The notes under the pieces are model-generated. The model ran no database searches. It was given only the letters and a program-made list of their open reading frames with translations, and was not told the origin of the DNA. Source: Fictibacillus enclensis (GTDB taxonomy: Bacteria; Bacillota; Bacilli; Bacillales; Fictibacillaceae). From it: 64,000 nt of DNA. Positions 1 through 64,000 of this stretch are shown piece after piece. The stretch lies in contig NZ_KQ758617.1 of the NCBI RefSeq assembly GCF_001457035.1, positions 1,736,001-1,800,000 on the forward strand, given 5' to 3'. The first letter of the stretch is position 1. Every line of letters begins with the position of its first letter. Position numbers and translations under genes: made by a program.

Positions 1-977
1 ACGGTAACCGTTTCACCTTCTGACAATACCTCACCAGGACTTCCGATATGGCGGTTGCTGATCTCGGAAATATGGACAAGACCTTCAACACCAGGAGCTA
101 CTTCCACAAATGCACCGAAGGAAACAAGACGTTTAACGGTGCCTTGAATAACTTTTCCGGGGGATAAGCTGGAAACATTGCTTTCCCACGGTCCGGGCTG
201 TGTTTCTTTGATAGACAAGGAAACCCTCTCATTGTCGCGGTCAACCGAAAGCACTTTTACCTTTACTGTATCTCCCTCCGATACCACTTCGGATGGGTTT
301 TCAACCCGTTTGTGCGAAAGTTGGGAAATATGGACAAGACCGTCAAGACCGCCAAGATCCACAAACGCACCGAAATCAGTAAGACGCTGAACGGTTCCGT
401 CAAGCACTTGTCCTGCTTCAAGGTTATTGAGCAGTTCTTGTTTCTTTTGGGATTCCAGTTCTTCTTCAACCGCACGGTGTGAAAGGATCACACGGTTCTT
501 TTCCTGATCCAGCTCAACAATCTTTACTTCAAGTGTGCGGTTTTTGTAATCGGTGAAATCTTCAACAAATCGTTTTTCAACCATGGAGGCCGGAATAAAG
601 CCTCGAACACCAAGGTCAACCACAAGGCCGCCTTTGACCACTTCATGAACGGTAACCTCAAATGTCTCATTTTGCTCGAACTTTTTGTTGAGTTCTTCCC
701 ATGAGTTCACAGTATCCACCGCTTTTTTTGAAACGGTCAGCTGATCTTCTGTCAGGGACGTGACTTTCACTGTAACCTTGTCCCCCTCTTTCAGGAAATC
801 TGAAGCTTTTTCCACAAAAACATTGGAAATTTCATTGACGGGAAGAACCGCATCCTGTTTGTAGCTCACATCAAGAATGGCCAGTTTATCTTCAACCTTT
901 AAAACGGTACCTTCTACGATATCCCCCACTTCAAGGACCTTTGTTTCTTCTAGACTTGTGTTTAATTCGTCAGCCAT
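1..977 (-). CDS. ypfD: S1 RNA-binding domain protein (YpfD, ribosomal protein S1 homologue), 3' end cut by window
   Basis: The reading frame stays open from the ATG at 977 to the left edge, so about 325 codons are present and the C-terminus is missing. It holds at least three complete S1 (OB-fold) RNA-binding repeats, and a fourth runs into the edge. Typical S1 signatures are visible, such as GFIPASMV, GAFVDLGGLDGLVHISQ and GAFVEVAPGVEGLVHISE. Bacillaceae YpfD is a four-repeat homologue of ribosomal protein S1, shorter than the six-repeat enterobacterial S1. The start is supported by GGAGG about 9 bases upstream. It lies downstream of plsC and cmk on the same strand, the usual Bacillus order cmk-plsC-ypfD. 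An RNA-binding or translation-related role is inferred from the family. Confidence 0.93.
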   Translation of the reverse strand, partial: MADELNTSLEETKVLEVGDIVEGTVLKVEDKLAILDVSYKQDAVLPVNEISNVFVEKASDFLKEGDKVTVKVTSLTEDQLTVSKKAVDTVNSWEELNKKFEQNETFEVTVHEVVKGGLVVDLGVRGFIPASMVEKRFVEDFTDYKNRTLEVKIVELDQEKNRVILSHRAVEEELESQKKQELLNNLEAGQVLDGTVQRLTDFGAFVDLGGLDGLVHISQLSHKRVENPSEVVSEGDTVKVKVLSVDRDNERVSLSIKETQPGPWESNVSSLSPGKVIQGTVKRLVSFGAFVEVAPGVEGLVHISEISNRHIGSPGEVLSEGETVT

Positions 978-1052
978 ATGTCACTGCCTCCTCAATTTCG
1001 TATAAGTATATATTTTCAACCTTCAATTTGAAGGATGTATACAGTATGCCTT

Positions 1053-1634
1053 TTACGATGATTCCTTTAGAAGCTTTTCTATATTTAACATTATAAGGTT
1101 TGTTGCGTCCCTAGCGGAAGCTTTTTGCTCCCTCATTTCAGAAAAATCAATCGGTTTACCAAAAATTATGGTAACTGTTTTGCCGCGCTTATACTCTCCT
1201 TTAATGGCACATGGAACGACTGCAGCTTCCGATTTTAAAGCAAAAAAACCGGCACCGGCAAGCCCCTGTCCGAGTTCTCCTGTCTTGCTTCTTGTGCCTT
1301 CAGGAAAAAGACCGAGGACCTTGCCTTCTTTTAGCAGATTCAGGCCGTTTCTCAACGCTTGCTTATCGCTCATTCCCCGTTTGACCGGAAATGCATTGAT
1401 CGTGGGGAGAAGCGTTTTTAGGATGGGCATGTCAAAAAGCTCTGCCTTGGCCATGAAATGAACATCTCTTGAAGCGGCTACTCCGACGAGCGGAGGATCA
1501 AAATTATTAATATGGTTGCTGCAGAGCAGAATCCCGCCGGTTTGGGGAATATTTTCTACCCCTCTAACCTTGATGCGGTACATGCTTTTTAAAAATGCGC
1601 CGCAGACCATCTTCCCAAATCTGTAAAGGTTCAC
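1053..1634 (-). CDS. plsC: 1-acyl-sn-glycerol-3-phosphate acyltransferase
   Basis: This 193-residue protein is a PlsC-type acyltransferase that transfers a second acyl chain to lysophosphatidate, giving phosphatidate for membrane phospholipid synthesis at the inner membrane face. The catalytic NHXXXXD motif is NHINNFD near residue 41, and the substrate-binding FPEGTRS motif lies near residues 110-116. The N-terminus is hydrophobic. The start is a GTG directly after the cmk stop (3-base gap), with AAAGGG upstream at slightly long spacing, so translation is probably coupled to cmk. Its place between cmk and ypfD matches the Bacillus order. Confidence 0.92.
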   Translation of the reverse strand: MNLYRFGKMVCGAFLKSMYRIKVRGVENIPQTGGILLCSNHINNFDPPLVGVAASRDVHFMAKAELFDMPILKTLLPTINAFPVKRGMSDKQALRNGLNLLKEGKVLGLFPEGTRSKTGELGQGLAGAGFFALKSEAAVVPCAIKGEYKRGKTVTIIFGKPIDFSEMREQKASARDATNLIMLNIEKLLKESS

Positions 1635-1637
1635 TTA

Positions 1638-2312
1638 TTATTCAGCCCTTTCACTCACCAAATGAAGAATTTCATTAACAACATCTTGAATGGACATTGA
1701 TGTGGTGTCAAGCTCTATTGCGTCATCTGCTTTTTTCAAAGGAGCAAATTCCCGCTCAGAGTCACGCTTATCGCGCAGGCTGATTTCTTCTTTTAGTTGT
1801 TCCAAGCTGGTTTCGTACCCTTTATTCCGATTCTCTTCATATCTTCGCTTGGCACGCTCTTCCACGGATGCCACCAGGAATACCTTCAGTTCTGCATCCG
1901 GCATAACGTGTGTGCCAATGTCACGGCCATCCATCACGACCCCGCCCTGGGCTGCCAATTTTTGCTGCCGGCGGACCATCTCCTCACGCACTTCCTGGGG
2001 AGTGGCAACAAAAGAAACATTATTCGTGACCTCTGCGCTTCGAATTTCCTCCGAAACATTTCTACCGTCAAGAATGACAGCCTGTCCGGCATCGGTGATC
2101 TCAAGCTCGATCTCCGTCTCTTTTAGAAGAGACTGCAAAACGCTGCCATCATGTAAATTACTGCTGGTTTTCAGTGCTTTATAAGTAAGTGCACGATACA
2201 TTGCTCCTGTATCTATGTAAATGTAGGAAAGCTGATCCGCGACCAATTTGGCGACTGTGCTTTTACCCGCTCCGGCCGGTCCGTCAATGGCGATTTTTAA
2301 TTTCTTGTTCAT
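1638..2312 (-). CDS. cmk: cytidylate kinase
   Basis: CMP/dCMP kinase (224 residues) phosphorylates CMP and dCMP with ATP in pyrimidine nucleotide recycling. The P-loop GPAGAGKST is at residues 11-19, followed by the DTGAMYRA substrate motif near 35 and the DGRDIGTHV segment near 127. Length and order of motifs are normal for the family. AGGAGGAAAC precedes the ATG at good spacing. It is the first gene of a cmk-plsC-ypfD run on the minus strand, and the plsC start follows its stop by 3 bases. Confidence 0.96.
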
Positions 2313-2443
2313 GTTTCCTCCTGCTTATCAAACAACATATTTTGGTACCATACGAACAAAAGCAGGTAATCACCCTGCTTTTTGTAAGCTTAAAAGCATC
2401 ACTATTCATAGGTAACTTTCCGCCATTAACTATACCATAAAGC

Positions 2444-2623
2444 TTATTGGTGGTCTATGGTCTCGGTTGTCCTTGGCTGGTTTCCTTTGATGACCCCTTC
2501 ATAATAAATACTCTTATTGACATTCCTCTTCCAGCTGTCATGTGTCAGCACCCATTGCGACAATAGAAGAAAAACCAGATGAATCAGAGCAAGCTTTACG
2601 AGCAGATTTTCTACTTTTCTCAT
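2444..2623 (-). CDS. ypfB: small membrane protein YpfB (DUF5359-like)
   Basis: This 59-residue protein has one hydrophobic segment near residues 9-26 followed by a charged tail. Size, position (between cmk and ypeB) and sequence character match YpfB of B. subtilis, whose function is unknown. Two in-frame ATGs exist at 2629 and 2623. The latter is chosen because GGAGGGG lies about 8 bases upstream of it but directly abuts the former. The ypfA/motI gene that follows ypfB in B. subtilis is not present here. Confidence 0.72.
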   Translation of the reverse strand: MRKVENLLVKLALIHLVFLLLSQWVLTHDSWKRNVNKSIYYEGVIKGNQPRTTETIDHQ

Positions 2624-2697
2624 GGCCATTCCCCTCCATATTTGGGACTAATATAACCAATCCCCGGTCTCACTATACACTTTAAACCCATGGAAAA

Positions 2698-2747
2698 AAG
2701 GAAAAGCCAATGATTTTTCCCTTCGAAAAAATCTCTGACTTTTCCTT
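2698..2747 (-). terminator. terminator of the sleB-ypeB pair
   Basis: Two nested complementary blocks lie directly after the ypeB stop: outer arms AAGGAAAAG / CTTTTCCTT and inner arms GATTTTT / AAAAATC around a TTCG-containing loop, with an internal loop between them. Read on the minus strand it ends in a T-containing stretch. The imperfect stem makes this less certain than the other terminators of the window. Confidence 0.5.
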
Positions 2748-2752
2748 TCCTT

Positions 2753-4102
2753 TTACATGGAAGCGTAATCCGGCTGCCCTTCTCGCAATTTCTTCACTTG
2801 CTCTTCATCACCATTTTGCGCGCTGATATAAATGATGTACGTTTCATCACCGATCACACCGAGGAATTCATAACAGTACACTTCCTGTTTAACGTCATTC
2901 TGAATGATGGCCATGTGCTTTTCCATCACTTTAAATTTCGGGTTCAGCTTCGTTCTTGCCTGCTGCTCCGTAATTTTTGCAGCCGGAATCTTCCTGTCAT
3001 AATGGGAAGTGAGGAAATCTGTGCCCTGGTACCCCATGATATCACCATTGTCGAGTGCGACTTTGATGGAGACCGTGTCAGGATAAATTCTCACTCCGTC
3101 TTTTGTGCTGACAAAGGTAAATACAGCAATATTGTCATACTGGTTTGCCGAAACCACTTCCATTTTGCTCTTCATGTGCATGTTAAGAAACGAAATGGCT
3201 TCTTTTTGTGCTTTGTTCACACTGATTTTTTGAGCTCCCACTTTACGATCCTGAAGAACCCAGAGCGGGTATCCGCCTTTTTTGGTCACATCCATATATG
3301 TGGTAGCTTTTGTATCCGGGTTATACATCGTAATGGAATACGCCCGGTATTGAGAACCTTTACCCGTTTCCTTTACAGTAATCTTCACATTCTTCTTTAA
3401 TTGGAAGAACTTAATCGCTTCTTTTTTCGCTTCTTCCTTTGTGATGTTTCGGCCTTCGAGCTTGTTCACATTTCGCTTTTTCGCATTATGCATGCTCGCC
3501 ACTTCCGGCCCAAAGTCGGTTTCACCAAATCCTTGCGCAGATTTGTCAACCGTTTTGAAGCCGTCAATGATCGTATTGTCGTGTGGCTGGTCTTTTTTGG
3601 ACAATGCCATTTCCACATCCGTCCAGCGTATATCCTTTTTGCTCGCGACTGCTTCGGTTTTACGCAACTCATCCTGAATATTGGAGGAGTTTGCGTAAAG
3701 TTCTTTCAATTTATTGTATTCCTTATTGCTGAGCGGCTTTTTTTCCAAATCCCGCAATGAAACACGGTAACTGAAATCTCCCATCTTCGTTAGAAAATCT
3801 TCCGTTTTATTAAACGGTAGCAATCCAAGGGGCAGCTGTCCCACATTATTGTGAGCTTCAGACGTTAAGCGCCATACCTGGGCCAATGTTGGGGAGATCT
3901 GGCGCTTGGAGTTCATGGCGAGCGTCTCCCCAATTTTGTCGTGCAGCGCATCCATATTAAAGTTCAAATCATGGAACGCGCGCTGATAATTATTTTCCGA
4001 CTGAATTCGTATCGCGTTCTTTTCCTGCTGCTGTTTATATCCCCAATACCCTGTACCTGCAACGGCTACTACTAAAAGAGCAATCAATGCATTTCGTATC
4101 AA
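2753..4102 (-). CDS. ypeB: germination protein YpeB
   Basis: This 449-residue spore protein has an N-terminal membrane anchor (about residues 3-20) and C-terminal PepSY-type repeats. YpeB is needed to place and stabilise the cortex-lytic enzyme SleB in the spore and is degraded on germination. Sequence features such as WGYKQQQEKN after the anchor and ENNYQRAFHDLNF match the family. The preferred start is the TTG at 4102 (MIRNALIALL), because GGAGG lies 8 bases before it; an in-frame GTG at 4111 overlaps that ribosome site. It follows sleB by 14 bases, giving the conserved sleB-ypeB bicistron, normally forespore (sigma-G) expressed. Confidence 0.94.
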   Translation of the reverse strand: MIRNALIALLVVAVAGTGYWGYKQQQEKNAIRIQSENNYQRAFHDLNFNMDALHDKIGETLAMNSKRQISPTLAQVWRLTSEAHNNVGQLPLGLLPFNKTEDFLTKMGDFSYRVSLRDLEKKPLSNKEYNKLKELYANSSNIQDELRKTEAVASKKDIRWTDVEMALSKKDQPHDNTIIDGFKTVDKSAQGFGETDFGPEVASMHNAKKRNVNKLEGRNITKEEAKKEAIKFFQLKKNVKITVKETGKGSQYRAYSITMYNPDTKATTYMDVTKKGGYPLWVLQDRKVGAQKISVNKAQKEAISFLNMHMKSKMEVVSANQYDNIAVFTFVSTKDGVRIYPDTVSIKVALDNGDIMGYQGTDFLTSHYDRKIPAAKITEQQARTKLNPKFKVMEKHMAIIQNDVKQEVYCYEFLGVIGDETYIIYISAQNGDEEQVKKLREGQPDYASM

Positions 4103-4116
4103 GGAAATCACCTCCG

Positions 4117-5010
4117 TTATTTGGTATAGATGTGCTTACCAATTTTTTTAATTTGAGGCCGTGTCCAAATCCAGCCTGATGTGGCCGTATCCGGGTTAAA
4201 GTAATAAAGTGCTTCACCGGTTGGATCCCAGCCATTCAAGGCATCCATGACGGCTTTCTTTGCCTTTTCATTCGGAGTTAAATAAATTTGGCCATCCGCC
4301 ACTGCTGTAAAGGCTCCCGGTTCAAAAATAACTCCTGAAACAGTATTCGGAAATTCGGAGCTTTCCACCCGGTTGATGATGACCGCTGCTACAGCGACTT
4401 GACCGATATACGGTTCTCCACGTGATTCGCCATAAACGGCATTTGCCATTAAATTGATATCATTCTGTGAATAACCGTCCGGAATATTTGCTCCCTGCTT
4501 TGGTGTGCGAACCTTTACTGCTGCTTTTGCACCAGGCTTTGCAGCATTTCCCTTGGCTCCCTGTTTGGCGGGTGTTCCTTTTGCACCGGCACCGGTTTTG
4601 CCTGTTGATTTTTTGACTTGTGTTTCTTTCGGTACTCCACCATAGGTGGTGAATTTGTTGCCTTTACGGATTTGCTTATGCACCCATCCATAATCAAATT
4701 TTGTTTGATCCGCCAGTTTCTTTTTTGTTGTAAAACCGGCGAGACCGTCCACTTTCAGCCTATTTTCATACTGAAAATTGCGGAGGGCCCAATACGTTCT
4801 CCAGCTAAAGACACCGTCTATCGGACCATTATAGAAACCGATATACTGCAGTCTGGATTGAAGCTCGATCACATCATCACCCGTTGCTCCTTTTTGAATG
4901 ACTTGAGGGGTAAAAGCATGAGTGGTTTCCGGAGTAAATCCGGTCAAAAAACAAAATATCGCAATTAAAAACAACAGCGTTCGCTTTATGTAACGCATTG
5001 ATTTCTTCAT
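4117..5010 (-). CDS. sleB: spore cortex-lytic enzyme SleB
   Basis: This 297-residue secreted lytic transglycosylase degrades cortex peptidoglycan during germination. It has a signal peptide (about residues 1-32), a PG_binding_1 domain around 38-100 (GDDVIELQSRL, DGVFSWRTYWALRNFQ) and a C-terminal Hydrolase_2 catalytic domain from about 180 (MANAVYGESRGEPYIG with the catalytic Glu). Between them is a Lys/Gly/Ala-rich linker of about 50 residues with repeated GAKG/GAKA units. AGGAGG precedes the ATG. It forms an operon with ypeB downstream. Confidence 0.96.
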   Translation of the reverse strand: MKKSMRYIKRTLLFLIAIFCFLTGFTPETTHAFTPQVIQKGATGDDVIELQSRLQYIGFYNGPIDGVFSWRTYWALRNFQYENRLKVDGLAGFTTKKKLADQTKFDYGWVHKQIRKGNKFTTYGGVPKETQVKKSTGKTGAGAKGTPAKQGAKGNAAKPGAKAAVKVRTPKQGANIPDGYSQNDINLMANAVYGESRGEPYIGQVAVAAVIINRVESSEFPNTVSGVIFEPGAFTAVADGQIYLTPNEKAKKAVMDALNGWDPTGEALYYFNPDTATSGWIWTRPQIKKIGKHIYTK

Positions 5011-5101
5011 GGAAAGTGCCTCCTGTGAAATATTCTCAGCTTTGTATGATGGTGTTAGCTTTTGTAAATCTCAGCATTTTATACAAAAAGAAACGCATAG
5101 A

Positions 5102-5132
5102 AAAAACCCGAAGAATGCCTCTTCGGGTTTTT
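5102..5132 (-). terminator. rho-independent terminator after prsW
   Basis: A perfect 13-bp stem (AAAAACCCGAAGA with its complement, loop ATGCC-like) is followed by T residues on the minus strand. The base of the stem includes the first two bases of the prsW stop codon, so terminator and gene end overlap. Confidence 0.85.
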
Positions 5133-5811
5133 ACGAACCAATATTTTTTTGCCTTGCCAGCCAGGCGGTTTTGTGTGCATTGGCGAGTTTTACCTTTTTT
5201 AACCCCAGCCACCATAGGAACAGCATGAATGGAAGCATGGCAATTAAAAAATCCTGTTCAAATGCCAATAAAATCCAATTATATACTCCGTGCAAAGCAA
5301 ACGGAATGATTACAGAAAACACGAGAAGCCATTTTTTCTTGGAGCCGGATGAAAACTTGGCTTTTCCAAAGTAGTATCCGCTGATAACGCCAAACAGCGC
5401 ATGGCTGGATACAGGCATCAATGCTCTTCCCAATGCTTCATTCACACCATGAACATACAAATAGAATATGTTTTCCATGGATGCAAATCCAAGGGATAAA
5501 GATACTGCATACACAATACCGTCATATGGCTCATTAAATTCGGCATGCATATAGGCACAATAAAAAACCAAAAACCATTTTAGAAACTCTTCAAGCAGCG
5601 CCGACAATAGGATTCCATCCGTCAGCGGTGACACCATAAGTTCTTCTTTAAATCCAAATTGAATCACCATTACGGGAAAAACAAGCAAAGCCCCGAAAAT
5701 ATATAAACGGATCACCATTGATACAGGCTCTGTCTCGTATTTATCTTTCAGATAAAAAAAAGCAAGCAGGGCAATAGCAGGTGCGAGCCCTGCCGAAATG
5801 ATTCCAAACAT
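5131..5811 (-). CDS. prsW: intramembrane metalloprotease PrsW
   Basis: This 226-residue polytopic membrane protein belongs to the PrsW/glutamic-type intramembrane protease family. In B. subtilis PrsW makes the site-1 cut in anti-sigma factor RsiW in response to cell-envelope stress. Family motifs are visible: LLEEFLKWF (paired Glu), [12 protein letters not shown] and the [14 protein letters not shown] and ALHGVYNW His segments. The start at 5811 ([11 protein letters not shown]) has GAGGG about 6 bases upstream and agrees with the family N-terminus; an in-frame ATG at 5838 lacks a ribosome site. Position after sleB is conserved. Confidence 0.9.
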
Positions 5812-5848
5812 AGCAGCCCTCTTTTCAGCTGTTTTCATTCATCGTACC

Positions 5849-5965
5849 ATGGAAAAAGAAGAATGGGAACAACAAGACCCGTTTTATAAACAAATTGTCA
5901 ATTTTACAAAAGAAAAGCTTCAGCACCTTGCCCAGGTCCGACAAGCGCTGGTGTCAATTGATTAG
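5849..5965 (+). CDS. possible 38-residue peptide, plus strand, unknown
   Basis: A plus-strand frame begins MEKEEWEQQD and ends LVSID. It lies in the gap between prsW and ansA, its stop overlapping the ansA stop by 3-4 bases in convergent orientation. Composition (Glu/Gln/Lys rich, amphipathic) and codons look protein-like, but no Shine-Dalgarno sequence precedes the ATG. It may be a real small protein with an atypical start, a decayed remnant, or chance. No family is recognised. Confidence 0.3.
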   Translation: MEKEEWEQQDPFYKQIVNFTKEKLQHLAQVRQALVSID

Positions 5966-6930
5966 AAAAGGCTATTGATGGGGTCTTGCTCCTGTGCGGC
6001 AAGCAGAACGGCAAGCCGGATTCTTGCTTTTTTGCTGTCATAATCCTTGCCGAGGATTACACCGTTCTCAACCAGGTCATATGTGCTTCCCAGGTAGTCA
6101 TACGTCGGATACACTTGACCTTCTTCTGAACTGGTGGTGATTACGACGTGAATGCCTGATTTCACTGCATCCACGATCGCTTCCATCATCAGCGGGGCCA
6201 CCTGGCCGCGACCGGCTCCTTCTAGGACAAGTCCCTTTACCCCGCTATCCATTGCCGCTTTGATAAATTTCCCGTCAGCACCAATATAGCATTTGATAAT
6301 ATCCACTTGAGGTACTTCCTTGTGGAGGGGGTATACTTCCCGGCCGATCGGTTTTTGATAGGGAACCACTTTATCATTATCAATAATCCCCAGATAGCCA
6401 AATCCAAATGAATTAAAGCCCTGAAGATTGGACGCATGCACCTTTTTTACATACCTGGCACTAAAAATCCGTTCATTGAACACCACTACGGTGCCAGAAC
6501 CCTTTAAGTCCGGATCACAGGCAGTGTAAATCGCATGGCGCATATTTGTGTAGGAGTCGCTTCCGGTTTCTCCCGGTGATCGTTGAGAACCGGTAACGAC
6601 CACTGTACGCTCATCTGCTACCGTCAAATCAAGGAAATATGCGGTTTCTTCGATGCTGTCGGTACCATGGGTGATTACCACACCGTCATATTGATCCTCA
6701 CGGTACAGATTTTCAATTGCTTCTTTCAACACCTTCAAATGATCAAAAGTCATGTGCATGCTTGGAACCTGAAACAGCGAAAATATTTTCACTTCAATGT
6801 CGCTGGGAAGTTCAATCATGTCAGCAAGCTCTTCTCCTGTAAGAGCGCCCGAAGACAAAAGTCCTGACGTTTCATTCGGCTTGCTGGCAATCGTTCCGCC
6901 TGTCGTTATTAATGCCACTTTTTTTGTCAT
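5962..6930 (-). CDS. ansA: L-asparaginase (cytoplasmic)
   Basis: This 322-residue asparaginase hydrolyses L-asparagine to aspartate and ammonia. The N-terminal catalytic Thr motif TTGGTIAS is at about residues 8-15, and the second catalytic block THGTDSIEETAYFLDL lies near 83-98. There is no signal peptide, so it should act in the cytoplasm. The ATG at 6930 is preferred because GAAAGAGGTG lies 7 bases upstream; the frame extends 8 codons further without a better site. It stands alone between ypdA and prsW, an arrangement not seen in B. subtilis, where ansA pairs with ansB. Confidence 0.9.
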   Translation of the reverse strand: MTKKVALITTGGTIASKPNETSGLLSSGALTGEELADMIELPSDIEVKIFSLFQVPSMHMTFDHLKVLKEAIENLYREDQYDGVVITHGTDSIEETAYFLDLTVADERTVVVTGSQRSPGETGSDSYTNMRHAIYTACDPDLKGSGTVVVFNERIFSARYVKKVHASNLQGFNSFGFGYLGIIDNDKVVPYQKPIGREVYPLHKEVPQVDIIKCYIGADGKFIKAAMDSGVKGLVLEGAGRGQVAPLMMEAIVDAVKSGIHVVITTSSEEGQVYPTYDYLGSTYDLVENGVILGKDYDSKKARIRLAVLLAAQEQDPINSLF

Positions 6931-6980
6931 ATGTATACACCTCTTTCGTATCATAACACAGCGGGTTTGCAGGAAATTGT

Positions 6981-7017
6981 AAAAAAAAAAAAAGCCCCAC
7001 GTTATTGCCGTGGAGCT
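6981..7017 (-). terminator. terminator whose loop contains the ypdA stop codon
   Basis: On the minus strand a 9-bp stem (AGCTCCACG / CGTGGGGCT, one G-U pair) is followed by 13 T residues. The 5' arm encodes the last Ala-Pro-Arg of YpdA, and the TAA stop at 7002-7004 lies in the loop. Confidence 0.92.
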
Positions 7018-7982
7018 GTAAGGGCTTCTGCAATGAGATGGCCATGAAACCTGCCATTTTCAATGAAAATTTCATTGGCGTTGTTTCCGGCAGCAATGAC
7101 CCCGCAAATGAACACATTTTTAACGTTCGTTTCCATGGTTTCCGGATGGTGTGCCGGACGGCCGGTCTCCTTGTCGATATCGATGCCGATTTTATGCAGA
7201 AAACTATGATCAGGATGATACCCGGTCATTGCGAATACAAAGTCAGCTTTCACTGAAGCTTCTTCTCCATTTTTCTCATAGATGACATGGTCTTCCCCGA
7301 TTTCAAGCACATTTGCTCCAAAGTGCATTGCAATTCTTCCATGATTCACATGGGATACAAAATCGGGAAGCACCCACGGTTTTACACTTGGGGAATAGTC
7401 CTCTCCACGGTAAAGAACCGTAACCCTCGCCCCGGCTTTCTGCAATTCAAGCGCCGTATCGACCGCTGAATTTTTTCCCCCAATGACGGTTATGTCTTTA
7501 TCATAGTATGGATGTCCTTCTTTAAAATAATGGAAAACGTGTCCCTGGTCCTCACCTTTTACATTCATGTACGTCGGATTATCGTAATAGCCTGTGGCGA
7601 TGATGACGGCACCAGAGGAATATTCATGCTGTTCACCTTTTACCGTTTCGGTCTGGACAGTGAATTCAGCGTCATTGATTCTCTCTACCCCGGTGACCTT
7701 CTCATACGTATGAATGTTAATTTCCTTCCGCTTCGCCACTTCTCGATAGTAGGTTAAAGCATGGATTCTTCTTGGTTTTCTTTCTTCATTCACAAAAGGC
7801 ATATTTCCTATTTCGAGCTTTTCACTGGTACTAAAAAAGGTTTGATGGGTCGGATAGTTGTAGATGCTCTCTACAATGTTCCCCTTTTCAATGACCAAAT
7901 AGGATAGTCCTTTTTCTTTGACGGCGATTGCTGCGGATAAACCGCAGGGACCCCCGCCTATAATCACAACATCGTACTTCAT
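7002..7982 (-). CDS. ypdA: bacillithiol disulfide reductase YpdA
   Basis: This 326-residue FAD/NADPH oxidoreductase reduces bacillithiol disulfide, restoring the low-molecular-weight thiol pool of Bacillaceae. The N-terminal FAD-binding Rossmann motif GGGPCGLS (residues 9-16) contains the Cys characteristic of YpdA, and a second nucleotide-binding motif TVIGGKNSAVDTA lies near 168. The C-terminal VFICGVIAAGNNANEIFIE is typical. The start at 7982 has AGGAGAGTGGAG just upstream; a 16-codon extension without a site is rejected. It lies downstream of gudB as in B. subtilis. Confidence 0.95.
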   Translation of the reverse strand: MKYDVVIIGGGPCGLSAAIAVKEKGLSYLVIEKGNIVESIYNYPTHQTFFSTSEKLEIGNMPFVNEERKPRRIHALTYYREVAKRKEINIHTYEKVTGVERINDAEFTVQTETVKGEQHEYSSGAVIIATGYYDNPTYMNVKGEDQGHVFHYFKEGHPYYDKDITVIGGKNSAVDTALELQKAGARVTVLYRGEDYSPSVKPWVLPDFVSHVNHGRIAMHFGANVLEIGEDHVIYEKNGEEASVKADFVFAMTGYHPDHSFLHKIGIDIDKETGRPAHHPETMETNVKNVFICGVIAAGNNANEIFIENGRFHGHLIAEALTAPRQ

Positions 7983-8073
7983 TTCTCCACTCTCCTGGTC
8001 TTTATCTGTAGGGATCTTTTGTCTGCACAACCATAGTATTCAATCAGAGGATTGAATTATCCAAAAACAAAAA

Positions 8074-8105
8074 AATCCCCTATCTGAAAGTAATGATAGG
8101 GGATT
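8074..8105 (-). terminator. rho-independent terminator of gudB
   Basis: A perfect 11-bp inverted repeat AATCCCCTATC / GATAGGGGATT with a 10-base loop is followed on the minus strand by TTTTTTGTTTTTGG. It lies 20 bases past the gudB stop and separates gudB from ypdA. Confidence 0.93.
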
Positions 8106-8125
8106 GAACCGTTATTTGCAAAAAA

Positions 8126-9406
8126 TTAAATCCATCCGCGGAAGCGGGAAGCTTCCGCCATTTTGCGGACACCGACCATGTAGGCGGCAAGCCGCATGTT
8201 CACTTTGCGGTTCGTTGAGGTTGTATACACGTTATTGAATGACTTGACCATCACGGTTTCAAGCTTCTTCTCGACTTCTTCCTCGGTCCAGTAGTAGCCC
8301 TGGTTGTTTTGCACCCATTCAAAATAAGAAACGGTTACGCCGCCGGCACTTGCCAGCACATCCGGTACAAGGAGAATACCGCGTTCTGTCAGGATTTTTG
8401 TACCTTCAAGTGTCGTTGGTCCATTTGCTGCTTCCACAACGATGGAAGCTTTTATGTTGTGGGCATTCTCGGCTGTGATCTGGTTTTCAATGGCAGCCGG
8501 AACCAGAATGTCGCAATCCAGCTCCAATAGTTCTTTATTGGATATGGTGTCTTTAAATAATTTGGTAACCGTGCCAAAACTGTCGCGTCTTTCCAGCAGA
8601 TAGTCGATGTCCAGTCCATCCGGATCGTGCAGGGCACCATAGGCATCGGAGATTCCAATTACTTTTGCGCCAGTATCATGCATGAATTTCGCCAGGAAGC
8701 TTCCTGCGTTTCCAAATCCCTGAATGACGACACGCGCACCCTCAAGGGAAAAACCGCGTTTTGCAGCGGCTTCACGGATGCAGATGGTCACACCTTTTGC
8801 CGTAGCGGTTTCACGTCCATGGGATCCGCCGAGAACCAATGGTTTACCGGTGATGAATCCAGGAGAATCAAACTCGCGGATCCGGCTGTATTCGTCCATC
8901 ATCCACGCCATAATCTGGGAGTTCGTGAATACATCTGGAGCAGGAATATCTTTTGTAGGACCTACAAGCTGGCTGATTGCGCGAACATAACCGCGGCTTA
9001 AGCGTTCAAGCTCGCGGAATGACATGTTTCTCGGGTCGCAAATAATGCCCCCCTTACCGCCTCCATAAGGAAGGTCCACAATTCCAGCCTTAAGGCTCAT
9101 CCAAATCGAAAGCGCTTTTACTTCTGTTTCGGTTACACTTGGATGGAATCTCACGCCACCCTTTGTAGGTCCGACAGAGTCATTGTGCTGAGAACGGTAA
9201 CCTGTAAAAATTTTAGTGGATCCGTCATCCATTTTTACAGGAATGCGGACAGTCAGCATACGGATGGGCTCTTTCAACAACTCAAATACTTCTTCAGGGT
9301 ATCCCAATTTATCCAATGCTTCCCCAATCACAGATTGTGTTGCGGTTAGCACATTGTTATTTTCATGATTTTCTGATTTGTGATCTGCTGCGTTTTGGGC
9401 AGTCAT
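8126..9406 (-). CDS. gudB: NAD-dependent glutamate dehydrogenase
   Basis: This 426-residue catabolic glutamate dehydrogenase deaminates glutamate to 2-oxoglutarate and ammonium. The substrate-binding block KGGVRFHP and the catalytic Lys motif PYGGGKGGI (about residues 110-118) are present, as is the Rossmann motif [10 protein letters not shown]. Length equals the usual GudB/RocG length, with no sign of the duplication that inactivates gudB in laboratory B. subtilis. The ATG at 9406 has GGGAGGT upstream; an in-frame GTG at 9430 has its ribosome site too close. The symbol gudB rather than rocG rests on synteny with ypdA. Confidence 0.94.
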
Positions 9407-9458
9407 TTGTTTACCTCCCATTAATGTCACCTCTAAAGTTTAGTCAATCTTCAGAGAC

Positions 9459-9464
9459 AGTATA
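9459..9464 (-). promoter_or_regulatory. candidate -10 element of gudB
   Basis: On the minus strand TATACT lies about 53 bases before the gudB ATG; the matching -35 (TTCTCA, 17-bp spacing) is weak, suggesting help from an activator or another promoter. Confidence 0.4.
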
Positions 9465-9514
9465 CACCTTTGTTTGCTCCATGAGAAGGGAATTTTGAAG
9501 AATGTCCCGAAAAA

Positions 9515-9528
9515 CGTAAGCGCTTACG
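9515..9528. promoter_or_regulatory. cre-like 14-bp perfect palindrome upstream of gudB
   Basis: CGTAAGCGCTTACG is a perfect palindrome whose inner twelve bases fit the CcpA cre consensus; only the outermost pair differs. It lies about 110 bases before gudB and about 60 bases upstream of the candidate -10. In B. subtilis the paralogous rocG is under CcpA control, which makes carbon-catabolite control plausible; the upstream position would fit activation or a different promoter. Confidence 0.5.
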
Positions 9529-9565
9529 GTACTTTTTTCCCATCCGCAAAAAAGTCAGCAATAAA

Positions 9566-9589
9566 GCCCTTCTGTTCCAACAGAAGGGC
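9566..9589 (-). terminator. rho-independent terminator of ddl
   Basis: Perfect 11-bp stem GCCCTTCTGTT / AACAGAAGGGC with a 2-base gap in the arms' centre. It starts 5 bases after the ddl stop and is followed on the minus strand by TTTATT. Confidence 0.85.
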
Positions 9590-9594
9590 AACTT

Positions 9595-10512
9595 TTATTT
9601 TTTTAGTGAAAGCGAAACAAGCTGTTCAATCATTTCAGGGTAAGAAAGACCTGCTTCTTTTGCCGCATCCGGAAATAAGCTTGTAGGTGTCATGCCAGGA
9701 AGAGTATTTACTTCAAGAATAACTGGATCGGTTCCATCTCCCGGAACGATAAAGTCTACACGTGAATAAACCTCGCATCCCAATACTTCATGAGCATCCA
9801 CCGCTTGCTTTTGAAGCAAAGCTGTTGTATCTTCATCGAGACGTGCAGGAACATAATGGACGCTGCCGCCTGCGGCATATTTAGATTCATAATCGTAATA
9901 TTCATTTTTCGGGACAATTTCAACAACAGGAAGAGCTTTGACATCCCCTTTATCTCCCATAACCGCTACGGTTACTTCTTTTCCTGAGATAAATTCTTCA
10001 ATCAGGACGGTCTGATCGTGAAGCATGGCTGTAGAAATTCCCTTCAGCATTTCTTCTTCGTCCTTTGCAATCGTTAACCCAATGGTGGAGCCTTCATGGT
10101 TGGGTTTGACCACCAAAGGAAAACCGAATGGCACATCCAGCTGATCTTCCTTATACAGCTTTTTCTCCAGAACCACTTCTTGAGCGATGCGGATACCGGC
10201 ATTCTTAAAAAACTGCTTGGACCTTGCTTTATCCATTGCAAGAGCAGAGGCTAGAACGCCTGAACCGACATATGGAATTTTCAGCATATCAAGCAAGCTT
10301 TGCAAGCGGCCGTCTTCGCCATAACGCCCGTGCAATCCTATAAAAACAGCATCCACATCAAGATGAATAATGTCATCGAGACGGTCGGGATGAAAGTCAA
10401 CACCAATCACTTCATGTCCTCTGCTTTCAAGAGCATTGATGATTTGTTTGCCGGAGGAGATGGAAACCTCTCGTTCAGCAGATATGCCGCCATATAATAC
10501 TGCAATCTTCAT
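9595..10512 (-). CDS. ddl: D-alanine--D-alanine ligase
   Basis: This 305-residue ATP-grasp ligase joins two D-alanines for peptidoglycan precursor synthesis. The N-terminal GGISAEREVSISSG motif, the central ATP-grasp KPNHEGSTIGLT and the C-terminal VDFIVPGD...ILEVNTLPGMTPTSLFP block with metal ligands are all present. It is of the short DdlB type (about 300 residues), shorter than the roughly 350-residue Ddl of B. subtilis, and it sits between gudB and the MecA paralogue rather than next to murF. Confidence 0.95.
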   Translation of the reverse strand: MKIAVLYGGISAEREVSISSGKQIINALESRGHEVIGVDFHPDRLDDIIHLDVDAVFIGLHGRYGEDGRLQSLLDMLKIPYVGSGVLASALAMDKARSKQFFKNAGIRIAQEVVLEKKLYKEDQLDVPFGFPLVVKPNHEGSTIGLTIAKDEEEMLKGISTAMLHDQTVLIEEFISGKEVTVAVMGDKGDVKALPVVEIVPKNEYYDYESKYAAGGSVHYVPARLDEDTTALLQKQAVDAHEVLGCEVYSRVDFIVPGDGTDPVILEVNTLPGMTPTSLFPDAAKEAGLSYPEMIEQLVSLSLKK

Positions 10513-10652
10513 TGTTAAGAATCACTCCTACCCAAAATATATGTATTATCAGTATATTCCCTGCCACTCCGTATGAGCTTTTCTTTGAGGAAATCCAATC
10601 TATCATACCACGTTTAGTGCTTGATGTAATAGCAAACACCGCCTTTTGAACT

Positions 10653-10677
10653 AAAAAAACTCCCGTTTGGACGGGAG
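10653..10677 (-). terminator. terminator of the MecA paralogue
   Basis: Stem CTCCCGT / ACGGGAG with a TTGG loop, followed on the minus strand by seven T residues. It begins one base after the stop codon of the upstream gene. Confidence 0.85.
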
Positions 10678-10678
10678 C

Positions 10679-11269
10679 TTAATTAAAATACTTATTAATT
10701 TGCGAAATCGCATGACTGTCCATCAGTGCTTTTCCGTATTCGATCACCCTGTGGCTCGTAATCGTAGATGAACTGCCAAACTCGGCCATCAGCGCAATCA
10801 AAGTATCCAATTCGATTTCTGTAAGGTCATGTTCTTCAAATTTCAAGTAAAAACAATTTTCGAACGAGTAGAGAACGCCAGCATCCAAATTTAAAGGTTT
10901 CAGGCGTTGTGCTAGTGCAATCACATCTTCAAAGGAAGAAAACTCATAGAAGATTTCGTCACTTTCATCAAGTGTAACCTGCATTTCAATATAGTCATCA
11001 TCGTATTCATCTTCAAGTTCATACTCGTTATGCCCTTTTGTCACAATGACCACCATTCCTTGCGCCGGTAAAGCAAAAACTTCAACAGCGATCGGTCCGT
11101 CTGCTTTAAACCCTACTTCATCGTCTGCTTCGGTCATCATGTCTCGGAATAATTGGTGAACTTTTGGAATGTCCTGCCATATCTCATCTTTGGATATTCC
11201 GCGTTCCTTTAAATCATCAAACGTTAGGAAGATTTTGATCTTGTTATAAGTTAATCGCTCTACCCGCAT
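10679..11269 (-). CDS. mecB: MecA-family adaptor protein (YpbH/MecB)
   Basis: This 196-residue protein is homologous to MecA, the adaptor that delivers substrates to ClpC-ClpP. It has the N-terminal substrate-binding part (MRVERLTYNKIKIFLTFDDL), an acidic linker and the C-terminal ClpC-binding domain (about residues 105-196). B. subtilis carries two such proteins, MecA and YpbH; synteny with gudB-ypdA and the ypb genes places this one as YpbH. The ATG is followed by the family-typical N-terminus. Which ClpC substrates it handles cannot be read from sequence. Confidence 0.88.
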   Translation of the reverse strand: MRVERLTYNKIKIFLTFDDLKERGISKDEIWQDIPKVHQLFRDMMTEADDEVGFKADGPIAVEVFALPAQGMVVIVTKGHNEYELEDEYDDDYIEMQVTLDESDEIFYEFSSFEDVIALAQRLKPLNLDAGVLYSFENCFYLKFEEHDLTEIELDTLIALMAEFGSSSTITSHRVIEYGKALMDSHAISQINKYFN

Positions 11270-11351
11270 TTCTGGTCCCCCTTACATTCGATTCCGCATC
11301 TCTTTACTTACACTATATGAGTGAGAAGGCAGTTGGTGATTAATGATCCTC

Positions 11352-12296
11352 TCACTTCTGTGACCAAAGAGGCGGTCGTTTTTCTTCTTTTAATTTTTGG
11401 TGAATCCATTGATCCCATTCCGTTTTGGTGTTCCCTATTATAATGTCTTTAAATTTGGTTTTTATATCATTGGATAAATATTCAAGTCCCAGGCCTCCCA
11501 AGCCAATTTGGAGGGAGGGATGGTGATATGCCGCCTGCTCTATCCATTCAACTGTTGACAGCAAATGCTCTTCGATGGTGCAGGAAACAAATAGCAATTT
11601 AGGATCAACCTCCCGGATGACAGTATCGAGATCTTCAGGAGGGATGCCTTCACCGAGGTAAATCACCTCAAATCCTTTTTGCCGCAGGTAAAGTGTAAAA
11701 ATCAAAAGGCCCAGTTCGTGAGTCTCTTTTAGTCCGCATACTGCTATCACCCTTGGAAGATAGCTGTCCACAGGAAGATGAAACATAATATTACCAATCT
11801 TCCCTTTTAAAAAGCTGGAGGCATAGTGCTCATGGGCCACCGTTATTTTTTGGTTTTCCCACATGTCACCTACCTTAACAAGCAATGAACCCAGAATGTC
11901 GATGGTCACTTTTTCGAGAGTAAAAAGGCTGAAAGCCCTGTCCATCACTTCCTTGGCTTTGCGCTCATTGAATGACATCAGAGCGGAAAGAAGCTCGTCC
12001 GACAGCTGCATTGCTACATCCTTCTGCCCACTGCTTTCCACAACAATCTGTGATATTTTATTCCCATGGTGTTCCAGCAGGTCGACTGCCTGGCTTATTG
12101 TAAAACCATGTTTAATTTTATTCATAAGCCATTTGATAATATAGATATGTTCATCAGTATAAAGCCGGTGACCCGCTTCGTTTCTCTTGGGCTCAATGAT
12201 CGAATATCTCCGCTCCCATGCACGAAGTGTTCCTGCCTGGATGCCAAGCATTTTAGACACGGCTTTTATATTGTATTTTCCTTCCGGTGATGCCAT
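11352..12296 (-). CDS. MerR-type regulator with B12-binding domain, CarH/LitR photoreceptor family
   Basis: This 314-residue protein has an N-terminal MerR winged helix (NIKAVSKMLGIQAGTLRAWERRY, residues 9-31 region), a four-helix cap domain and a C-terminal cobalamin-binding Rossmann domain. In the cap, Trp146 is followed after nine residues by Glu156-His157, the W-x9-EH signature of CarH. In the cobalamin domain Glu191-Thr192-His193 with Gly196 supplies the lower axial His ligand. CarH/LitR proteins bind adenosylcobalamin, repress as dark tetramers and release DNA when light breaks the cobalt-carbon bond. The ATG at 12296 has GGAGG 8 bases upstream; a TTG five codons earlier overlaps that site. 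No carotenoid or photolyase genes are adjacent, so the targets are unknown. Confidence 0.85.
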   Translation of the reverse strand: MASPEGKYNIKAVSKMLGIQAGTLRAWERRYSIIEPKRNEAGHRLYTDEHIYIIKWLMNKIKHGFTISQAVDLLEHHGNKISQIVVESSGQKDVAMQLSDELLSALMSFNERKAKEVMDRAFSLFTLEKVTIDILGSLLVKVGDMWENQKITVAHEHYASSFLKGKIGNIMFHLPVDSYLPRVIAVCGLKETHELGLLIFTLYLRQKGFEVIYLGEGIPPEDLDTVIREVDPKLLFVSCTIEEHLLSTVEWIEQAAYHHPSLQIGLGGLGLEYLSNDIKTKFKDIIIGNTKTEWDQWIHQKLKEEKRPPLWSQK

Positions 12297-12317
12297 TTCT
12301 ATATCCTCCAATAGCTG

Positions 12318-12335
12318 ATTATACCTATTAGTATA
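12318..12335 (-). promoter_or_regulatory. promoter -10 and inverted repeat before the CarH-like gene
   Basis: The 16-bp inverted repeat TATAC-N6-GTATA (12320-12335) overlaps a TATAAT -10 hexamer on the minus strand (12318-12323). No good -35 precedes it. The position would allow autoregulation by the MerR-type protein; this is inference. Confidence 0.4.
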
Positions 12336-12482
12336 GCGGACAGATTTACTGGTGTAAAATTTCAGGAATCCGGAGAAAAACCAATTTTTACTGAATACTC
12401 TTTTTTTATTTGGAGATTTTATTTTTCATTCCCCTAATATGCTGTTTGGTAAAACACATTTTAACTGAAAATTGCTAAAAAG

Positions 12483-12506
12483 GACAGCCCTAAATTAAGG
12501 GCCGTC
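12483..12506 (-). terminator. terminator of the CBS-domain gene
   Basis: Arms GACAGCCCT / AGGGCCGTC (one wobble on the minus-strand RNA) around AAATTA, followed by TTTTTAGC on the minus strand. It starts directly after the gene's stop codon. Confidence 0.8.
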
Positions 12507-13139
12507 TCAATCTTCATGTATGCTTAAAATCCTGAATCCGGACTGGCTGAGCTTTTCCGTAAATTTATTAAGGTTAGGGGTTTTTTCTACCTTCATCACC
12601 ATCCTTCTGACCAATTTATCCGTCTCATCAAAAGTGGTTAACGAAATAATGTTTTCATGAAATTGTTTTGTAATTTCAGACAGTCTCGCAATCCTTCCTT
12701 CCGCTTCCAAAGAGGCAAAGGCGATTCGCACTCCAGGCATTTTCATGCCAAACGCGCTTTGAAACTGTTCAAGCACATCATACCTTGTGATAATGCCAAG
12801 GAGCACATTATGTTTATCCGCTACCGCAACGATTGGCATGTCGTTGACCATAAGAAGCGTTTGTTCAAACATTTCATCCTCAGACACAGCCTGGTTTTTG
12901 TACCTTGAAATTTCCCCGGCTTTTGTTTTCAGCAAAAATTGCTCTTTTGACAAAGAGCTTATGAAGCAGGACTCATAGATGAAGTGGCGTGTGATGATTC
13001 CCTGATAGCGTTTTTCCTCAACAACCGGTATGCCATCCAGGTCATGTTTTTCCATCAAATCCAATGCCTCCTGGACTGATGCATTCTTTTGGATAAAATG
13101 TGTTTTCCTCAATGGAACCATATGACTTTTCACAAACAT
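12507..13139 (-). CDS. CBS-pair protein with C-terminal ACT-like region
   Basis: This 210-residue cytoplasmic protein has two CBS motifs (about residues 7-60 and 75-130; DLDGIPVVEEKRYQGIITRH and MPIVAVADKHNVLLGIITRYD) and a C-terminal beta-alpha-beta region (about 140-210). CBS pairs sense adenosyl ligands; related stand-alone proteins in Firmicutes include the cyclic-di-AMP binders CbpA and DarB and the AcuB-type CBS-ACT proteins. Which of these applies cannot be decided. GGGGAGG precedes the ATG, and a perfect 9-bp inverted repeat lies just before that ribosome site. Confidence 0.72.
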   Translation of the reverse strand: MFVKSHMVPLRKTHFIQKNASVQEALDLMEKHDLDGIPVVEEKRYQGIITRHFIYESCFISSLSKEQFLLKTKAGEISRYKNQAVSEDEMFEQTLLMVNDMPIVAVADKHNVLLGIITRYDVLEQFQSAFGMKMPGVRIAFASLEAEGRIARLSEITKQFHENIISLTTFDETDKLVRRMVMKVEKTPNLNKFTEKLSQSGFRILSIHED

Positions 13140-13159
13140 ACCCTATTTTTCCTCCCCAA

Positions 13160-13191
13160 CATGTAAATTTTCCCGTCTCACTATTTACATG
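13160..13191. repeat. perfect 9-bp inverted repeat in the leader of the CBS gene
   Basis: CATGTAAAT and ATTTACATG are separated by 14 bases and lie about 20 bases before the CBS gene start, next to its ribosome-binding site. No T-run follows, so this is not a terminator. It could be a protein operator (two ATGTAAA half-sites about 23 bp apart) or an RNA hairpin close to the ribosome site. Confidence 0.55.
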
Positions 13192-13314
13192 AGCAGGGCC
13201 ATCTTTATTAAAATTATGAGAATATTTAAAAATCTCTTATTGTAAATCCTGTAAAATTGACTTATCATTAAAATTACAAACCGATAAATTTCAAATAGAT
13301 TGGAGAGGAACAGC

Positions 13315-13533
13315 ATGACTTTATTAAAAATCAAGACAAAATCTCTCGTGTTAAATAAAGATCTTGAATATAACGAAAAACTGGGTCTTCCCGTTGAAGT
13401 TTATTGCCCTCTGGCCCATCAAACCATTGCTTTCGGAAGGATTGAAACGCTGGATGACCATTTTGTCGTGATCAATTCGGAAAAACATGCAATTGCCGAT
13501 TATTTCTTCTTTGGCTGCCCATGTGCCGTCTAA
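13315..13533 (+). CDS. orphan 72-residue protein ending in Cys-Pro-Cys
   Basis: A small plus-strand gene among minus-strand neighbours. GGAGAGGAA lies 5-6 bases before the ATG at 13315, which is preferred over an upstream in-frame ATG at 13300. The protein begins MTLLKIKTKSLVLNK, has a central LPVEVYCPLAHQTIAFG and ends FFFGCPCAV; the C-terminal CxC could bind metal or a thiol. No transmembrane segment and no recognised family. It lies divergent to the CBS gene and convergent with ypbF. Confidence 0.6.
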   Translation: MTLLKIKTKSLVLNKDLEYNEKLGLPVEVYCPLAHQTIAFGRIETLDDHFVVINSEKHAIADYFFFGCPCAV

Positions 13534-13537
13534 CCTT

Positions 13538-13990
13538 TCATTTGTGATACAGATTAATGTTGTATTCTGATTTTATAAACTCCATGACCTGGTGCCTGTT
13601 ATTCCACATGTCAGGTCTTGGCCATAAATCGTCGCCACGCTCTACGATCTCTTTCCGTATGCTTTCAAACTCTTCATCCGCTTTTGAACATTTCTTTTTC
13701 ATCCGTTTCCACTGAACCCCTGCCAGCAAAAAGTAAACAAAAATAAACCAAACCATCTGGTCACCTGCCAGGGATGCCACTGCCGCCCGCACACTTTCTG
13801 CCTCATTCCACTTAAATCCATACAAATAAATCAAGCTTAAGCACCCCATGAGTGAACTGTAAAAGGCCCACCATTTCATCTGCTTGTCAAGCTGGTCTTT
13901 TCGTTCCTTTTTTTCGATTAACGTTTGGAGAACCACTTTGCAAATGTCCGAAATATAAGGCTCGACCTTCCAATTGTTCAATGCATTCAT
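13538..13990 (-). CDS. ypbF: membrane protein YpbF (DUF2663)
   Basis: This 150-residue protein has two hydrophobic segments (about residues 41-61 and 77-95) and a basic, charged C-terminus ending with the WPRPDMWNNRHQVM region. Size, topology and location upstream of the ypbE/ypbD position match YpbF, of unknown function. The ATG at 13990 follows GGAGGGGGC at 7 bases; a 7-codon extension lacks a site. The stop lies 4 bases from the stop of the convergent orphan gene. Confidence 0.75.
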   Translation of the reverse strand: MNALNNWKVEPYISDICKVVLQTLIEKKERKDQLDKQMKWWAFYSSLMGCLSLIYLYGFKWNEAESVRAAVASLAGDQMVWFIFVYFLLAGVQWKRMKKKCSKADEEFESIRKEIVERGDDLWPRPDMWNNRHQVMEFIKSEYNINLYHK

Positions 13991-14065
13991 ATAAGCCCCC
14001 TCCTGCTTCAAATTATGCTTCTGCCAATTAAATCATTCCGAATGGGCTTCCTGTTTTTGTTCATG

Positions 14066-14098
14066 AAAAAAAGCTGACGGCAGTTATGCCGTCAGCTT
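14066..14098 (-). terminator. terminator at the end of the ypbE-position gene
   Basis: Perfect 12-bp stem AAGCTGACGGCA / TGCCGTCAGCTT with GTTA loop, followed by TTTTTC on the minus strand. The stem base uses two bases of the TAA stop codon of the gene. Confidence 0.9.
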
Positions 14099-14393
14099 AA
14101 TTATGAGATTCGATCTGCACTTTTTGAACATCATCTTTACCGTTAATCGGATTCATGACTTTCGGAAACCAGAGATTATAAGTAAGAATAAAAACAACAA
14201 GCAGCATAAATGCCAGAAGGAGGCTCCGGGTTAGCGGCAGCCGTTTTTTCTTTTCCGGAGTTGAAGGCGCAGGGGGTGTCTTTTCTCCGGCTTGTGTCCC
14301 GTTGATCCTTTTCGCTTTTCTTTGATGAAATTCTTTTCTCGAAGGCAGTGGACGATCCTGAATCAGTCCGGTCTCCTCACTCACGTTCTTCAA
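14097..14393 (-). CDS. short single-pass membrane protein at the ypbE position
   Basis: This 98-residue protein has a basic, Pro-rich cytoplasmic N-terminal half, one transmembrane segment (about residues 55-77, LTRSLLLAFMLLVVFILTYN) and a short outer tail. In B. subtilis ypbE occupies this place and encodes a longer membrane protein with a C-terminal LysM domain; here no LysM is present. A TTG start at 14393 is chosen because GGAGG lies 8 bases before it. It overlaps the end of the protease gene by 17 bases, so translation is likely coupled. Confidence 0.62.
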   Translation of the reverse strand: MKNVSEETGLIQDRPLPSRKEFHQRKAKRINGTQAGEKTPPAPSTPEKKKRLPLTRSLLLAFMLLVVFILTYNLWFPKVMNPINGKDDVQKVQIESHN

Positions 14394-15006
14394 AAAAACC
14401 ACCTCCGTTTCCAGCCCGATTGTTTCGGGAAATCAGCCAGCCTTTAGAGATAAGAAGGCCAAGCAGGAAATCAATAAAAAAATGTGCAGTCATGGGTATA
14501 ACTAAATTGTTGGTTTTTTCATATAAGTATCCGAGCAGAAAACTTAATAGAACCGCTGCTATGAATAGAACTGGCTTTTTTATATATCGTACATGGAGTA
14601 CAGCAAATAGTAAACTCGTTAGGCTCAAACCCAATAGAGGCTGAATGGCACCGCGGAACAGCCACTCTTCGGAAAACGAGATCACAGCCGTCAAAAAGGC
14701 AATATGCCAAATCGGGACCTTTCTGAAAATCCGTTCATTGATGCCGCCATCATCGAGCATTCTTTCGGGTAAAATCAAATGAAGCAGCAGATTGACCAGC
14801 ACCACCAGAAGAGCTGTCCCCAGACCGAGTACAAGTACAGGAAACACTCCCCACCTGAACCTCTCCAGATGAAACCCGGTAAACAGCATAATCAATGTTC
14901 CCGCAGCCAGAAAAACTCCCTGGGACACATATATATTAAGTCGCAGCTCCTTGTCGCTCATTTGCCGGATCAGCGCAGATTGATCCCACTTCTTCATGAA
15001 CACCAT
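14377..15006 (-). CDS. ypbD: CPBP (CAAX-type) intramembrane metalloprotease YpbD
   Basis: This 209-residue polytopic membrane protein belongs to the CPBP/Abi family. The three catalytic motifs are in order: EEWLFRG (EExxxR, near residue 112), the FAVLH segment (near 137) and HFFIDFLLG (near 178). The family includes Rce1-like proteases and bacteriocin-immunity proteins; the substrate of YpbD is unknown. AGGAAAG lies before the ATG at 15006; a second ATG at 14997 is possible. The gene overlaps the 3' end of recQ by about 70 bases. Confidence 0.85.
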   Translation of the reverse strand: MVFMKKWDQSALIRQMSDKELRLNIYVSQGVFLAAGTLIMLFTGFHLERFRWGVFPVLVLGLGTALLVVLVNLLLHLILPERMLDDGGINERIFRKVPIWHIAFLTAVISFSEEWLFRGAIQPLLGLSLTSLLFAVLHVRYIKKPVLFIAAVLLSFLLGYLYEKTNNLVIPMTAHFFIDFLLGLLISKGWLISRNNRAGNGGGFFEERE

Positions 15007-16495
15007 CGCTTTCCTGATTAAAAATATATCGAAGCTCCTTTTGCCAGCTCATATGCTCTTCAAAAGAACGTTCCTTTTCTTCTTTTCTATAAAAAAGACC
15101 GAGGTCCAAATGGCAAAAACTGCAGCAATTTCTTTTCATGCTTTGGCTGGTTTCACTAAAGATATCCCCGATTTTTTTCCGTTTGCAGAAATCACCTTTC
15201 GTCCATTCTACCATTTCATTCAGTTTTTTGCGCTTGTGCGCTTTTCTGTGTTGAATTTTTGATAAAATGCGATCTCTTGCCGTTTCTGGCAAGAGCTGTC
15301 TGGTTCTGGAAAAATAACCTTCCTCCTCAAATTGGTAAAACATAAATCTTCTCGCGCTCTCCCCCATTTCCATGCGTTCGAGCATCTCTAAAAATTGAAG
15401 AGGGTCACCGGCAGGCCACGAAGCGCAATGAAGGACTTGGGTTTCGTTTGGATACTCATGATCAATGAACATTTCCGGAAGTTCAGTATCCCCGCAGCTG
15501 TACAAAAGCACAGCAAGGCTGGGCTTACCATCCCTTCCGGCCCGTCCGATTTCCTGTACATACGATTCAATATTGGCTGGCATATGAAAATGAATGACGT
15601 AACGGATATTCGGTTTATTGATGCCCATTCCAAAGGCGTTCGTGCAGCAAATCAGATCCAGCTCATCATTTAGAAACTGTTTTTGAATCAACAGCCGGTC
15701 TTCATTTTCAAGGCCTCCATGATAGGCAGCCACCCTGCTCTTGCCATGCGCACGAAGCATTTCTGCGAGTTGTTCTGCCCATGACCGGGTTGAAGCATAT
15801 AAAAGTCCGGGTCCTTCCAGGGTAGAAGCGAGCTCCAGTGCCCGGTTCAGCTTGTCCATATGAACCGGGTGCTGTTCGGTGGCGAGTGCAATATTTGGAC
15901 GGTCTACACTGTACACATGCTCTATGCATGAAGGAATTCCAAGCTTGTCACAAATGTCCCTCCTGACTTCGGGTGTTGCTGTTGCCGTCAATGCCAGACA
16001 TGGGGGTTGGCCCAGTTGTGACCGTATGGAAGAAAGTTTAAGATAGCTGGTGCGGAATTCGTGTCCCCACTGGGAAATGCAATGGGCTTCGTCTACTACA
16101 AAAAGAGAGATCGATAGTTTTTTTAACTCTCTGATCATATATTCATTTTGCAGGATCTCTGGGGATACATAAATAAACTTGTAATAGTAAAGGTTCCGCA
16201 TAACCCTTCTTTTTTCTTGAAAATCCATAAAGCTGTTCAGGGCTACCGCTCTTTTCTCTCCCGACCGCTTCAGTTGTTCCACCTGGTCTTCCATCAGCGA
16301 TAATAATGGTGATACTATGAGCACCGCTCCTGAAAAAACATATCCGGGTAGTTGGTAGCACAGAGATTTCCCTGTTCCTGTCGGCATCATTGCCAATACA
16401 TCTCGTTTGCACAGAATATCCTCAATGACTTCAAGCTGGCCGGCACGAAATTCACGATAGCCAAAACGTTCATATAACAGGGTTTGAAGTTCCAA
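14936..16495 (-). CDS. recQ: RecQ-family ATP-dependent DNA helicase (RecS-like)
   Basis: This 519-residue 3'-5' DNA helicase acts in recombination and fork repair. Walker A MPTGTGKS is at residues 37-44, the DEAHCISQWGHEFR block near 135, motif V/VI EIGRAGRDGKPS near 318, and a Cys-rich Zn-binding region near 468-475 (CCSFCHLDLG). It lacks a C-terminal HRDC domain and is shorter than typical RecQ (about 590-610), matching RecS of B. subtilis. The TTG start with GGGAG 6 bases upstream overlaps the end of ypbB by 26 bases. Confidence 0.92.
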   Translation of the reverse strand: MELQTLLYERFGYREFRAGQLEVIEDILCKRDVLAMMPTGTGKSLCYQLPGYVFSGAVLIVSPLLSLMEDQVEQLKRSGEKRAVALNSFMDFQEKRRVMRNLYYYKFIYVSPEILQNEYMIRELKKLSISLFVVDEAHCISQWGHEFRTSYLKLSSIRSQLGQPPCLALTATATPEVRRDICDKLGIPSCIEHVYSVDRPNIALATEQHPVHMDKLNRALELASTLEGPGLLYASTRSWAEQLAEMLRAHGKSRVAAYHGGLENEDRLLIQKQFLNDELDLICCTNAFGMGINKPNIRYVIHFHMPANIESYVQEIGRAGRDGKPSLAVLLYSCGDTELPEMFIDHEYPNETQVLHCASWPAGDPLQFLEMLERMEMGESARRFMFYQFEEEGYFSRTRQLLPETARDRILSKIQHRKAHKRKKLNEMVEWTKGDFCKRKKIGDIFSETSQSMKRNCCSFCHLDLGLFYRKEEKERSFEEHMSWQKELRYIFNQESDGVHEEVGSICADPANERQGAAT

Positions 16496-17537
16496 GAATA
16501 TCTCCCGCCTTTCCTAAGACAAGCCTGATTTTAAAATACGATATATCTTCCAGTCTATCTTTAATCACTTTCAGCTTTTTTGTCTGAAGGACAGTATAAG
16601 CATTTAAAATCCTTTGCTGTTCTTCCAAAGAAACATAGTGATCGATTGAAAAACGGTCATAATGGATGGCAATTTCAACAAGATGATCTTCAATGGTGCT
16701 TTTTTTCATCCTGCGAATATTAATGATTTGCTCCATGCTCTTTCCTTCGTTCAAAAGATTCCAAGTTTTTTGTGCCGAAAGAGTTAACGGCTTGTCCAGA
16801 TCCAGACCAGCCATCAATTTGTTCAGCACCTTGTACTCCTCATGTGCCTCCTTGGCCCTTTTCAAAAGAAAGTGAAGCATGGAACGAAAACGAAGCTGTG
16901 CTTCCACTTCCGGGATCTGAAGAATCTGTGCAACTTGTTTATTCGTTAAGCCTGTCCGGTTATGCCTGCTCAGTCTCAGGACAAAATTCTCCGCGTCAAG
17001 ATCGGCCCATTCACTAAGAAGGGCTAACATTTCCCTATACAACTGATCCGCTTCCTTCTGCCTATCTTCCCCTTTTGGGAACCACACCTTTACTGAATGA
17101 AGAACAGCTGGATCCTGCGAAACTGGCAAAAAAGAAAAATCCTGCCTGATCGCATGAGAAAGTGATTGTATGTAAAGTGTTAGCAACTGGTAGAAAGGCT
17201 GCTCAGCCTGTTTGTAGCGCATGCCATCAAACATAAACAGGTAAGGATGCAGATTAAAAAAATCTTCAGTCACCTGTGCCCCTTTATCCGTTATCGTATA
17301 GCGATCATTCTCCAGACACACCCACCCTCTTTTCAGCAGCTCTGCAGCCGTATGTTCAGCCTCATTCCGGCGAAGACCGGGCAATATTCCAAAAAAAGAT
17401 GAAATATTGAACAAGTGGCCGTCTGAGAGGGTTTGTGACGTCTTTTTTCCATTAAGCATGTGGAGAAGACCTGAAAGGCTGCGTTCCCCGTTAAATTTTT
17501 TAATCAAGTATAGAAGAAGTCCTTCTGTCATATTCAT
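16470..17537 (-). CDS. ypbB: helix-turn-helix domain protein YpbB
   Basis: This 355-residue protein has a C-terminal helix-turn-helix region (about residues 270-320; WNLLNEGKSMEQIINIRRMK followed by a second helix), resembling the C-terminal HTH seen with RecQ proteins. It matches YpbB of B. subtilis (about 350 residues) and is always next to recQ/recS, so it may work with the helicase; this is inference. The ATG at 17537 with GGTGAT upstream gives the family length; the frame is open 36 codons further without a site. Confidence 0.82.
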   Translation of the reverse strand: MNMTEGLLLYLIKKFNGERSLSGLLHMLNGKKTSQTLSDGHLFNISSFFGILPGLRRNEAEHTAAELLKRGWVCLENDRYTITDKGAQVTEDFFNLHPYLFMFDGMRYKQAEQPFYQLLTLYIQSLSHAIRQDFSFLPVSQDPAVLHSVKVWFPKGEDRQKEADQLYREMLALLSEWADLDAENFVLRLSRHNRTGLTNKQVAQILQIPEVEAQLRFRSMLHFLLKRAKEAHEEYKVLNKLMAGLDLDKPLTLSAQKTWNLLNEGKSMEQIINIRRMKKSTIEDHLVEIAIHYDRFSIDHYVSLEEQQRILNAYTVLQTKKLKVIKDRLEDISYFKIRLVLGKAGDILGTSNPVI

Positions 17538-17661
17538 TGTTTTATCACCACGCTTATAGTTTACATGAAAAAGCTTAACTATGGGTTGCTTGTTCTGTGA
17601 AGAAACTGCAGGGGAATCGGAAGTATTCGAGGAGTGTTTGCACAAACGATCATTTTTTCTA

Positions 17662-17691
17662 TTGAAATAATGGTAGAGAATAACTTACAAT
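17662..17691 (+). promoter_or_regulatory. candidate sigma-A promoter of fer
   Basis: TTGAAA and TACAAT are separated by 18 bp, about 88 bases before the fer start codon. The intervening AT-rich leader contains alternating TATA tracts, so other starts are possible. Confidence 0.4.
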
Positions 17692-17767
17692 ATGTATAGC
17701 ACACATATATTGAAGTATTACAATTTGCATGTATACGTAATATATTGTATCGTTTTACCATGATTAG

Positions 17768-18028
<261 letters not shown>

Positions 18029-18041
18029 TTAAGGACGGACC

Positions 18042-18067
18042 AAGCCCTTCATCCGAAGGGCTTTTTA
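18042..18067 (+). terminator. rho-independent terminator of fer
   Basis: Perfect 9-bp stem AAGCCCTTC / GAAGGGCTT, loop ATCC, followed by TTTAT. It lies 13 bases past the fer stop. Confidence 0.92.
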
Positions 18068-18212
18068 TATTCATTAAAAATCATACCAATCCGGCTTGTC
18101 AATGTCCTCAAACGAACAATTTCTCAGATTTTGTTTGTAAGCAAAAAAATCCTGTGATAAATTATCAGTGTTATATAAATATTCTGAAAAATATCAGGAG
18201 CGGAGTGATTTT

Positions 18213-19784
18213 ATGTATACGGTGCTGGCAACCGATTCGATTGCAAAGGAAGGAATGGCAGAACTGGAGAGCATGCCTGGTGTTTCTGTCATCTACGGGC
18301 ACGTTAACGATATTTCCCAACCGGAACATATTGATGCTCTGGTTGTGCGGAGTGCCACCATGGTAACCAAAGAGATGCTGTCGCGTTTTTCAAACTTGAA
18401 AATCATTGCCCGCGCTGGTGTGGGGGTAGACAATATCGATATCGACGCAGCCACACAGAGAGGAATACTGGTCATCAATGCTCCCGACGGCAATACTATT
18501 TCCACAGCGGAGCATACGTTTGCGATGATCATGGCCCTCCTTCGAAAAATTCCTCAGGCCAACCAATCGGTTAAAGAAAAAAAATGGAACCGTTCGAGTT
18601 TCAAAGGAACCGAACTGTCCGGAAAATCGCTTGGCATTGTCGGTATGGGTAGGATTGGCACGGAATTAGCCAAACGGGCAAGAGTATTCGGCGCAAAGGT
18701 GCAGGTTTATGATCCTTTTCTGACCAATGACAGAGCAAAAACACTTCAGGTAACTTCTTTACCGCTTGATGAGCTGCTGAGTACCAGCGATATTATCAGT
18801 GTACATACACCGCTCACAAACGACACCAAAAAATTGATCAACGCTGACAATCTTTCAAAAACAAAACAAGGGGTTTACCTCATCAACTGTGCCAGAGGGG
18901 GGATTCTCGATGAAGAAGCTCTTTATACTTTCTTGACCCGTGGACATGTGGCTGGCTGCGCTCTTGATGTTTTTGAAACCGAACCAGCGGTGGAAAACAG
19001 GCTGGTTCAACTGAACAATGTGATTGCCACACCCCATATTGCTGCATCTACGACCGAAGCCCAGTTAAATGTCGCATCACAGGTTGCTCATGAGATATCC
19101 TCCTTTTTCAAGGGAAAACCGGTGAAAAATGCCGTGAATCTCCCTGCGGTTTCCAATGAGGAATTTCAAAAAATTTACCCATTCTATGAGCTTGCCAAGA
19201 TGTCTGGCCAATTGCTGTCACAATCTTTTTCCTCCCCAATTAAGGAAATTAAAATTACCTTTGCTGGTTCCATCACCGACTATGACACCGGACTTGTAAC
19301 CAGAGGGCTACTGTCAGGGTTTTTACAGCCAAGAGTTGACCGGATCGTAAACGATATTAATGCCGCACTGATTGCTAAAGAACAAGGATTTACCTTTGGC
19401 GAAACCTACAGCACGGATGCTCAGGGCTATGAAAATTGGATGAAAGCCCGAGTAATCGGAGAACATGACAGCTTCAGCCTTCAGGCCACCTTTATCAGCG
19501 GGTATGGACCGAGAGTCGTCAATATTAACGGATATTCTACCGATTTTGTCCCCGAAGGCTATCTTGTTTATATTGAACATATCGATCGCCCGGGCGTCAT
19601 CGGAAGGGTCGGTAAGCTGATCGGCGACCTTGAGATTAACATTGCGTCAATGCAGGTGGGACGAAAAATGGCAGGCGGAGAGGCCATCATGATGCTGAGC
19701 TTTGACAAGGAGCTGGCTCAAGACATTCTGCTGAAAATCAAGGAACTGCCAGACGTTGTGTCAGCCACCAAAATTAATCTGTAA
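18213..19784 (+). CDS. serA: D-3-phosphoglycerate dehydrogenase
   Basis: This 523-residue enzyme oxidises 3-phosphoglycerate to 3-phosphohydroxypyruvate, the first step of serine synthesis. The NAD-binding motif GIVGMGRIGTELAKRA is near residue 145, the catalytic Arg in NCARGGILDEEA near 232 and the His in ATPHIAASTTEAQ near 278. An intervening regulatory domain and a C-terminal ACT domain (VYIEHIDRPGVIGRVG onward) follow. GGAG lies 7 bases before the ATG at 18213; a 15-codon upstream extension is rejected. It is transcribed alone toward the histidinol-phosphatase gene. Confidence 0.97.
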   Translation: MYTVLATDSIAKEGMAELESMPGVSVIYGHVNDISQPEHIDALVVRSATMVTKEMLSRFSNLKIIARAGVGVDNIDIDAATQRGILVINAPDGNTISTAEHTFAMIMALLRKIPQANQSVKEKKWNRSSFKGTELSGKSLGIVGMGRIGTELAKRARVFGAKVQVYDPFLTNDRAKTLQVTSLPLDELLSTSDIISVHTPLTNDTKKLINADNLSKTKQGVYLINCARGGILDEEALYTFLTRGHVAGCALDVFETEPAVENRLVQLNNVIATPHIAASTTEAQLNVASQVAHEISSFFKGKPVKNAVNLPAVSNEEFQKIYPFYELAKMSGQLLSQSFSSPIKEIKITFAGSITDYDTGLVTRGLLSGFLQPRVDRIVNDINAALIAKEQGFTFGETYSTDAQGYENWMKARVIGEHDSFSLQATFISGYGPRVVNINGYSTDFVPEGYLVYIEHIDRPGVIGRVGKLIGDLEINIASMQVGRKMAGGEAIMMLSFDKELAQDILLKIKELPDVVSATKINL

Positions 19785-19785
19785 C

Positions 19786-19822
19786 GCAAAAAGCACGGAG
19801 ATCGAAACTCCGTGCTTTTTGC
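19786..19822. terminator. bidirectional terminator between serA and hisJ
   Basis: A perfect 15-bp stem (GCAAAAAGCACGGAG and its complement) with loop ATCGAAA. A- and T-runs on both sides let it serve serA on the plus strand and the convergent PHP phosphatase on the minus strand. Confidence 0.94.
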
Positions 19823-19833
19823 TGTGTTTTAAG

Positions 19834-20643
19834 TTAAAAGGATATTTCTTTTCTTTGTCCCTTGTTAAACGTCATAACCGAGGTGTATCCTGTTTCCTTT
19901 GCCAGTTGAAACGCTTGATCATAATCTGCTCCTACATGACCGGGCTCGTGTGCGTCAGAAGAAAAGACGATCGGTATTCCTTTATCTTTGCACATCTTGA
20001 GAAGAACGGGTTCTGGGTACAGCCTTTGAACGGGTTTTCTTAAGCCGGCAGTCGAAATCTCCACACAGGTCTTTGAATTTTTCAGTGCTTCAGTGGCCCG
20101 GTCGTACTGCTCAAGCAAAAATTCTTCATCCTTGGGTATGTACTTGAAAATCTTAACAAGATCTATATGGCCAATGATGTCAAAAAGATTGGACTCCGCG
20201 AGCGTGACCACCTGATCGTAATATTGTCTGTACACCTCATACAGGTCCCTGCGGTCCCATTCTTTGCGGTATTCCGCCAGGTCGATTCCGAAATCACCTA
20301 CCCAGTGGACAGAACCAATGACATAATCAAAATCATAGTTTGAGATAAACTGCTCCATCTCTTTATGGCTACCGGGGGTATAGTCCATTTCGATCGACAT
20401 CTTCACATCCAAATCGTTGTTCCATGCTTCATGAAACAATTTCACATAGTCTTCCATATCATAGTATCTGCGTTCTTCCATCCAGGGCTTGCTGACAATA
20501 TCCTTCGTTTGATAGAAATGATAGGCATGTTCAGAAATCCCGAAATTAGGAATGTTTTTAGAGCGTGCTTCATCCACAAATTTCTTTAAGTAGTCCAGTG
20601 TGAGCGTTCCTTTTTCCAAATGATTGTGATAGTCTGTCGGCAA
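19834..20643 (-). CDS. hisJ: histidinol-phosphatase, PHP family
   Basis: This 269-residue PHP-fold metal phosphatase is of the histidinol-phosphatase (HisJ/HisK) type, which yields histidinol in histidine synthesis. Metal ligand motifs are DYHNHLEKG at the N-terminus, GISEHAYHFY near 35, IEMDY near 85, IGSVHWVG near 109, IIGHIDLVKIF near 157 and SSDAHEPGHVG near 229. A TTG start is used, with GAGGAGG 8 bases before it. No other his genes are in the window, so the exact substrate rests on family assignment. Confidence 0.85.
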   Translation of the reverse strand: MPTDYHNHLEKGTLTLDYLKKFVDEARSKNIPNFGISEHAYHFYQTKDIVSKPWMEERRYYDMEDYVKLFHEAWNNDLDVKMSIEMDYTPGSHKEMEQFISNYDFDYVIGSVHWVGDFGIDLAEYRKEWDRRDLYEVYRQYYDQVVTLAESNLFDIIGHIDLVKIFKYIPKDEEFLLEQYDRATEALKNSKTCVEISTAGLRKPVQRLYPEPVLLKMCKDKGIPIVFSSDAHEPGHVGADYDQAFQLAKETGYTSVMTFNKGQRKEISF

Positions 20644-20670
20644 AACCGTTTCCTCCTCTTATTGTACAAC

Positions 20671-20844
20671 CTATTTCTTGGGCAAATCCTTATCCACTTT
20701 TGTACCATGAAAAACGGGTTGCTTCAAGTGTTTTTCGAAATTTCCCCTCGATTTCGCCTCTCCGCCCTTCCCTCCAAGAAATAGCATGCCAATACAAAGG
20801 GTGATCGCCAGTACTACCAAAAAACGTCTTCCGTAGTCTTTCAT
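20671..20844 (-). CDS. 57-residue secreted or membrane-anchored orphan
   Basis: A basic N-terminus (MKDYGRRF) is followed by a hydrophobic segment (about residues 8-25) and a Lys-rich hydrophilic tail ending DLPKK. AGGAGGAAAAG precedes the ATG at 20844; a 6-codon upstream extension is rejected. It lies between hisJ and resE on the same strand. The sequence resembles a signal-anchor peptide; no family is recognised and no function is assigned. Confidence 0.6.
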   Translation of the reverse strand: MKDYGRRFLVVLAITLCIGMLFLGGKGGEAKSRGNFEKHLKQPVFHGTKVDKDLPKK

Positions 20845-20925
20845 CTTTTCCTCCTGAAACAAGAATCACCCTTTCATGTTATGCGGAAGACGTTTTTTAA
20901 GAACCTTTACCGTACGAGATAATAA

Positions 20926-20955
20926 AAAAACAAACGGAGGGAACCGTTTGTTTTT
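20926..20955. terminator. terminator downstream of resE
   Basis: Perfect 12-bp stem AAAAACAAACGG / CCGTTTGTTTTT with loop AGGGAA, 41 bases past the resE stop; A/T-runs on both sides. Confidence 0.9.
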
Positions 20956-20996
20956 GGGTTTGTTTCTTATGGAACAAGAAAAATCGGGCGAATTAC

Positions 20997-22787
20997 CTAT
21001 TCTTCAACAGATAGCGGCAAGAAGATGGAAAAAGTGGTACCTTCGTTGAGCTTGCTGTGAACCGAAATGCTCCCATTGTGGGTCACCACAATATTTTTTG
21101 CAATGGCCAGTCCAAGGCCGGTACCGCCTTTTTTTCCGCGTGTTCGTGCTTTATCGGCTTTATAAAACCGCTCAAACACAAACGGAAGGTCTTCTTCTGC
21201 AATCCCTGATCCATTGTCTGTCACTTCAATCTTCAGCCCCTGTTTGAACCGTTCCACCAAAATGGCGACCTTGCCGTTCGAGGCGGTATGGCGAAGGGCA
21301 TTATCGATCAAATTGGTCAGCACCTGTTCAATTCGGTCAGGGTCAAACCGGGCGGTGCCATGTGCCTTCAGGTTAAGGGTGAGCTCAATGTCACGCTCTC
21401 TGGCAATGCCATAAAATTTCCGGACGACCCGCTCAAAGAACTCGTTAACCGAAACCGTCGCCGGACGCAGCTTCATCTGTCCGGCTTCAAGCCTTGCCAA
21501 ATCGAGTAGCTCATTGACCAGCCGCCCCATTCTGAGCGATTCATCATGAATGATCTTCACAATTTCTTTTTCCTCCTCCCTGGAACCAGCCACATCGTCC
21601 ACGATGGCCTCACTGTATCCCTGAAGCATAGAAATCGGTGTTCTGAGTTCATGCGAGACATTGGCAATGAAATCTTTGTTCAGTTTCTCCATCTGCCGCT
21701 CTTCTGTCATATCACGAAGTACAGCCACCGCTCCCCTTACAAAGTATTGGTTGTAAAGCGGAGTCATAACGACCACCCAGCTTCGCCCCTGAATATCAAT
21801 TTCGATGTATTGTTCTTTTTCGGAAGTGACAACATTTTGAAACAACTCGGTAAGCTCCGATGGCAGGGCTTCTTTTTTGTCCTTGTCCATTCCCTGTTCA
21901 TAATACCAAGCCTGCAAAAAACGCTGTGCAGGAGGGTTCGAAACAAGGATGCTCATCCTGCGGTCAAACGTAATAACGCCATCGGCCATCGAGCTGAGAA
22001 TTCCAGACAGCTGTTCCTTTTCCTGATTCAACGCAGTAATGAAATTTTTCAGCTGCCTCCCCATCCTGTTAAACGCCATGGCAAGTTCACCGATTTCGTC
22101 ATGGGTCAGCATCGGCACCTTCATATCGAATTCACCACGAGCCATATGAGAGGCCGCTTCCCTCATCTTGCGCAGCGGCGCAGTCACACGGCTGGATAGA
22201 AAGAAAGCAAAGATTGTTGTCAGGATGATGGCGATGCCAGCCGATAAAAAGATCAGTCTTTTGGTATAATTGGTGCTTTCAGCTATGTTTTCCAGTGACT
22301 GATACACATAAACGGCACCGGTTTTTCCGTTTTCCATCTTAAAGGGAAGACCGACGATCAGAAGCCTGTTATGTATTTCCTTCCCTTTTGACATGACTGG
22401 AAAATCGCCCTTCTTGACCACTTTTTTACCGTTTTGGTAAACAGAGGCGAGGGATTTATTTTTAAAAAAGACACTCACCGGAAGGTCCGCTTCTTCCTGC
22501 TTTCGTGATGTCGGTGAGTAATGCTCCTTTTTATTCATGATGATCATGGCGTTCAAGGAATAGGCATCCACGAGCTCCGATGAAATGCGCAGCGCCTCTT
22601 CTTTGCTGTTATAGTCCTCAAGAAGTTCCACCATTTTATGCGTGAGCTTGGTGAGCTGTTCTTCCGCTTGATTATCGTAATAACGGCCAACAAACTGCGT
22701 CAGCATCACCGTCAGTATGAACAAAACAACCGAAACCAGAAGTAAAATGGTGACCCACAGTTTTCCGACGACACTACGCCAGATCAT
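20997..22787 (-). CDS. resE: sensor histidine kinase ResE
   Basis: This 596-residue membrane kinase controls aerobic/anaerobic respiration genes together with ResD. It has a first transmembrane segment at about 10-32, an extracytoplasmic sensor domain, a second transmembrane segment near 175-198, a HAMP domain (RVTAPLRKMREAASHMA), a PAS domain, the phosphoacceptor block NVSHELRTPISML near 375 and the ATPase N/G boxes (DNALRHT, TDNGSGI, GGTGLGLAI). Its ATG overlaps the resD stop by 4 bases (ATGA), indicating coupled translation. Confidence 0.93.
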   Translation of the reverse strand: MIWRSVVGKLWVTILLLVSVVLFILTVMLTQFVGRYYDNQAEEQLTKLTHKMVELLEDYNSKEEALRISSELVDAYSLNAMIIMNKKEHYSPTSRKQEEADLPVSVFFKNKSLASVYQNGKKVVKKGDFPVMSKGKEIHNRLLIVGLPFKMENGKTGAVYVYQSLENIAESTNYTKRLIFLSAGIAIILTTIFAFFLSSRVTAPLRKMREAASHMARGEFDMKVPMLTHDEIGELAMAFNRMGRQLKNFITALNQEKEQLSGILSSMADGVITFDRRMSILVSNPPAQRFLQAWYYEQGMDKDKKEALPSELTELFQNVVTSEKEQYIEIDIQGRSWVVVMTPLYNQYFVRGAVAVLRDMTEERQMEKLNKDFIANVSHELRTPISMLQGYSEAIVDDVAGSREEEKEIVKIIHDESLRMGRLVNELLDLARLEAGQMKLRPATVSVNEFFERVVRKFYGIARERDIELTLNLKAHGTARFDPDRIEQVLTNLIDNALRHTASNGKVAILVERFKQGLKIEVTDNGSGIAEEDLPFVFERFYKADKARTRGKKGGTGLGLAIAKNIVVTHNGSISVHSKLNEGTTFSIFLPLSVEE

Positions 22788-23503
22788 GCTTGTTCTGCAA
22801 CCTCAAATTTGTAGCCGACTCCCCACACCGTCGCAATCATGGATGCAGCTTCCGGAGACACTTTATTTAATTTTTCACGGAGCCGTTTAACATGTGTATC
22901 CACTGTTCTCAAATCCCCAAAGAACTCATAGTTCCATACATCTTTTAAGAGCTGTTCCCGAGCATACACTTTATCCGGTGTTTTGGCCAGATAATAAAGG
23001 AGCTCGTATTCTTTTGGTGTCAGGTTGACCTCCTTGCCCCCGGCAATCACACGGTGAGCGTCATGGTCAATGGTCAGATGCGGAAACACAATAATATTTT
23101 TGGCAACCGACTCCGTTTGTAAGAATTTTGTGGAAGAGGACCGCCGAAGCAGCGCTTTAACCCGCAGAATCACTTCACGGGGGCTGAACGGTTTTACGAT
23201 ATAATCATCCGCTCCGGACTCGAAGCCCTGGATCCGGTTAACTTCTTCCCCTTTTGCTGTCAGCATAATAACTGGTGTCGCTTTTCGCTGTCTTAATTTT
23301 TCACAGACTTCCATACCGTCCATACCCGGCATCATGAGATCAAGCAATATCAAATCATAGTTCAGTGTCAAAGCAAAATCCAAAGCTTCCTCTCCGTTTT
23401 CCGCTTCATCCACTTCATAATTTTCGCGTTCCAGGTACATTTTTAAAAGCTTGCGGATTCGTTCTTCATCATCCACGATTAAAATCTTCGCTTCTTTTTC
23501 CAC
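22784..23503 (-). CDS. resD: response regulator ResD
   Basis: This 239-residue OmpR/PhoB-type regulator has receiver residues DDE near 11-13, the phosphorylatable Asp in LILLDLMMPGMDG and the conserved Lys in DDYIVKPFSPREV, followed by a winged-helix DNA-binding domain (LTPKEYELLYYLA; VDTHVKRLREKLN). It partners with ResE. In B. subtilis ResD activates the resABC genes and genes of anaerobic respiration. It follows resC after a terminator hairpin. Confidence 0.94.
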   Translation of the reverse strand: MEKEAKILIVDDEERIRKLLKMYLERENYEVDEAENGEEALDFALTLNYDLILLDLMMPGMDGMEVCEKLRQRKATPVIMLTAKGEEVNRIQGFESGADDYIVKPFSPREVILRVKALLRRSSSTKFLQTESVAKNIIVFPHLTIDHDAHRVIAGGKEVNLTPKEYELLYYLAKTPDKVYAREQLLKDVWNYEFFGDLRTVDTHVKRLREKLNKVSPEAASMIATVWGVGYKFEVAEQA

Positions 23504-23568
23504 TGGTGTTCCTCCATTTCATTGAATCTGCACCTCTATCATACATGAACAGCTTGTATATAACAAAA

Positions 23569-23603
23569 CCCTTCATCTCAAAAGGAAAAATTGAGATGAA
23601 GGG
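23569..23603 (-). terminator. terminator between resABC and resDE
   Basis: Perfect 13-bp stem CCCTTCATCTCAA / TTGAGATGAAGGG with a 9-base loop, followed on the minus strand by TTTTGTT. It lies 15 bases past the resC stop and would limit read-through from resABC into resDE, so that resDE can be set separately. Confidence 0.85.
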
Positions 23604-23617
23604 CCGCTTTTTTCGTG

Positions 23618-24811
23618 TTACGCATAGGAATGAAGGCCGGATATTACAAGATTAACAGCAATCAGATTGAACATGATGATGACAAATCCAATGACGCACA
23701 GCCAGGCTGATTTTTCGCCATGCCAGCCTCGTGAAAGGCGGAAATGAAGATAGGCGGCGTAAAACAGGAAGGTGATCAAGGCCCAAACTTCTTTTGGATC
23801 CCATCCCCAGAACCTGGTCCAGGCCTCCTGTGCCCATATCATGGCAAAGATCAGCGCCCCGAGCGTAAATACGGGAAAGCCGATGGCCACTGACCGGTAG
23901 CTGATTTCATCCAACAGATCCGGTTTCAGGTTCATGAGCTTCGGCTGAATCGCGGCTGAAATTCGTTTTCTTAAAATGAGCCGGACAATGCCGTACAGCA
24001 CACCGCCTGTAAGCAGCGACCAGATAAAGGTATTGAATTTCCTTGGAGCCTGCTCTCCATTCATCCACGAAGGTGAGGCAACGAGCGGTCCAAAGTGGTC
24101 ATCTGCCTGAGTACCGTTCGGCGGTCCGACAAGCGCAGGCACATTGTAGGTTAATTCCACCTTCTGATCCTTCTTGTCGGTGAAGTTGAACGATGTTTCA
24201 TAACCTGCTGCTGCAGAAATGGCGCTTACAAGAATAAAGCCGAATACACATAAGAGAAAATACATAATGATTTCGAGCATTTTCGTCTTTTTGGTAGAGC
24301 GAGTCTGGTCAACGACCCGGATTAGAAAAATCAATCCAGCGACAAAGGAAATGGATAGAATTCCTTCTCCCAGCGCAGCTGTTGTAACATGGATTTTCAG
24401 CCAGTCACTTTGAAGTGCAGGAATCAGCGGGGCGATATCCTTTGGAAACATGCTGGCATACGCAATAACAAGAAGCGCGATCGGCATGGCAAAAACACCT
24501 AGCGCGTTGGTTTTGTATATCCCATACAGCAGGATAAAAGCAAACACCATCATCATCCCAAAAAAGGTTGTGAATTCAAACAGGTTGCTGACCGGTGCAT
24601 GTCCGCTGGCTATCCATCGGGTCACAAAATATCCGAGCTGCGAGATAAAACCGAGGATAGAAAGAGCGTAGCCCACTCTTCCCCATCTTCTCGTATAAGC
24701 CGCTTTGTTCTCTTTTCCTTTTTTATCAGAAAGAGACATGGCAAAGACAAGCGTTGCAATGAGATAAATAATAAAGGCGATATAAAGCAAAGTACTGCTG
24801 AGTTCAGCCAT
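23618..24811 (-). CDS. resC: cytochrome c biogenesis protein ResC (CcsA family)
   Basis: This 397-residue multi-spanning membrane protein is the CcsA-type half of the system II cytochrome c synthase with ResB. The heme-handling WWD motif appears as [12 protein letters not shown] near residue 314, flanked by conserved His residues. A hydrophilic loop near 205-250 separates helices. AGGAGG precedes the ATG. resB ends 20 bases upstream of its start, supporting one resABC transcript. Confidence 0.93.
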
Positions 24812-24831
24812 AATAACCTCCTGTACAGGGC

Positions 24832-26445
24832 TTAAGCACTTTTTTCGTCACTTTGGTCAATCGGCATGACCAGCCCGGAATCTTCTGAAATGTTCTGCAT
24901 CTCTCTTTTCAAGCCAAACCAGTTTTTGTTGGTATGGGCAGCAATCCATAATTGACCGTTTCTCTGTTGAATCCAAATTCTCCGGTGGTTCCAGTACAGA
25001 CCCTGGACCACACCGAGCATGAAAATAATGCCCCCGATGATGATGATTGGAAGGGTCTTATCCTTTTTGACGGTCAAAGCTGAAACATTCTTAGTTTCAA
25101 TTCCTGAAAACGACATTTTGTATTTGTTGTCGCCAGCCTCCACATTTTTCCGTATGCCAATAAACGCCGTTTCCCCTTTCGGCGTCTCCGGGGTAAACAT
25201 CTTGAAAACAAAAGCAGGATTATCGGGAACACTGTTTTCCGTCGTTGGCTGGTCATTTTCGTCGAGTTTGAAGTTCGGAAAATACTCAACCATCTCCACT
25301 TTGTAGCCGTTTCCAAGAACGTAGGTAGATTTTGGATTAAACAGGTTTACTTTAATCTCGCCATAGCTTTTTCCTGATTTTTTATTTTCCAGCTTCAGAT
25401 TCATCCTATGAAACTCATTTAACTTAAAATCTACTTGATAGAGAGAATAATCATTAAAGGATAACGGTTCATTGACTTTAATTTTAGCGTCTCTTTCTTT
25501 CTTAAGCTCTGGTTTTGCCCCGACAACATCAGAAGGACCCGCATGGTAAAGGGTGACATTGCTTTGATAGTTTTTAGGCACAGGATTCCCTGTTTTGTCC
25601 AGGGCAGCTGAATAATCTTTATCCTTCTTGTCATAAAGTTCCATAATAAATTTGTGGTTCTTCAGATAGTATTGTCCATCTTCCGTCTTTGTTCCGGGTA
25701 CAGCCACTGTCTCACCTTCCCGAATCCACAGTGTCTGATCGGTATACATACCCGGGAAGAAACGAAGCATCGCCCCAATCAGAAATATGATCAGACCGGC
25801 ATGGTTAACATAGGGCCCCCATCGTGAAAAACGATTTTTCTCAGCAAGGATATTGCCGTTGTCTTCCTTGATTTTATAATGTTTCTTCGCCAGCACACGT
25901 TTCACACGGTCCATGGAAATTCCGCTGTCGGACACGGCAAAAAGCCTCTGTCTTTTCATAAAGCTCTCATGCCTGGTCACCCGCTGGTATTTAAGGGCTC
26001 TGTAGAGAGGAAACCCACGGTCAATGCTCACAATAATGAGCGAGATCCCAAGCGCTGCAAGCAGCAAAAGAAACCACCAGGAACCATAAAGATTATGAAA
26101 ACCCAGCAAATAGAAAATCTGGCCCGGTGTTCCGTATTCCTCTTTGTAATAAGTTGTCGGGTCCACATTAGGTGGTATGTACATTTCTTGCGGAAAGATG
26201 GTCCCAATCGCTGCAGCAATTAAAATCACAATAATGATCCAAATTCCCACTTTAACGGATGAAAAGAAATTCCAAATTTTATCAACCATCGTTTTATTGT
26301 AGGTTTGAGAACGCACGGCGCTTCCCTCATACCTCATGTTGATCAATTCGCGCGAATTTTCATTGGTTAACGGCTTTCCGCACGATTCACAGATTTCGGT
26401 TCCGAACGGATTGCTATGGCCGCATTCACATTTGATTGTTTTCAA
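24832..26445 (-). CDS. resB: cytochrome c biogenesis protein ResB
   Basis: This 537-residue membrane protein is the Ccs1-type partner of ResC. The cytoplasmic N-terminus has a rubredoxin-like zinc ribbon ([18 protein letters not shown]), then transmembrane segments near 60-85 and 115-140, another near 200-220, a large outer domain (about 230-450) and a final helix near 467-490. A TTG start with GGGGTGTG upstream is used. It follows resA by 14 bases. Confidence 0.92.
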
Positions 26446-26459
26446 TTTTGCACACCCCG

Positions 26460-26987
26460 TTACGGCTTGATTTTTTCCATATACGATTTAATGGTCTCAT
26501 TCGATAACGACTCACTCGTTATTTCGATGACTTTTCCGTTTTTGTCCACCAGGAACGTGGTTGGGATTGGCCCAATGCCATACGCTTTGGTGACTTCCCT
26601 GGATCCATCAAGTGGAATAGGAAAAGACAAATGAAAGCGGTCAGCAAAATTCTTAACAGAAACGCGGGATTCCCCCACATTAACGGCGAGAATCTCTACT
26701 CCCTGCTTCTTATAATTTCTGTATTCCTTTTGCATATACGGCATTTCCCTCTGACAAGGCTTGCACCAGGTTCCCCAAAAATTCAGGAATACACCCTTTC
26801 CTTTGTAATCTGAAAGCTGTACCTTGTTTCCCTGTAGATCCGTCAACTCAAAATCGGGTGCTTGATCTCCTTTTTGAACACTGCCGCTTTTATCGTTAAA
26901 TACATTATTATATAGGGTGTAGCCAACCGCAACGGCAACGATGACAAGGAGAATCGAACGAAACACCAGTCTTTGCTTTTTCTTCAC
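26460..26987 (-). CDS. resA: thiol-disulfide oxidoreductase ResA
   Basis: This 175-residue thioredoxin-like protein is anchored by one N-terminal helix (about residues 8-28) and faces outside. The active site WCKPC lies in NFWGTWCKPCQREMPYM. ResA reduces the CXXCH cysteines of apocytochrome c before heme attachment by ResBC. The GTG at 26987 (MKKKQRLVFRS) has GGAG 8 bases upstream and matches the family N-terminus; the ATG five codons earlier has no site. Confidence 0.92.
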   Translation of the reverse strand: MKKKQRLVFRSILLVIVAVAVGYTLYNNVFNDKSGSVQKGDQAPDFELTDLQGNKVQLSDYKGKGVFLNFWGTWCKPCQREMPYMQKEYRNYKKQGVEILAVNVGESRVSVKNFADRFHLSFPIPLDGSREVTKAYGIGPIPTTFLVDKNGKVIEITSESLSNETIKSYMEKIKP

Positions 26988-27045
26988 GTGCGACGCTCCC
27001 ATCTTCTGCTTCTAGGTTTCCATCTTAACTATAACGCCTTGTATT

Positions 27046-27795
27046 TTAGTTATGGCCCCTCTTTTTTGACGGTTGTGTGACAGCTTGGTTTCGCAGTTGC
27101 TTCACTTCATGAGGCGTCAGCTCTCTAAATTCCCCTGGATTTAGGCCTTTCACGTCCAAAAAAGCATACCGTTCCCTTTTCAGCTTCAGGACCGGATGCC
27201 CAATGGCTTCAAACATTCGCCGTACTTGACGGTTTCTTCCCTCATGGATAGTGAGCTCAATAATAGCCGTCTGCTTTTTCTTGTCTCCCGAAAGGAATTT
27301 AACCCTTGCCGGAGCCGTTTTTCCGTCATCCAGCATGATCCCTCTTTCAAGCTTTTTCAGAACTTCCCGTTCCGGAATTCCTTTTATCTTTGCAATATAG
27401 GTTTTATCCACTTTATATTTCGGGTGCATCAACTCATTGGCAAATGTACCGTCATTGGTCATAATCAGGACACCAGATGTATCATAATCCAGCCGTCCGA
27501 CAGGAAAGATCCGCTCCTCGACGATATCTTGAAAATAATCGGAAACCACCTTTCTTCCTTTATCATCCGAAACTGCCGTAATCACTCCAGATGGCTTGTA
27601 CATTAAAAAGTAAACCGATTGTTCCCTTTCGATTTGCACGCCATTAACTTCAATCCGGTCTTTTCCTGTAACTTTTGTCCCAAGCTCCCGGACAACGGTT
27701 CCGTTGACTTTAACTTTTCCTTCCGTGATTAACTCTTCTGCTTTTCTTCTTGATGTAATGCCGCTTTGGGCAATTACCTTTTGTAAACGTTCCAT
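27046..27795 (-). CDS. rluB: 23S rRNA pseudouridine synthase (RluB family)
   Basis: This 249-residue protein has an N-terminal S4 RNA-binding domain (MERLQKVIAQSGITSRRKAE) and a catalytic domain with the Asp motif in PVGRLDYDTSGVLIMTND near residue 105. The C-terminal HEGRNRQVRRMFEAIGHPV is typical of the RsuA/RluB family. It modifies 23S rRNA. GAGGTG precedes the ATG. Position between resA and spmB matches B. subtilis. Confidence 0.92.
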   Translation of the reverse strand: MERLQKVIAQSGITSRRKAEELITEGKVKVNGTVVRELGTKVTGKDRIEVNGVQIEREQSVYFLMYKPSGVITAVSDDKGRKVVSDYFQDIVEERIFPVGRLDYDTSGVLIMTNDGTFANELMHPKYKVDKTYIAKIKGIPEREVLKKLERGIMLDDGKTAPARVKFLSGDKKKQTAIIELTIHEGRNRQVRRMFEAIGHPVLKLKRERYAFLDVKGLNPGEFRELTPHEVKQLRNQAVTQPSKKRGHN

Positions 27796-27874
27796 GATTT
27801 CACCTCATTTAACATCATACTCTCTCGCCTTCCATTTCACAAGGTCGCAACAGAAAAGCCGGTTTATAAACAAA

Positions 27875-27908
27875 AACACACCGGATGTTTGGTTCCATCC
27901 AGTGTGTT
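27875..27908 (-). terminator. terminator of the spm-dacB operon
   Basis: Arms AACACACCGGATG / CATCCAGTGTGTT (one wobble on the minus-strand RNA), loop TTTGGTTC-like, followed by TTTTGTTT on the minus strand. It begins one base after the spmB stop codon. Confidence 0.88.
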
Positions 27909-28439
27909 CTATGAAAATACGAGACTGACAACCACAATTGAAGCGATAAAACCGACAAGATCAGCCAGCAAACCAACCTTCAGAGCATAGCCCATTTTCC
28001 GGATGCCCACCGCCCCAAAATAGACGGTCAACACGTAAAAGGTTGTATCGGTGCTCCCTTGAATCGTTGAAGCAAGCCGGCCAACAAAGGAGTCAGGGCC
28101 ATGGGAAGCGATCAAATCAGATGTCATGCCAAGCGCCCCGCTTCCGGAAATGGTTCGCATCAGCCCGAGCGGAACAACTTCCCCAGGTACATGCATCCAA
28201 TCAAACAGCGGCTTTCCAAAATCGAGAAGGAGATCAAGCGCTCCTGAAGCCCGGAAAACGGATATCGAAACGAGCATGCCGACCAAATATGGAATCATAG
28301 AGACAGCAAGAGAAAAACCTTCTTTTCCACCTTCCACGAAGGCTTCATAGGTTGGCACCTTCTTGCAGGTGCCGTATAGCAGAATGAATCCGATCAAAAA
28401 AGGAATAAACCATATCGAAAATGAATTTATGAAACTCAT
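27909..28439 (-). CDS. spmB: spore maturation protein B
   Basis: This 176-residue membrane protein has several hydrophobic helices and the nucleoside-recognition/gate domain seen in SpmA/SpmB. Together with SpmA it is required for full dehydration of the spore core in B. subtilis. The motif GSGALGMTSDLI lies mid-protein. It follows spmA by 3 bases and ends the dacB-spmA-spmB operon. Confidence 0.92.
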   Translation of the reverse strand: MSFINSFSIWFIPFLIGFILLYGTCKKVPTYEAFVEGGKEGFSLAVSMIPYLVGMLVSISVFRASGALDLLLDFGKPLFDWMHVPGEVVPLGLMRTISGSGALGMTSDLIASHGPDSFVGRLASTIQGSTDTTFYVLTVYFGAVGIRKMGYALKVGLLADLVGFIASIVVVSLVFS

Positions 28440-28442
28440 ACT

Positions 28443-29036
28443 CTATTTTTTCCCCTTCCGGACGGACCTGTAATAGAAAAAGCGGTCAATAGAAAGTGCG
28501 AACACGGTGGAGACAGCCGTAGCCATCAGTGTTGTCCCTACTATGTCCGTAGGGTTTTGCGAGCCGTAGTTCATCCGGATGGCAATAATAGTCGTAGGAA
28601 TGAGCGTAATGCTCGAAGTGTTAATCGCCAGCAGGGTAATCATGGAGCGGCTCGCTTCGTTTTTCCCCCCGTTTAATAATTTCAGCTGTTCCATAGCCTT
28701 AATGCCCATAGGAGTAGCAGCATTCCCAAGGCCAAAGAGGTTTGCGACCATATTGGATAATATATAGCCAAGCGCCGGATGGCCTTCTGGCACATCTGGA
28801 AAAAGCCGTTTAACGAGCGGGCGGAACAAAAGAGCCAAAAACTCCAGCAGCCCGCCCTTTTCCGCAATTTTCATCAATCCCAGCCAGAAAACAAGGATAC
28901 TGATCATGCCCAGACTGATGGTGACGGCTTCCTGTGCGCTTTTAAAAACGGCTGCATTCACCTTATCCACATTGCCGCTGAAAATCGCGACAATAAACCC
29001 GGTCACCATCATCCCCACCCAGATGTAATTAACCAT
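28443..29036 (-). CDS. spmA: spore maturation protein A
   Basis: This 197-residue multi-pass membrane protein has the NLFGLGNAATPMGIKAME segment typical of SpmA. It acts with SpmB in core dehydration. GGAGGTACTCGTC precedes the ATG, which overlaps the dacB end by 8 bases, indicating coupled translation in the mother-cell operon. Confidence 0.92.
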   Translation of the reverse strand: MVNYIWVGMMVTGFIVAIFSGNVDKVNAAVFKSAQEAVTISLGMISILVFWLGLMKIAEKGGLLEFLALLFRPLVKRLFPDVPEGHPALGYILSNMVANLFGLGNAATPMGIKAMEQLKLLNGGKNEASRSMITLLAINTSSITLIPTTIIAIRMNYGSQNPTDIVGTTLMATAVSTVFALSIDRFFYYRSVRKGKK

Positions 29037-30198
29037 GACGAGTACCTCCGTTTATCGCGAACAATGAGGCAACCATCTGTTTAAACACATTCCAGATACT
29101 CCTGTCTTCCTTCACCAGGCCTTTCCCTTCATAAAACAAAGGAAGATTACCAATGATTTGGTCTCCAAGCATCACCTTCATTTTGCCAATTGGTTTAGGC
29201 ACTGCTCCCTTTTTCCATTTTCCTCCTTTTGGCGGCTGATACAGATTCACCGATTTTTGGATCTCCCTTTTCTCCCCCTTCATCAAGGGGTAATTGAGGT
29301 CCCTTGCCGCTTCAATTTTATTTTCATACGCTTTAAGCTTAATCCCGTCTACAACCCCTTTTTTAACGAGGCTGGTCAGCTTGAACGTCCGGTACCCCCA
29401 GTTAAACATGGCAGAGTGATCTTCCCAGTCATTGGGATCATTCAACGTAACGGCGATCAGCCCCATGTCGTCCTTTTTGGCGGTGGATACAAGGGTGCGT
29501 TTAGCAAGCTTTGTATAGCCCGTTTTTCCGCCAGTGGAATAGGGGTACAGCTTCAGCATTTTATTTTTATTCCTCCAGACCCGTTCCCATTTCTCGCCTT
29601 CTTGTGGCGACCGGTACATAACAGAGGAGGAAATCTCCCTGAACTTTTCATTTTCCATCGCATACCGGGTAAGCAGCGCCATATCATAGGCGGAGGAATA
29701 ATGGTCATCGTGGTCATCAAGACCATGCGGATTTCTGAACAGGGTGTTCTTCATTCCGATTTCACGGGCTTTTTGATTCATCATATAAACGAACCCATCC
29801 ATACTGCCGCCCACATATTCGGCGATGGCCACAGCTGAATCATTGCCTGAACGGAGAATCAATCCATATACGAGATCATTCAGGGAAATATGCTCCCCCG
29901 GTTTTAAATAGAGAGAAGAACCTTCCGTCCGTGTCGCCCTATCACTGATGGTGACACGGTCAGATAGCTTGCCCGATTCAATGGCAAGGATCGCTGTCAT
30001 GATCTTGGTAATGCTTGCAATGCGCATGGGACGGTGTTCATTGCGGGCATAAAGAATCCTTCCTGATTCCTGTTCCATTAAAATAGCGGCCCTAGCTGAT
30101 ACACCAGGCCCTGCAGCTTTTACTTGAGGAAGCATGCAGGTCATCAGAAGTGCAGCCACTATAATAAGCATTGTCCATTTTTTCGTTGAATAGCGCAT
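29029..30198 (-). CDS. dacB: sporulation D-alanyl-D-alanine carboxypeptidase DacB (PBP5*)
   Basis: This 389-residue protein has a signal peptide (about residues 1-28) and the three active-site motifs of low-molecular-weight penicillin-binding proteins: SITK near 64, SGN near 117 and KTG in TGGKTGYTK near 220, then a C-terminal beta domain. In B. subtilis the sigma-E-expressed DacB trims cortex stem peptides. It heads the dacB-spmA-spmB operon here as there. Confidence 0.93.
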   Translation of the reverse strand: MRYSTKKWTMLIIVAALLMTCMLPQVKAAGPGVSARAAILMEQESGRILYARNEHRPMRIASITKIMTAILAIESGKLSDRVTISDRATRTEGSSLYLKPGEHISLNDLVYGLILRSGNDSAVAIAEYVGGSMDGFVYMMNQKAREIGMKNTLFRNPHGLDDHDDHYSSAYDMALLTRYAMENEKFREISSSVMYRSPQEGEKWERVWRNKNKMLKLYPYSTGGKTGYTKLAKRTLVSTAKKDDMGLIAVTLNDPNDWEDHSAMFNWGYRTFKLTSLVKKGVVDGIKLKAYENKIEAARDLNYPLMKGEKREIQKSVNLYQPPKGGKWKKGAVPKPIGKMKVMLGDQIIGNLPLFYEGKGLVKEDRSIWNVFKQMVASLFAINGGTRHG

Positions 30199-30272
30199 GG
30201 TATCCCGTCCTTAGTTGTTTTGTACAAGTTTATGCAAAAAACGGACGGTTATGATTGGTAAATTCTTTCCAG

Positions 30273-30830
30273 TCAGCGATCATCGCCTGGCAGGAACCGA
30301 TGCTTCCCCTCAAAATGGGCGTTATAATTGGTTGCCTTCTGCAATGCCTTTTCTTCTTCCGGTATTCGGACAGACAGAATAACCGCATTTAAAATGAGAA
30401 AGAGCACCATTGTGAAATAGGCTTGAAACACTAAAGGAATCGTAATAATTTCAAGGGTAACGATGACATAGTTTGGATGTCTTATATATTTGTATGGTCC
30501 TTTGGCCACCACATGAGCACCGGGCAATATAATGATCTTCGTATTCCAGAAATGGCCTAAAGAGGAGATGCACCAAACACGAGCGCATTGGGCAAGAAGA
30601 AATAGTGAAAAAGGGATCCACCACCAAAATGCCGGTTGTTTATTAAACAAAAGTACTTCCACTAAAAACGAAATAAAAAAACACGTATGTATGCCGACCA
30701 TCCATTTGTAGTGTTCCCGTCCTGCTTCAAAAGCTCCTTTGGAAAGCAGGTATTTTTCATTTTTTCTGGCAATCAAAAGTTCTGCAAGCCGTTGAATCAC
30801 CAGCACTGCAAAAAAAATCCAGAACAGCAT
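30273..30830 (-). CDS. bpsB: isoprenylcysteine-methyltransferase-family enzyme BpsB (YpbQ)
   Basis: This 185-residue membrane protein has four or five helices and the ICMT-type SAM-binding C-terminal motif (GPYKYIRHPNYVIV near residue 108, then EEEKALQK near 155). In B. subtilis BpsB O-methylates alkylpyrones made by the type III polyketide synthase BpsA. The gene lies 16 bases after bpsA, supporting the same pair. Confidence 0.85.
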   Translation of the reverse strand: MLFWIFFAVLVIQRLAELLIARKNEKYLLSKGAFEAGREHYKWMVGIHTCFFISFLVEVLLFNKQPAFWWWIPFSLFLLAQCARVWCISSLGHFWNTKIIILPGAHVVAKGPYKYIRHPNYVIVTLEIITIPLVFQAYFTMVLFLILNAVILSVRIPEEEKALQKATNYNAHFEGKHRFLPGDDR

Positions 30831-30846
30831 GGATCCGCCCCCTTTT

Positions 30847-31935
30847 TTATCTCCATTGTATATAAAGCAATTCAGATGAAAATCCCGGTCCCAGCGCAGC
30901 CATTAGACCGGTATCCCCTCTTTCAGGCATTCTTGCCATAAAACGTTCCATCACATAAAAGACCGTAGCGGATGACATGTTCCCAAATTCCTGAAGGACA
31001 GCCTTGGAGACATCCGATTTCTCAAGAGGCATGTCCAAAGCATCCACATAGGCATCCAGCACTTTCTTTCCGCCGGGGTGAGCAATAAAATGACGAATAT
31101 CACGGCCGGTAAGGGCATTGCGTTCAAGAAATTGATCCACATTGGGCTTCAGCCAGCCACGAATGATGTTAGGAATGTCACGGGAAAACACGACATACAA
31201 TCCGTTGTCTTTTACATCCCATCCCATCACCTCTTCAGAGTTTGGCATGAGGGTTGACATGGTATCTCTCACTTCCGGCACAGCGTCTAGAGATGAGGCG
31301 CTCCTCGCCTCAGATTCATCCCCGCAAAGCAAGGCGCAGCCTACTCCATCCGAAAATAGTGACGTGCCCACCAGGTTGCTTTTACTTTGATCATCATGCT
31401 GAAACGTCAGACTGCAAAGTTCCACACTCAGCACAAGCACGTTGGCGTCCGGAAACGCTTTGCAATACTCATAAGCTCTTGAAAACCCGGAAGCCCCGCC
31501 TGCACAGCCAAGACCCCAGATCGGGATTCTCTTGGTATGCGGGGAAAACGGCAATTTATTCATAATCCTGGCCTCGATGCTCGGTGTGGCTATGCCTGAA
31601 CTGGAAATAAAGAAGATAGCATCAATTTCATGATAATCAATCGGACGGTTTAAAAACGGAGATTCCTGCAAGCACTTTCGAATGGCCCGGCCGCCAAACC
31701 GGGTCGCACTCTCGATATATGAGTCATTTTTCTCCTGCAGAGAGTGGGGTTCGGCAAACCATTCGATCGGCTTGGCGAAATAGCGCGTTTTGATTTCTCC
31801 ATTATGAAAGACTTTCAAAAGCCGTTCAATGTCCTTAAACGAGCGGCGAAATAAGCCTCTTGCAAATTCAAGTGTTTGTTCCTGTTCCAGTTTGTGGGGC
31901 AGGTTTGTTGTTTGGACGGATAGAATTTTAGGCAT
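30847..31935 (-). CDS. bpsA: type III polyketide synthase BpsA (chalcone-synthase-like)
   Basis: This 362-residue thiolase-fold synthase makes alkylpyrones from acyl-CoA starters and malonyl-CoA in B. subtilis. The catalytic Cys is in GLGCAGGASGFSR near residue 144, the His in FIAHPGGKKVLDA near 271 and the Asn in FGNMSSATVFYV near 304. The ATG at 31935 has GGAGGTTCG upstream; a 32-codon extension is rejected. In B. subtilis the bps pair is found elsewhere; here it stands between dacB and the scp genes. Confidence 0.9.
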   Translation of the reverse strand: MPKILSVQTTNLPHKLEQEQTLEFARGLFRRSFKDIERLLKVFHNGEIKTRYFAKPIEWFAEPHSLQEKNDSYIESATRFGGRAIRKCLQESPFLNRPIDYHEIDAIFFISSSGIATPSIEARIMNKLPFSPHTKRIPIWGLGCAGGASGFSRAYEYCKAFPDANVLVLSVELCSLTFQHDDQSKSNLVGTSLFSDGVGCALLCGDESEARSASSLDAVPEVRDTMSTLMPNSEEVMGWDVKDNGLYVVFSRDIPNIIRGWLKPNVDQFLERNALTGRDIRHFIAHPGGKKVLDAYVDALDMPLEKSDVSKAVLQEFGNMSSATVFYVMERFMARMPERGDTGLMAALGPGFSSELLYIQWR

Positions 31936-32003
31936 GAACGAACCTCCGAATAAGTAGTTATATGAGTTTTCCCTTTTTCCTTTCCTTTTACGCTTGTAAA
32001 TAG

Positions 32004-32029
32004 AAAAAAGCCCCCTGTTTAAAGGAGGC
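32004..32029 (-). terminator. terminator with the stop codon of the upstream gene in its loop
   Basis: On the minus strand GCCTCCT / AGGGGGC (one wobble) is followed by TTTTTT. The 5' arm encodes the final Cys-Leu-Leu of the preceding gene, and its TAA (32019-32021) is in the loop. Confidence 0.85.
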
Positions 32030-32408
32030 ATTCTTTAGGATTTGACTTATGCTGTTCCAACTGGACCCAGATCTTTTTCACTTTGTTCCAGTCAAGATTC
32101 TGAAACAGAATAGAGAATTGATCCTGATTATTGACATATACTTTCCGGCGTTCAAGATAGCCATCCGCCTGCATCAGGCAGGCAAGAGCAGCAATGTCCT
32201 TCACAGCGAGCTGCTCTCCATTTTCCATCGTGAGCTGCTCTGTGAGATCCGGCAATTGTTCTTCTAGAAATCTCACATACAGCAACTCAAAGGAACGGTC
32301 CTTCCCCTGATGGGTATACTTGACTTCCGAACGGTTAAAAAGGTCCTCAGGGGAATTAGACTTTGCTTTTTGCAGCTCATATCCGGCAAATGATCGAATT
32401 TCCAACAA
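32019..32408 (-). CDS. conserved hypothetical protein at the ypuI position
   Basis: This 129-residue soluble protein starts at one of two adjacent TTG codons (32408 or 32405), with GGAG 8-11 bases upstream. It follows scpB by 15 bases and is therefore probably in the scpAB transcript. In B. subtilis ypuI (about 180 residues, DUF3907) holds this position; I cannot confirm homology by eye, and this protein is shorter. No catalytic motif or membrane segment is visible. Confidence 0.6.
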   Translation of the reverse strand: MLEIRSFAGYELQKAKSNSPEDLFNRSEVKYTHQGKDRSFELLYVRFLEEQLPDLTEQLTMENGEQLAVKDIAALACLMQADGYLERRKVYVNNQDQFSILFQNLDWNKVKKIWVQLEQHKSNPKECLL

Positions 32409-32423
32409 ATCCTCAGCTCCTTT

Positions 32424-33011
32424 TCATTCATCCATGGTTTCCTGAAACTTTGAAAAAAACAAGTCTGCTTCCTCTTCAATGGACCCGTCATTGACCTGCT
32501 CAGGAAGTGGGGGAAGTTCTTCGAGGGACTTCAAGCCGAAATGTTCAAGAAAACTCTTGGTCGTTCCGTACAAAATGGCACGCCCTGTTCCCTCAGCCCT
32601 GCCCATCTCGGCGATCAATCCCTTCGATGAGAGAGTCTGCAGCGGTTTTTCAGTTTTTACCCCTCTTACTTCTTCAATCTCTGCCCGGGTGATGGGCTGT
32701 TTATAGGCGATGATGGCCAGTGATTCAAGGGCGGCCTGGGATAAACTGGTGTGTGACGGAGCTGCGACCAGCCGCTCGTAATAAGATGCATGCTCACGCT
32801 TTGTCACAAATTGATAGGAACCGGCGATTTCTATAATTTCCATTCCTCTTGAGCCCGACCGATAGTCATTGAGCAGTTCTTCTAGCAGTGCTTCAACTTC
32901 TGTCAAGCTAACCTGCAGAACATCTGCCATCTGCTTTTTGTCAATGCCCTCCTCTCCGGATACAAAGATCAGTCCTTCAATGACTGCTTTCTGTTCTGCT
33001 GATTGCTTCAA
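32424..33011 (-). CDS. scpB: segregation and condensation protein B
   Basis: This 195-residue protein has two winged-helix domains and an acidic C-terminus. ScpB dimerises, binds ScpA and helps the Smc condensin compact and separate chromosomes. The motif [20 protein letters not shown] (near residue 95) is typical. Its TTG start overlaps the scpA stop by 4 bases (TTGA), indicating coupled translation. Confidence 0.95.
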
Positions 33012-33760
33012 ACTTCATTCTCCTTTGGTGCATAAATAAAGATTTCGCTAAAGTTATCTTCTTGCTCGCATTCTACTTCTTTCGTTTTCATAAGCTCCAG
33101 GACAGCGAGAAACGTAACAACAAGGTGCTCCCTGCTCGAAGTGGTAAACAGCTCTGAAAATTTCTTTCTGCCCGAGGTTCTGATGTCCTGAATGATTTGC
33201 TGCATCCGCGTTTCAATCGGAATTTCCTGACGCTCAATGGTCGTCTTTCTTGGAACCCTCTCCATTTTTTTCGCAAAGATTTTCTGCATGGCCGCCAGCA
33301 TATCATAAATCGTTACATTGGCAACAGGATTCAGGGCTTCCTCCTCATTTTCATAGGAAGTGAGATCCATTGGCTCTCTGGTGAAAATCATGCTTCTCGC
33401 CGTTTCCTTTTCTTTCAAATCATGCGCTGCCTGTTTAAATTTCCTGTATTCCACCAGTCTTCGTACCAAATCCTCCCGCGGGTCGTCATCCTCATCCAGA
33501 TCAAGCTGATCATCGGAATCGAGAACTTCCTGTTTGGGAAGAAGCATTTTGCTTTTGATGGCAAGCAGTGTAGCAGCCATTACCAAATATTCGCTGGCTA
33601 CATCCAGTTTTAATTCCTGCATGGTATGTATATAATTCATATATTGTTCCGTTATGACCGCGACCGGGATATCATAAATGTCAATTTCATACGTACCAAT
33701 AAGATGCAGAAGCAGATCCAGAGGACCTTCAAAAGCATCTATCTTCACGCTGTATTTCAT
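33008..33760 (-). CDS. scpA: segregation and condensation protein A (kleisin)
   Basis: This 250-residue kleisin bridges the Smc heads. The N-terminal [12 protein letters not shown] motif is at residues 9-20, a helical linker with acidic patch lies around 90-105, and the C-terminal winged helix with [19 protein letters not shown] ends the protein. It is the first gene of scpA-scpB-(ypuI position). Confidence 0.95.
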
Positions 33761-33886
33761 TCTCGCAACCTCTGTTTCTACAATGTATCTTGTATCGGAA
33801 TTATACCATATTTTAAAGGGAGTTCCTTTTTTGCTTTCTCTTTTTTTAGTAGAATAAAGAAGAACCTGTCCGAAGGAGGACCTTCA

Positions 33887-34405
33887 ATGTACCCTGAAGC
33901 TTATATTGACTTTCTGGCATACTTTCATGGAACAAGGGATTATTTCGAGTGCCATGAAGTCCTCGAAGAACACTGGAAAAAAGAAGGCATGCAAAATGAC
34001 GTCTGGGTGGGCCTGATTCAGATTGCTGTCTCCCTTTATCATCAACGAAGGAGCAACTATGAAGGGGCGCGCAGAATGATGGAAAGTGCTATTAAACACC
34101 TTAACGGCCAAAAAGATAACCTTACAGAACTGGGTCTTGATCATTCCCTGTTGCTTGATCAGTTAAAAAAACGGCTCAGTGATATCTCCACCCGCAGCCC
34201 CTACACCGACATGAATCTTCCTGTTACAGACGAGGGTCTTCTTGATGTGTGCTGCCAATCCATAATGAAACATGGTTCCTTATGGGGAGCTGTGAGCGAT
34301 ATGGATAATGACCAGATTATCCACAAACACCGGACCCGGGACCGCAGCGAAATCATTCGTGAGCGGGAAGCACAAAAAAAACGAAAAAACAAAACAGCGG
34401 AATAA
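33887..34405 (+). CDS. ypuF: DUF309 protein YpuF
   Basis: This 172-residue protein has the DUF309 signature FHGTRDYFECHEVLEEHWK near its N-terminus (residues 11-29), with conserved HE..E..W residues, and a basic C-terminal tail. AAGGAGGA lies 7 bases before the ATG at 33887; longer upstream frames lack a site. It is the only plus-strand gene here, divergent from scpA as in B. subtilis. Function is unknown. Confidence 0.85.
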   Translation: MYPEAYIDFLAYFHGTRDYFECHEVLEEHWKKEGMQNDVWVGLIQIAVSLYHQRRSNYEGARRMMESAIKHLNGQKDNLTELGLDHSLLLDQLKKRLSDISTRSPYTDMNLPVTDEGLLDVCCQSIMKHGSLWGAVSDMDNDQIIHKHRTRDRSEIIREREAQKKRKNKTAE

Positions 34406-34422
34406 GAAAATGGAAACAAATA

Positions 34423-34450
34423 AAAAAGCCTCCTAAAATGGAGGCTTTTT
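34423..34450. terminator. bidirectional terminator between ypuF and ppiB
   Basis: Perfect 11-bp stem AAAAAGCCTCC / GGAGGCTTTTT with loop TAAAAT, between the convergent ends of ypuF and ppiB. Confidence 0.93.
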
Positions 34451-34456
34451 CTGCTA

Positions 34457-34891
34457 TTATTCTTCCCAGACTTTGACTTCTTTCATGACATCGCCTTGCT
34501 TGATGCGAAGCACGGTATCCATGCCTTCTGTCACTTGTCCGAAAACGGTATGAACACCGTTCAAATGAGGCTGCGGCTCATGTACAATGAAGAACTGGCT
34601 TCCGCCTGTGTCTTTTCCTGCGTGCGCCATGGATAATGAACCAGCGACATGCTTGTGAGGGTTTCCTTCGGTTTCACATTTAATGGTATACCCAGGGCCG
34701 CCTGCCCCTGTTCCCGTAGGATCTCCGCCTTGTGCTACAAAGCCGGGAATAACACGGTGGAAAGTTACCCCATTATAAAACCCTTCGTTTGCAAGCTTTT
34801 CAAAGTTTGCTACCGTTCCGGGTGCTTCTTCCGGAAACAGCTCGATTGATATTTTTTCTCCGTTTTCAAATTCAATTGAACCTTTTTTCAT
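34457..34891 (-). CDS. ppiB: cyclophilin-type peptidyl-prolyl isomerase
   Basis: This 144-residue cytoplasmic cyclophilin catalyses cis-trans isomerisation of proline bonds. The family motifs [21 protein letters not shown] (residues near 44-64) and [21 protein letters not shown] are present. GGAGGTAATATAC precedes the ATG. It follows lysA on the same strand, after about 70 bases. Confidence 0.96.
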
Positions 34892-34963
34892 GTATATTAC
34901 CTCCTGAATTCAGCATACTTCCTTATTTTATGCTTTTTTTGGCCGAGCGTCCAGTGAGCTTGA

Positions 34964-36292
34964 TTAATTACCGGCCAATACGCCGTTTTTTAACGGCAGG
35001 TCCAGCCTTAGCAGGTCTTCATAGGTTTCTCTTTTGACGACGAGCTGTTCTTCTCCATTTTCCGCAAATACAACCGCAGGCCTTGGAATACGATTGTAGT
35101 TGTTGGACATGGAATAGCCATAGGCCCCTGTACAGAATACAGCAAGGTAATCACCGGTTTGCGCTTCGGGCAGAAGAATATCCCATATGAGCATATCCCC
35201 GGATTCGCAGCATTTCCCTGCAATAGACACCTTTTTTGTTCCTTTTTCTCGCGCCCGGTTGGCAAGTGCCGCTTCATATTGGGCCTGATATAGTGCAGGT
35301 CTGATATTATCGCTCATCCCTCCGTCTACTGCCACATAATGCCTGACCGAAGGAATATCCTTTTGTGAGCCGACCGAATAGATGGTGGTTCCTGCGTCAC
35401 CAACGAGCGAACGGCCGGGTTCAATCCAGATTTCAGGTACTGAAACTGAATTTGAAGCAGATAGTCGTGTCACTTCACCGATCATCGCTTCAATGTATTC
35501 TTTGGGCTCGAGCGGTTCATCTGCCTCTGTATAACGAATCCCAAATCCACCACCAAGATTTAACACTTTGGGAAAAAAGGACAATTCATTGTTCCATTTG
35601 GCAAGGTAATCATACAGTTTCTGAATGGCCAGAATGAAACCCGCTGTTTCAAAAATTTGCGAACCGATATGAAAATGAACCCCAAGAAGGGTAATCGCAT
35701 CTGAATCCAGTGCTTCAATCACTGCTTTTTCCGCCTGGCCATTCTGAAGGTCGAAACCAAACTTTGAATCTTCCTGTCCCGTTAGAATATATTCATGCGT
35801 ATGAGCCTCGATACCAGGAGTGATTCTAAGAAGAATGGACGTTTGTGTATTCATTTTGTCACAGAGCTCATTAAGCATGCGCAGCTCATGAAAATTATCC
35901 ACAACAAAGCATCCGATTCCGGACTTCAAGGCATATTGTAGCTCATCATAGCTTTTATTGTTGCCATGAAAATGGATGCGTTCTGCAGGAAATCCAGCAG
36001 CAAGAGCTGTATAAAGCTCTCCCCCGGAAACAACATCCAGGCTTAAGCCTTCCTCTGCCACCAGCTGGACCTGCGCAAGGCAGGAAAATGCTTTGCTCGC
36101 ATAAGCCACTTGGGCTTTTATGCCTTGTTCCTCAAACGCTTTTTTAAACGATCTTGCGCGTTGCCTGATCAATTCCACATCGTAAATATAAAGCGGTGTT
36201 CCGTATTTTTGTGCCAGCTGAACCGTGTCCAGCCCGCCGATCGTCAAATGATTGTCTTCATTAATCGAGCTTGTGCCATGTAAGTACATCAT
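34964..36292 (-). CDS. lysA: diaminopimelate decarboxylase
   Basis: This 442-residue PLP enzyme decarboxylates meso-diaminopimelate to L-lysine, the last step of lysine synthesis. The PLP Lys is in VAYASKAFSC near residue 62; NLGGGFGI near 232, EPGRSLVGDAGT near 295 and CESGDML (active-site Cys) near 361 complete the active site. GGGGAGATT precedes the ATG. A lysine riboswitch with terminator lies directly upstream, so the gene is expected to be off when lysine is plentiful. Confidence 0.96.
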   Translation of the reverse strand: MMYLHGTSSINEDNHLTIGGLDTVQLAQKYGTPLYIYDVELIRQRARSFKKAFEEQGIKAQVAYASKAFSCLAQVQLVAEEGLSLDVVSGGELYTALAAGFPAERIHFHGNNKSYDELQYALKSGIGCFVVDNFHELRMLNELCDKMNTQTSILLRITPGIEAHTHEYILTGQEDSKFGFDLQNGQAEKAVIEALDSDAITLLGVHFHIGSQIFETAGFILAIQKLYDYLAKWNNELSFFPKVLNLGGGFGIRYTEADEPLEPKEYIEAMIGEVTRLSASNSVSVPEIWIEPGRSLVGDAGTTIYSVGSQKDIPSVRHYVAVDGGMSDNIRPALYQAQYEAALANRAREKGTKKVSIAGKCCESGDMLIWDILLPEAQTGDYLAVFCTGAYGYSMSNNYNRIPRPAVVFAENGEEQLVVKRETYEDLLRLDLPLKNGVLAGN

Positions 36293-36331
36293 AATCTCCC
36301 CTTTTCTATCCTGCAGAGATTCTTTTCCGAC

Positions 36332-36375
36332 GAAAAAAACAAAGACAGCCCATGTATAAGGTACACTGGCTGTCT
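36332..36375 (-). terminator. riboswitch-controlled terminator before lysA
   Basis: On the minus strand arms AGACAGCCAGTGTA / TACATGGGCTGTCT (two internal mismatches) are followed by GTTTTTTTCG. It lies between the lysine aptamer and lysA and is the likely expression platform. Confidence 0.85.
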
Positions 36376-36396
36376 ACTACCGTACCCCCATTTGCC

Positions 36397-36567
36397 GGAA
36401 TAGTTCTCCACTGCAAGCATTGCAGTGACAGTCCGCTGTCTGTTCGGCAGCGGCCCAGCATGAGAATGGATGGATCATTCCCACACTTCGGCAAATTGGC
36501 CTTTAAAATGATTTCATCATGTCCATTCACTCCATCATCCTACTCATCCGCTTTGCGCCTCTACCCC
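36397..36567 (-). ncRNA. lysine riboswitch (L-box) upstream of lysA
   Basis: The roughly 270 bases between spoVAF and the lysA terminator are explained by an L-box aptamer of about 171 nt. On the minus strand the closing helix P1 pairs GGGGTAG (36561-36567) with CTATTCC (36397-36403). The conserved blocks follow in order: GTAGAGGCGC, GATGAGTAGGATGATGGAG, GCCGAAG, CATGCTGGGC, CTGTCACTGCAA and TGGAGAACTATTCC. Their order and spacing agree with the B. subtilis lysC leader. Lysine binding should favour the downstream terminator. Confidence 0.9.
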
Positions 36568-36640
36568 ATTATTTATAAATGAGGCATATCCAATTGTTAT
36601 GAACAAATTTATCACAAATTTTGATAATCGGCAACACTTC

Positions 36641-38122
36641 TTAAGAAGTTGGCTGCTTTTTGCTGTTTTGCGGATGAACGATGCTCGGCCGGACTTTCGA
36701 TAGAGGCACAGCGAGCCGGATCATGATCTGCACAAACGCCTTGGCGTTGAATGGGATAAAAGGCCACAGATAGGGCGTATTTAAATTTTTCACAAAAGCA
36801 AGATACAGAAGCAGCAGAGTGGCGCCTACGACAAGCCCGGGCACATGGAAGATGGCCGTTAGCACCAGAAGGACGAGCCGGAGCATTTTGTTGGCAACAC
36901 TGAGTTCATAGCTTGGGGTAGAAAACCCTCCGATCGCTGAGACTGATACATATAATATGACTTCCGGAACAAACAGTCCCACATCGATGGCGATCTGGCC
37001 AATGAGCACCGCTGCGATCAAGCCCATCGCCGTCGAAAGCGGGCTGGGGGTATGTATCGCGGCTACTCGCAGGATTTCAATCCCGATTTCCGCAAAGACA
37101 ATTTGCAGGAACAAAGGGATATTCGTCGTTTTGTTTGGTCCGATAAAATCGATATTCGATGGCAGCAGTCCTTCCTGTGTAGCATAAAGGTACCAGAGCG
37201 GCAGGAGGAGAAGCGAGGCAATGATGCCGGTAAACCGGACCCAGCGGATAAAAGCCCCGACCATCGGCGTCTGACGGAATTCCTCTGCATGCTGTACATG
37301 GTGAAAATAGGTTGTCGGTGTAATGATAACACTTGGGCTCGTATCGGTGATTACGAGAACATGGCCTTCCATTAAATGCTGGGCCGCAACATCCGGCCGT
37401 TCGGTATACCGGACAAGCGGAAAAGGATCCCAGCCTTGTTTCACAAGAAATTCTTCAATGGTTTTATCGGCCATGGGGATACCATCGATATCAATACTCT
37501 GAAGTTCTTGTTTAACAAGATCGACAAGCCCTGGATCAGCTATATCCTCAATATAAGATATACAAATATCCGTTTTGGAACGCTTTCCGACTTGCATTAT
37601 TTCATGACGCAGCCGCTCGTCGCGGATACGCCGGCGGGTGAGAGCTGTATTAATGATGATGTTCTCGGTATATCCGTCCCTTGAGCCACGGACCACTTTC
37701 TCTGTGTCCGGTTCTTCCGGCTGACGGCCAGGATAGCTTCTTACATCAACGATGAATGCCTGGTCTTCGCCTTCCAAAAATACAGAAATCAGTCCGGAAA
37801 GCATTCTGTCTATGGCAATCTCCAGGTTATCCGTCAACTCCACCTGCTGATGGGAAAGGTGATCGTGCAAAATTTCTTTGACATTGGAAGGCGCACGGTG
37901 CCCATGATCCATGTCCATGATCTCCCGCATAATTTCAATGATAAAGAGACTGTCGCATAGCCCCGTGCAATAGTAGATCTGAACTTCCTTTTTCAAGACA
38001 TGAAGCTTTCTGACTCCTACATCAAAACTGACACCAATCCCGAGCCTCGATTTCAGCTCATGTTCGTTTTCCTGGATTTTTTTACTGATTGGTGTCTTCT
38101 GTCTTTCCTTTGATTCCTGCAT
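36641..38122 (-). CDS. spoVAF: stage V sporulation protein AF (GerA family)
   Basis: This 493-residue protein resembles the A subunits of germinant receptors (GerAA type), with an N-terminal cytoplasmic domain and four or five helices from about residue 275. It is the last gene of the spoVA operon, which handles dipicolinic acid uptake and release in the spore. The ATG at 38122 has AAAGGAGCGG upstream; the frame is open 35 codons further without a site. It overlaps spoVAEA by about 40 bases. Confidence 0.93.
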   Translation of the reverse strand: MQESKERQKTPISKKIQENEHELKSRLGIGVSFDVGVRKLHVLKKEVQIYYCTGLCDSLFIIEIMREIMDMDHGHRAPSNVKEILHDHLSHQQVELTDNLEIAIDRMLSGLISVFLEGEDQAFIVDVRSYPGRQPEEPDTEKVVRGSRDGYTENIIINTALTRRRIRDERLRHEIMQVGKRSKTDICISYIEDIADPGLVDLVKQELQSIDIDGIPMADKTIEEFLVKQGWDPFPLVRYTERPDVAAQHLMEGHVLVITDTSPSVIITPTTYFHHVQHAEEFRQTPMVGAFIRWVRFTGIIASLLLLPLWYLYATQEGLLPSNIDFIGPNKTTNIPLFLQIVFAEIGIEILRVAAIHTPSPLSTAMGLIAAVLIGQIAIDVGLFVPEVILYVSVSAIGGFSTPSYELSVANKMLRLVLLVLTAIFHVPGLVVGATLLLLYLAFVKNLNTPYLWPFIPFNAKAFVQIMIRLAVPLSKVRPSIVHPQNSKKQPTS

Positions 38123-38681
38123 TAAATCCGCTCCTTTCCAGGATGGTCGCCACCGCCAGGCTGGTGACGGGTGCCCCCTTTTCCACCGCATCATGTCCAG
38201 CCATTTTTCCGATATCACCGATCCCAATGACGATCGGCAGGTTTAATTCATCAAGAATGTAAACCGTGTCACCGTTAATCCTCCCTGTTTCAAGATCAGG
38301 GAGCCCGCTCTTATCAATGCCAAATTCCGTAAAGTTTCCATAGCGGTCAATGGAGAAGTGGACTTTTGTCCATTCGGAATGACGTGTTTTTGAAGCAACT
38401 GCTATGGCCCCGAGAACTTCAATTCCCGGATGTCCGCATACTGCGCGCATAGCCAGTTCCCCCGGTCCTTCCCCACGGAATCCGCAGTCATCAAACATGA
38501 CGAGCACGGGATCATATGGCGTTTTTAAGATCAGGGATACAAGCTGTTGGCCGGTTAACCTTGAAGGATTGCCCCATGAGTGGGAAATACAGCGTCCTCC
38601 AATTTCGCGGGCGACATGCTCTACCGCACGCAGTGCATAAAGATCCCCGTCTGTTATCAGAATGACGCGTTTTTTTCCCAC
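38082..38681 (-). CDS. spoVAEA: stage V sporulation protein AEA
   Basis: This roughly 199-residue soluble protein begins with KKRVILITDGDLYALRAVEHV and contains MFDDCGFRGEGPGE, both typical of SpoVAEa. A GTG at 38681 is preferred because AAGGGG lies 8 bases upstream; another GTG three codons earlier sits on that ribosome site. It lies between spoVAEB and spoVAF in the spoVA operon. Confidence 0.9.
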   Translation of the reverse strand: MGKKRVILITDGDLYALRAVEHVAREIGGRCISHSWGNPSRLTGQQLVSLILKTPYDPVLVMFDDCGFRGEGPGELAMRAVCGHPGIEVLGAIAVASKTRHSEWTKVHFSIDRYGNFTEFGIDKSGLPDLETGRINGDTVYILDELNLPIVIGIGDIGKMAGHDAVEKGAPVTSLAVATILERSGFNAGIKGKTEDTNQ

Positions 38682-38686
38682 CAGAT

Positions 38687-39037
38687 TCACCCCTTCGGCT
38701 TAAATATCAAGGCCACAAGAAAACCGAACAAAATCGCGGATGAAATCCCTGCTGAAGTGAGCTCGAATATTCCCATGGCAATTCCGATAAAACCATGATC
38801 CTCCGCTGAAGCCATCGCTCCATGAAGGAGGTTATGTCCGAAGCTTGTAATGGGGACAGTTGCCCCGGCTCCGGCAAACTTGATCAAATTATCATAAATG
38901 CCAAATGCATCAAGCAATGCACCAAGAACAACAAAGGAGGTTGTTACGTGGGCAGGGGTCAGTTTAAAAATGTCGATCAGCAGCTGGCCCACCACACAAA
39001 TAGCACCACCCACAAGGAATGCCCATAAATAATCCAT
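38687..39037 (-). CDS. spoVAEB: stage V sporulation protein AEB
   Basis: This 116-residue membrane protein is homologous to SpoVAC, with conserved [14 protein letters not shown] and [19 protein letters not shown] segments. It is part of the inner-membrane dipicolinate channel machinery. Its ATG shares one base with the spoVAD stop (ATGA-like junction). Confidence 0.94.
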
Positions 39038-40056
39038 CAGTTGCTTCCCCCCTTGGTTCCTTCAAGAGCCACCGCATGAGCAATGGTAGGGATGGATTCT
39101 TTTTGCTGGATCATCGTCGGGTTTAAGAGGGCTCCGGTTGCCACTACAAGAATCCGCTTCAGGCTGCCGGAATTCAGTTCTTTTATCAAATGGCCATACG
39201 TGACCACCGCTGAGCATCCGCAGCCGCTTCCCCCTGCAAATACTTCCTGGTCCGGTCGGTATACCATCAATCCGCAGTCTCTGTGATTACCCGAGACATC
39301 AATTCCTTTTTCCTTCAAGAGCATCTTTACAATGGGGGCTCCCACCCCTGACAGGTCACCCGTCACAATCAGATCATACTCTTCGGGGGCCATGCCGGTC
39401 TCTTTCAAATGCGCCATAATTGTGTCTGCTGCCGCTGGAGCCATGGCCGAGCCCATATCAAATGGATCTTTTATGCCAAGATCATGAACCTTTCCGATCG
39501 TGGCAGATGTGATTCTGACCGATGAGGGTTCACTGCTGATCAGTGCAGCCCCGGCCCCTGTGACCGTAAATGTGGCGGTATCCGGTTTCTGACCGCCGTA
39601 TTCCGTCGGATAACGGAATTGCCGCTCAGCCGTTGCATTATGAGAGCTGACAGCCGCCACAACCCTTTGGGCAAACCCGCCATCTACCAATGCCGCACCC
39701 ACGGCCAGGGATTCCATTGATGTGGAGCAGGCGCCAAAAACGCCCAGAAATGGAATCTCATTGCCGCGCGCCACATAGTTTGCCGTAACTACCTGATTCA
39801 AAAGATCACCGGCGAGAAAAAAGTTAATGTCGTCATTCGTCAGTTTGGCCTTGTTAAGGCAACTTGCGATGGAGTCTTCCATCAAACGCCGTTCCGCAAG
39901 TTCCCAGTTTTTTTCATTACAGTGCAAATCATTGTATCTTACATCAAATAAAGAACCGAGCGGCCCTTCACTTTCCATCGGGCCAACTGCTGTCCCTGTG
40001 GAATTCAGGAAAACCTTATCTCCAAATTTCCACGTCTGTCTTCCTTGCAGCTTCAT
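39037..40056 (-). CDS. spoVAD: stage V sporulation protein AD
   Basis: This 339-residue thiolase-fold protein binds dipicolinic acid in the spore inner membrane. The family features [21 protein letters not shown] (near residue 112) and [15 protein letters not shown] near 275 are present. The ATG at 40056 with GGAG 8 bases upstream is preferred to a GTG three codons earlier and gives the usual length. Confidence 0.95.
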
Positions 40057-40069
40057 GTTCCTCACTCCT

Positions 40070-40525
40070 TTACATTAGCGTTTTGAACGCATATCGTATC
40101 ATTCCGAAAATATAAGCAGACACAGCTCCGAAGACGATAACAGCACCTGCCAATTTAAATAAGTTGGTTGCGATCCCAAGCACAATGCCTTCACTTTTAT
40201 GCTCCAGTGCAGCACTAGTTATGGCATTGGCAAAACCGGTGACGGGTACGGCTGATCCCGCTCCTCCAAACTGTCCGATCTTGTCATATACCCCAATGCC
40301 CGTCAACAGGGCAGCAATTAAAATCAGTGTGGCCGCGGTCGGATTACCGGCAGTTTCTTCATTAAAATTAAAATAGGTCATGTAAAATTTCATAAGTGCC
40401 TCGCCAATGACACAAATCAGCCCGCCGACCAAATACGCCTTCAGGCAATTGATAAAGTATGGGGGTTTAGGCTGAAGAGGTTTGATTTTCTTTGCATATT
40501 CTTGTTGTTGTTCTTTATTTGACAT
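40070..40525 (-). CDS. spoVAC: stage V sporulation protein AC
   Basis: This 151-residue polytopic membrane protein acts in B. subtilis as a mechanosensitive channel for dipicolinate release. The N-terminal KIKPLQPKPPYFINCLKAY (near residue 13) and GAGSAVPVTGFANAITSAAL blocks are typical. It parallels SpoVAEB in sequence. AAGGAG precedes the ATG. Confidence 0.95.
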   Translation of the reverse strand: MSNKEQQQEYAKKIKPLQPKPPYFINCLKAYLVGGLICVIGEALMKFYMTYFNFNEETAGNPTAATLILIAALLTGIGVYDKIGQFGGAGSAVPVTGFANAITSAALEHKSEGIVLGIATNLFKLAGAVIVFGAVSAYIFGMIRYAFKTLM

Positions 40526-40545
40526 TACCTGTTACTCCTTCTTTT

Positions 40546-40968
40546 TTATTGGTTAACGTAAACCATCCAGTGGAACAAAGAGCCCAGCACTTTTCCTAAA
40601 ACAATCGCCATGAGGATGACCAGCAGCCTTTCGCCCATTCCAATCCGTTTCGCAAGAATCGGCATGACATTCAAGACCTCAGTCAGCGCTGCTGCCAGCA
40701 TACCGACAAAGACTCCGCAGAAGGCACCTATCGGCACGAGCAGCAACGGGGAAAGGTGAAAGGATATATCCTTTAAATTTACCCATCCGCCAAGGACAGC
40801 ACCGAGGATGACACTCCATTCGTACGCCCTGATATAACAAAAGGTTTTACTGAGCTGCATCAGGCGGGGAATAATGCCAAGCACCGTAAGAAAAGCCACA
40901 AACCCCGATCCTACCGCAATTCCCCCGCCAAAACCGATAAAGGCCAAAAACACGCTCTTAATCACCAT
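40546..40968 (-). CDS. spoVAB: stage V sporulation protein AB
   Basis: This roughly 140-residue membrane protein has four or five helices with the N-terminal FLAFIGFGGGIAVGSGFVAF. The ATG at 40968 gives the family length; an in-frame ATG at 40998 is possible, and neither has a strong ribosome site, so coupling to spoVAA (11-base overlap) is likely. Confidence 0.9.
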   Translation of the reverse strand: MVIKSVFLAFIGFGGGIAVGSGFVAFLTVLGIIPRLMQLSKTFCYIRAYEWSVILGAVLGGWVNLKDISFHLSPLLLVPIGAFCGVFVGMLAAALTEVLNVMPILAKRIGMGERLLVILMAIVLGKVLGSLFHWMVYVNQ

Positions 40969-41581
40969 GAATTTTTTTCTCGGTTTCCTTATTTTCATGA
41001 ATGACGACGTACTGATCCAAATCCTGCTGGTATTTAAACATCTCTACTTCAAGCGGGCTAGGTTCTTCATTCAGTCTCTTCTTAAAGACATGGTTAAAAA
41101 AAAGAACCATTCCAATCCCAAGTCCCAAGGAATAGGGGATTTGCAAAATCAACGGCTGGTTATCATAAGTGCCCGTCACCATGTAATAAATTTTTTGGTG
41201 GACCACCTGCATACTTACATCCTCATGAAAGTTCATGATGGCCAGTGCGGACCCAATAAATAATAGCAGCCAGACCAGCACAAAATAGACAGGCGCAAGC
41301 TTCTTTTTTTGGTACTGGATCTCCAGAATCGATTGAGCGGGACCTACTGTTTGGATTTCAATGCCCGGACATACGTGCTGAATATGCTGAACAGCTTTCA
41401 TCACATCAAGGACGATTAAATGCTTATCGGCTGGCTTTACCTGGTAAATGACCAGCATTTGCAGCTTTTTTTGCAGGGCCGGAGGAGCCACTATCTGGGC
41501 AACCGTTCCAAGTGTCACGGGCTGCTCAAGCACAACCTGAACCTTTTGTCTCATCCTTATGTAAACAGCAGATTCTTTCAT
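40958..41581 (-). CDS. spoVAA: stage V sporulation protein AA
   Basis: This 207-residue protein has an N-terminal cytoplasmic beta-rich domain (about 1-105) and two helices (about 112-128 and 150-165). It is the first gene of the spoVA operon. AGGAGGTGCAGCC precedes the ATG, and a sigma-G promoter lies about 33 bases upstream. Confidence 0.92.
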   Translation of the reverse strand: MKESAVYIRMRQKVQVVLEQPVTLGTVAQIVAPPALQKKLQMLVIYQVKPADKHLIVLDVMKAVQHIQHVCPGIEIQTVGPAQSILEIQYQKKKLAPVYFVLVWLLLFIGSALAIMNFHEDVSMQVVHQKIYYMVTGTYDNQPLILQIPYSLGLGIGMVLFFNHVFKKRLNEEPSPLEVEMFKYQQDLDQYVVIHENKETEKKIHGD

Positions 41582-41613
41582 GGCTGCACCTCCTGATATT
41601 CAACATTCTTGTT

Positions 41614-41643
41614 TAGTATGGATTTGATAAAGTTATATCATTC
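41614..41643 (-). promoter_or_regulatory. sigma-G promoter of the spoVA operon
   Basis: On the minus strand GAATG and CATACTA are separated by 18 bp, a full match to the sigma-G consensus gHATR-N18-CATnnTA. It lies about 33 bases before spoVAA. The spoVA operon is known to be forespore sigma-G dependent in B. subtilis. Confidence 0.85.
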
Positions 41644-41710
41644 TTCTTCCAAGAATTATCCATCAATTACCATAGCAAAAACCTGCATTCACATTTAAGC
41701 TTCCACACAA

Positions 41711-41746
41711 AAAAGCCAGATGGATTCATTCATCCATCTGGCTTTT
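41711..41746 (-). terminator. spoIIA operon terminator containing the sigF stop codon
   Basis: Perfect 14-bp stem (AAAAGCCAGATGGA and its complement) followed by TTGTGTG on the minus strand. The 5' arm encodes Lys-Ser-Gln-Met-Asp near the SigF C-terminus, and the TGA (41726-41728) is in the loop. Confidence 0.92.
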
Positions 41747-42484
41747 CATCTGAGCTAAAATTTTCTTTTCAAGCCGGGATACCTGCACCTGCGAGATTCC
41801 CAGCCGCTCAGCGACTTCCGATTGTGTCTGGTCCTTATAATAGCGAAGGTAAACAATAAGGCGTTCTCGTTCATCCAACGATTCAATGGCTTCCTGCAAG
41901 GTAATTTTGTCAAACCACTTATTTTCGGTGCTGTCTGCAATCTGATCAAGCAGAGTAATCGGGTCTCCGTCATTTTCATATACGGTTTCATGGATGGAAG
42001 TCGGTGCCCGTACGGCCTCCTGTGCCAGCACAACATCTTCCACACTGATCTCCAGCTTCTTAGCGACTTCGTTGACCGTCGGGGTTCGACCAAGTACTTT
42101 GGACAATTCATCCTTCGCTTTTCTGACTTTGTTTCCCATTTCTTTCAACGACCGGCTGACCTTTACTGTTCCATCATCCCGAATGAATCGCTGGATTTCT
42201 CCTATGATCATCGGAACGGCATACGTGGAAAAACGAACATCATAGCTTAAATCGAATTTATCGACCGACTTTAAAAGCCCAATGCTTCCGATTTGGAAGA
42301 GGTCATCCGGTTCATAACCGCGGTTGATAAACCGCTGCACGACCGACCAGACCAAACGCATATTTTTTTCTATGATCAAGTCCCGGGCCGACTGATCGCC
42401 TTCCTGGCTTCGTTTAATCAAAAGCTTGATTTCCTCATCCTTAAAGTACGATTCGTTTTTACCGCCTTTAACCTCGACATCCAT
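41726..42484 (-). CDS. sigF: forespore RNA polymerase sigma factor SigF
   Basis: This 252-residue sigma-70-type factor is the first forespore-specific sigma factor. Region 2 (YEPDDLFQIGSIGLLKSVDKFD, RFSTYAVPMIIGEI) and the region 4 HTH (QSEVAERLGISQVQVSRLEKK) are present. AAGGGG precedes the ATG. It ends the spoIIAA-spoIIAB-sigF operon; its activity is held by SpoIIAB. Confidence 0.97.
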   Translation of the reverse strand: MDVEVKGGKNESYFKDEEIKLLIKRSQEGDQSARDLIIEKNMRLVWSVVQRFINRGYEPDDLFQIGSIGLLKSVDKFDLSYDVRFSTYAVPMIIGEIQRFIRDDGTVKVSRSLKEMGNKVRKAKDELSKVLGRTPTVNEVAKKLEISVEDVVLAQEAVRAPTSIHETVYENDGDPITLLDQIADSTENKWFDKITLQEAIESLDERERLIVYLRYYKDQTQSEVAERLGISQVQVSRLEKKILAQMKSQMDE

Positions 42485-42496
42485 AAGGCATACCCC

Positions 42497-42937
42497 TTAA
42501 TTGATAACCGCTTTATTTTTTGCCAAAAATTTTGTCAAGTGGATCGTGGTGCCATAGGAGGGTTCGGAAATCACTTCAACCTCATCCATAAAATTCTCCA
42601 TAATCGTAAAGCCCATCCCGGACCTTTCGAGCTCCGGCTTTGAGGTGAAGAGAGGCTGCCTTGCTTCATTCAAATCAGATATGCCAACGCCTTTGTCCCG
42701 GATGGTCAGCTTTACAGTATCCTCATCAAGCAAGACTTCAATGTAAACAATGCCATCGGACGAGTTTTCATAGCCATGGATAATAGAGTTGGTCACAGCC
42801 TCTGAAACCACCGTTTTAATTTCGGTCAATTCATCCACGGTAGGGTCCAGCTGTGCAATAAAGGCTGCAACCGTAACCCGCGCAAATGATTCATTCTGGC
42901 TTAGTGCTGAAAACTGAATTTTCATTTCGTTTTTCAT
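42497..42937 (-). CDS. spoIIAB: anti-sigma-F factor SpoIIAB
   Basis: This 146-residue GHKL kinase binds and inhibits SigF and phosphorylates SpoIIAA. The ATP-binding N box ([13 protein letters not shown]), G1 box (RDKGVGI) and G2 box (SGMGFTIM) are present in order. Spacing to spoIIAA is 2 bases and to sigF 12 bases. Confidence 0.97.
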
Positions 42938-42939
42938 GA

Positions 42940-43290
42940 TTAAGCCACCCCCAGGGTTTGTAGGGCATATTCTTCATTTTCTTCCAGTCTGATAATCTTA
43001 AACAGACCGGACATGTCGAATAACCTTTTTACTGCAGGAGAAATGGCGCACACCACCATTTCGCCGTTATTGCTCTTGATTTGTTTATACCTCCCAAGGA
43101 TTACGCCGAGGCCCGAGCTGTCCATGAAGTCCAGCCCTTCAAGGTTCAGCATGATATGTTCAATTTTCTTATTCTTTAAAATATCATCTACCTTTGACCT
43201 CAATTCATCAGCCGTGTGATGGTCAAGTTCCCCATCCAGGCGAATACATAATACTGTATGCTTGATCTCCAGCCCGATGTTAAGACTCAA
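42940..43290 (-). CDS. spoIIAA: anti-anti-sigma factor SpoIIAA
   Basis: This 116-residue STAS-domain protein frees SigF by binding SpoIIAB. The phosphorylated Ser is in [16 protein letters not shown] near residue 57. A TTG start at 43290 with GGAGGAGAG upstream gives the family length and N-terminus ([17 protein letters not shown]); a further 31 codons upstream are in frame but contain the operon's promoter. Confidence 0.95.
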
Positions 43291-43323
43291 ACGTCTCTCC
43301 TCCTTCTTCTTGATACGCAACTG

Positions 43324-43351
43324 TTTCGATAATAAAAGGACGAATTCCTCC
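43324..43351 (-). promoter_or_regulatory. sigma-H promoter of the spoIIA operon
   Basis: On the minus strand GGAGGAATT (fits RnAGGAwWW) and ATCGAAA (fits RnnGAA) are separated by 12 bp. It lies about 35 bases before spoIIAA. The spoIIA operon is transcribed by sigma H in B. subtilis. The -35 lies within the 3' arm of the dacF terminator. Confidence 0.72.
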
Positions 43352-43381
43352 ACTATTACAAAACTAGTGCGGATTCGTCCC
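43332..43381 (-). terminator. terminator of dacF, overlapping the spoIIA promoter
   Basis: Long imperfect stem on the minus strand: GGACGAATCCGCACTA pairs with TAGTGGAGGAATTCGTCC around GTTTTGTAA, followed by TTTTATT. It starts 20 bases past the dacF stop. Confidence 0.8.
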
Positions 43382-43400
43382 ATTTAGTCAAAACATGAGG

Positions 43401-44564
43401 TTATGACGATTTCGCCATATGTCCAAGCGTACGTTTAAACAAACTCCACCAAGACGCGTTCTTTACATTCTCTGAAGCAAGAAGCGGACTTTTTGTTACG
43501 GTCTTTCCGCCTTTCATAATGCTCAGCGTTCCAACTTGCTGCCCTTTTTTAATCGGCATTTTCAAATCGGGATTCACCTGAATGAGCGGTTTCACGTTGT
43601 TTTCTTTTTCTCCTCGTTTAGAAAGCAGGGAAATGCTTTCGGATGTCACAACGGCCAGCTGCTGCTTGTTTCCTTTTTGAATCTTTACCTGCTTTACAAT
43701 CTGATGGCGGTCATATAATTTTTTGGTTGCATATTGAGAAAAGGCATAATCAAACATTTGCGTGACTTGTTGATTGCGCTGTTTTGGGTTGGGTGCACCC
43801 ATCACCACAGCAATTACCCGCATATCATGTTTTTTGGCAGTAGCAGTAAGACAATACTTGGCTTCTTGTGTAAAGCCGGTTTTCAGGCCATCTGTACCTG
43901 GATAAAACTTCACAAGACGGTTGGTATTCACCAGCCAAAATTTATTCGGCGTATTTTGACGGAGATATTCCTCATACAGGCCGGTATATTTAGTGATTTC
44001 TTCGTGCTTTAACAGTTCTTTCCCCATAATGGCCATATCATTAGCGGAAGAGTAATGTCCCGCAGCAGGAAGCCCGGTAGGATTTTTAAAAAATGTGTCC
44101 TTTAATCCCAGCTGTTTCGCTTTCTTGTTCATCATATCCACAAAGGATGCTTCAGAGCCTCCGATTTTTTCTGCCATCGCCATAGAAGCATCATTTGCGC
44201 TTCCAATCGCAATTCCCTTCATCATGTCGTGAACGCTCATTTCTTCACCGGGTTCTAGGAAAATTTGAGATCCTCCCATAGAAGCAGCATATTCACTGAC
44301 TCTTACAGGATCGGTCAGTTTGATCTTTCCTGTATCAAGGGCTTCCATGATCAGAATCATGGTCATAATTTTGGTCATACTCGCCGGCGGCAATTTTTTA
44401 TGGCTTTTTTTATCAAAAAGAACAGTTCCCGTATCACGCTCAATCAAAATAGCTGAGGATGCATTTGGAGCAAGACTTTGTGTTTTTTCAGAAGCAAATG
44501 TCCGGCCTCCGCCCGTAGTCAGCAGAAGCGCGAGCGCAACAGCAGCCACTATGTATCGTTTCAT
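43401..44564 (-). CDS. dacF: D-alanyl-D-alanine carboxypeptidase DacF
   Basis: This 387-residue penicillin-binding protein has a signal peptide (about residues 1-24) and motifs SMTK near 61, SAN in GSANDASMAMAE near 120 and KTG in DGLKTGFTQEAKYC near 220. In B. subtilis DacF is made in the forespore and affects cortex cross-linking. The ATG at 44564 has GGAGGG 6 bases upstream; a TTG five codons earlier overlaps it. It lies upstream of spoIIAA as in B. subtilis. Confidence 0.94.
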   Translation of the reverse strand: MKRYIVAAVALALLLTTGGGRTFASEKTQSLAPNASSAILIERDTGTVLFDKKSHKKLPPASMTKIMTMILIMEALDTGKIKLTDPVRVSEYAASMGGSQIFLEPGEEMSVHDMMKGIAIGSANDASMAMAEKIGGSEASFVDMMNKKAKQLGLKDTFFKNPTGLPAAGHYSSANDMAIMGKELLKHEEITKYTGLYEEYLRQNTPNKFWLVNTNRLVKFYPGTDGLKTGFTQEAKYCLTATAKKHDMRVIAVVMGAPNPKQRNQQVTQMFDYAFSQYATKKLYDRHQIVKQVKIQKGNKQQLAVVTSESISLLSKRGEKENNVKPLIQVNPDLKMPIKKGQQVGTLSIMKGGKTVTKSPLLASENVKNASWWSLFKRTLGHMAKSS

Positions 44565-44591
44565 TCCATTTCCCTCCAATCATGATACCCC

Positions 44592-44620
44592 TATTTTTTC
44601 CATTAATTTTTGGTTTATAC
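44592..44620 (-). promoter_or_regulatory. sigma-F-like promoter of dacF
   Basis: On the minus strand GTATA and GGAAAAAATA (fits GGnnAnAhTr) are separated by 14 bp, close to the 15-bp norm of sigma F. It lies about 28 bases before the dacF start codon; dacF is sigma-F/sigma-G controlled in B. subtilis. Confidence 0.55.
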
Positions 44621-44643
44621 AGGAATATCAGCGGGAGAGAAAA

Positions 44644-44675
44644 AAAGGGAGCTTCTCGCTAAAGAAGCTCCCTTT
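44644..44675 (-). terminator. terminator of the deoB-punA-pdp cluster
   Basis: Perfect 13-bp stem AAAGGGAGCTTCT / AGAAGCTCCCTTT, loop CGCTAA, followed by TTTTTCTC on the minus strand, 28 bases past the pdp stop. Confidence 0.9.
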
Positions 44676-44703
44676 ACGTCATGCTTTTATTCAATTATTT
44701 CTT

Positions 44704-46005
44704 TTATTTAATAATATCGTGAATTAGTTTAGGTGCTTCCACGGATTGATTTGTAAATGTGTAAGCGTTCTTCAATGTTTTCTCTGCTTCACCAATATCC
44801 TCAAAATTAGCATGGAATACAGCAAGTGTTTCTCCTTTGGCAACTATATCCCCTACTTTTTTCTTCAAGGTAATACCAACTGCATAATCAATGTTGTCTT
44901 CTTTCGTCTTTCTTCCTGCGCCTAATAGCATCGCAGCAATTCCAACCGATTCAGCATCAATGGTTTGAACATTGCCTTCTTCATCTGACTTGATTTCCAT
45001 GTGATATTTAGCTTGAGGCAATGTTTCAGGATTTGTAATTTGATTACCGTTTCCACCTTGGGATTCAACAAATTCTCTCATCTTTTCTACAGCTTTGCCA
45101 CTTTCCAATATCTTCTGCAACTCACGTTTTGCTTCATCAAAGTCAGAATAAGCCCCGCCTAATACAGCCATATTACCTGCGAGTGTCAAGCAAACCTCTG
45201 TTAAATCCTTATCACCTTTACCACTTAAAACGGCAATTGCCTCTTGAACTTCATTTGCATTCCCAATTTCATGTCCTAAAGGCTGGTCCATATCTGTAAT
45301 AATGGCAACTGTTTGACGGCCTAGTTCGTTACCGATTCCAACCATCGCACTTGCCAAAGCTTTGGCATCTTCCAACGTCTTCATGAACGCACCGGAACCA
45401 AACTTAACATCCAATACAATAGCGTTGGATCCTGAAGCAATCTTCTTGGACATGATGGATGATGCAATCAACGGAATAGAGTCCACGGTGCCTGTAACGT
45501 CTCTTAACGCATAAAGTTTTTTATCCGCAGGAGTTAAGTTGCCACTTTGGCCAACAACCGCAATCTTGTGTCTATTAACATTCTCAATAAATTGCTGAGT
45601 CGTTAATTCTACCTGAAAGCCTTCGATGGATTCTAATTTGTCAACAGTACCTCCAGTATGACCTAAGCCCCGCCCGCTCATTTTCGCCACAGGAACGCCT
45701 ACTGAAGCAACAAGAGGAGCAATAATCAGGCTTGTCTTATCGCCCACTCCTCCAGTAGAGTGTTTATCGACTTTAATACCTTCAATTTTGGAGAGATCAA
45801 TCTCGTCTCCAGACTTAACCATAGCGTTAGTTAAGTGAGCCGTTTCTTCTTTTGTCATGCCTTTAAAGTACACGGCCATTAGGAAAGCGGATACCTGGTA
45901 ATCAGGAATGTCACCGTTTGTATAGCCTTTGATGAAGGTATCAATTTCTTCTTTTGTTAATTCTTTTCCGTGTCGTTTCTTTAAGATAATATCGACAGCC
46001 CTCAT
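44704..46005 (-). CDS. pdp: pyrimidine-nucleoside phosphorylase
   Basis: This 433-residue enzyme cleaves uridine, thymidine and deoxyuridine with phosphate to the base and (deoxy)ribose-1-phosphate. The signature [18 protein letters not shown] is near residues 109-126, and [14 protein letters not shown] near 81. In B. subtilis pdp is in the dra-nupC-pdp operon; here it follows two purine phosphorylases after an 80-base gap. By eye its base composition is more A+T rich than its neighbours, so it may have a different history. Confidence 0.95.
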
Positions 46006-46085
46006 TTATGTCCACCTCATTGAGCTTTCTATTTCTTTATTTTGTTCAAGTAACCAGAAGCGGTCTACTTCTGAAAATCTGTCCA

Positions 46086-46916
46086 TTACAGAGTTACATT
46101 TTTTACGATTTCTTTTACCAGGTTGATGAATTTTGGCTTTGTGCGGTTCGCCACTGCCACTACTTGTTCGTGAGTAAGCGGCTCAAGCTCGTCCGCGATC
46201 GCCATGTCTGTGATACAGGAAATTCCGATCACTTTCAGGCTCATATGGCTTGCCACGATAACTTCCGGCACAGTTGACATCCCGATTGCATCTCCGCCTA
46301 CTGTACGAAGCATGCGAAGCTCTGCTTTCGTCATATAGGTTGGCCCGGTAATACCTGCGTATACACCCTCTTGAACATTAATTCCCAGAGAAGCTGCTGT
46401 TTCTTTTGTAAATTGAACAAGTTCTGGTGTATAAGCTGTGCTCATATCAGGAAAACGCGGCCCGAGTTCTGCATCGTTCGGTCCGATCAGCGGATTGGCA
46501 CCCGTCATATTCAGGTGATCGTTAATAATCATAAGGTCTCCCGCTGAAAATCCCGGGTTCATTCCACCGCATGCGTTAGTCACAACCAGCAGCTTAACTC
46601 CCAGACCTTTCATGACACGCACGGGAAACGTTACATCCTGCATGCTGTAACCTTCGTAATAATGAAAACGGCCCTGCATGGCTAAAACGGTCTTTCCGTT
46701 CAATGTGCCAATGACCAGTTTACCTGCATGTCCTTCTACCGTTGAGACGGGGAAATGTGGGATCTCACTGTAATCGATTTGAACGGCATTTTCAATTTCA
46801 TCAGCCAGTTCACCAAGGCCTGAGCCAAGGATTAAACCAATTTCAGGTTGAATTCCTTCTATTTTGGATTGAATCAGCGTTGCTGCTTCATTCATATTTG
46901 ATAAAAGTGTAGCCAT
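46086..46916 (-). CDS. trimeric purine nucleoside phosphorylase paralogue with altered base pocket
   Basis: This 276-residue PNP-I-family protein has the phosphate-binding LGSGLG, the GRFHYYEGY block and SCITDMA. It is clearly homologous to the gene 15 bases upstream, but at two base-recognition positions it differs: GPTYMTKAE has Met195 where the classic Glu is expected, and Asp237 replaces the classic Asn. Those residues (Glu201 and Asn243 in human PNP) read 6-oxopurines; the Asn-to-Asp change in human PNP is known to permit adenosine. A shift toward 6-aminopurine or methylthioadenosine-like substrates is inferred. GGGAGGAAG precedes the ATG. Confidence 0.85.
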   Translation of the reverse strand: MATLLSNMNEAATLIQSKIEGIQPEIGLILGSGLGELADEIENAVQIDYSEIPHFPVSTVEGHAGKLVIGTLNGKTVLAMQGRFHYYEGYSMQDVTFPVRVMKGLGVKLLVVTNACGGMNPGFSAGDLMIINDHLNMTGANPLIGPNDAELGPRFPDMSTAYTPELVQFTKETAASLGINVQEGVYAGITGPTYMTKAELRMLRTVGGDAIGMSTVPEVIVASHMSLKVIGISCITDMAIADELEPLTHEQVVAVANRTKPKFINLVKEIVKNVTL

Positions 46917-46930
46917 CTTTTCTTCCTCCC

Positions 46931-47749
46931 TTAAATGGTTTTAACAATGCCTTTGACCAGGCCAAGAAAATTCGATTTTACCCGTTCAGTGGTTTCCATC
47001 ACTTCATCATGGGTTAGCGGCTGATCCAGAATCCCTGCAGCCATATTTGAGATGCACGACAATCCCAGCACCTTCATACCGGAATGACGCGCCACAATGA
47101 CTTCGGGAACAGTGGACATGCCAACTGCATCTCCGCCAAGAATACGGAGCATGCGGATCTCAGCCGGCGTTTCATAACTTGGGCCAGAGTTCGCCACATA
47201 GACTCCTTCTTTGAGGGAAATACCGATCGAGGATGCAGCCTGGCGGGCTGTCTCCTGCAGCTCTGGCGTGTATGCATCCGACATATCCGGGAAACGTACG
47301 CCGAACGAGCTGTCGTTTGGCCCGATGAGCGGATTGTCACCCAAGTTGTTGATATGGTCGGTAAGCAACATAAGGTCCCCTGCCTGAAACGACGTGTTAA
47401 TTCCGCCTGCAGCATTCGTTACGATAACACTGCTTACGCCTAGTTCCTTCATCACGCGCACCGGAAAAGTAACCTTCTCCAAAGAATATCCTTCATAATA
47501 ATGAAAGCGTCCCTGCATCGCGATCACTTGCTTGCCCTCAAGTTCCCCGATGACAAGCTGTCCGGCATGACCCTCAACCGTTGAGACCGGAAATTCAGGA
47601 ATATCACTGTACGGAAGAACCACAGCGTTTTGAATTTCATCGGCAAGAATTCCAAGACCAGAGCCCAAAATCAAACCGATTTCAGGTTGGGAAGAAAGTT
47701 TGTTTTGTATAAAATTTGCAGCCGTTTGAATCGGTTTCAATTCTCCCAT
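46931..47749 (-). CDS. punA: purine nucleoside phosphorylase (guanosine/inosine type)
   Basis: This 272-residue trimeric PNP cleaves (deoxy)guanosine and inosine with phosphate. It keeps the canonical motifs LGSGLG, GRFHYYEGY, TNAAGG, GPSYETPAE (Glu193) and SCISNMAAG (Asn235). It follows deoB by 11 bases, the same order as drm-pupG in B. subtilis, and is followed at once by a diverged second copy. Confidence 0.93.
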   Translation of the reverse strand: MGELKPIQTAANFIQNKLSSQPEIGLILGSGLGILADEIQNAVVLPYSDIPEFPVSTVEGHAGQLVIGELEGKQVIAMQGRFHYYEGYSLEKVTFPVRVMKELGVSSVIVTNAAGGINTSFQAGDLMLLTDHINNLGDNPLIGPNDSSFGVRFPDMSDAYTPELQETARQAASSIGISLKEGVYVANSGPSYETPAEIRMLRILGGDAVGMSTVPEVIVARHSGMKVLGLSCISNMAAGILDQPLTHDEVMETTERVKSNFLGLVKGIVKTI

Positions 47750-47760
47750 TTCATTTCCCC

Positions 47761-48945
47761 CTAGTTTAATTGATCTAAAAAGCTTTCGCCGTGCTCCGGC
47801 AGCTTCACATGATAATTATCGGCTACTGTAGCTCCGATGTCAGCAAAAGTTTTGCTCACTTTCAGCGGTTTTCCTGATTCGATGCCCTTGTAATAAACAA
47901 GAAGAGGCACGTATTCGCGTGTATGGTCAGTACCATGGTGAACCGGATCGTTTCCATGGTCAGCAGTGATGATTAAAACGTCATCGTCATTTAGCTTTTC
48001 AAACACTTCCGGTAGCCGGGCATCAAACTCCTGAAGGGCTTCTCCATAACCTTTTGGATCGCGTCGGTGTCCAAATAACGCATCGAAATCAACCAGATTT
48101 AAGAAGTTAAGCCCTGTAAACGACTGGTCCATGGACTTTACAAGCTGATCCATGCCATCCATATTGGATTTCGTACGGATCGCCTGAGTCACTCCCTCAC
48201 CATCATAGATATCAGAAATTTTCCCCAGCGCAATCACATCATAGCCACCGTCCTTCAGCTCGTTCATCACAGTTCTACCAAACGGTTTAAGCGCATAATC
48301 ATGGCGGTTTGAAGTCCGCTGGAAATCTCCAGGTTTACCGACGAATGGGCGGGCAATTATCCGGCCGATCATGTATTTGTCGTTCATCGTCATTTTTCTG
48401 GCCATTTCACAGATGTTGTACAACTCTTCAAGCGGAACAACGTCTTCATGGGCAGCAATCTGAAGAACAGAGTCAGCGGATGTATAAACAATAAGCGCAC
48501 CGGTGTTCACATGTTCCTCGCCAAGCTCTTTCATAATTTCCGTTCCTGATGCCGGCTTGTTTCCGATGATTTTGCGGCCAGATTTCTCCTCAAGCTGCTG
48601 AATCAGGTCGTCCGGAAATCCTTCCGGGAACGTCTGAAAGGGCTGGTCAATAAAGAGACCCATGATTTCCCAGTGGCCGGTCATCGTGTCTTTTCCGTTC
48701 GACGCTTCCTGAAGCTTTGCATAATGGGCTTTCGGCGCTTTTGCCGCTTGAACTCCCTGGATTTCACGAATGTTGCCAAGACCCAGTGCTTCCATGTTCG
48801 GCATTTGAAGTCCATTCATTTCCCGTGCGATATGGCCAAGCGTATCTGAACCTTTATCGTCAAATTTTTCGGCATCAGGTGCTTCCCCGATCCCGACGGA
48901 ATCCATCACAATTAAAAATGTGCGTTTGAACCGTTTATATTCCAT
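47761..48945 (-). CDS. deoB: phosphopentomutase
   Basis: This 394-residue metalloenzyme of the alkaline phosphatase superfamily interconverts (deoxy)ribose-1-phosphate and -5-phosphate. Metal motifs [14 protein letters not shown] (near residue 15), [13 protein letters not shown] (near 152) and [18 protein letters not shown] (near 328) are present. The ATG at 48945 with GGAGG 9 bases upstream gives the family length; a 7-codon extension is rejected. It heads the nucleoside cluster. Confidence 0.96.
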
Positions 48946-49051
48946 TCCTAATGACCTCCAGTACAAAATAATTCATCTTTAGATACTATATCCTACCATC
49001 ACTGACAGCAAACTAAGATTGAATGATGTCAGAAGTCAGACCTCTCAATTT

Positions 49052-49070
49052 AAAAAAGGCTTACGCCCTT
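49052..49070 (-). terminator. short terminator with the xerD stop codon in a GUAA loop
   Basis: On the minus strand AAGGGC and GCCTTT (one G-U pair) flank GTAA and are followed by TTTT. The loop contains the TAA stop of xerD. The stem is only 6 bp, so strength is uncertain. Confidence 0.5.
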
Positions 49071-49951
49071 GGATGATAGGCAGCATAAATATCTTTCAAT
49101 CTCGTTTTTGACACATGGGTATAAATCTGTGTGGTTGAAATATCCGCATGGCCCAACATTTCCTGAACCGCCCTTAAATCTGCTCCATTCTCCAACAAGT
49201 GAGTGGCGAATGAATGCCTCAAAGTATGAGGTGTCAGTTCTTTTTCAATATTTGCTTTTTGCGCAAGGTGTTTCAGGATTTTCCAGAATCCCTGCCGTGA
49301 CAAACGGTTGCCATGATGGTTCAAGAACAGAGCATTGCCGCTTTTCCCTTTTTGGAGAGCCGGTCTGCCGGACTCCAAATACACCTGAATGGCACTTGCC
49401 GCCATCTTGCCGAGAGGAATGATCCGTTCTTTGTTTCCCTTTCCGAGGCAGCGCAAAAATCCCATGGACAGATGAACATCGGACTGATCCAGGCTCACCA
49501 GTTCTGTCACCCTGATTCCAGTAGCATACAGAAGTTCAAGCATAGCCTTGTCCCTCATACCAAAAGGATGGTATGAATCCGGAACATCTAAAAGCGCTTC
49601 CACTTCCTTCATCGAGAGGACCTTGGGCAGCTTGCGTTCGGTTTTTGGTGTTTCGATATGTACTGACGGATCGGCGTCGCTGATCTTTTCCCGAAGCAGG
49701 TACTGATGGAACGACCGGATCGATGCAATGTTTCTGGCTATGGTGGTCGCCGCTTTCCCATTTTCCTTCAAATGGAGCAGATAGCCTACAATGTTGGCAC
49801 GCTGAATCTTGCCGATCGCATCGATACGTTCGACCTTTTCCATATACAGCGCATACTGTTCAAGATCGCGGCGGTAAGAATCAACGGTATTTTTCGAGAG
49901 ACCACGTTCGACGATCAAGTAATGTATAAAATCCTGGACATGATCTTTCAT
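49061..49951 (-). CDS. xerD: site-specific tyrosine recombinase XerD
   Basis: This 296-residue recombinase resolves chromosome dimers at dif with its partner XerC/CodV. The N-terminal SAM-like domain covers about 1-85; the catalytic residues are Arg in [11 protein letters not shown] (near 150), the H-x-x-R block [17 protein letters not shown] and the Tyr in TTQIYTHV near 281. AAGGAG precedes the ATG. Order fur-yqzK-xerD-deoB is conserved in Bacillus (ripX). Confidence 0.95.
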
Positions 49952-49962
49952 ATCTGCACTCC

Positions 49963-50202
49963 TTATTCACTGGATTCGTAAAAAAACAGCAGTCGGATGA
50001 GCCAATTGCTCTCGTCCACACTTTCAGCGGCAGAATCGTTTTGGAATACCTTCACTGCTTTTCCTTTTGGCACGTCGTATCTATGATAATTCTGATATTC
50101 CTGATTGATCCAAAGCAAGCCAAAATAGAATAATAATGTGCAGGCCGTAAATGAAAAAAATATTTTGAATGCACTCCAGCATAATTTTAGCCAAGATCCC
50201 AT
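49963..50202 (-). CDS. yqzK: small membrane protein YqzK (DUF4227)
   Basis: This 79-residue protein has one transmembrane segment (about residues 10-31) and a polar tail. Position between fur and xerD and sequence character (Trp/Phe-rich helix, then [17 protein letters not shown]) match YqzK, of unknown function. GGGGAGG precedes the ATG. Confidence 0.78.
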
Positions 50203-50324
50203 GTCTTTAAGCCTCCCCGTACACTTATTAGTACAGGTTATGCCAAAGAATTAAAGGATTATACACATTTTCTATTTTCACTGTAACTTTACGTTAACTT
50301 ATTCCTTTGAATTTGTAAATAAAT

Positions 50325-50370
50325 AAAAAAATGATGAGCATCATTCATTCGGATGTCTCATCATTTTTTT
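50325..50370 (-). terminator. terminator containing the fur stop codon
   Basis: Perfect 14-bp stem AAAAAAATGATGAG / CTCATCATTTTTTT with an 18-base loop. On the minus strand the 5' arm encodes Lys-Asn-Asp-Glu of the Fur C-terminus, and the TGA (50345-50347) lies in the loop. Confidence 0.9.
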
Positions 50371-50809
50371 CCTTTACGTGACAGCGGTGGCAGATCCCGT
50401 GAAAGGTCAGGCGATGGTCTTTAATTTTAAAATTCCATCCTTCTTCCACTACTTTTTCTACATCTTCCAGAAGATCCTCCTGAATTTCATCAACGGCTCC
50501 GCATTCGAGGCAGACGAGGTGATGATGAAAGTGAGCGGCTCCTTCTGTTCGGAGATCATAGCGGGAAACCCCATCTCCAAAATTTATTTTATCGACCACT
50601 TTCAATTCGGTTAATAATTCCAATGTACGGTATACGGTTGCGAGACCTATCTCCGGCGCTTTTTCCTTCACGAGCAAATATACGTCTTCTGCACTTAAAT
50701 GATCTTCCTCATTCTCCAGGAGGACTCTAACGGTTGCTTCTCGCTGGGGAGTAAGCTTGTAGCTCTGGGAATGCAGCTGTTTTTTGATACGGTCAATACG
50801 GCTTTCCAT
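50345..50809 (-). CDS. fur: ferric uptake regulator Fur
   Basis: This 154-residue metalloregulator represses iron uptake genes with Fe(II). The winged helix covers about 1-85, the metal-binding HFHHHLVCLECG block lies near 88-99 and a second structural Zn Cys pair CHRC near the C-terminus (the first pair is CLEC). The ATG at 50809 has GGGAGGATC upstream; a 20-codon extension is rejected. Symbol fur rather than perR or zur rests on synteny with yqzK-xerD. Confidence 0.93.
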   Translation of the reverse strand: MESRIDRIKKQLHSQSYKLTPQREATVRVLLENEEDHLSAEDVYLLVKEKAPEIGLATVYRTLELLTELKVVDKINFGDGVSRYDLRTEGAAHFHHHLVCLECGAVDEIQEDLLEDVEKVVEEGWNFKIKDHRLTFHGICHRCHVKEKNDETSE

Positions 50810-50839
50810 ACCTGATCCTCCCTTATGTTTCACATCCAT

Positions 50840-50869
50840 ATTATAAGTCATGAGAAGAAAAGGTGTCAA
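50840..50869 (-). promoter_or_regulatory. sigma-A promoter of fur
   Basis: On the minus strand consensus TTGACA and TATAAT are separated by 18 bp, 31 bases before the fur start codon. Confidence 0.8.
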
Positions 50870-50870
50870 T

Positions 50871-50885
50871 TTAAAATGATTATAA
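50871..50885. promoter_or_regulatory. PerR-type box upstream of fur
   Basis: TTAAAATGATTATAA matches the PerR box TTATAATnATTATAA at 13 of 14 fixed positions and abuts the -35 of the fur promoter. B. subtilis fur is under PerR control, so the same is likely here. A Fur-type reading of the site is a poorer match. Confidence 0.65.
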
Positions 50886-50927
50886 TATACAGTTTAAAAT
50901 AATTATTATCTGATAATTTATAGGGGT

Positions 50928-51566
50928 TTATTTTTTGGTCAAACTCATCACGCCTTCCATTAAATGGGGAGAGAGATACGCTTCAAACAAAGACGCAAGC
51001 CCCAGAAACAACCCCACAGCAAGAATAAGCGCCGAGTACTTGAAGAACTTTGGAAAAAAAGGATCGCTCGATTTTTTTAGAAACTGCTGCCTGATCATTT
51101 TGATTGAAAATAGAATGGAAGCGGCAGCGGCAATAATGATGCCGGGAACCAAAATAATGTTTTGTGGCAGCACCGATACAAAAGCAAGCAGAAACCCATG
51201 CCATCCCATTTGGTTCACCAGGAATCCGACCGTAAACCCAATCACCACACCTTTAATAAACAGCATGATCAAAATGACCGGCAGACCGATGACGGACAGG
51301 CCTAGAATCCACATGAGCATAATGTATTTAATATAGTGGCTGTAGCTTTGCGAAAACATATCCTGTGAATTGGCAAAACTTCCATTGGAGACTTCACCAA
51401 AGAACCGCGACAGGTAATTCAGCAGATCTTGTTTTTGCCCAAGGGTCAGACTGTTTACAATTACAGCGCCAAAAATGACTCCCATCAGCAGCAGGACGGA
51501 AACAAATACATAAAGCGAATAGTGTTCCTGCAAATGGAACCAAACAAATCTTTTAATTGAAGCCAT
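50928..51566 (-). CDS. spoIIM: stage II sporulation protein M
   Basis: This 212-residue membrane protein has five helices and belongs to the SpoIIDMP engulfment machinery that remodels septal peptidoglycan. Features include the N-terminal [19 protein letters not shown] and the long [20 protein letters not shown]-type helix. GGGAGGAAAAAG precedes the ATG. Normally mother-cell (sigma E) expressed. Confidence 0.93.
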
Positions 51567-51595
51567 CTCTTTTTCCTCCCTTACTCTCTTAATTC

Positions 51596-51623
51596 ATTCT
51601 ATGAATCAAAAAGGGAGGTATGT
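51596..51623 (-). promoter_or_regulatory. sigma-E-like promoter of spoIIM
   Basis: On the minus strand CATAGAAT matches the sigma-E -10 (CATAnAAT type) at 7 of 8 positions; ACATACC 13 bp upstream is a weak -35. spoIIM is sigma-E dependent in B. subtilis. Confidence 0.4.
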
Positions 51624-51636
51624 CTATTTTTATATA

Positions 51637-52824
51637 CTAGATTTGCTGTTGGGCAACCTTTCCGTATGTTCCTCCCCCTCCGGCCTTTAGAGACAGTTTC
51701 CCCTCTCTTGCCAGAAGGATATGGCGGACGACAGCTTGCGGAGCTACGGTTCTTAAATCCTTTTCTTCAATATCATGAAGCACCGCCATGTCCGTCCCAA
51801 AATGATCCCTAAGTTTCTGCAGCGTTTTCGGGCCCAGAGCCGGAATAAATTCCAGCGGCACTTGATGGATATAAGGCGGTCTTTCTCCCCTGTCAGTCGG
51901 AGTCACCGGTTTGGCTGACAGTTCGTTGATTCTGTTTCGTACACCACGGATGACTGCGGTGCTCTTGCACTCGGCACATTTCATTCCTTTTTCTTCATAA
52001 ATAAATGCAGAGCATTTGGCACAGGTGGTTTCGTAATATTTTCCAAGCCTCGGATCGAGCCCGTAATTGGCTGTTATCCTTCGTCCTTCTTTATTTATCA
52101 GCGCCAGTTTAAACTCTGCAAATGTCGGTTTTTCCATTTGTATCGTCTGGTATTCCCGCCCGATTTTCTCCAGTGAATGGGCATCCGAATTCGAGAGGAA
52201 CGGAAATTGCCGAAGCTCCTCGATCCCGTCCGCCATATTCGTATCCGAGCTTAAACCAAGCTCGATTGCATCGATGAGTTCAGGCAGGAATATTTCAGAA
52301 AGCGAGCTCTTTACACCTTTTCCGTACACACTTTTATGAGGCGTAAACACATGGGCAGGGATGAACAGGCCACCCAGCTCTTTGGTGACACGCTGCAGGT
52401 TGTGTGCCGATTCATAGATTCGCTGGGAGCTCAATGTCACGTTTTTCATTCTTCCGCGCAAATACAGGCTGAAATGCTTCATCTTTTCCACGGTAGGAAA
52501 AAATGAAAGAACATGTACGGGTCCCTTGCAGTTTTCATCGTAAATTTCGATTTCGGACCCGGGAAGAAGACAAACATTCTGATACCACAATCCGCCTTCC
52601 GGATGTTCTATCATTTCGCCCGCCGCCAGCATTTCTTCCATCTCATCAATGACTTCCGGCACATGGCAATCTATGATTCCCAGAAGATTGATGCCCTTAA
52701 CCGAGGACGCCATCTCGAGAATATTGGATAAAGTCAGCGTTCTTGCTCCAGTAATTTTCACCGGTTTCCCTGAACGGGATCTGCCGATATGTACGTGAAG
52801 ATCGGCATAATAGGTGTTAAGCAT
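51637..52824 (-). CDS. endonuclease Q family protein (YqxK)
   Basis: This 395-residue protein has an N-terminal PHP nuclease domain (YADLHVHIGRS at residues 6-16, GIIDCHVPE, IPAHVFTPHKS near 150, SNSDAHS near 205), a zinc ribbon (CAKC near 266 and CAEC near 281) and a C-terminal helix-hairpin-helix region (FIPALGPKTLQKLRDHFG). Endonuclease Q incises DNA 5' of deaminated bases and abasic sites; the domain order matches the enzyme described from archaea and some Bacillus. It overlaps nudF by 8 bases. Confidence 0.88.
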   Translation of the reverse strand: MLNTYYADLHVHIGRSRSGKPVKITGARTLTLSNILEMASSVKGINLLGIIDCHVPEVIDEMEEMLAAGEMIEHPEGGLWYQNVCLLPGSEIEIYDENCKGPVHVLSFFPTVEKMKHFSLYLRGRMKNVTLSSQRIYESAHNLQRVTKELGGLFIPAHVFTPHKSVYGKGVKSSLSEIFLPELIDAIELGLSSDTNMADGIEELRQFPFLSNSDAHSLEKIGREYQTIQMEKPTFAEFKLALINKEGRRITANYGLDPRLGKYYETTCAKCSAFIYEEKGMKCAECKSTAVIRGVRNRINELSAKPVTPTDRGERPPYIHQVPLEFIPALGPKTLQKLRDHFGTDMAVLHDIEEKDLRTVAPQAVVRHILLAREGKLSLKAGGGGTYGKVAQQQI

Positions 52825-53371
52825 GATTCTCCATCTTCCTTTTTAGTTGTTCATATTGCACCGCATAGGCTGTTTTTGCATCATGAATCTGCTGGTCGTT
52901 TACAAGCTCAAGCGCTTCTTCAAGCGTTACTTCCATCACATCCAGAAATTCATCTTCATCCGGCTGCTGTTCTCTGCATTCTTTCAGAGAGTCTGTATAA
53001 AACAAATGAATCAATTCATCAGCAAATCCCGGTGACGTGTAAAACGAGGTGAGGTATTCCAAGTTTTCACACTCATATCCGGTTTCTTCAAGCAGCTCAC
53101 GCTCTGCACACTTTTTCGGATCCTCATCTTTTTCAAGCTTTCCTGCGGGAATTTCCACAATAATTTTATCCAGCGCTTTGCGGAACTGCCGGACAAAGAG
53201 AAGTTTATTTTCCGGGGTGATGGCAATAATAGCTACTGCACCCGGATGTCTGATGATTTCGCGCTTGCTTTTATTTCCGTTTGGGAGCTCTACTTCCTGA
53301 ATTTCCAAATCTATAATTTTCCCTTCATAGACGGATTCAGTAGAAAGGGTCTTTTCATTTAAATGTTCCAT
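52817..53371 (-). CDS. nudF: ADP-ribose pyrophosphatase (Nudix)
   Basis: This 184-residue Nudix hydrolase splits ADP-ribose to AMP and ribose-5-phosphate. The Nudix box fits GKLEKDEDPKKCAERELLEE with Gly at the end (near residues 77-98). The ATG at 53371 has AGGAGTGAG upstream; a 24-codon extension is rejected. Next to endoQ and divergent from mciZ. Confidence 0.93.
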   Translation of the reverse strand: MEHLNEKTLSTESVYEGKIIDLEIQEVELPNGNKSKREIIRHPGAVAIIAITPENKLLFVRQFRKALDKIIVEIPAGKLEKDEDPKKCAERELLEETGYECENLEYLTSFYTSPGFADELIHLFYTDSLKECREQQPDEDEFLDVMEVTLEEALELVNDQQIHDAKTAYAVQYEQLKRKMENHA

Positions 53372-53461
53372 ACTGATCTCACTCCTGGTTCTAAATCTTG
53401 TTTGGCTACATAAGTCTACCATAAGGAAAAGCGTAACACACATTTAAAAGGAGCTGTTCAA

Positions 53462-53599
53462 GTGAAGATCTATATTAAGCCCAAAAGCGTGACCCTGGTG
53501 GGAAAAGCGTGGCAAATTCGGTACATGCTCAAGCGTTATATGAAAGAACATACCACAGTGCAAGAGTGGATCTCTTCCGCCCCGGGGCCAAAACAGTGA
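53462..53599 (+). CDS. mciZ: FtsZ inhibitor MciZ
   Basis: This 45-codon gene uses a GTG start with AAAAGGAG 8 bases upstream. The peptide begins MKIYIKPKSVTLVGKAWQIR and ends with a WIS-containing tail. Its core (PK-x-V-x-LVGKAW-x-IR) and the later WIS agree with the 40-residue MciZ of B. subtilis, which caps FtsZ filaments in the mother cell and blocks Z-ring formation during sporulation. Location next to nudF also agrees. The tail is a few residues longer (SAPGPKQ). Confidence 0.88.
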   Translation: MKIYIKPKSVTLVGKAWQIRYMLKRYMKEHTTVQEWISSAPGPKQ

Positions 53600-53681
53600 C
53601 CCTGCAGGCTGGAAGTTTTTTTTTTGCCCGTTTTCATGCTACCCTTTTTTTAAACCTATCAAATAAAGGAGCTGGTACGTA

Positions 53682-54599
53682 ATGAAGCGCAACCAACTTG
53701 GATCGTCAGAGCTGCGAGTCAGTGAAATTGGACTGGGCTGCATGTCCCTTGTGCCGGAAAATGAGGCGGAAGGAAAAGAAATTTTAAAGCGTGCGTATGA
53801 AGAAGGCATTACTTACTTTGACACAGCCGATCTCTATCAATTCGGTTGGAATGAGAAATTCGTAGGAAAAAGCATTCGTCCCTTCAGAGATAAAGTCGTT
53901 CTGGCCACGAAGGTTGGAAATCGCTGGACAGCAGATAAAAAAAGCTGGGACTGGGATCCTTCGAAAACATACATAAAACAAGCCATAAAGGACAGCCTGC
54001 ACCGATTGGGAACCGATTATATCGATCTATACCAGCTTCACGGAGGAACGATTGAAGACAACATGGATGAAACGATTTCAGCGTTCAACGAATTAAAACA
54101 GGAGGGCTTGGTTCGTGAATATGGCATTTCGTCCATCCGGCCAAACGTGATTTCATATTACGCTGAGCATTCAGAGATTGTCAGCGTCATGATGCAGTAC
54201 AGCATCCTTGACCGGCGACCGGAAGAAGAAATGCTTGACTTCCTTCATAACAAAAAGATCAGCGTGATTGCCCGTGGGCCTGTTGCCAAAGGCTGGCTTT
54301 CCGAGCGGGCGTTGAATCGCAGCGAAAGTGATCAGTATCTTGAATATGAAGGAAAAGAAATCCATGAACTTGTGAAAGGGCTGCAGGACAAATTGGCCAG
54401 TGAACGGACATTGAGCCAGACGGCCATCCGTTATTGCCTGCATCATCCTGCGGTCGCAGCCGTTATTCCAGGAGCAAGCTCCGTTGATCAGCTGCTGTCG
54501 AATGTAGGAGCTGCTCACACACCTGAACTTTCGGCAGATGAAGTTGCCGTGATCCAGTCCCTTTCAAAAGCTTCTGTCTACAATCAGCACCGGCGTTAA
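53682..54599 (+). CDS. yqkF: aldo/keto reductase (YqkF)
   Basis: This 305-residue NADPH-dependent reductase has a TIM barrel fold. Catalytic Asp is in YFDTADLYQFG (Asp near 48, Tyr near 53), Lys in LATKVGNRW and His in YQLHGGTIEDN near 125. The C-terminal NADP-binding VIPGASSVDQL is present. AAAGGAGCTGG precedes the ATG. Same place as yqkF, downstream of mciZ. Substrate unknown. Confidence 0.9.
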   Translation: MKRNQLGSSELRVSEIGLGCMSLVPENEAEGKEILKRAYEEGITYFDTADLYQFGWNEKFVGKSIRPFRDKVVLATKVGNRWTADKKSWDWDPSKTYIKQAIKDSLHRLGTDYIDLYQLHGGTIEDNMDETISAFNELKQEGLVREYGISSIRPNVISYYAEHSEIVSVMMQYSILDRRPEEEMLDFLHNKKISVIARGPVAKGWLSERALNRSESDQYLEYEGKEIHELVKGLQDKLASERTLSQTAIRYCLHHPAVAAVIPGASSVDQLLSNVGAAHTPELSADEVAVIQSLSKASVYNQHRR

Positions 54600-54623
54600 G
54601 ATAAGCTTTGTTGCTCTGGAGTG

Positions 54624-54709
54624 GTTGATTTCCGTTCCAGGTTGCTCGCTTTTACCGGCGTAAACGCCTCCTTAGTCTCACCTGTCACGCACCTTGCACT
54701 TCAATCAAC
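54624..54709. repeat. degenerate Bacillaceae intergenic inverted repeat
   Basis: An 86-base non-coding element is bounded by GTTGATT and AATCAAC and contains TTCCGTTCCAGGTTGCTCGC and the GTCTCACCTGT-type interior. From memory this resembles a widespread imperfect palindromic repeat of Bacillus-group genomes, in a decayed form. It lies between yqkF and the thiolase terminator; the rest of this 190-base gap holds only that terminator. Confidence 0.5.
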
Positions 54710-54749
54710 GTTTCTTCCGAAGCCACAACTTCCAGAAAGAACTAAGTTA

Positions 54750-54791
54750 AAAAAGCTGCCATCGCCTGAAAATGGCGTTTGGCAGCTTTTT
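54750..54791. terminator. bidirectional terminator between yqkF and the thiolase gene
   Basis: Perfect 12-bp outer stem AAAAAGCTGCCA / TGGCAGCTTTTT with a small inner CGCC/GGCG helix. A/T-runs on both sides; it lies 3 bases past the thiolase stop. Confidence 0.9.
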
Positions 54792-54793
54792 GG

Positions 54794-55978
54794 TTATGAA
54801 GTTGCATTTTCGATAATCATGGCAATCCCCTGGCCGCCACCGATGCAAAGGCTGGCCAATCCATAGCGCAAGCCTCTGTTTCGGAGTTCGTACGCAAGGG
54901 TAAGGAGCAAACGGGATCCGCTGGCACCGACCGGATGGCCGAGCGCGATGGCACCCCCGTTCACGTTCGTCTTTTCACGATCCAGACTCAATTCTTTTTC
55001 AACCGCCAGGTATTGGGAGGCAAACGCTTCGTTAATTTCTACAAGATCCATGTCTTCAATGGAAAGGGTCGCTTTAGCAAGGGCTTTTTGGGAAGCTGGA
55101 ACCGGCCCGATTCCCATGATATTAGGATCAACGCCGCTGATTCCCCAGGATACGATCCGTGCCAGCGGTTTGACTTGCTTGCTTTTAACGGAGTCCTCAC
55201 CTGCGAGCACCAAAGATACCGCACCATCATTAATTCCGCTTGCATTTCCCGCCGTTACGGTTCCGTCTTTTTTGAAGGACGGGCGCAGGGCGGAAAGCTG
55301 CTGAAGGGTGGATTCAGGCTTTACCAGTTCATCCACCGTGAAGGTAAGGCTCTTTTTTTCCTCAATGACAACTGGTATTGTTTCCTGTGTGAATCTTCCT
55401 TCACGATTCGCTTTAGCCGCTCTTTGATGGCTAAGAAGGGCGTATTCATCTTGTTCTTCCCGTTTGATACTGTACTTCTCTGCAAGATTTTCTGCGGTAA
55501 TTCCCATTCCGCAGCCGATATACTGATCGGTCAGCGTATGAAGAAGCATATCCTCGAACTCAAGGTTCCCAAACTTTTGGCCTTGAAACCGCTGATTAAA
55601 GGTAGAATGCGGACTTTTGGACATGTTTTCAACCCCGCCACATAATGCCAGATCCGCATCACCTGTTTGAATGGCAAGTGCACTGCTTATGACCGCCTGA
55701 AGCCCAGAACCACATAAACGGTTTACCAGCATGGCCGGAACGGTCTCGGGAACCCCTGCTTTTAAAGCGACATGCCTCGCCGTATAGGCAGCGTCTATGC
55801 TGGAATGAATGACATTTCCGTATACTACATCCCCGATTTGCGCCGGGTCGATATTCGCCCTCTTCATCGCTTCCAGCGCAGTCAGGGTGCCCATTTGGAT
55901 CGGCGAAACATTTTTCAATGATTTCCCAAAGCTTCCAAACGGCGTTCGCGCCCCTTCTACCACATATACTTCCGTCAT
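54794..55978 (-). CDS. acetyl-CoA C-acetyltransferase (thiolase), copy 1
   Basis: This 394-residue thiolase has the acyl-enzyme Cys in NRLCGSGLQAVIS near residue 89, the GHPVGASGSR block near 349 and the second catalytic Cys in CIGGGQG near 379. It condenses or cleaves acetoacetyl-CoA/3-ketoacyl-CoA. It ends the thiolase-scoA-scoB-thiolase run, 24 bases after scoB. It differs clearly from copy 2, so substrate chain length may differ. Confidence 0.92.
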   Translation of the reverse strand: MTEVYVVEGARTPFGSFGKSLKNVSPIQMGTLTALEAMKRANIDPAQIGDVVYGNVIHSSIDAAYTARHVALKAGVPETVPAMLVNRLCGSGLQAVISSALAIQTGDADLALCGGVENMSKSPHSTFNQRFQGQKFGNLEFEDMLLHTLTDQYIGCGMGITAENLAEKYSIKREEQDEYALLSHQRAAKANREGRFTQETIPVVIEEKKSLTFTVDELVKPESTLQQLSALRPSFKKDGTVTAGNASGINDGAVSLVLAGEDSVKSKQVKPLARIVSWGISGVDPNIMGIGPVPASQKALAKATLSIEDMDLVEINEAFASQYLAVEKELSLDREKTNVNGGAIALGHPVGASGSRLLLTLAYELRNRGLRYGLASLCIGGGQGIAMIIENATS

Positions 55979-56002
55979 GTTTCCTCCCCCGCTCTCTTTG
56001 CC

Positions 56003-56653
56003 TTAATAAACGCCCAGCGTTACTTCATCGGTGATCAAATCCGGCTCGGTGCAGTTTTTAATATCCTCAATACTGTACCCATTAGCTACTTCAATCAGCT
56101 TCAGTCCCTGATCCGTTACATCAATAACCGCTCGGTCCGTAATGATCCGGTCCACTACTCCCTTTCCTGTCAGCGGCAGACTGCAATTTTTCAGGATTTT
56201 GCTCTGTCCGCTCTTGTTGACATGCTCCATAATGACAATGATTTTTTGCGCGCCATGAACAAGATCCATGGCACCGCCCATTCCTTTGATCATTTTCCCC
56301 GGAATCATCCAGTTGGCCAAATCACCGGTTTCTGATACTTCCATACCACCCAGGATGGCGATATTCACATGTCCTCCCCGAATCATGGCAAATGATTCTG
56401 CGCTGTCAAAATAGGAGGCTCCCTTGATGGCAGTCACGGTCTCTTTTCCGGCATTGATCAAGTCGGGATCCACTTCCGTTTCTTTAGGATAAGGGCCAAT
56501 TCCAAGCAGCCCGTTTTCCGACTGCAGCACCACACTCTTATTCTCGCTTATGTAGTTCGCGACCATAGTCGGCATACCGATGCCGAGATTTACATAAAAG
56601 CCATCCTCTATTTCTTTTTCTGCTCTTCTGGCAATTTTCTCTCTGCTATTCAT
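56003..56653 (-). CDS. scoB: 3-oxoacid CoA-transferase subunit B
   Basis: This 216-residue beta subunit of succinyl-CoA:3-ketoacid CoA-transferase carries the catalytic Glu in [13 protein letters not shown] near residue 46. With ScoA it moves CoA from succinyl-CoA to acetoacetate. It lies 22 bases after scoA in a four-gene ketone-body type cluster. Confidence 0.94.
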
Positions 56654-56675
56654 AGCCCATCCCCACTTTCTCTCT

Positions 56676-57365
56676 TTATGATTGAACAGTCATTCGCTCA
56701 ATGCGCTTTTCCTGAGGCGCAACAATCATTCTCTGAACATAGATTCCAGGCGTGTGGATGCAGTCTGGATCCAGCTCACCAATCTCGTGCAATTCTTCGA
56801 CCTCTGCAATGGTCACCTTGCCCGCTGCAGCCATCATTGGATTAAAGTTTCGCGCTGTTTTATTAAAAACGAGGTTGCCTGCTTTGTCGCCATGTGCTGC
56901 CCGAACGAGGCTGAAGTCCGCCGTCATCCCATGTTCCAGCACGTATTCCTTCCCATCAAATGTACGCACTTCTTTGCCTTCAGCAATCGGCGTACCTACG
57001 CCGGCCGGGGTATAAAAAGCGGGAATGCCCGCACCGCCTGCCCGGATGCGCTCAGCCAATGTGCCCTGGGGGGTGAGTTCAACCTCCAGTTCACCGGAAA
57101 GCACCTGGCGCTCAAACTCTTTGTTTTCTCCCACATAGGAACCCACCATTTTCTTAATCTGTTTATTCCGCAAGAGAAGGCCGAGCCCCCAGTCATCGAT
57201 ACCGCAGTTGTTAGAGATGACCGTCAGATCTTTTGTACCTGTTTCCACAAGAGCCAAAATCAATTTCTCCGGAATTCCTACCAGGCCGAATCCACCGACC
57301 ATCAGTGTCGCACCATCCGGAATATCCTTCACTGCATTCAATGCACTGCTTTCCACCATTTTCAT
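56676..57365 (-). CDS. scoA: 3-oxoacid CoA-transferase subunit A
   Basis: This 229-residue alpha subunit has the N-terminal [13 protein letters not shown] and [17 protein letters not shown] blocks and the [15 protein letters not shown] motif near 110. AAGGGGGACGG precedes the ATG. It lies 15 bases after the copy 2 thiolase and is paired with scoB. Confidence 0.94.
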
Positions 57366-57380
57366 AATATGCCGTCCCCC

Positions 57381-58577
57381 TTATTTCCAATTTTCATTTT
57401 CAACAATGGTGGCTACACCCTGTCCGCCCCCGATACAAAGCGTGGCAAGCCCCAAACGGTTATTTCTTTTTTTCATCTCGTGAAGCAAGGTGACAAGAAT
57501 CCTTGCGCCGCTTGCCCCGATTGGATGTCCAAGGGCGATGGCTCCTCCGTTCACGTTTAATTTTTCTGTTGAAAATTGAAGTTCCCTGCCTACAGCCAGA
57601 GCTTGTGCGGCGAACGCTTCGTTCGCTTCAATCAAATCAATGTCTTTTAGGGTGACTCCGGATTTTTCAAGCACTTTTTTCGTGGCATCTACCGGCCCGA
57701 TTCCCATGATGCTTGGATCCACTCCCGCGCTGGCATTTGCAACGATTTTGGCAAGCGGTATCAGACCGAGCTCCTCGGCTTTTTTCCGCGATACCACCAC
57801 AAGAGCAGCCGCTCCATCATTGATTCCCGATGCGTTCCCGGCTGTTACTGTGCCATCCTTCTTAAACGCTGGTCTTAACTTGGCAAGCCCCTCAGCCGTG
57901 GTTCCCTTTTTCGGATATTCATCTTCTGAGAATTGAAGCGGCTCTCCTTTTCGCTGGGGGATTTCAACAGATACAATTTCGTCTTTGAACTTTCCTTCAT
58001 TGATCGCTTTTTCGCATTTTTGCTGGCTATCTGCTGCGAACTCATCCATTTCCTCGCGGCTGAGTCCATACGCGTCACACAGGTTTTCCGCTGTCATCCC
58101 CATATGGTAATCGTTAAACGCACACCAGAGACCGTCATGGATCATGGAATCTGTCATTTTTCCATCTCCCATGCGCAGTCCTGTTCTTGCGTTATCCAAA
58201 AGGTACGGTGCTCTGCTCATGTTCTCCATCCCGCCGCAGACGACGATGTCCGCCTCTTCAAGCATGATCGCCTGGCTTGCCAGGTGCAGCGCCTTTAAAC
58301 CCGATCCGCATACCTTGTTAATCGTCATTGCTGAAACAGAATTCGGGAGCCCTGCCTTAATCGCAGCCTGCCGCGCGGGGTTTTGCCCCAAACCGGCCTG
58401 AAGAACATTACCCATGATCACTTCGCTCACATCATCAGGAGAAACATTGGCGCGCTCCAATGCCTCTTTAATTACAATCGCCCCAAGTTCGGTGGCTGGT
58501 ATATTTTTCAAAGCGCCCAAAAAGCTGCCAATCGGTGTTCTGACAGCGCTTACAATCACTGCTTCCTGTATGGCCAT
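57381..58577 (-). CDS. acetyl-CoA C-acetyltransferase (thiolase), copy 2
   Basis: This 398-residue thiolase has the nucleophilic Cys in [14 protein letters not shown] near residue 88, [10 protein letters not shown] near 351 and the C-terminal CIGGGQG near 381. It is the first gene of the minus-strand cluster thiolase-scoA-scoB-thiolase, which together activates acetoacetate and splits it to acetyl-CoA. The 138-base gap to the divergent HMG-CoA lyase holds the promoters of both; no clear hexamers stand out. Confidence 0.93.
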
Positions 58578-58715
58578 AAATTTCTTCTCACTCCCGTATT
58601 TTTTTCTGAATTTTCCCTTTTATCATATCATATTTCCTCTCCCTGTATTGCATCTTAACTGGCCAAAACGTAAAATAAAGAAGAATCAATGACAGATATA
58701 TACATAGGAGGAAGC

Positions 58716-59630
58716 ATGGAATTACCCCAAAGAGTCTCGATCATTGAGGTTGGACCGCGCGACGGGCTTCAAAATGAAAAACAGCTTGTTCCTGCCCAGG
58801 AAAAGATTAAATTCATTCAAAAACTGAAAGCCTCGGGAATTCAGGAAATGGAACTCACCTCTTTTGTTTCACCAAAATGGGTTCCGCAAATGAGTGATGC
58901 AGAACAGATCATCGAGCACTGCCTGGATGACAGCACGCGCAATCTTGTTCTCGTCCCCAATGAAAAAGGCGTTTCCCGCCTGCTTTCTTCCGGCTGCAAA
59001 AATGCCGCATTTTTTGTCGGTGTAAGCCACACCTTCAACCAAAAGAACATAAACAAAAGCACCAGAGACAGCATGGAAGAGCTTGCTCCGCTGATTAAAG
59101 ATTTGAAACGAAACGGCTTCTTTGTCCGCGCTTGCCTTTCCACCGCTTTTTATTGTCCGTATGAAGGAAAAGTGGATGAACAGGAGGTTCTTGCTCTTTC
59201 TGAGGAATTTGCGGCGCTTGGCGTGGATGAATTAAGCGTGGCAGATACCATTGGCCTTGCCAATCCGCAGGAAGTGTTCGAACTGTTCAGCCTTCTTAAG
59301 CATCATCTTCCTTCCACACTTTTGATTGCTGCCCATTTCCACGATACAAGAGGAATGGCCCTCGCGAATATCTTCTCCGCACTCCAGGCCGGTATCGACC
59401 GTTTTGATACATCTGCCGGCGGACTTGGCGGATGCCCGTTTGCTCCGGGTGCAACTGGAAACGTCGCAACTGAGGATGCTGTTTTCATGCTTAATCGCAT
59501 GGGGATCAGCACCGGAATTCAGCTGGAGCCCCTGCTGGAGGCTGTGGAATTTATAGCTCCCTTCGTTTCCCGCGGCCTTCAAAGCCGGCAATTTTTGCTA
59601 TCCAAAACAGGAAAGAGCGCTTTAAGTTAA
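58716..59630 (+). CDS. hydroxymethylglutaryl-CoA lyase
   Basis: This 304-residue TIM-barrel lyase splits HMG-CoA to acetyl-CoA and acetoacetate, as in leucine breakdown. The motifs EVGPRDGLQNE (residues 12-22), HFHDTRGMALAN near 210 and the catalytic Cys in GGLGGCPFAPGATGN near 243 are present. The ATG at 58716 follows GGAGG at short (4-base) spacing. Its acetoacetate would feed the divergent scoAB-thiolase cluster. In B. subtilis the homologue YngG is in a leucine-degradation-like operon. Confidence 0.93.
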   Translation: MELPQRVSIIEVGPRDGLQNEKQLVPAQEKIKFIQKLKASGIQEMELTSFVSPKWVPQMSDAEQIIEHCLDDSTRNLVLVPNEKGVSRLLSSGCKNAAFFVGVSHTFNQKNINKSTRDSMEELAPLIKDLKRNGFFVRACLSTAFYCPYEGKVDEQEVLALSEEFAALGVDELSVADTIGLANPQEVFELFSLLKHHLPSTLLIAAHFHDTRGMALANIFSALQAGIDRFDTSAGGLGGCPFAPGATGNVATEDAVFMLNRMGISTGIQLEPLLEAVEFIAPFVSRGLQSRQFLLSKTGKSALS

Positions 59631-59643
59631 GCGCCCTTTCCTG
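59608..59643. terminator. shared hairpin inside both convergent gene ends
   Basis: A 15-bp stem with one mismatch (CAGGAAAGAGCGCTT / AAGCGCCCTTTCCTG) and loop TAAGTT spans the last codons and stops of the HMG-CoA lyase gene (plus) and yqkB (minus). T-rich tracts follow on both strands. Both TAA stops share bases within TTAA. Confidence 0.88.
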
Positions 59644-59962
59644 TTTCTATTTTATTTTCAAACCGAAGATTCGGATTAAGCATCTGGTTTGGACTTTTTA
59701 GTTGAAATGTATTTTGTTCTTCTTTGTAATCAATCGTCATCTTTTCATCAAAAAATACCAGTTTGCTTTTTTCCATATATACGGGAAGAAAATTGGTATC
59801 CATCCTCACTGTCCCATCTGGCTGCTCATCGACCAGCCAGAGTGCAGACACACCACTTACCACGCAGCCGCAGCCATCCGTATCGTATTTCAAAAACAAC
59901 TGTCCCCCCTGCACCTTGTGCTCTATTTTCTCTATTGCTTTTTCTGTCCATTCCAGAATCAT
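59627..59962 (-). CDS. yqkB: HesB/IscA-like protein YqkB
   Basis: This 111-residue protein belongs to the iron-sulfur biosynthesis HesB-like fold, with a TDGCGCVVSG Cys block near residues 28-37 and the C-terminal MLNPNLRFENK segment, but without the distal CGCG pair of true IscA. Function of YqkB is unknown. Its ATG overlaps the padR stop (ATGA), so the two are co-transcribed and probably translationally coupled. Confidence 0.8.
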   Translation of the reverse strand: MILEWTEKAIEKIEHKVQGGQLFLKYDTDGCGCVVSGVSALWLVDEQPDGTVRMDTNFLPVYMEKSKLVFFDEKMTIDYKEEQNTFQLKSPNQMLNPNLRFENKIETGKGA

Positions 59963-60519
59963 TCTTCATCACTGCCCTTCTCTTTTGTACGCTTGATCAC
60001 ATGAATTGCCCAGTCGCACCAGTCAATCCAATGCTGCATATAACGTTTTCCAAATTCAGATGTTAAGTATTCTCCTAAATCTCCCTGGTTAAACTGCCCT
60101 TCTGGAAAATGACTGTCTCTCCATTTTTCCATTAAGCCATGGCCAAACATATGCTGTTCCTTTGCCCGCTCTAAAAAGGCGATTGCTTCATCGGGCGGGA
60201 TTAACTGAAACAGCGATACCCGGAGCAGCAGATCGTTCTTTAAATTGGACGGGAGAATCTCCTTGCTCAGCAGCCACTGAAGCAGCGTATCATAGCCTTT
60301 ATCTTCAAGCCGGTATATTTTTTTATCTGGATAATCCACCTGATGAACCACCTGCGAGGAGACCAGTCCTTCTTCCTCCATCTTAACAAGCTGACGGTAA
60401 ATCTGCGTATGATGGGCACTCCAGAAATGAATCATGGTTTCTTTAAACTGCTGATTCAGTTCGTATCCGGTTGCTTCATTTTTGGTCAATAAGCCAAGAA
60501 GCGCATATTTCAACGCCAT
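59959..60519 (-). CDS. PadR-family transcriptional regulator
   Basis: This 186-residue protein has a PadR winged helix (MALKYALLGLLTKNEATGYEL, then TQIYRQLVKMEEEGLV) over about residues 1-85 and a C-terminal Vir/PadR helical dimerisation domain. It is divergent from the RND exporter, and a perfect ATGT-N8-ACAT repeat typical of PadR operators lies in the shared intergenic region, so it most likely represses the pump until a ligand binds. AAGAAAGGAATG precedes the ATG. Confidence 0.88.
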   Translation of the reverse strand: MALKYALLGLLTKNEATGYELNQQFKETMIHFWSAHHTQIYRQLVKMEEEGLVSSQVVHQVDYPDKKIYRLEDKGYDTLLQWLLSKEILPSNLKNDLLLRVSLFQLIPPDEAIAFLERAKEQHMFGHGLMEKWRDSHFPEGQFNQGDLGEYLTSEFGKRYMQHWIDWCDWAIHVIKRTKEKGSDEE

Positions 60520-60589
60520 CTTTTCATTCCTTCTTTCCGTATCTGTATGTCATTTTAACACATTCTTCACAATTAACTATGGTTAATGC

Positions 60590-60619
60590 TTGATATATTT
60601 ATAGTACTTTTATTATACT
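60590..60619 (+). promoter_or_regulatory. sigma-A promoter of the RND exporter gene
   Basis: TTGATA and TATACT separated by 18 bp, 54 bases before the ATG of the exporter. Confidence 0.65.
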
Positions 60620-60629
60620 AACCTTGAAC

Positions 60630-60649
60630 ATATGTGAAAATACACATAT
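60630..60649. promoter_or_regulatory. PadR-type operator before the exporter gene
   Basis: Perfect 20-bp inverted repeat ATATGTG-N6-CACATAT, containing the PadR consensus ATGT-N8-ACAT. It begins about 11 bases after the -10 hexamer, where binding would block transcription. Confidence 0.7.
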
Positions 60650-60672
60650 AAACTACTGAAGGAGAGTGAAAC

Positions 60673-63600
60673 ATGAACTGGCTAACGAAATTCAGCTTAA
60701 AGAACCCCGTCGCTATTTTTATTTTTTCTTTCTTGCTTATCCTGGGCGGCTTGTTTTCTTTTAGCTCCCTGAAAGTTGACCTGCTTCCAAATGTGGATTT
60801 CCCGCAAATCACCGTGCAGACCACCTACCCGGGCGCGTCTCCACAGGATGTCAACAAGCAGGTAACGGATGAGCTTGAAGAAAAATTAAAAAGCCTTAAC
60901 AACGTAAAGTCGGTAAAAAGCACTTCACTTGAAAGTGTCTCAATCATAAACCTTGAATTTCCTTTTTCCGTAATCATGGATGATATAGAGGATCAAATTA
61001 ACACGATCACTAAAGAAGCCGACCTTCCCGATACGGCTAGTGTTGAAGTGAACCGCTTTTCATTCGGAACCATCCCCATCTACAATATCTCTCTATTCCC
61101 TAAAGAAGAAGAGAACATTCAGCCCTTTGTTGAGGATGAGCTGGTGCCTGAACTGAAAAAAATTCAGGGAATCAATAACGTCTCAGTTGGCGGTGTGAAA
61201 GAAGATTTCGTATCCATTAAGGTCGACCAGAAAAAGGCGCAGCAGCTAGGATTATCATTGAGCACCATCAAAGACGAGATCAATTATAAATTTCTCTCCT
61301 TCCCTGCAGGCAATGTGACCTCAGGTGACATCTCCGTGCCAGTGCGTGTCGAGGAACAACTAAAAACAATCAAGGAATTAAAATCCCTTGATCTGACTCC
61401 TTCGTCTCAAGGAACAGCCCAAAAATCATCTGGTCAAGGATCAGGAAGCAGAGCCCCTTCTGCCGGAGGACCACCGGCCGGAGCTTCACAAAGCGGTGGA
61501 GGCACAGGTGCACCTTCCGGCCAAAGCGCACAGCAAGTTGGTGCAGGTGGTGGTGCTCCATCGGGTGCTGCAGCTCCACAAAGTGTTCAGCTTGGGGACA
61601 TTGCCACCATTAAGCAGTCCGAAGATGTGAACGAAATTACCCGTTATAACCAAAAACGTTCCTTATCCATGGCGGTTACCAAAAAACAGGATGCCAATAC
61701 CGTCGATGTCGCCGATAACGTCATGTCTGTTCTAAACAAAGACAAATACAAAGACAAAATGGACTATGCCATCGGTTTCGACCAGGCAAGCGGGATTAAG
61801 GAATCCGTGAATTCCCTGATCAAGGAAGGATTGTTCGGTGCACTCTTTGCTTCGTTAGCCGTTCTCTTGTTCTTGAGAAACATTCGTGCAACGATTATTG
61901 CGATTGTTTCCATTCCACTTTCGATTCTCATATCCGCGATTTTCCTGAATCAGCTCGATATCACGCTTAATATCATGACGCTAGGCGGAATGGCTGTAGC
62001 AGTGGGCCGGGTCGTGGATGACAGCATCGTCGTCATTGAGAACATCTTCCGAAAGATCCGCAAAAGCAGCGGAGAATACGGCAAAAACGAATTGGTCATC
62101 GATTCGACCAAGGAGATCCTCCGTGCGATTGTATCCTCCACATTGACGACCGTGGTAGTGTTTCTGCCGCTCGGGTTTGTCGGGGGTATTACCGGAGAAT
62201 TCTTCCTGCCGTTCGCTTTAACCGTCGTCTTTGCCCTTTTGGCTTCCTTACTTGTAGCCATTACGATCGTGCCGATCCTGGCCAAGTTCGCGTTCAAAAA
62301 AGTGAAACCGGAAAACAACGATGGTCCTCTTCAGCGGGCGTACGCGAAAGTGATCCGCTCGTCCCTGAACCATAAATTCATCGTCTTGTTCGTTTCCATC
62401 GTTCTTCTCGCAAGCTCTCTGTTCCTGTCTACAAAGCTTGGAGCTGTCTTCCTGCCGAATGAAGAACAAAAGACCATTACGGCAAACATTGAACTTCCTG
62501 CCTCCACCACTGTCGAAAAAACAAATGACGTGTCACTGAAGGTGGAGAAGATGCTCGATCAGCGGGATACCGTAAAAGAGGTAACCGCCGGCATTGGCAG
62601 CCGTGACTTCCAGTCCGGGTTAAAACGCGAGAATGTAGCCAACTATTTTATTAACCTTAAAAAGCATACCAATGTGGATAAAGAGATCAAATCTCTCAAA
62701 AAAGAAATCCAGACCATTGTGGACGAGGACAGCAAAGATGCTGTGGTCAGCCTGCAGGAAGCGCAGTCGGGCGGGCCGCCGTCTAACAATGAAGTGAACA
62801 TCGATTTGTATTCCAACAATCTCGATGACCTGCAAAAAGGTGCTGCATCCGTTGAAAAATACATGAAATCACGTAACGACCTTAAATATGTATCCAATAA
62901 CTTCAAAGATACCCAGCGTCAGTGGATCGTAAAAATTGATACGAAAAAAGCCGCAGATGCCGGAGTCTCAGGCTATACGGTGCTCGGCATTATCAATGAT
63001 GCCACCAAGCCTGTCTCTGTCGGTAACCTTGAACTGAACGGAAAAGAAAGTGATGTCCGGCTTGCCTATAATAAAGCGCCCAAATCCCTTGATGAAGTTA
63101 AGGACCTTAAAGTTTACGGCACCAAAGGCCCGGTTGCCCTTTCAGAAGTGACAGACATTAAGGATGTAGAGGCTGTAACCGCGATTCAGAAACTCGATGG
63201 AAAGGTTTATGCTCAAGTGTCTGCACAGATTCCGGGCAATGACGTCCAAGGTGTCACACAGGATGTCATCAAGAGCATAAATCATAAAGTGGACCTTCCA
63301 AAAGATGTGTCGACTGAAGGTGGTGGCGGAAGTGAAGAAACCACCCAAACCTTTAAAGAGCTTGGCCTGGCCATTGCTGTAGCCATCGGCCTTGTCTACT
63401 TGACGATGCTCATCACCTTCGGCCGTGCACGGATCCCATTTATTATTCTGTCATCTCTTATTTTCGTTCCGGTGGGTGCAATAGGCGGTCTGTACCTGGC
63501 GGATGAGCCGCTTTCAGTCAGTGCGATGATCGGCATTCTCATGCTGATCGGAATCGTAACCACCAATGCCATCGTTCTCGTCGACCGGATCGGACAAAAC

Positions 63601-63876
63601 CGCGATCTGAAAGGCATGACAATCCGAGAAGCATTGCTTGAAGCCGGAAAAACACGACTTCGACCAATTTTGATGACGGCATTTGCCACAATTGCTGCCC
63701 TCTTTCCGCTGGCCCTGACCTCTTCATCGGGTACGTTGATTTCAAAAGGGCTCGCCGTGGTGGTAATCGGCGGTTTGACGACCTCCACCCTGCTCACATT
63801 ACTTATTGTTCCTGTACTATATGAACTCTTTTTCAGGAAGCAGGCGAAAAGAGAACAACGGGAATCCAAAGCCTGA
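60673..63876 (+). CDS. swrC: RND-family multidrug/surfactant exporter (SwrC/AcrB type)
   Basis: This 1067-residue inner-membrane proton-driven exporter has a helix at residues 10-30, a large outer porter loop, helices from about 370 to 540, a second outer loop and helices from about 895 to 1050. Family features include the DDSIVVIENIFR charged helix near residue 448 and GIVTTNAIVLVDR near 957. Its closest well-known relative is SwrC of B. subtilis (surfactin resistance, swarming). A Gly/Ser/Ala/Gln/Pro-rich stretch at about 245-305 is low complexity. GGAGAG precedes the ATG. Likely controlled by the divergent PadR protein. Confidence 0.9.
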   Translation: MNWLTKFSLKNPVAIFIFSFLLILGGLFSFSSLKVDLLPNVDFPQITVQTTYPGASPQDVNKQVTDELEEKLKSLNNVKSVKSTSLESVSIINLEFPFSVIMDDIEDQINTITKEADLPDTASVEVNRFSFGTIPIYNISLFPKEEENIQPFVEDELVPELKKIQGINNVSVGGVKEDFVSIKVDQKKAQQLGLSLSTIKDEINYKFLSFPAGNVTSGDISVPVRVEEQLKTIKELKSLDLTPSSQGTAQKSSGQGSGSRAPSAGGPPAGASQSGGGTGAPSGQSAQQVGAGGGAPSGAAAPQSVQLGDIATIKQSEDVNEITRYNQKRSLSMAVTKKQDANTVDVADNVMSVLNKDKYKDKMDYAIGFDQASGIKESVNSLIKEGLFGALFASLAVLLFLRNIRATIIAIVSIPLSILISAIFLNQLDITLNIMTLGGMAVAVGRVVDDSIVVIENIFRKIRKSSGEYGKNELVIDSTKEILRAIVSSTLTTVVVFLPLGFVGGITGEFFLPFALTVVFALLASLLVAITIVPILAKFAFKKVKPENNDGPLQRAYAKVIRSSLNHKFIVLFVSIVLLASSLFLSTKLGAVFLPNEEQKTITANIELPASTTVEKTNDVSLKVEKMLDQRDTVKEVTAGIGSRDFQSGLKRENVANYFINLKKHTNVDKEIKSLKKEIQTIVDEDSKDAVVSLQEAQSGGPPSNNEVNIDLYSNNLDDLQKGAASVEKYMKSRNDLKYVSNNFKDTQRQWIVKIDTKKAADAGVSGYTVLGIINDATKPVSVGNLELNGKESDVRLAYNKAPKSLDEVKDLKVYGTKGPVALSEVTDIKDVEAVTAIQKLDGKVYAQVSAQIPGNDVQGVTQDVIKSINHKVDLPKDVSTEGGGGSEETTQTFKELGLAIAVAIGLVYLTMLITFGRARIPFIILSSLIFVPVGAIGGLYLADEPLSVSAMIGILMLIGIVTTNAIVLVDRIGQNRDLKGMTIREALLEAGKTRLRPILMTAFATIAALFPLALTSSSGTLISKGLAVVVIGGLTTSTLLTLLIVPVLYELFFRKQAKREQRESKA

Positions 63877-63886
63877 TCTCCAAAAT

Positions 63887-63918
63887 AAAACGGCGGAACC
63901 TGTTGGTTCCGCCGTTTT
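63887..63918. terminator. bidirectional terminator after the exporter gene
   Basis: Perfect 14-bp stem AAAACGGCGGAACC / GGTTCCGCCGTTTT with loop TGTT, 10 bases past the stop. A/T-runs on both sides suggest a convergent gene to the right. Confidence 0.92.
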
Positions 63919-63933
63919 TCCTATATGAAGAAC

Positions 63934-63993
63934 GCGTTCAGCCGGTCAGGTAGGCGTTCAGCCGGTCAGGTAGGCGTCCAGCCGGTCAGCCGG
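63934..63993. repeat. 20-bp tandem repeat, about three copies
   Basis: The unit GCGTTCAGCCGGTCAGGTAG occurs at 63934-63953 and 63954-63973 exactly and continues in a third copy (63974-63989, one change) before diverging. It is markedly G+C richer than the rest of the window. Confidence 0.85.
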
Positions 63994-64000
63994 CAGCCCT
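63958..64000 (-). CDS. possible C-terminus of a minus-strand gene entering from the right
   Basis: One minus-strand frame reads GLPADRLDAYLTG then TGA at 63958. The bidirectional terminator just to the left supports a convergent gene here, but only 14 codons are visible, and the tandem repeat overlaps the stop, so this is tentative. Confidence 0.3.
   Translation of the reverse strand, partial: GLPADRLDAYLTG

Follow-up and report, generated by a model that had tools for sequence, protein, structure and literature searches.

To our knowledge, nearly all that is understood about class I LitR/CarH proteins comes from their control of carotenoid genes. In Thermus thermophilus, carH adjoins the genes for phytoene synthase and photolyase. 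CarH proteins bind tandem 11-bp repeats of the form nnnnTnnACAn, and the operators of Bacillus megaterium LitR (CarHBm) consist of four 11-bp TnnACA repeats that overlap a -35 or a -10 (PMC9304148); this protein controls crt genes (PMC6739363). CarH is defined by two motifs, Wx9EH and ExHx2Gx41SxV/Tx22-27GG (PMC8156234), and the published light signature comprises GxxW, EH, GxxH, and GxxxP (PMC11796333).

Here we analyze a gene of Fictibacillus enclensis (GCF_001457035.1, contig NZ_KQ758617.1, 1,736,001-1,800,000); coordinates are positions in this 64-kb stretch of DNA, the window. A sequence-only reading had proposed that the gene encodes a CarH/LitR-type B12 photoreceptor regulator that lacks carotenoid neighbors. 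Like B. megaterium LitR, the product is a class I LitR/CarH protein from Bacilli that carries the AdoCbl motifs, and it shares with Thermus CarH the fold, the Wx9EH cap, and the ExHxxG ligand motif. Unlike Thermus carH, the gene does not adjoin phytoene synthase or photolyase genes. Our main reading, to which we give a probability of about 0.7, is that the protein is an orphan of this class, a regulator whose crt target is gone and which is most likely still an AdoCbl- and light-responsive repressor with at least one remaining target; its cofactor binding, light response, and DNA binding we infer.

The regulator and its cofactor site

The regulator gene (11352..12296, minus strand) encodes 314 amino acids. 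Its start codon is the ATG at 12296, upstream of which lies TTGGAGG, and not the TTG at 12311. The protein consists of a MerR helix-turn-helix domain (residues 8-75), a four-helix cap (100-168), and a Rossmann B12-binding domain (182-288), and the Pfam models MerR_1, B12-binding_2, and B12-binding each score over their cut-offs. Pfam and a residue check recover the protein features that had been read from the sequence, namely the MerR domain, W146, E156, H157, and H193 with its E-x-H-x-x-G motif, and the spacing is indeed nearly that of Thermus, with 36 residues from H157 to H193 as against 35. W146, E156, and H157 form the Wx9EH cap motif, and E191, H193, G196, S238, T240, G267, and G268 make up the longer motif with gaps of 41 and 26 residues, SxT and GG having been located by direct inspection of the protein sequence. 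This spacing agrees exactly with the published definition (PMC8156234), and thus both CarH-defining motifs are present.

Three of the four elements of the light signature are found in the regulator, G215xxxP219 among them. The fourth, GxxH, has K190 in place of its Gly, where the Thermus protein (28-30% identical) has Gly174; orthologues carry G, N, K, or other residues at this position. The substitution need not abolish binding because the replaced Gly touches the corrin via its main-chain carbonyl (PMC11796333). The NCBIfam equivalog model for CarH (NF052513), which is narrow, gives the regulator 133.9 bits, under its 400-bit cut-off. An AlphaFold2 model built from five sequences (mean pLDDT 76) finds full-length Thermus CarH (5c8d) as its best solved match in Foldseek (E 2.1e-16). 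For the cobalamin region of the model, alignments with photocobilin and CarH domains reach Z scores of 18-20 over about 190-210 residues, compared with 17 for AerR/AppA and 15.6 for methionine synthase. By these sequence and fold tests the protein is a real class I LitR/CarH-type regulator of an ordinary kind, and one that is ordinary in Bacilli. The proposed assignment is well supported by motifs and fold as well as by the phylogeny and orthologue operators described below.

An orthologue group linked to mecB

A close homologue occurs in 62 of 100 relatives, F. enclensis itself counted. We fetched 45 loci for comparison, and in 44 of these the regulator lies directly upstream of mecB/ypbH, a nearly invariant neighbor that in F. 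enclensis (10679..11269, minus strand; PF05389) encodes a MecA-family ClpC adaptor paralogue; one lineage (L066) has no mecB there. The wider neighborhood runs fer-ypbB-recQ-ypbD-ypbF...ddl-gudB-ypdA, most orthologues are directly downstream of an ORF of ~255 amino acids, which is a metallophosphoesterase (ypbG-like) where tested (L049), and the regulator-mecB arrangement recurs in loci L155 and L156, which belong to a different order of the class. In a maximum-likelihood tree, the mecB-linked rows form one group (97/99); a second Bacillales group is its sister, and a third lies separately. The Bacillales CarH-like groups B and C likewise have full-length MerR and cobalamin domains, but they are separate clades without mecB synteny, and several of their members sit beside crtN or phytoene synthase genes. 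Judged on phylogeny and gene order, the F. enclensis regulator is a member of a vertically inherited Bacilli orthologue group. Phages yielded no full-length relative of the regulator, and its relatives on plasmids are confined to CarH of the Thermus type and to MerR proteins that are more distant.

These results change how two points of the sequence-only reading are to be taken. The regulator does lack carotenoid neighbors, but this is less surprising than was implied, as no crt gene adjoins the regulator in any locus of the mecB-linked group that we read, and the group appears to act on crt in trans. Light control had also been considered odd in a soil spore-former; it is less strange in a vertically inherited Bacilli group whose relatives carry CarH operators.

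All four cofactor residues (W, E, H, H) are kept in 39/45 orthologues, and one or more are lost in the other six (L057, L073, L078-L081). These degenerate orthologues, which keep their position at mecB in separate lineages, may be B12-independent regulators or decaying genes. The four most degenerate (L078-L081) are dispersed over the tree, three with intact sisters next to them, a pattern suggestive of loss on several independent occasions.

Upstream of the regulator is a gene for a CBS-domain protein (12507..13139, minus strand), separated from it by an intrinsic terminator (12506-12483). The CBS-domain gene is conserved at the regulator locus in many families, and its product has sub-threshold similarity to the c-di-AMP-binding protein CbpA (65 bits against a cut-off of 150). 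A 77-aa ORF at 13300-13533 (plus strand), antisense to its neighbors, matches no Pfam family and has homologues in the equivalent position in several other genera.

Operators at carotenoid genes and at the regulator's own promoter

Among the relatives, the regulator orthologue and the phytoene/squalene synthase family PF00494 tend to occur together (38/62 genomes with the orthologue, 7/38 without it; p 3e-5 by a statistic that ignores phylogeny). We surveyed the crtN promoters of 20 relatives that have the regulator and, elsewhere in the genome, a crtN-crtN-phytoene-synthase-type operon. A double or triple TnnACA repeat is present within 200 bp upstream of crtN in 19 of the 20, where 0.37 would be expected. 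The repeats are mostly on the reverse strand and overlap TATAAT-like -10 sequences. No second full-length CarH (E<1e-15) appears among the matches listed for the crt-bearing relatives. Photolyase promoters, which served as a specificity control, have TnnACA repeats in 2 of 23 cases (0.41 expected), and photolyase was rejected as a general target of the LitR group on that count. One exception among the 23 is relative G098 (L194, phr start about 711), in which a double TnnACA repeat lies just upstream of the photolyase gene.

The regulator's own sigma-A promoter (12330..12358, minus strand) has a -35 TTTACA (12358-12353), a 17-nt spacer, and a -10 TATACT (12335-12330); it matches at 10/12 positions and is conserved across orthologues. 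The operator consensus in orthologues is TATACAAAGTTTACACA, and its TTTACA is the -35 of the regulator. An exact double TnnACA repeat upstream of the regulator is found on the coding strand in 20/45 orthologues and on the other strand in none of the 45. With a leave-out weight matrix, the predicted operator over the -35 beats every same-locus background window in 28/45 orthologues; none of the four most degenerate orthologues has such an operator above background. Taken together, the repeats at crtN and at the own -35 indicate that the most probable role of the group is repression of crt in trans together with autorepression. A strict 17-mer had left the regulator itself as the sole conserved target, a view overturned by the repeats at the crt loci; the 17-mer missed the crt operators because these are mostly on the opposite strand, lie over the -10, and differ from it in sequence.

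This operator design, upstream of litR and crtN in Fictibacillus relatives, is that of CarHBm. From the operators and the trans-acting control of crt, the regulator is probably orthologous to B. megaterium LitR. By analogy with the published CarH mechanism, AdoCbl would be held in the dark by H193 below and by the W146/E156/H157 cap above. The AdoCbl-bound protein would then oligomerize, and its MerR domains would bind the tandem 11-bp TnnACA repeats and block the sigma-A promoter until the Co-C bond was cleaved by green, blue, or UV light and the DNA was released. In relatives, the regulator would target its own gene and, in trans, the crtN-crtN-phytoene-synthase-type operon.

F. enclensis differs from B. 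megaterium on both counts, in that Fictibacillus has no crt operon and the F. enclensis regulator gene has no full operator. A complete TnnACA operator was not found at its promoter; what is present is a putative decayed CarH operator (12351..12367, minus strand) with a distal TCCTGA (12367-12362) and a proximal TACACC (12356-12351) where orthologues have TATACAAAGTTTACACA. The distal repeat is lost in four of seven Fictibacillus, among them F. enclensis, F. solisalsi, and F. fluitans; the predicted operator is intact in the remaining three, which include F. terranigra.

The inverted repeats that had been put forward as binding sites fare less well. The 16-bp repeat TATAC-N6-GTATA (12320..12335, minus strand) exists and covers the -10 TATACT as described, and it is kept in six of seven Fictibacillus. 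It is absent outside the genus, however, and is not of the CarH type, so it is probably not an operator. The repeat at 13160-13191 is perfect in F. enclensis, imperfect in F. solisalsi, and absent in more distant congeners, and we do not retain it as a binding site. Inverted repeats were thus rejected as operators both for lack of conservation and for their symmetry, since CarH binds direct repeats.

With mecB next to the regulator in 44/45 loci and also in another order, and with a short regulator-mecB gap in Fictibacillus in which no terminator was detected, the regulator might be thought to control chiefly its own locus and thereby place a ClpC adaptor under light or B12 control. The gap holds a sigma-K-like promoter of mecB (11312..11337, minus strand), with ACC (11337-11335), 15 nt, and CATATAGT (11319-11312). 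The pattern ACC-N15/16-CATAnnnT precedes mecB in 35 of 46 orthologous gaps, where 0.22 would be expected, which suggests late mother-cell expression of this adaptor paralogue across Bacilli. Because mecB has this promoter of its own, and because terminators follow the regulator in some lineages (L060, L064), mecB is a weak target candidate. The lineage without mecB at this place and the decay of the own operator in F. enclensis also speak against such local control, which we regard as quite improbable.

A genus without carotenoid genes

The closest named relatives of F. enclensis are F. solisalsi (95%), F. fluitans (92%), and F. terranigra (82%). Profile searches of the F. enclensis genome with PF00494 and with the photolyase family PF03441 gave no match, and neither did searches of six other Fictibacillus genomes. 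The reported absence of crt and phr genes near the regulator therefore holds at the locus and, by these two profiles, genome-wide. The unusual feature is that a whole genus is without crt genes, rather than that the regulator has no crt neighbors. As all seven genomes are without PF00494, loss in a common ancestor is the simplest reading.

The F. enclensis genome has a gene for a cobalamin adenosyltransferase and also a methylmalonyl-CoA mutase-type locus, and AdoCbl should therefore be present in the cell. The regulator could then be a sensor of B12 status that represses its target when the coenzyme is plentiful, its response to light being incidental. The same residues bind AdoCbl, the adenosyltransferase is nearly universal across the genomes compared, and it is hard to see what F. 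enclensis, which has no crt or photolyase light-protection gene left, would gain from responding to light. Known photoreceptors nevertheless have the same Wx9EH cap, and the crtN operators in relatives are of their kind as well; we consider a pure B12 sensor unlikely.

Among Fictibacillus congeners the regulator has a dN/dS of 0.06-0.09 (dS from 0.23 to about 2, with saturation at the high end), and its cofactor residues are intact in 7/7. In a genus without crt, these values indicate that selection seems to have continued after the crt loss, and continued selection points to a remaining target. That the gene is instead a relic on its way out, with no important target after the loss of crt and the decay of its own operator, would fit the absence of PF00494 in 7/7 Fictibacillus, the decayed operator in 4/7, and the independent degeneration in other lineages (L078-L081). 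The low dN/dS across the crt-less congeners and their intact cofactor residues argue against a relic, which we judge rather unlikely. We therefore favor an orphan repressor: in Fictibacillus the crt operon has been lost and, in F. enclensis, the own operator has decayed, yet purifying selection has kept the protein, which most likely continues to work as a repressor with at least one remaining target.

A convincing TnnACA operator was not found elsewhere in the F. enclensis genome. Only two exact triple TnnACA repeats occur in it, and none in a reversed-pattern control; these candidates lie upstream of a 50-aa ORF (L095, about 1500, plus strand) and of glmU (L096, about 1500, minus strand). 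Double repeats with a -10 show no excess over control, and the additional 17-mer sites with one mismatch in congeners appear to be coding or incidental.

Carotenoid control is a common role of LitR/CarH and does not define class I. The operator survey suggests a rule for Bacilli, in which a single vertically inherited LitR beside mecB acts in trans on the crt operon. A genus that keeps an intact, strongly selected photoreceptor after the loss of its carotenoid genes offers a clean natural test for another job of B12 photoreception. There is a somewhat less than even chance, in our tentative estimate, that Fictibacillus LitR was rewired after the crt loss to a non-carotenoid gene set under AdoCbl and light; if so, a spore-former would have a green-light/B12 regulon that is independent of carotenoids.
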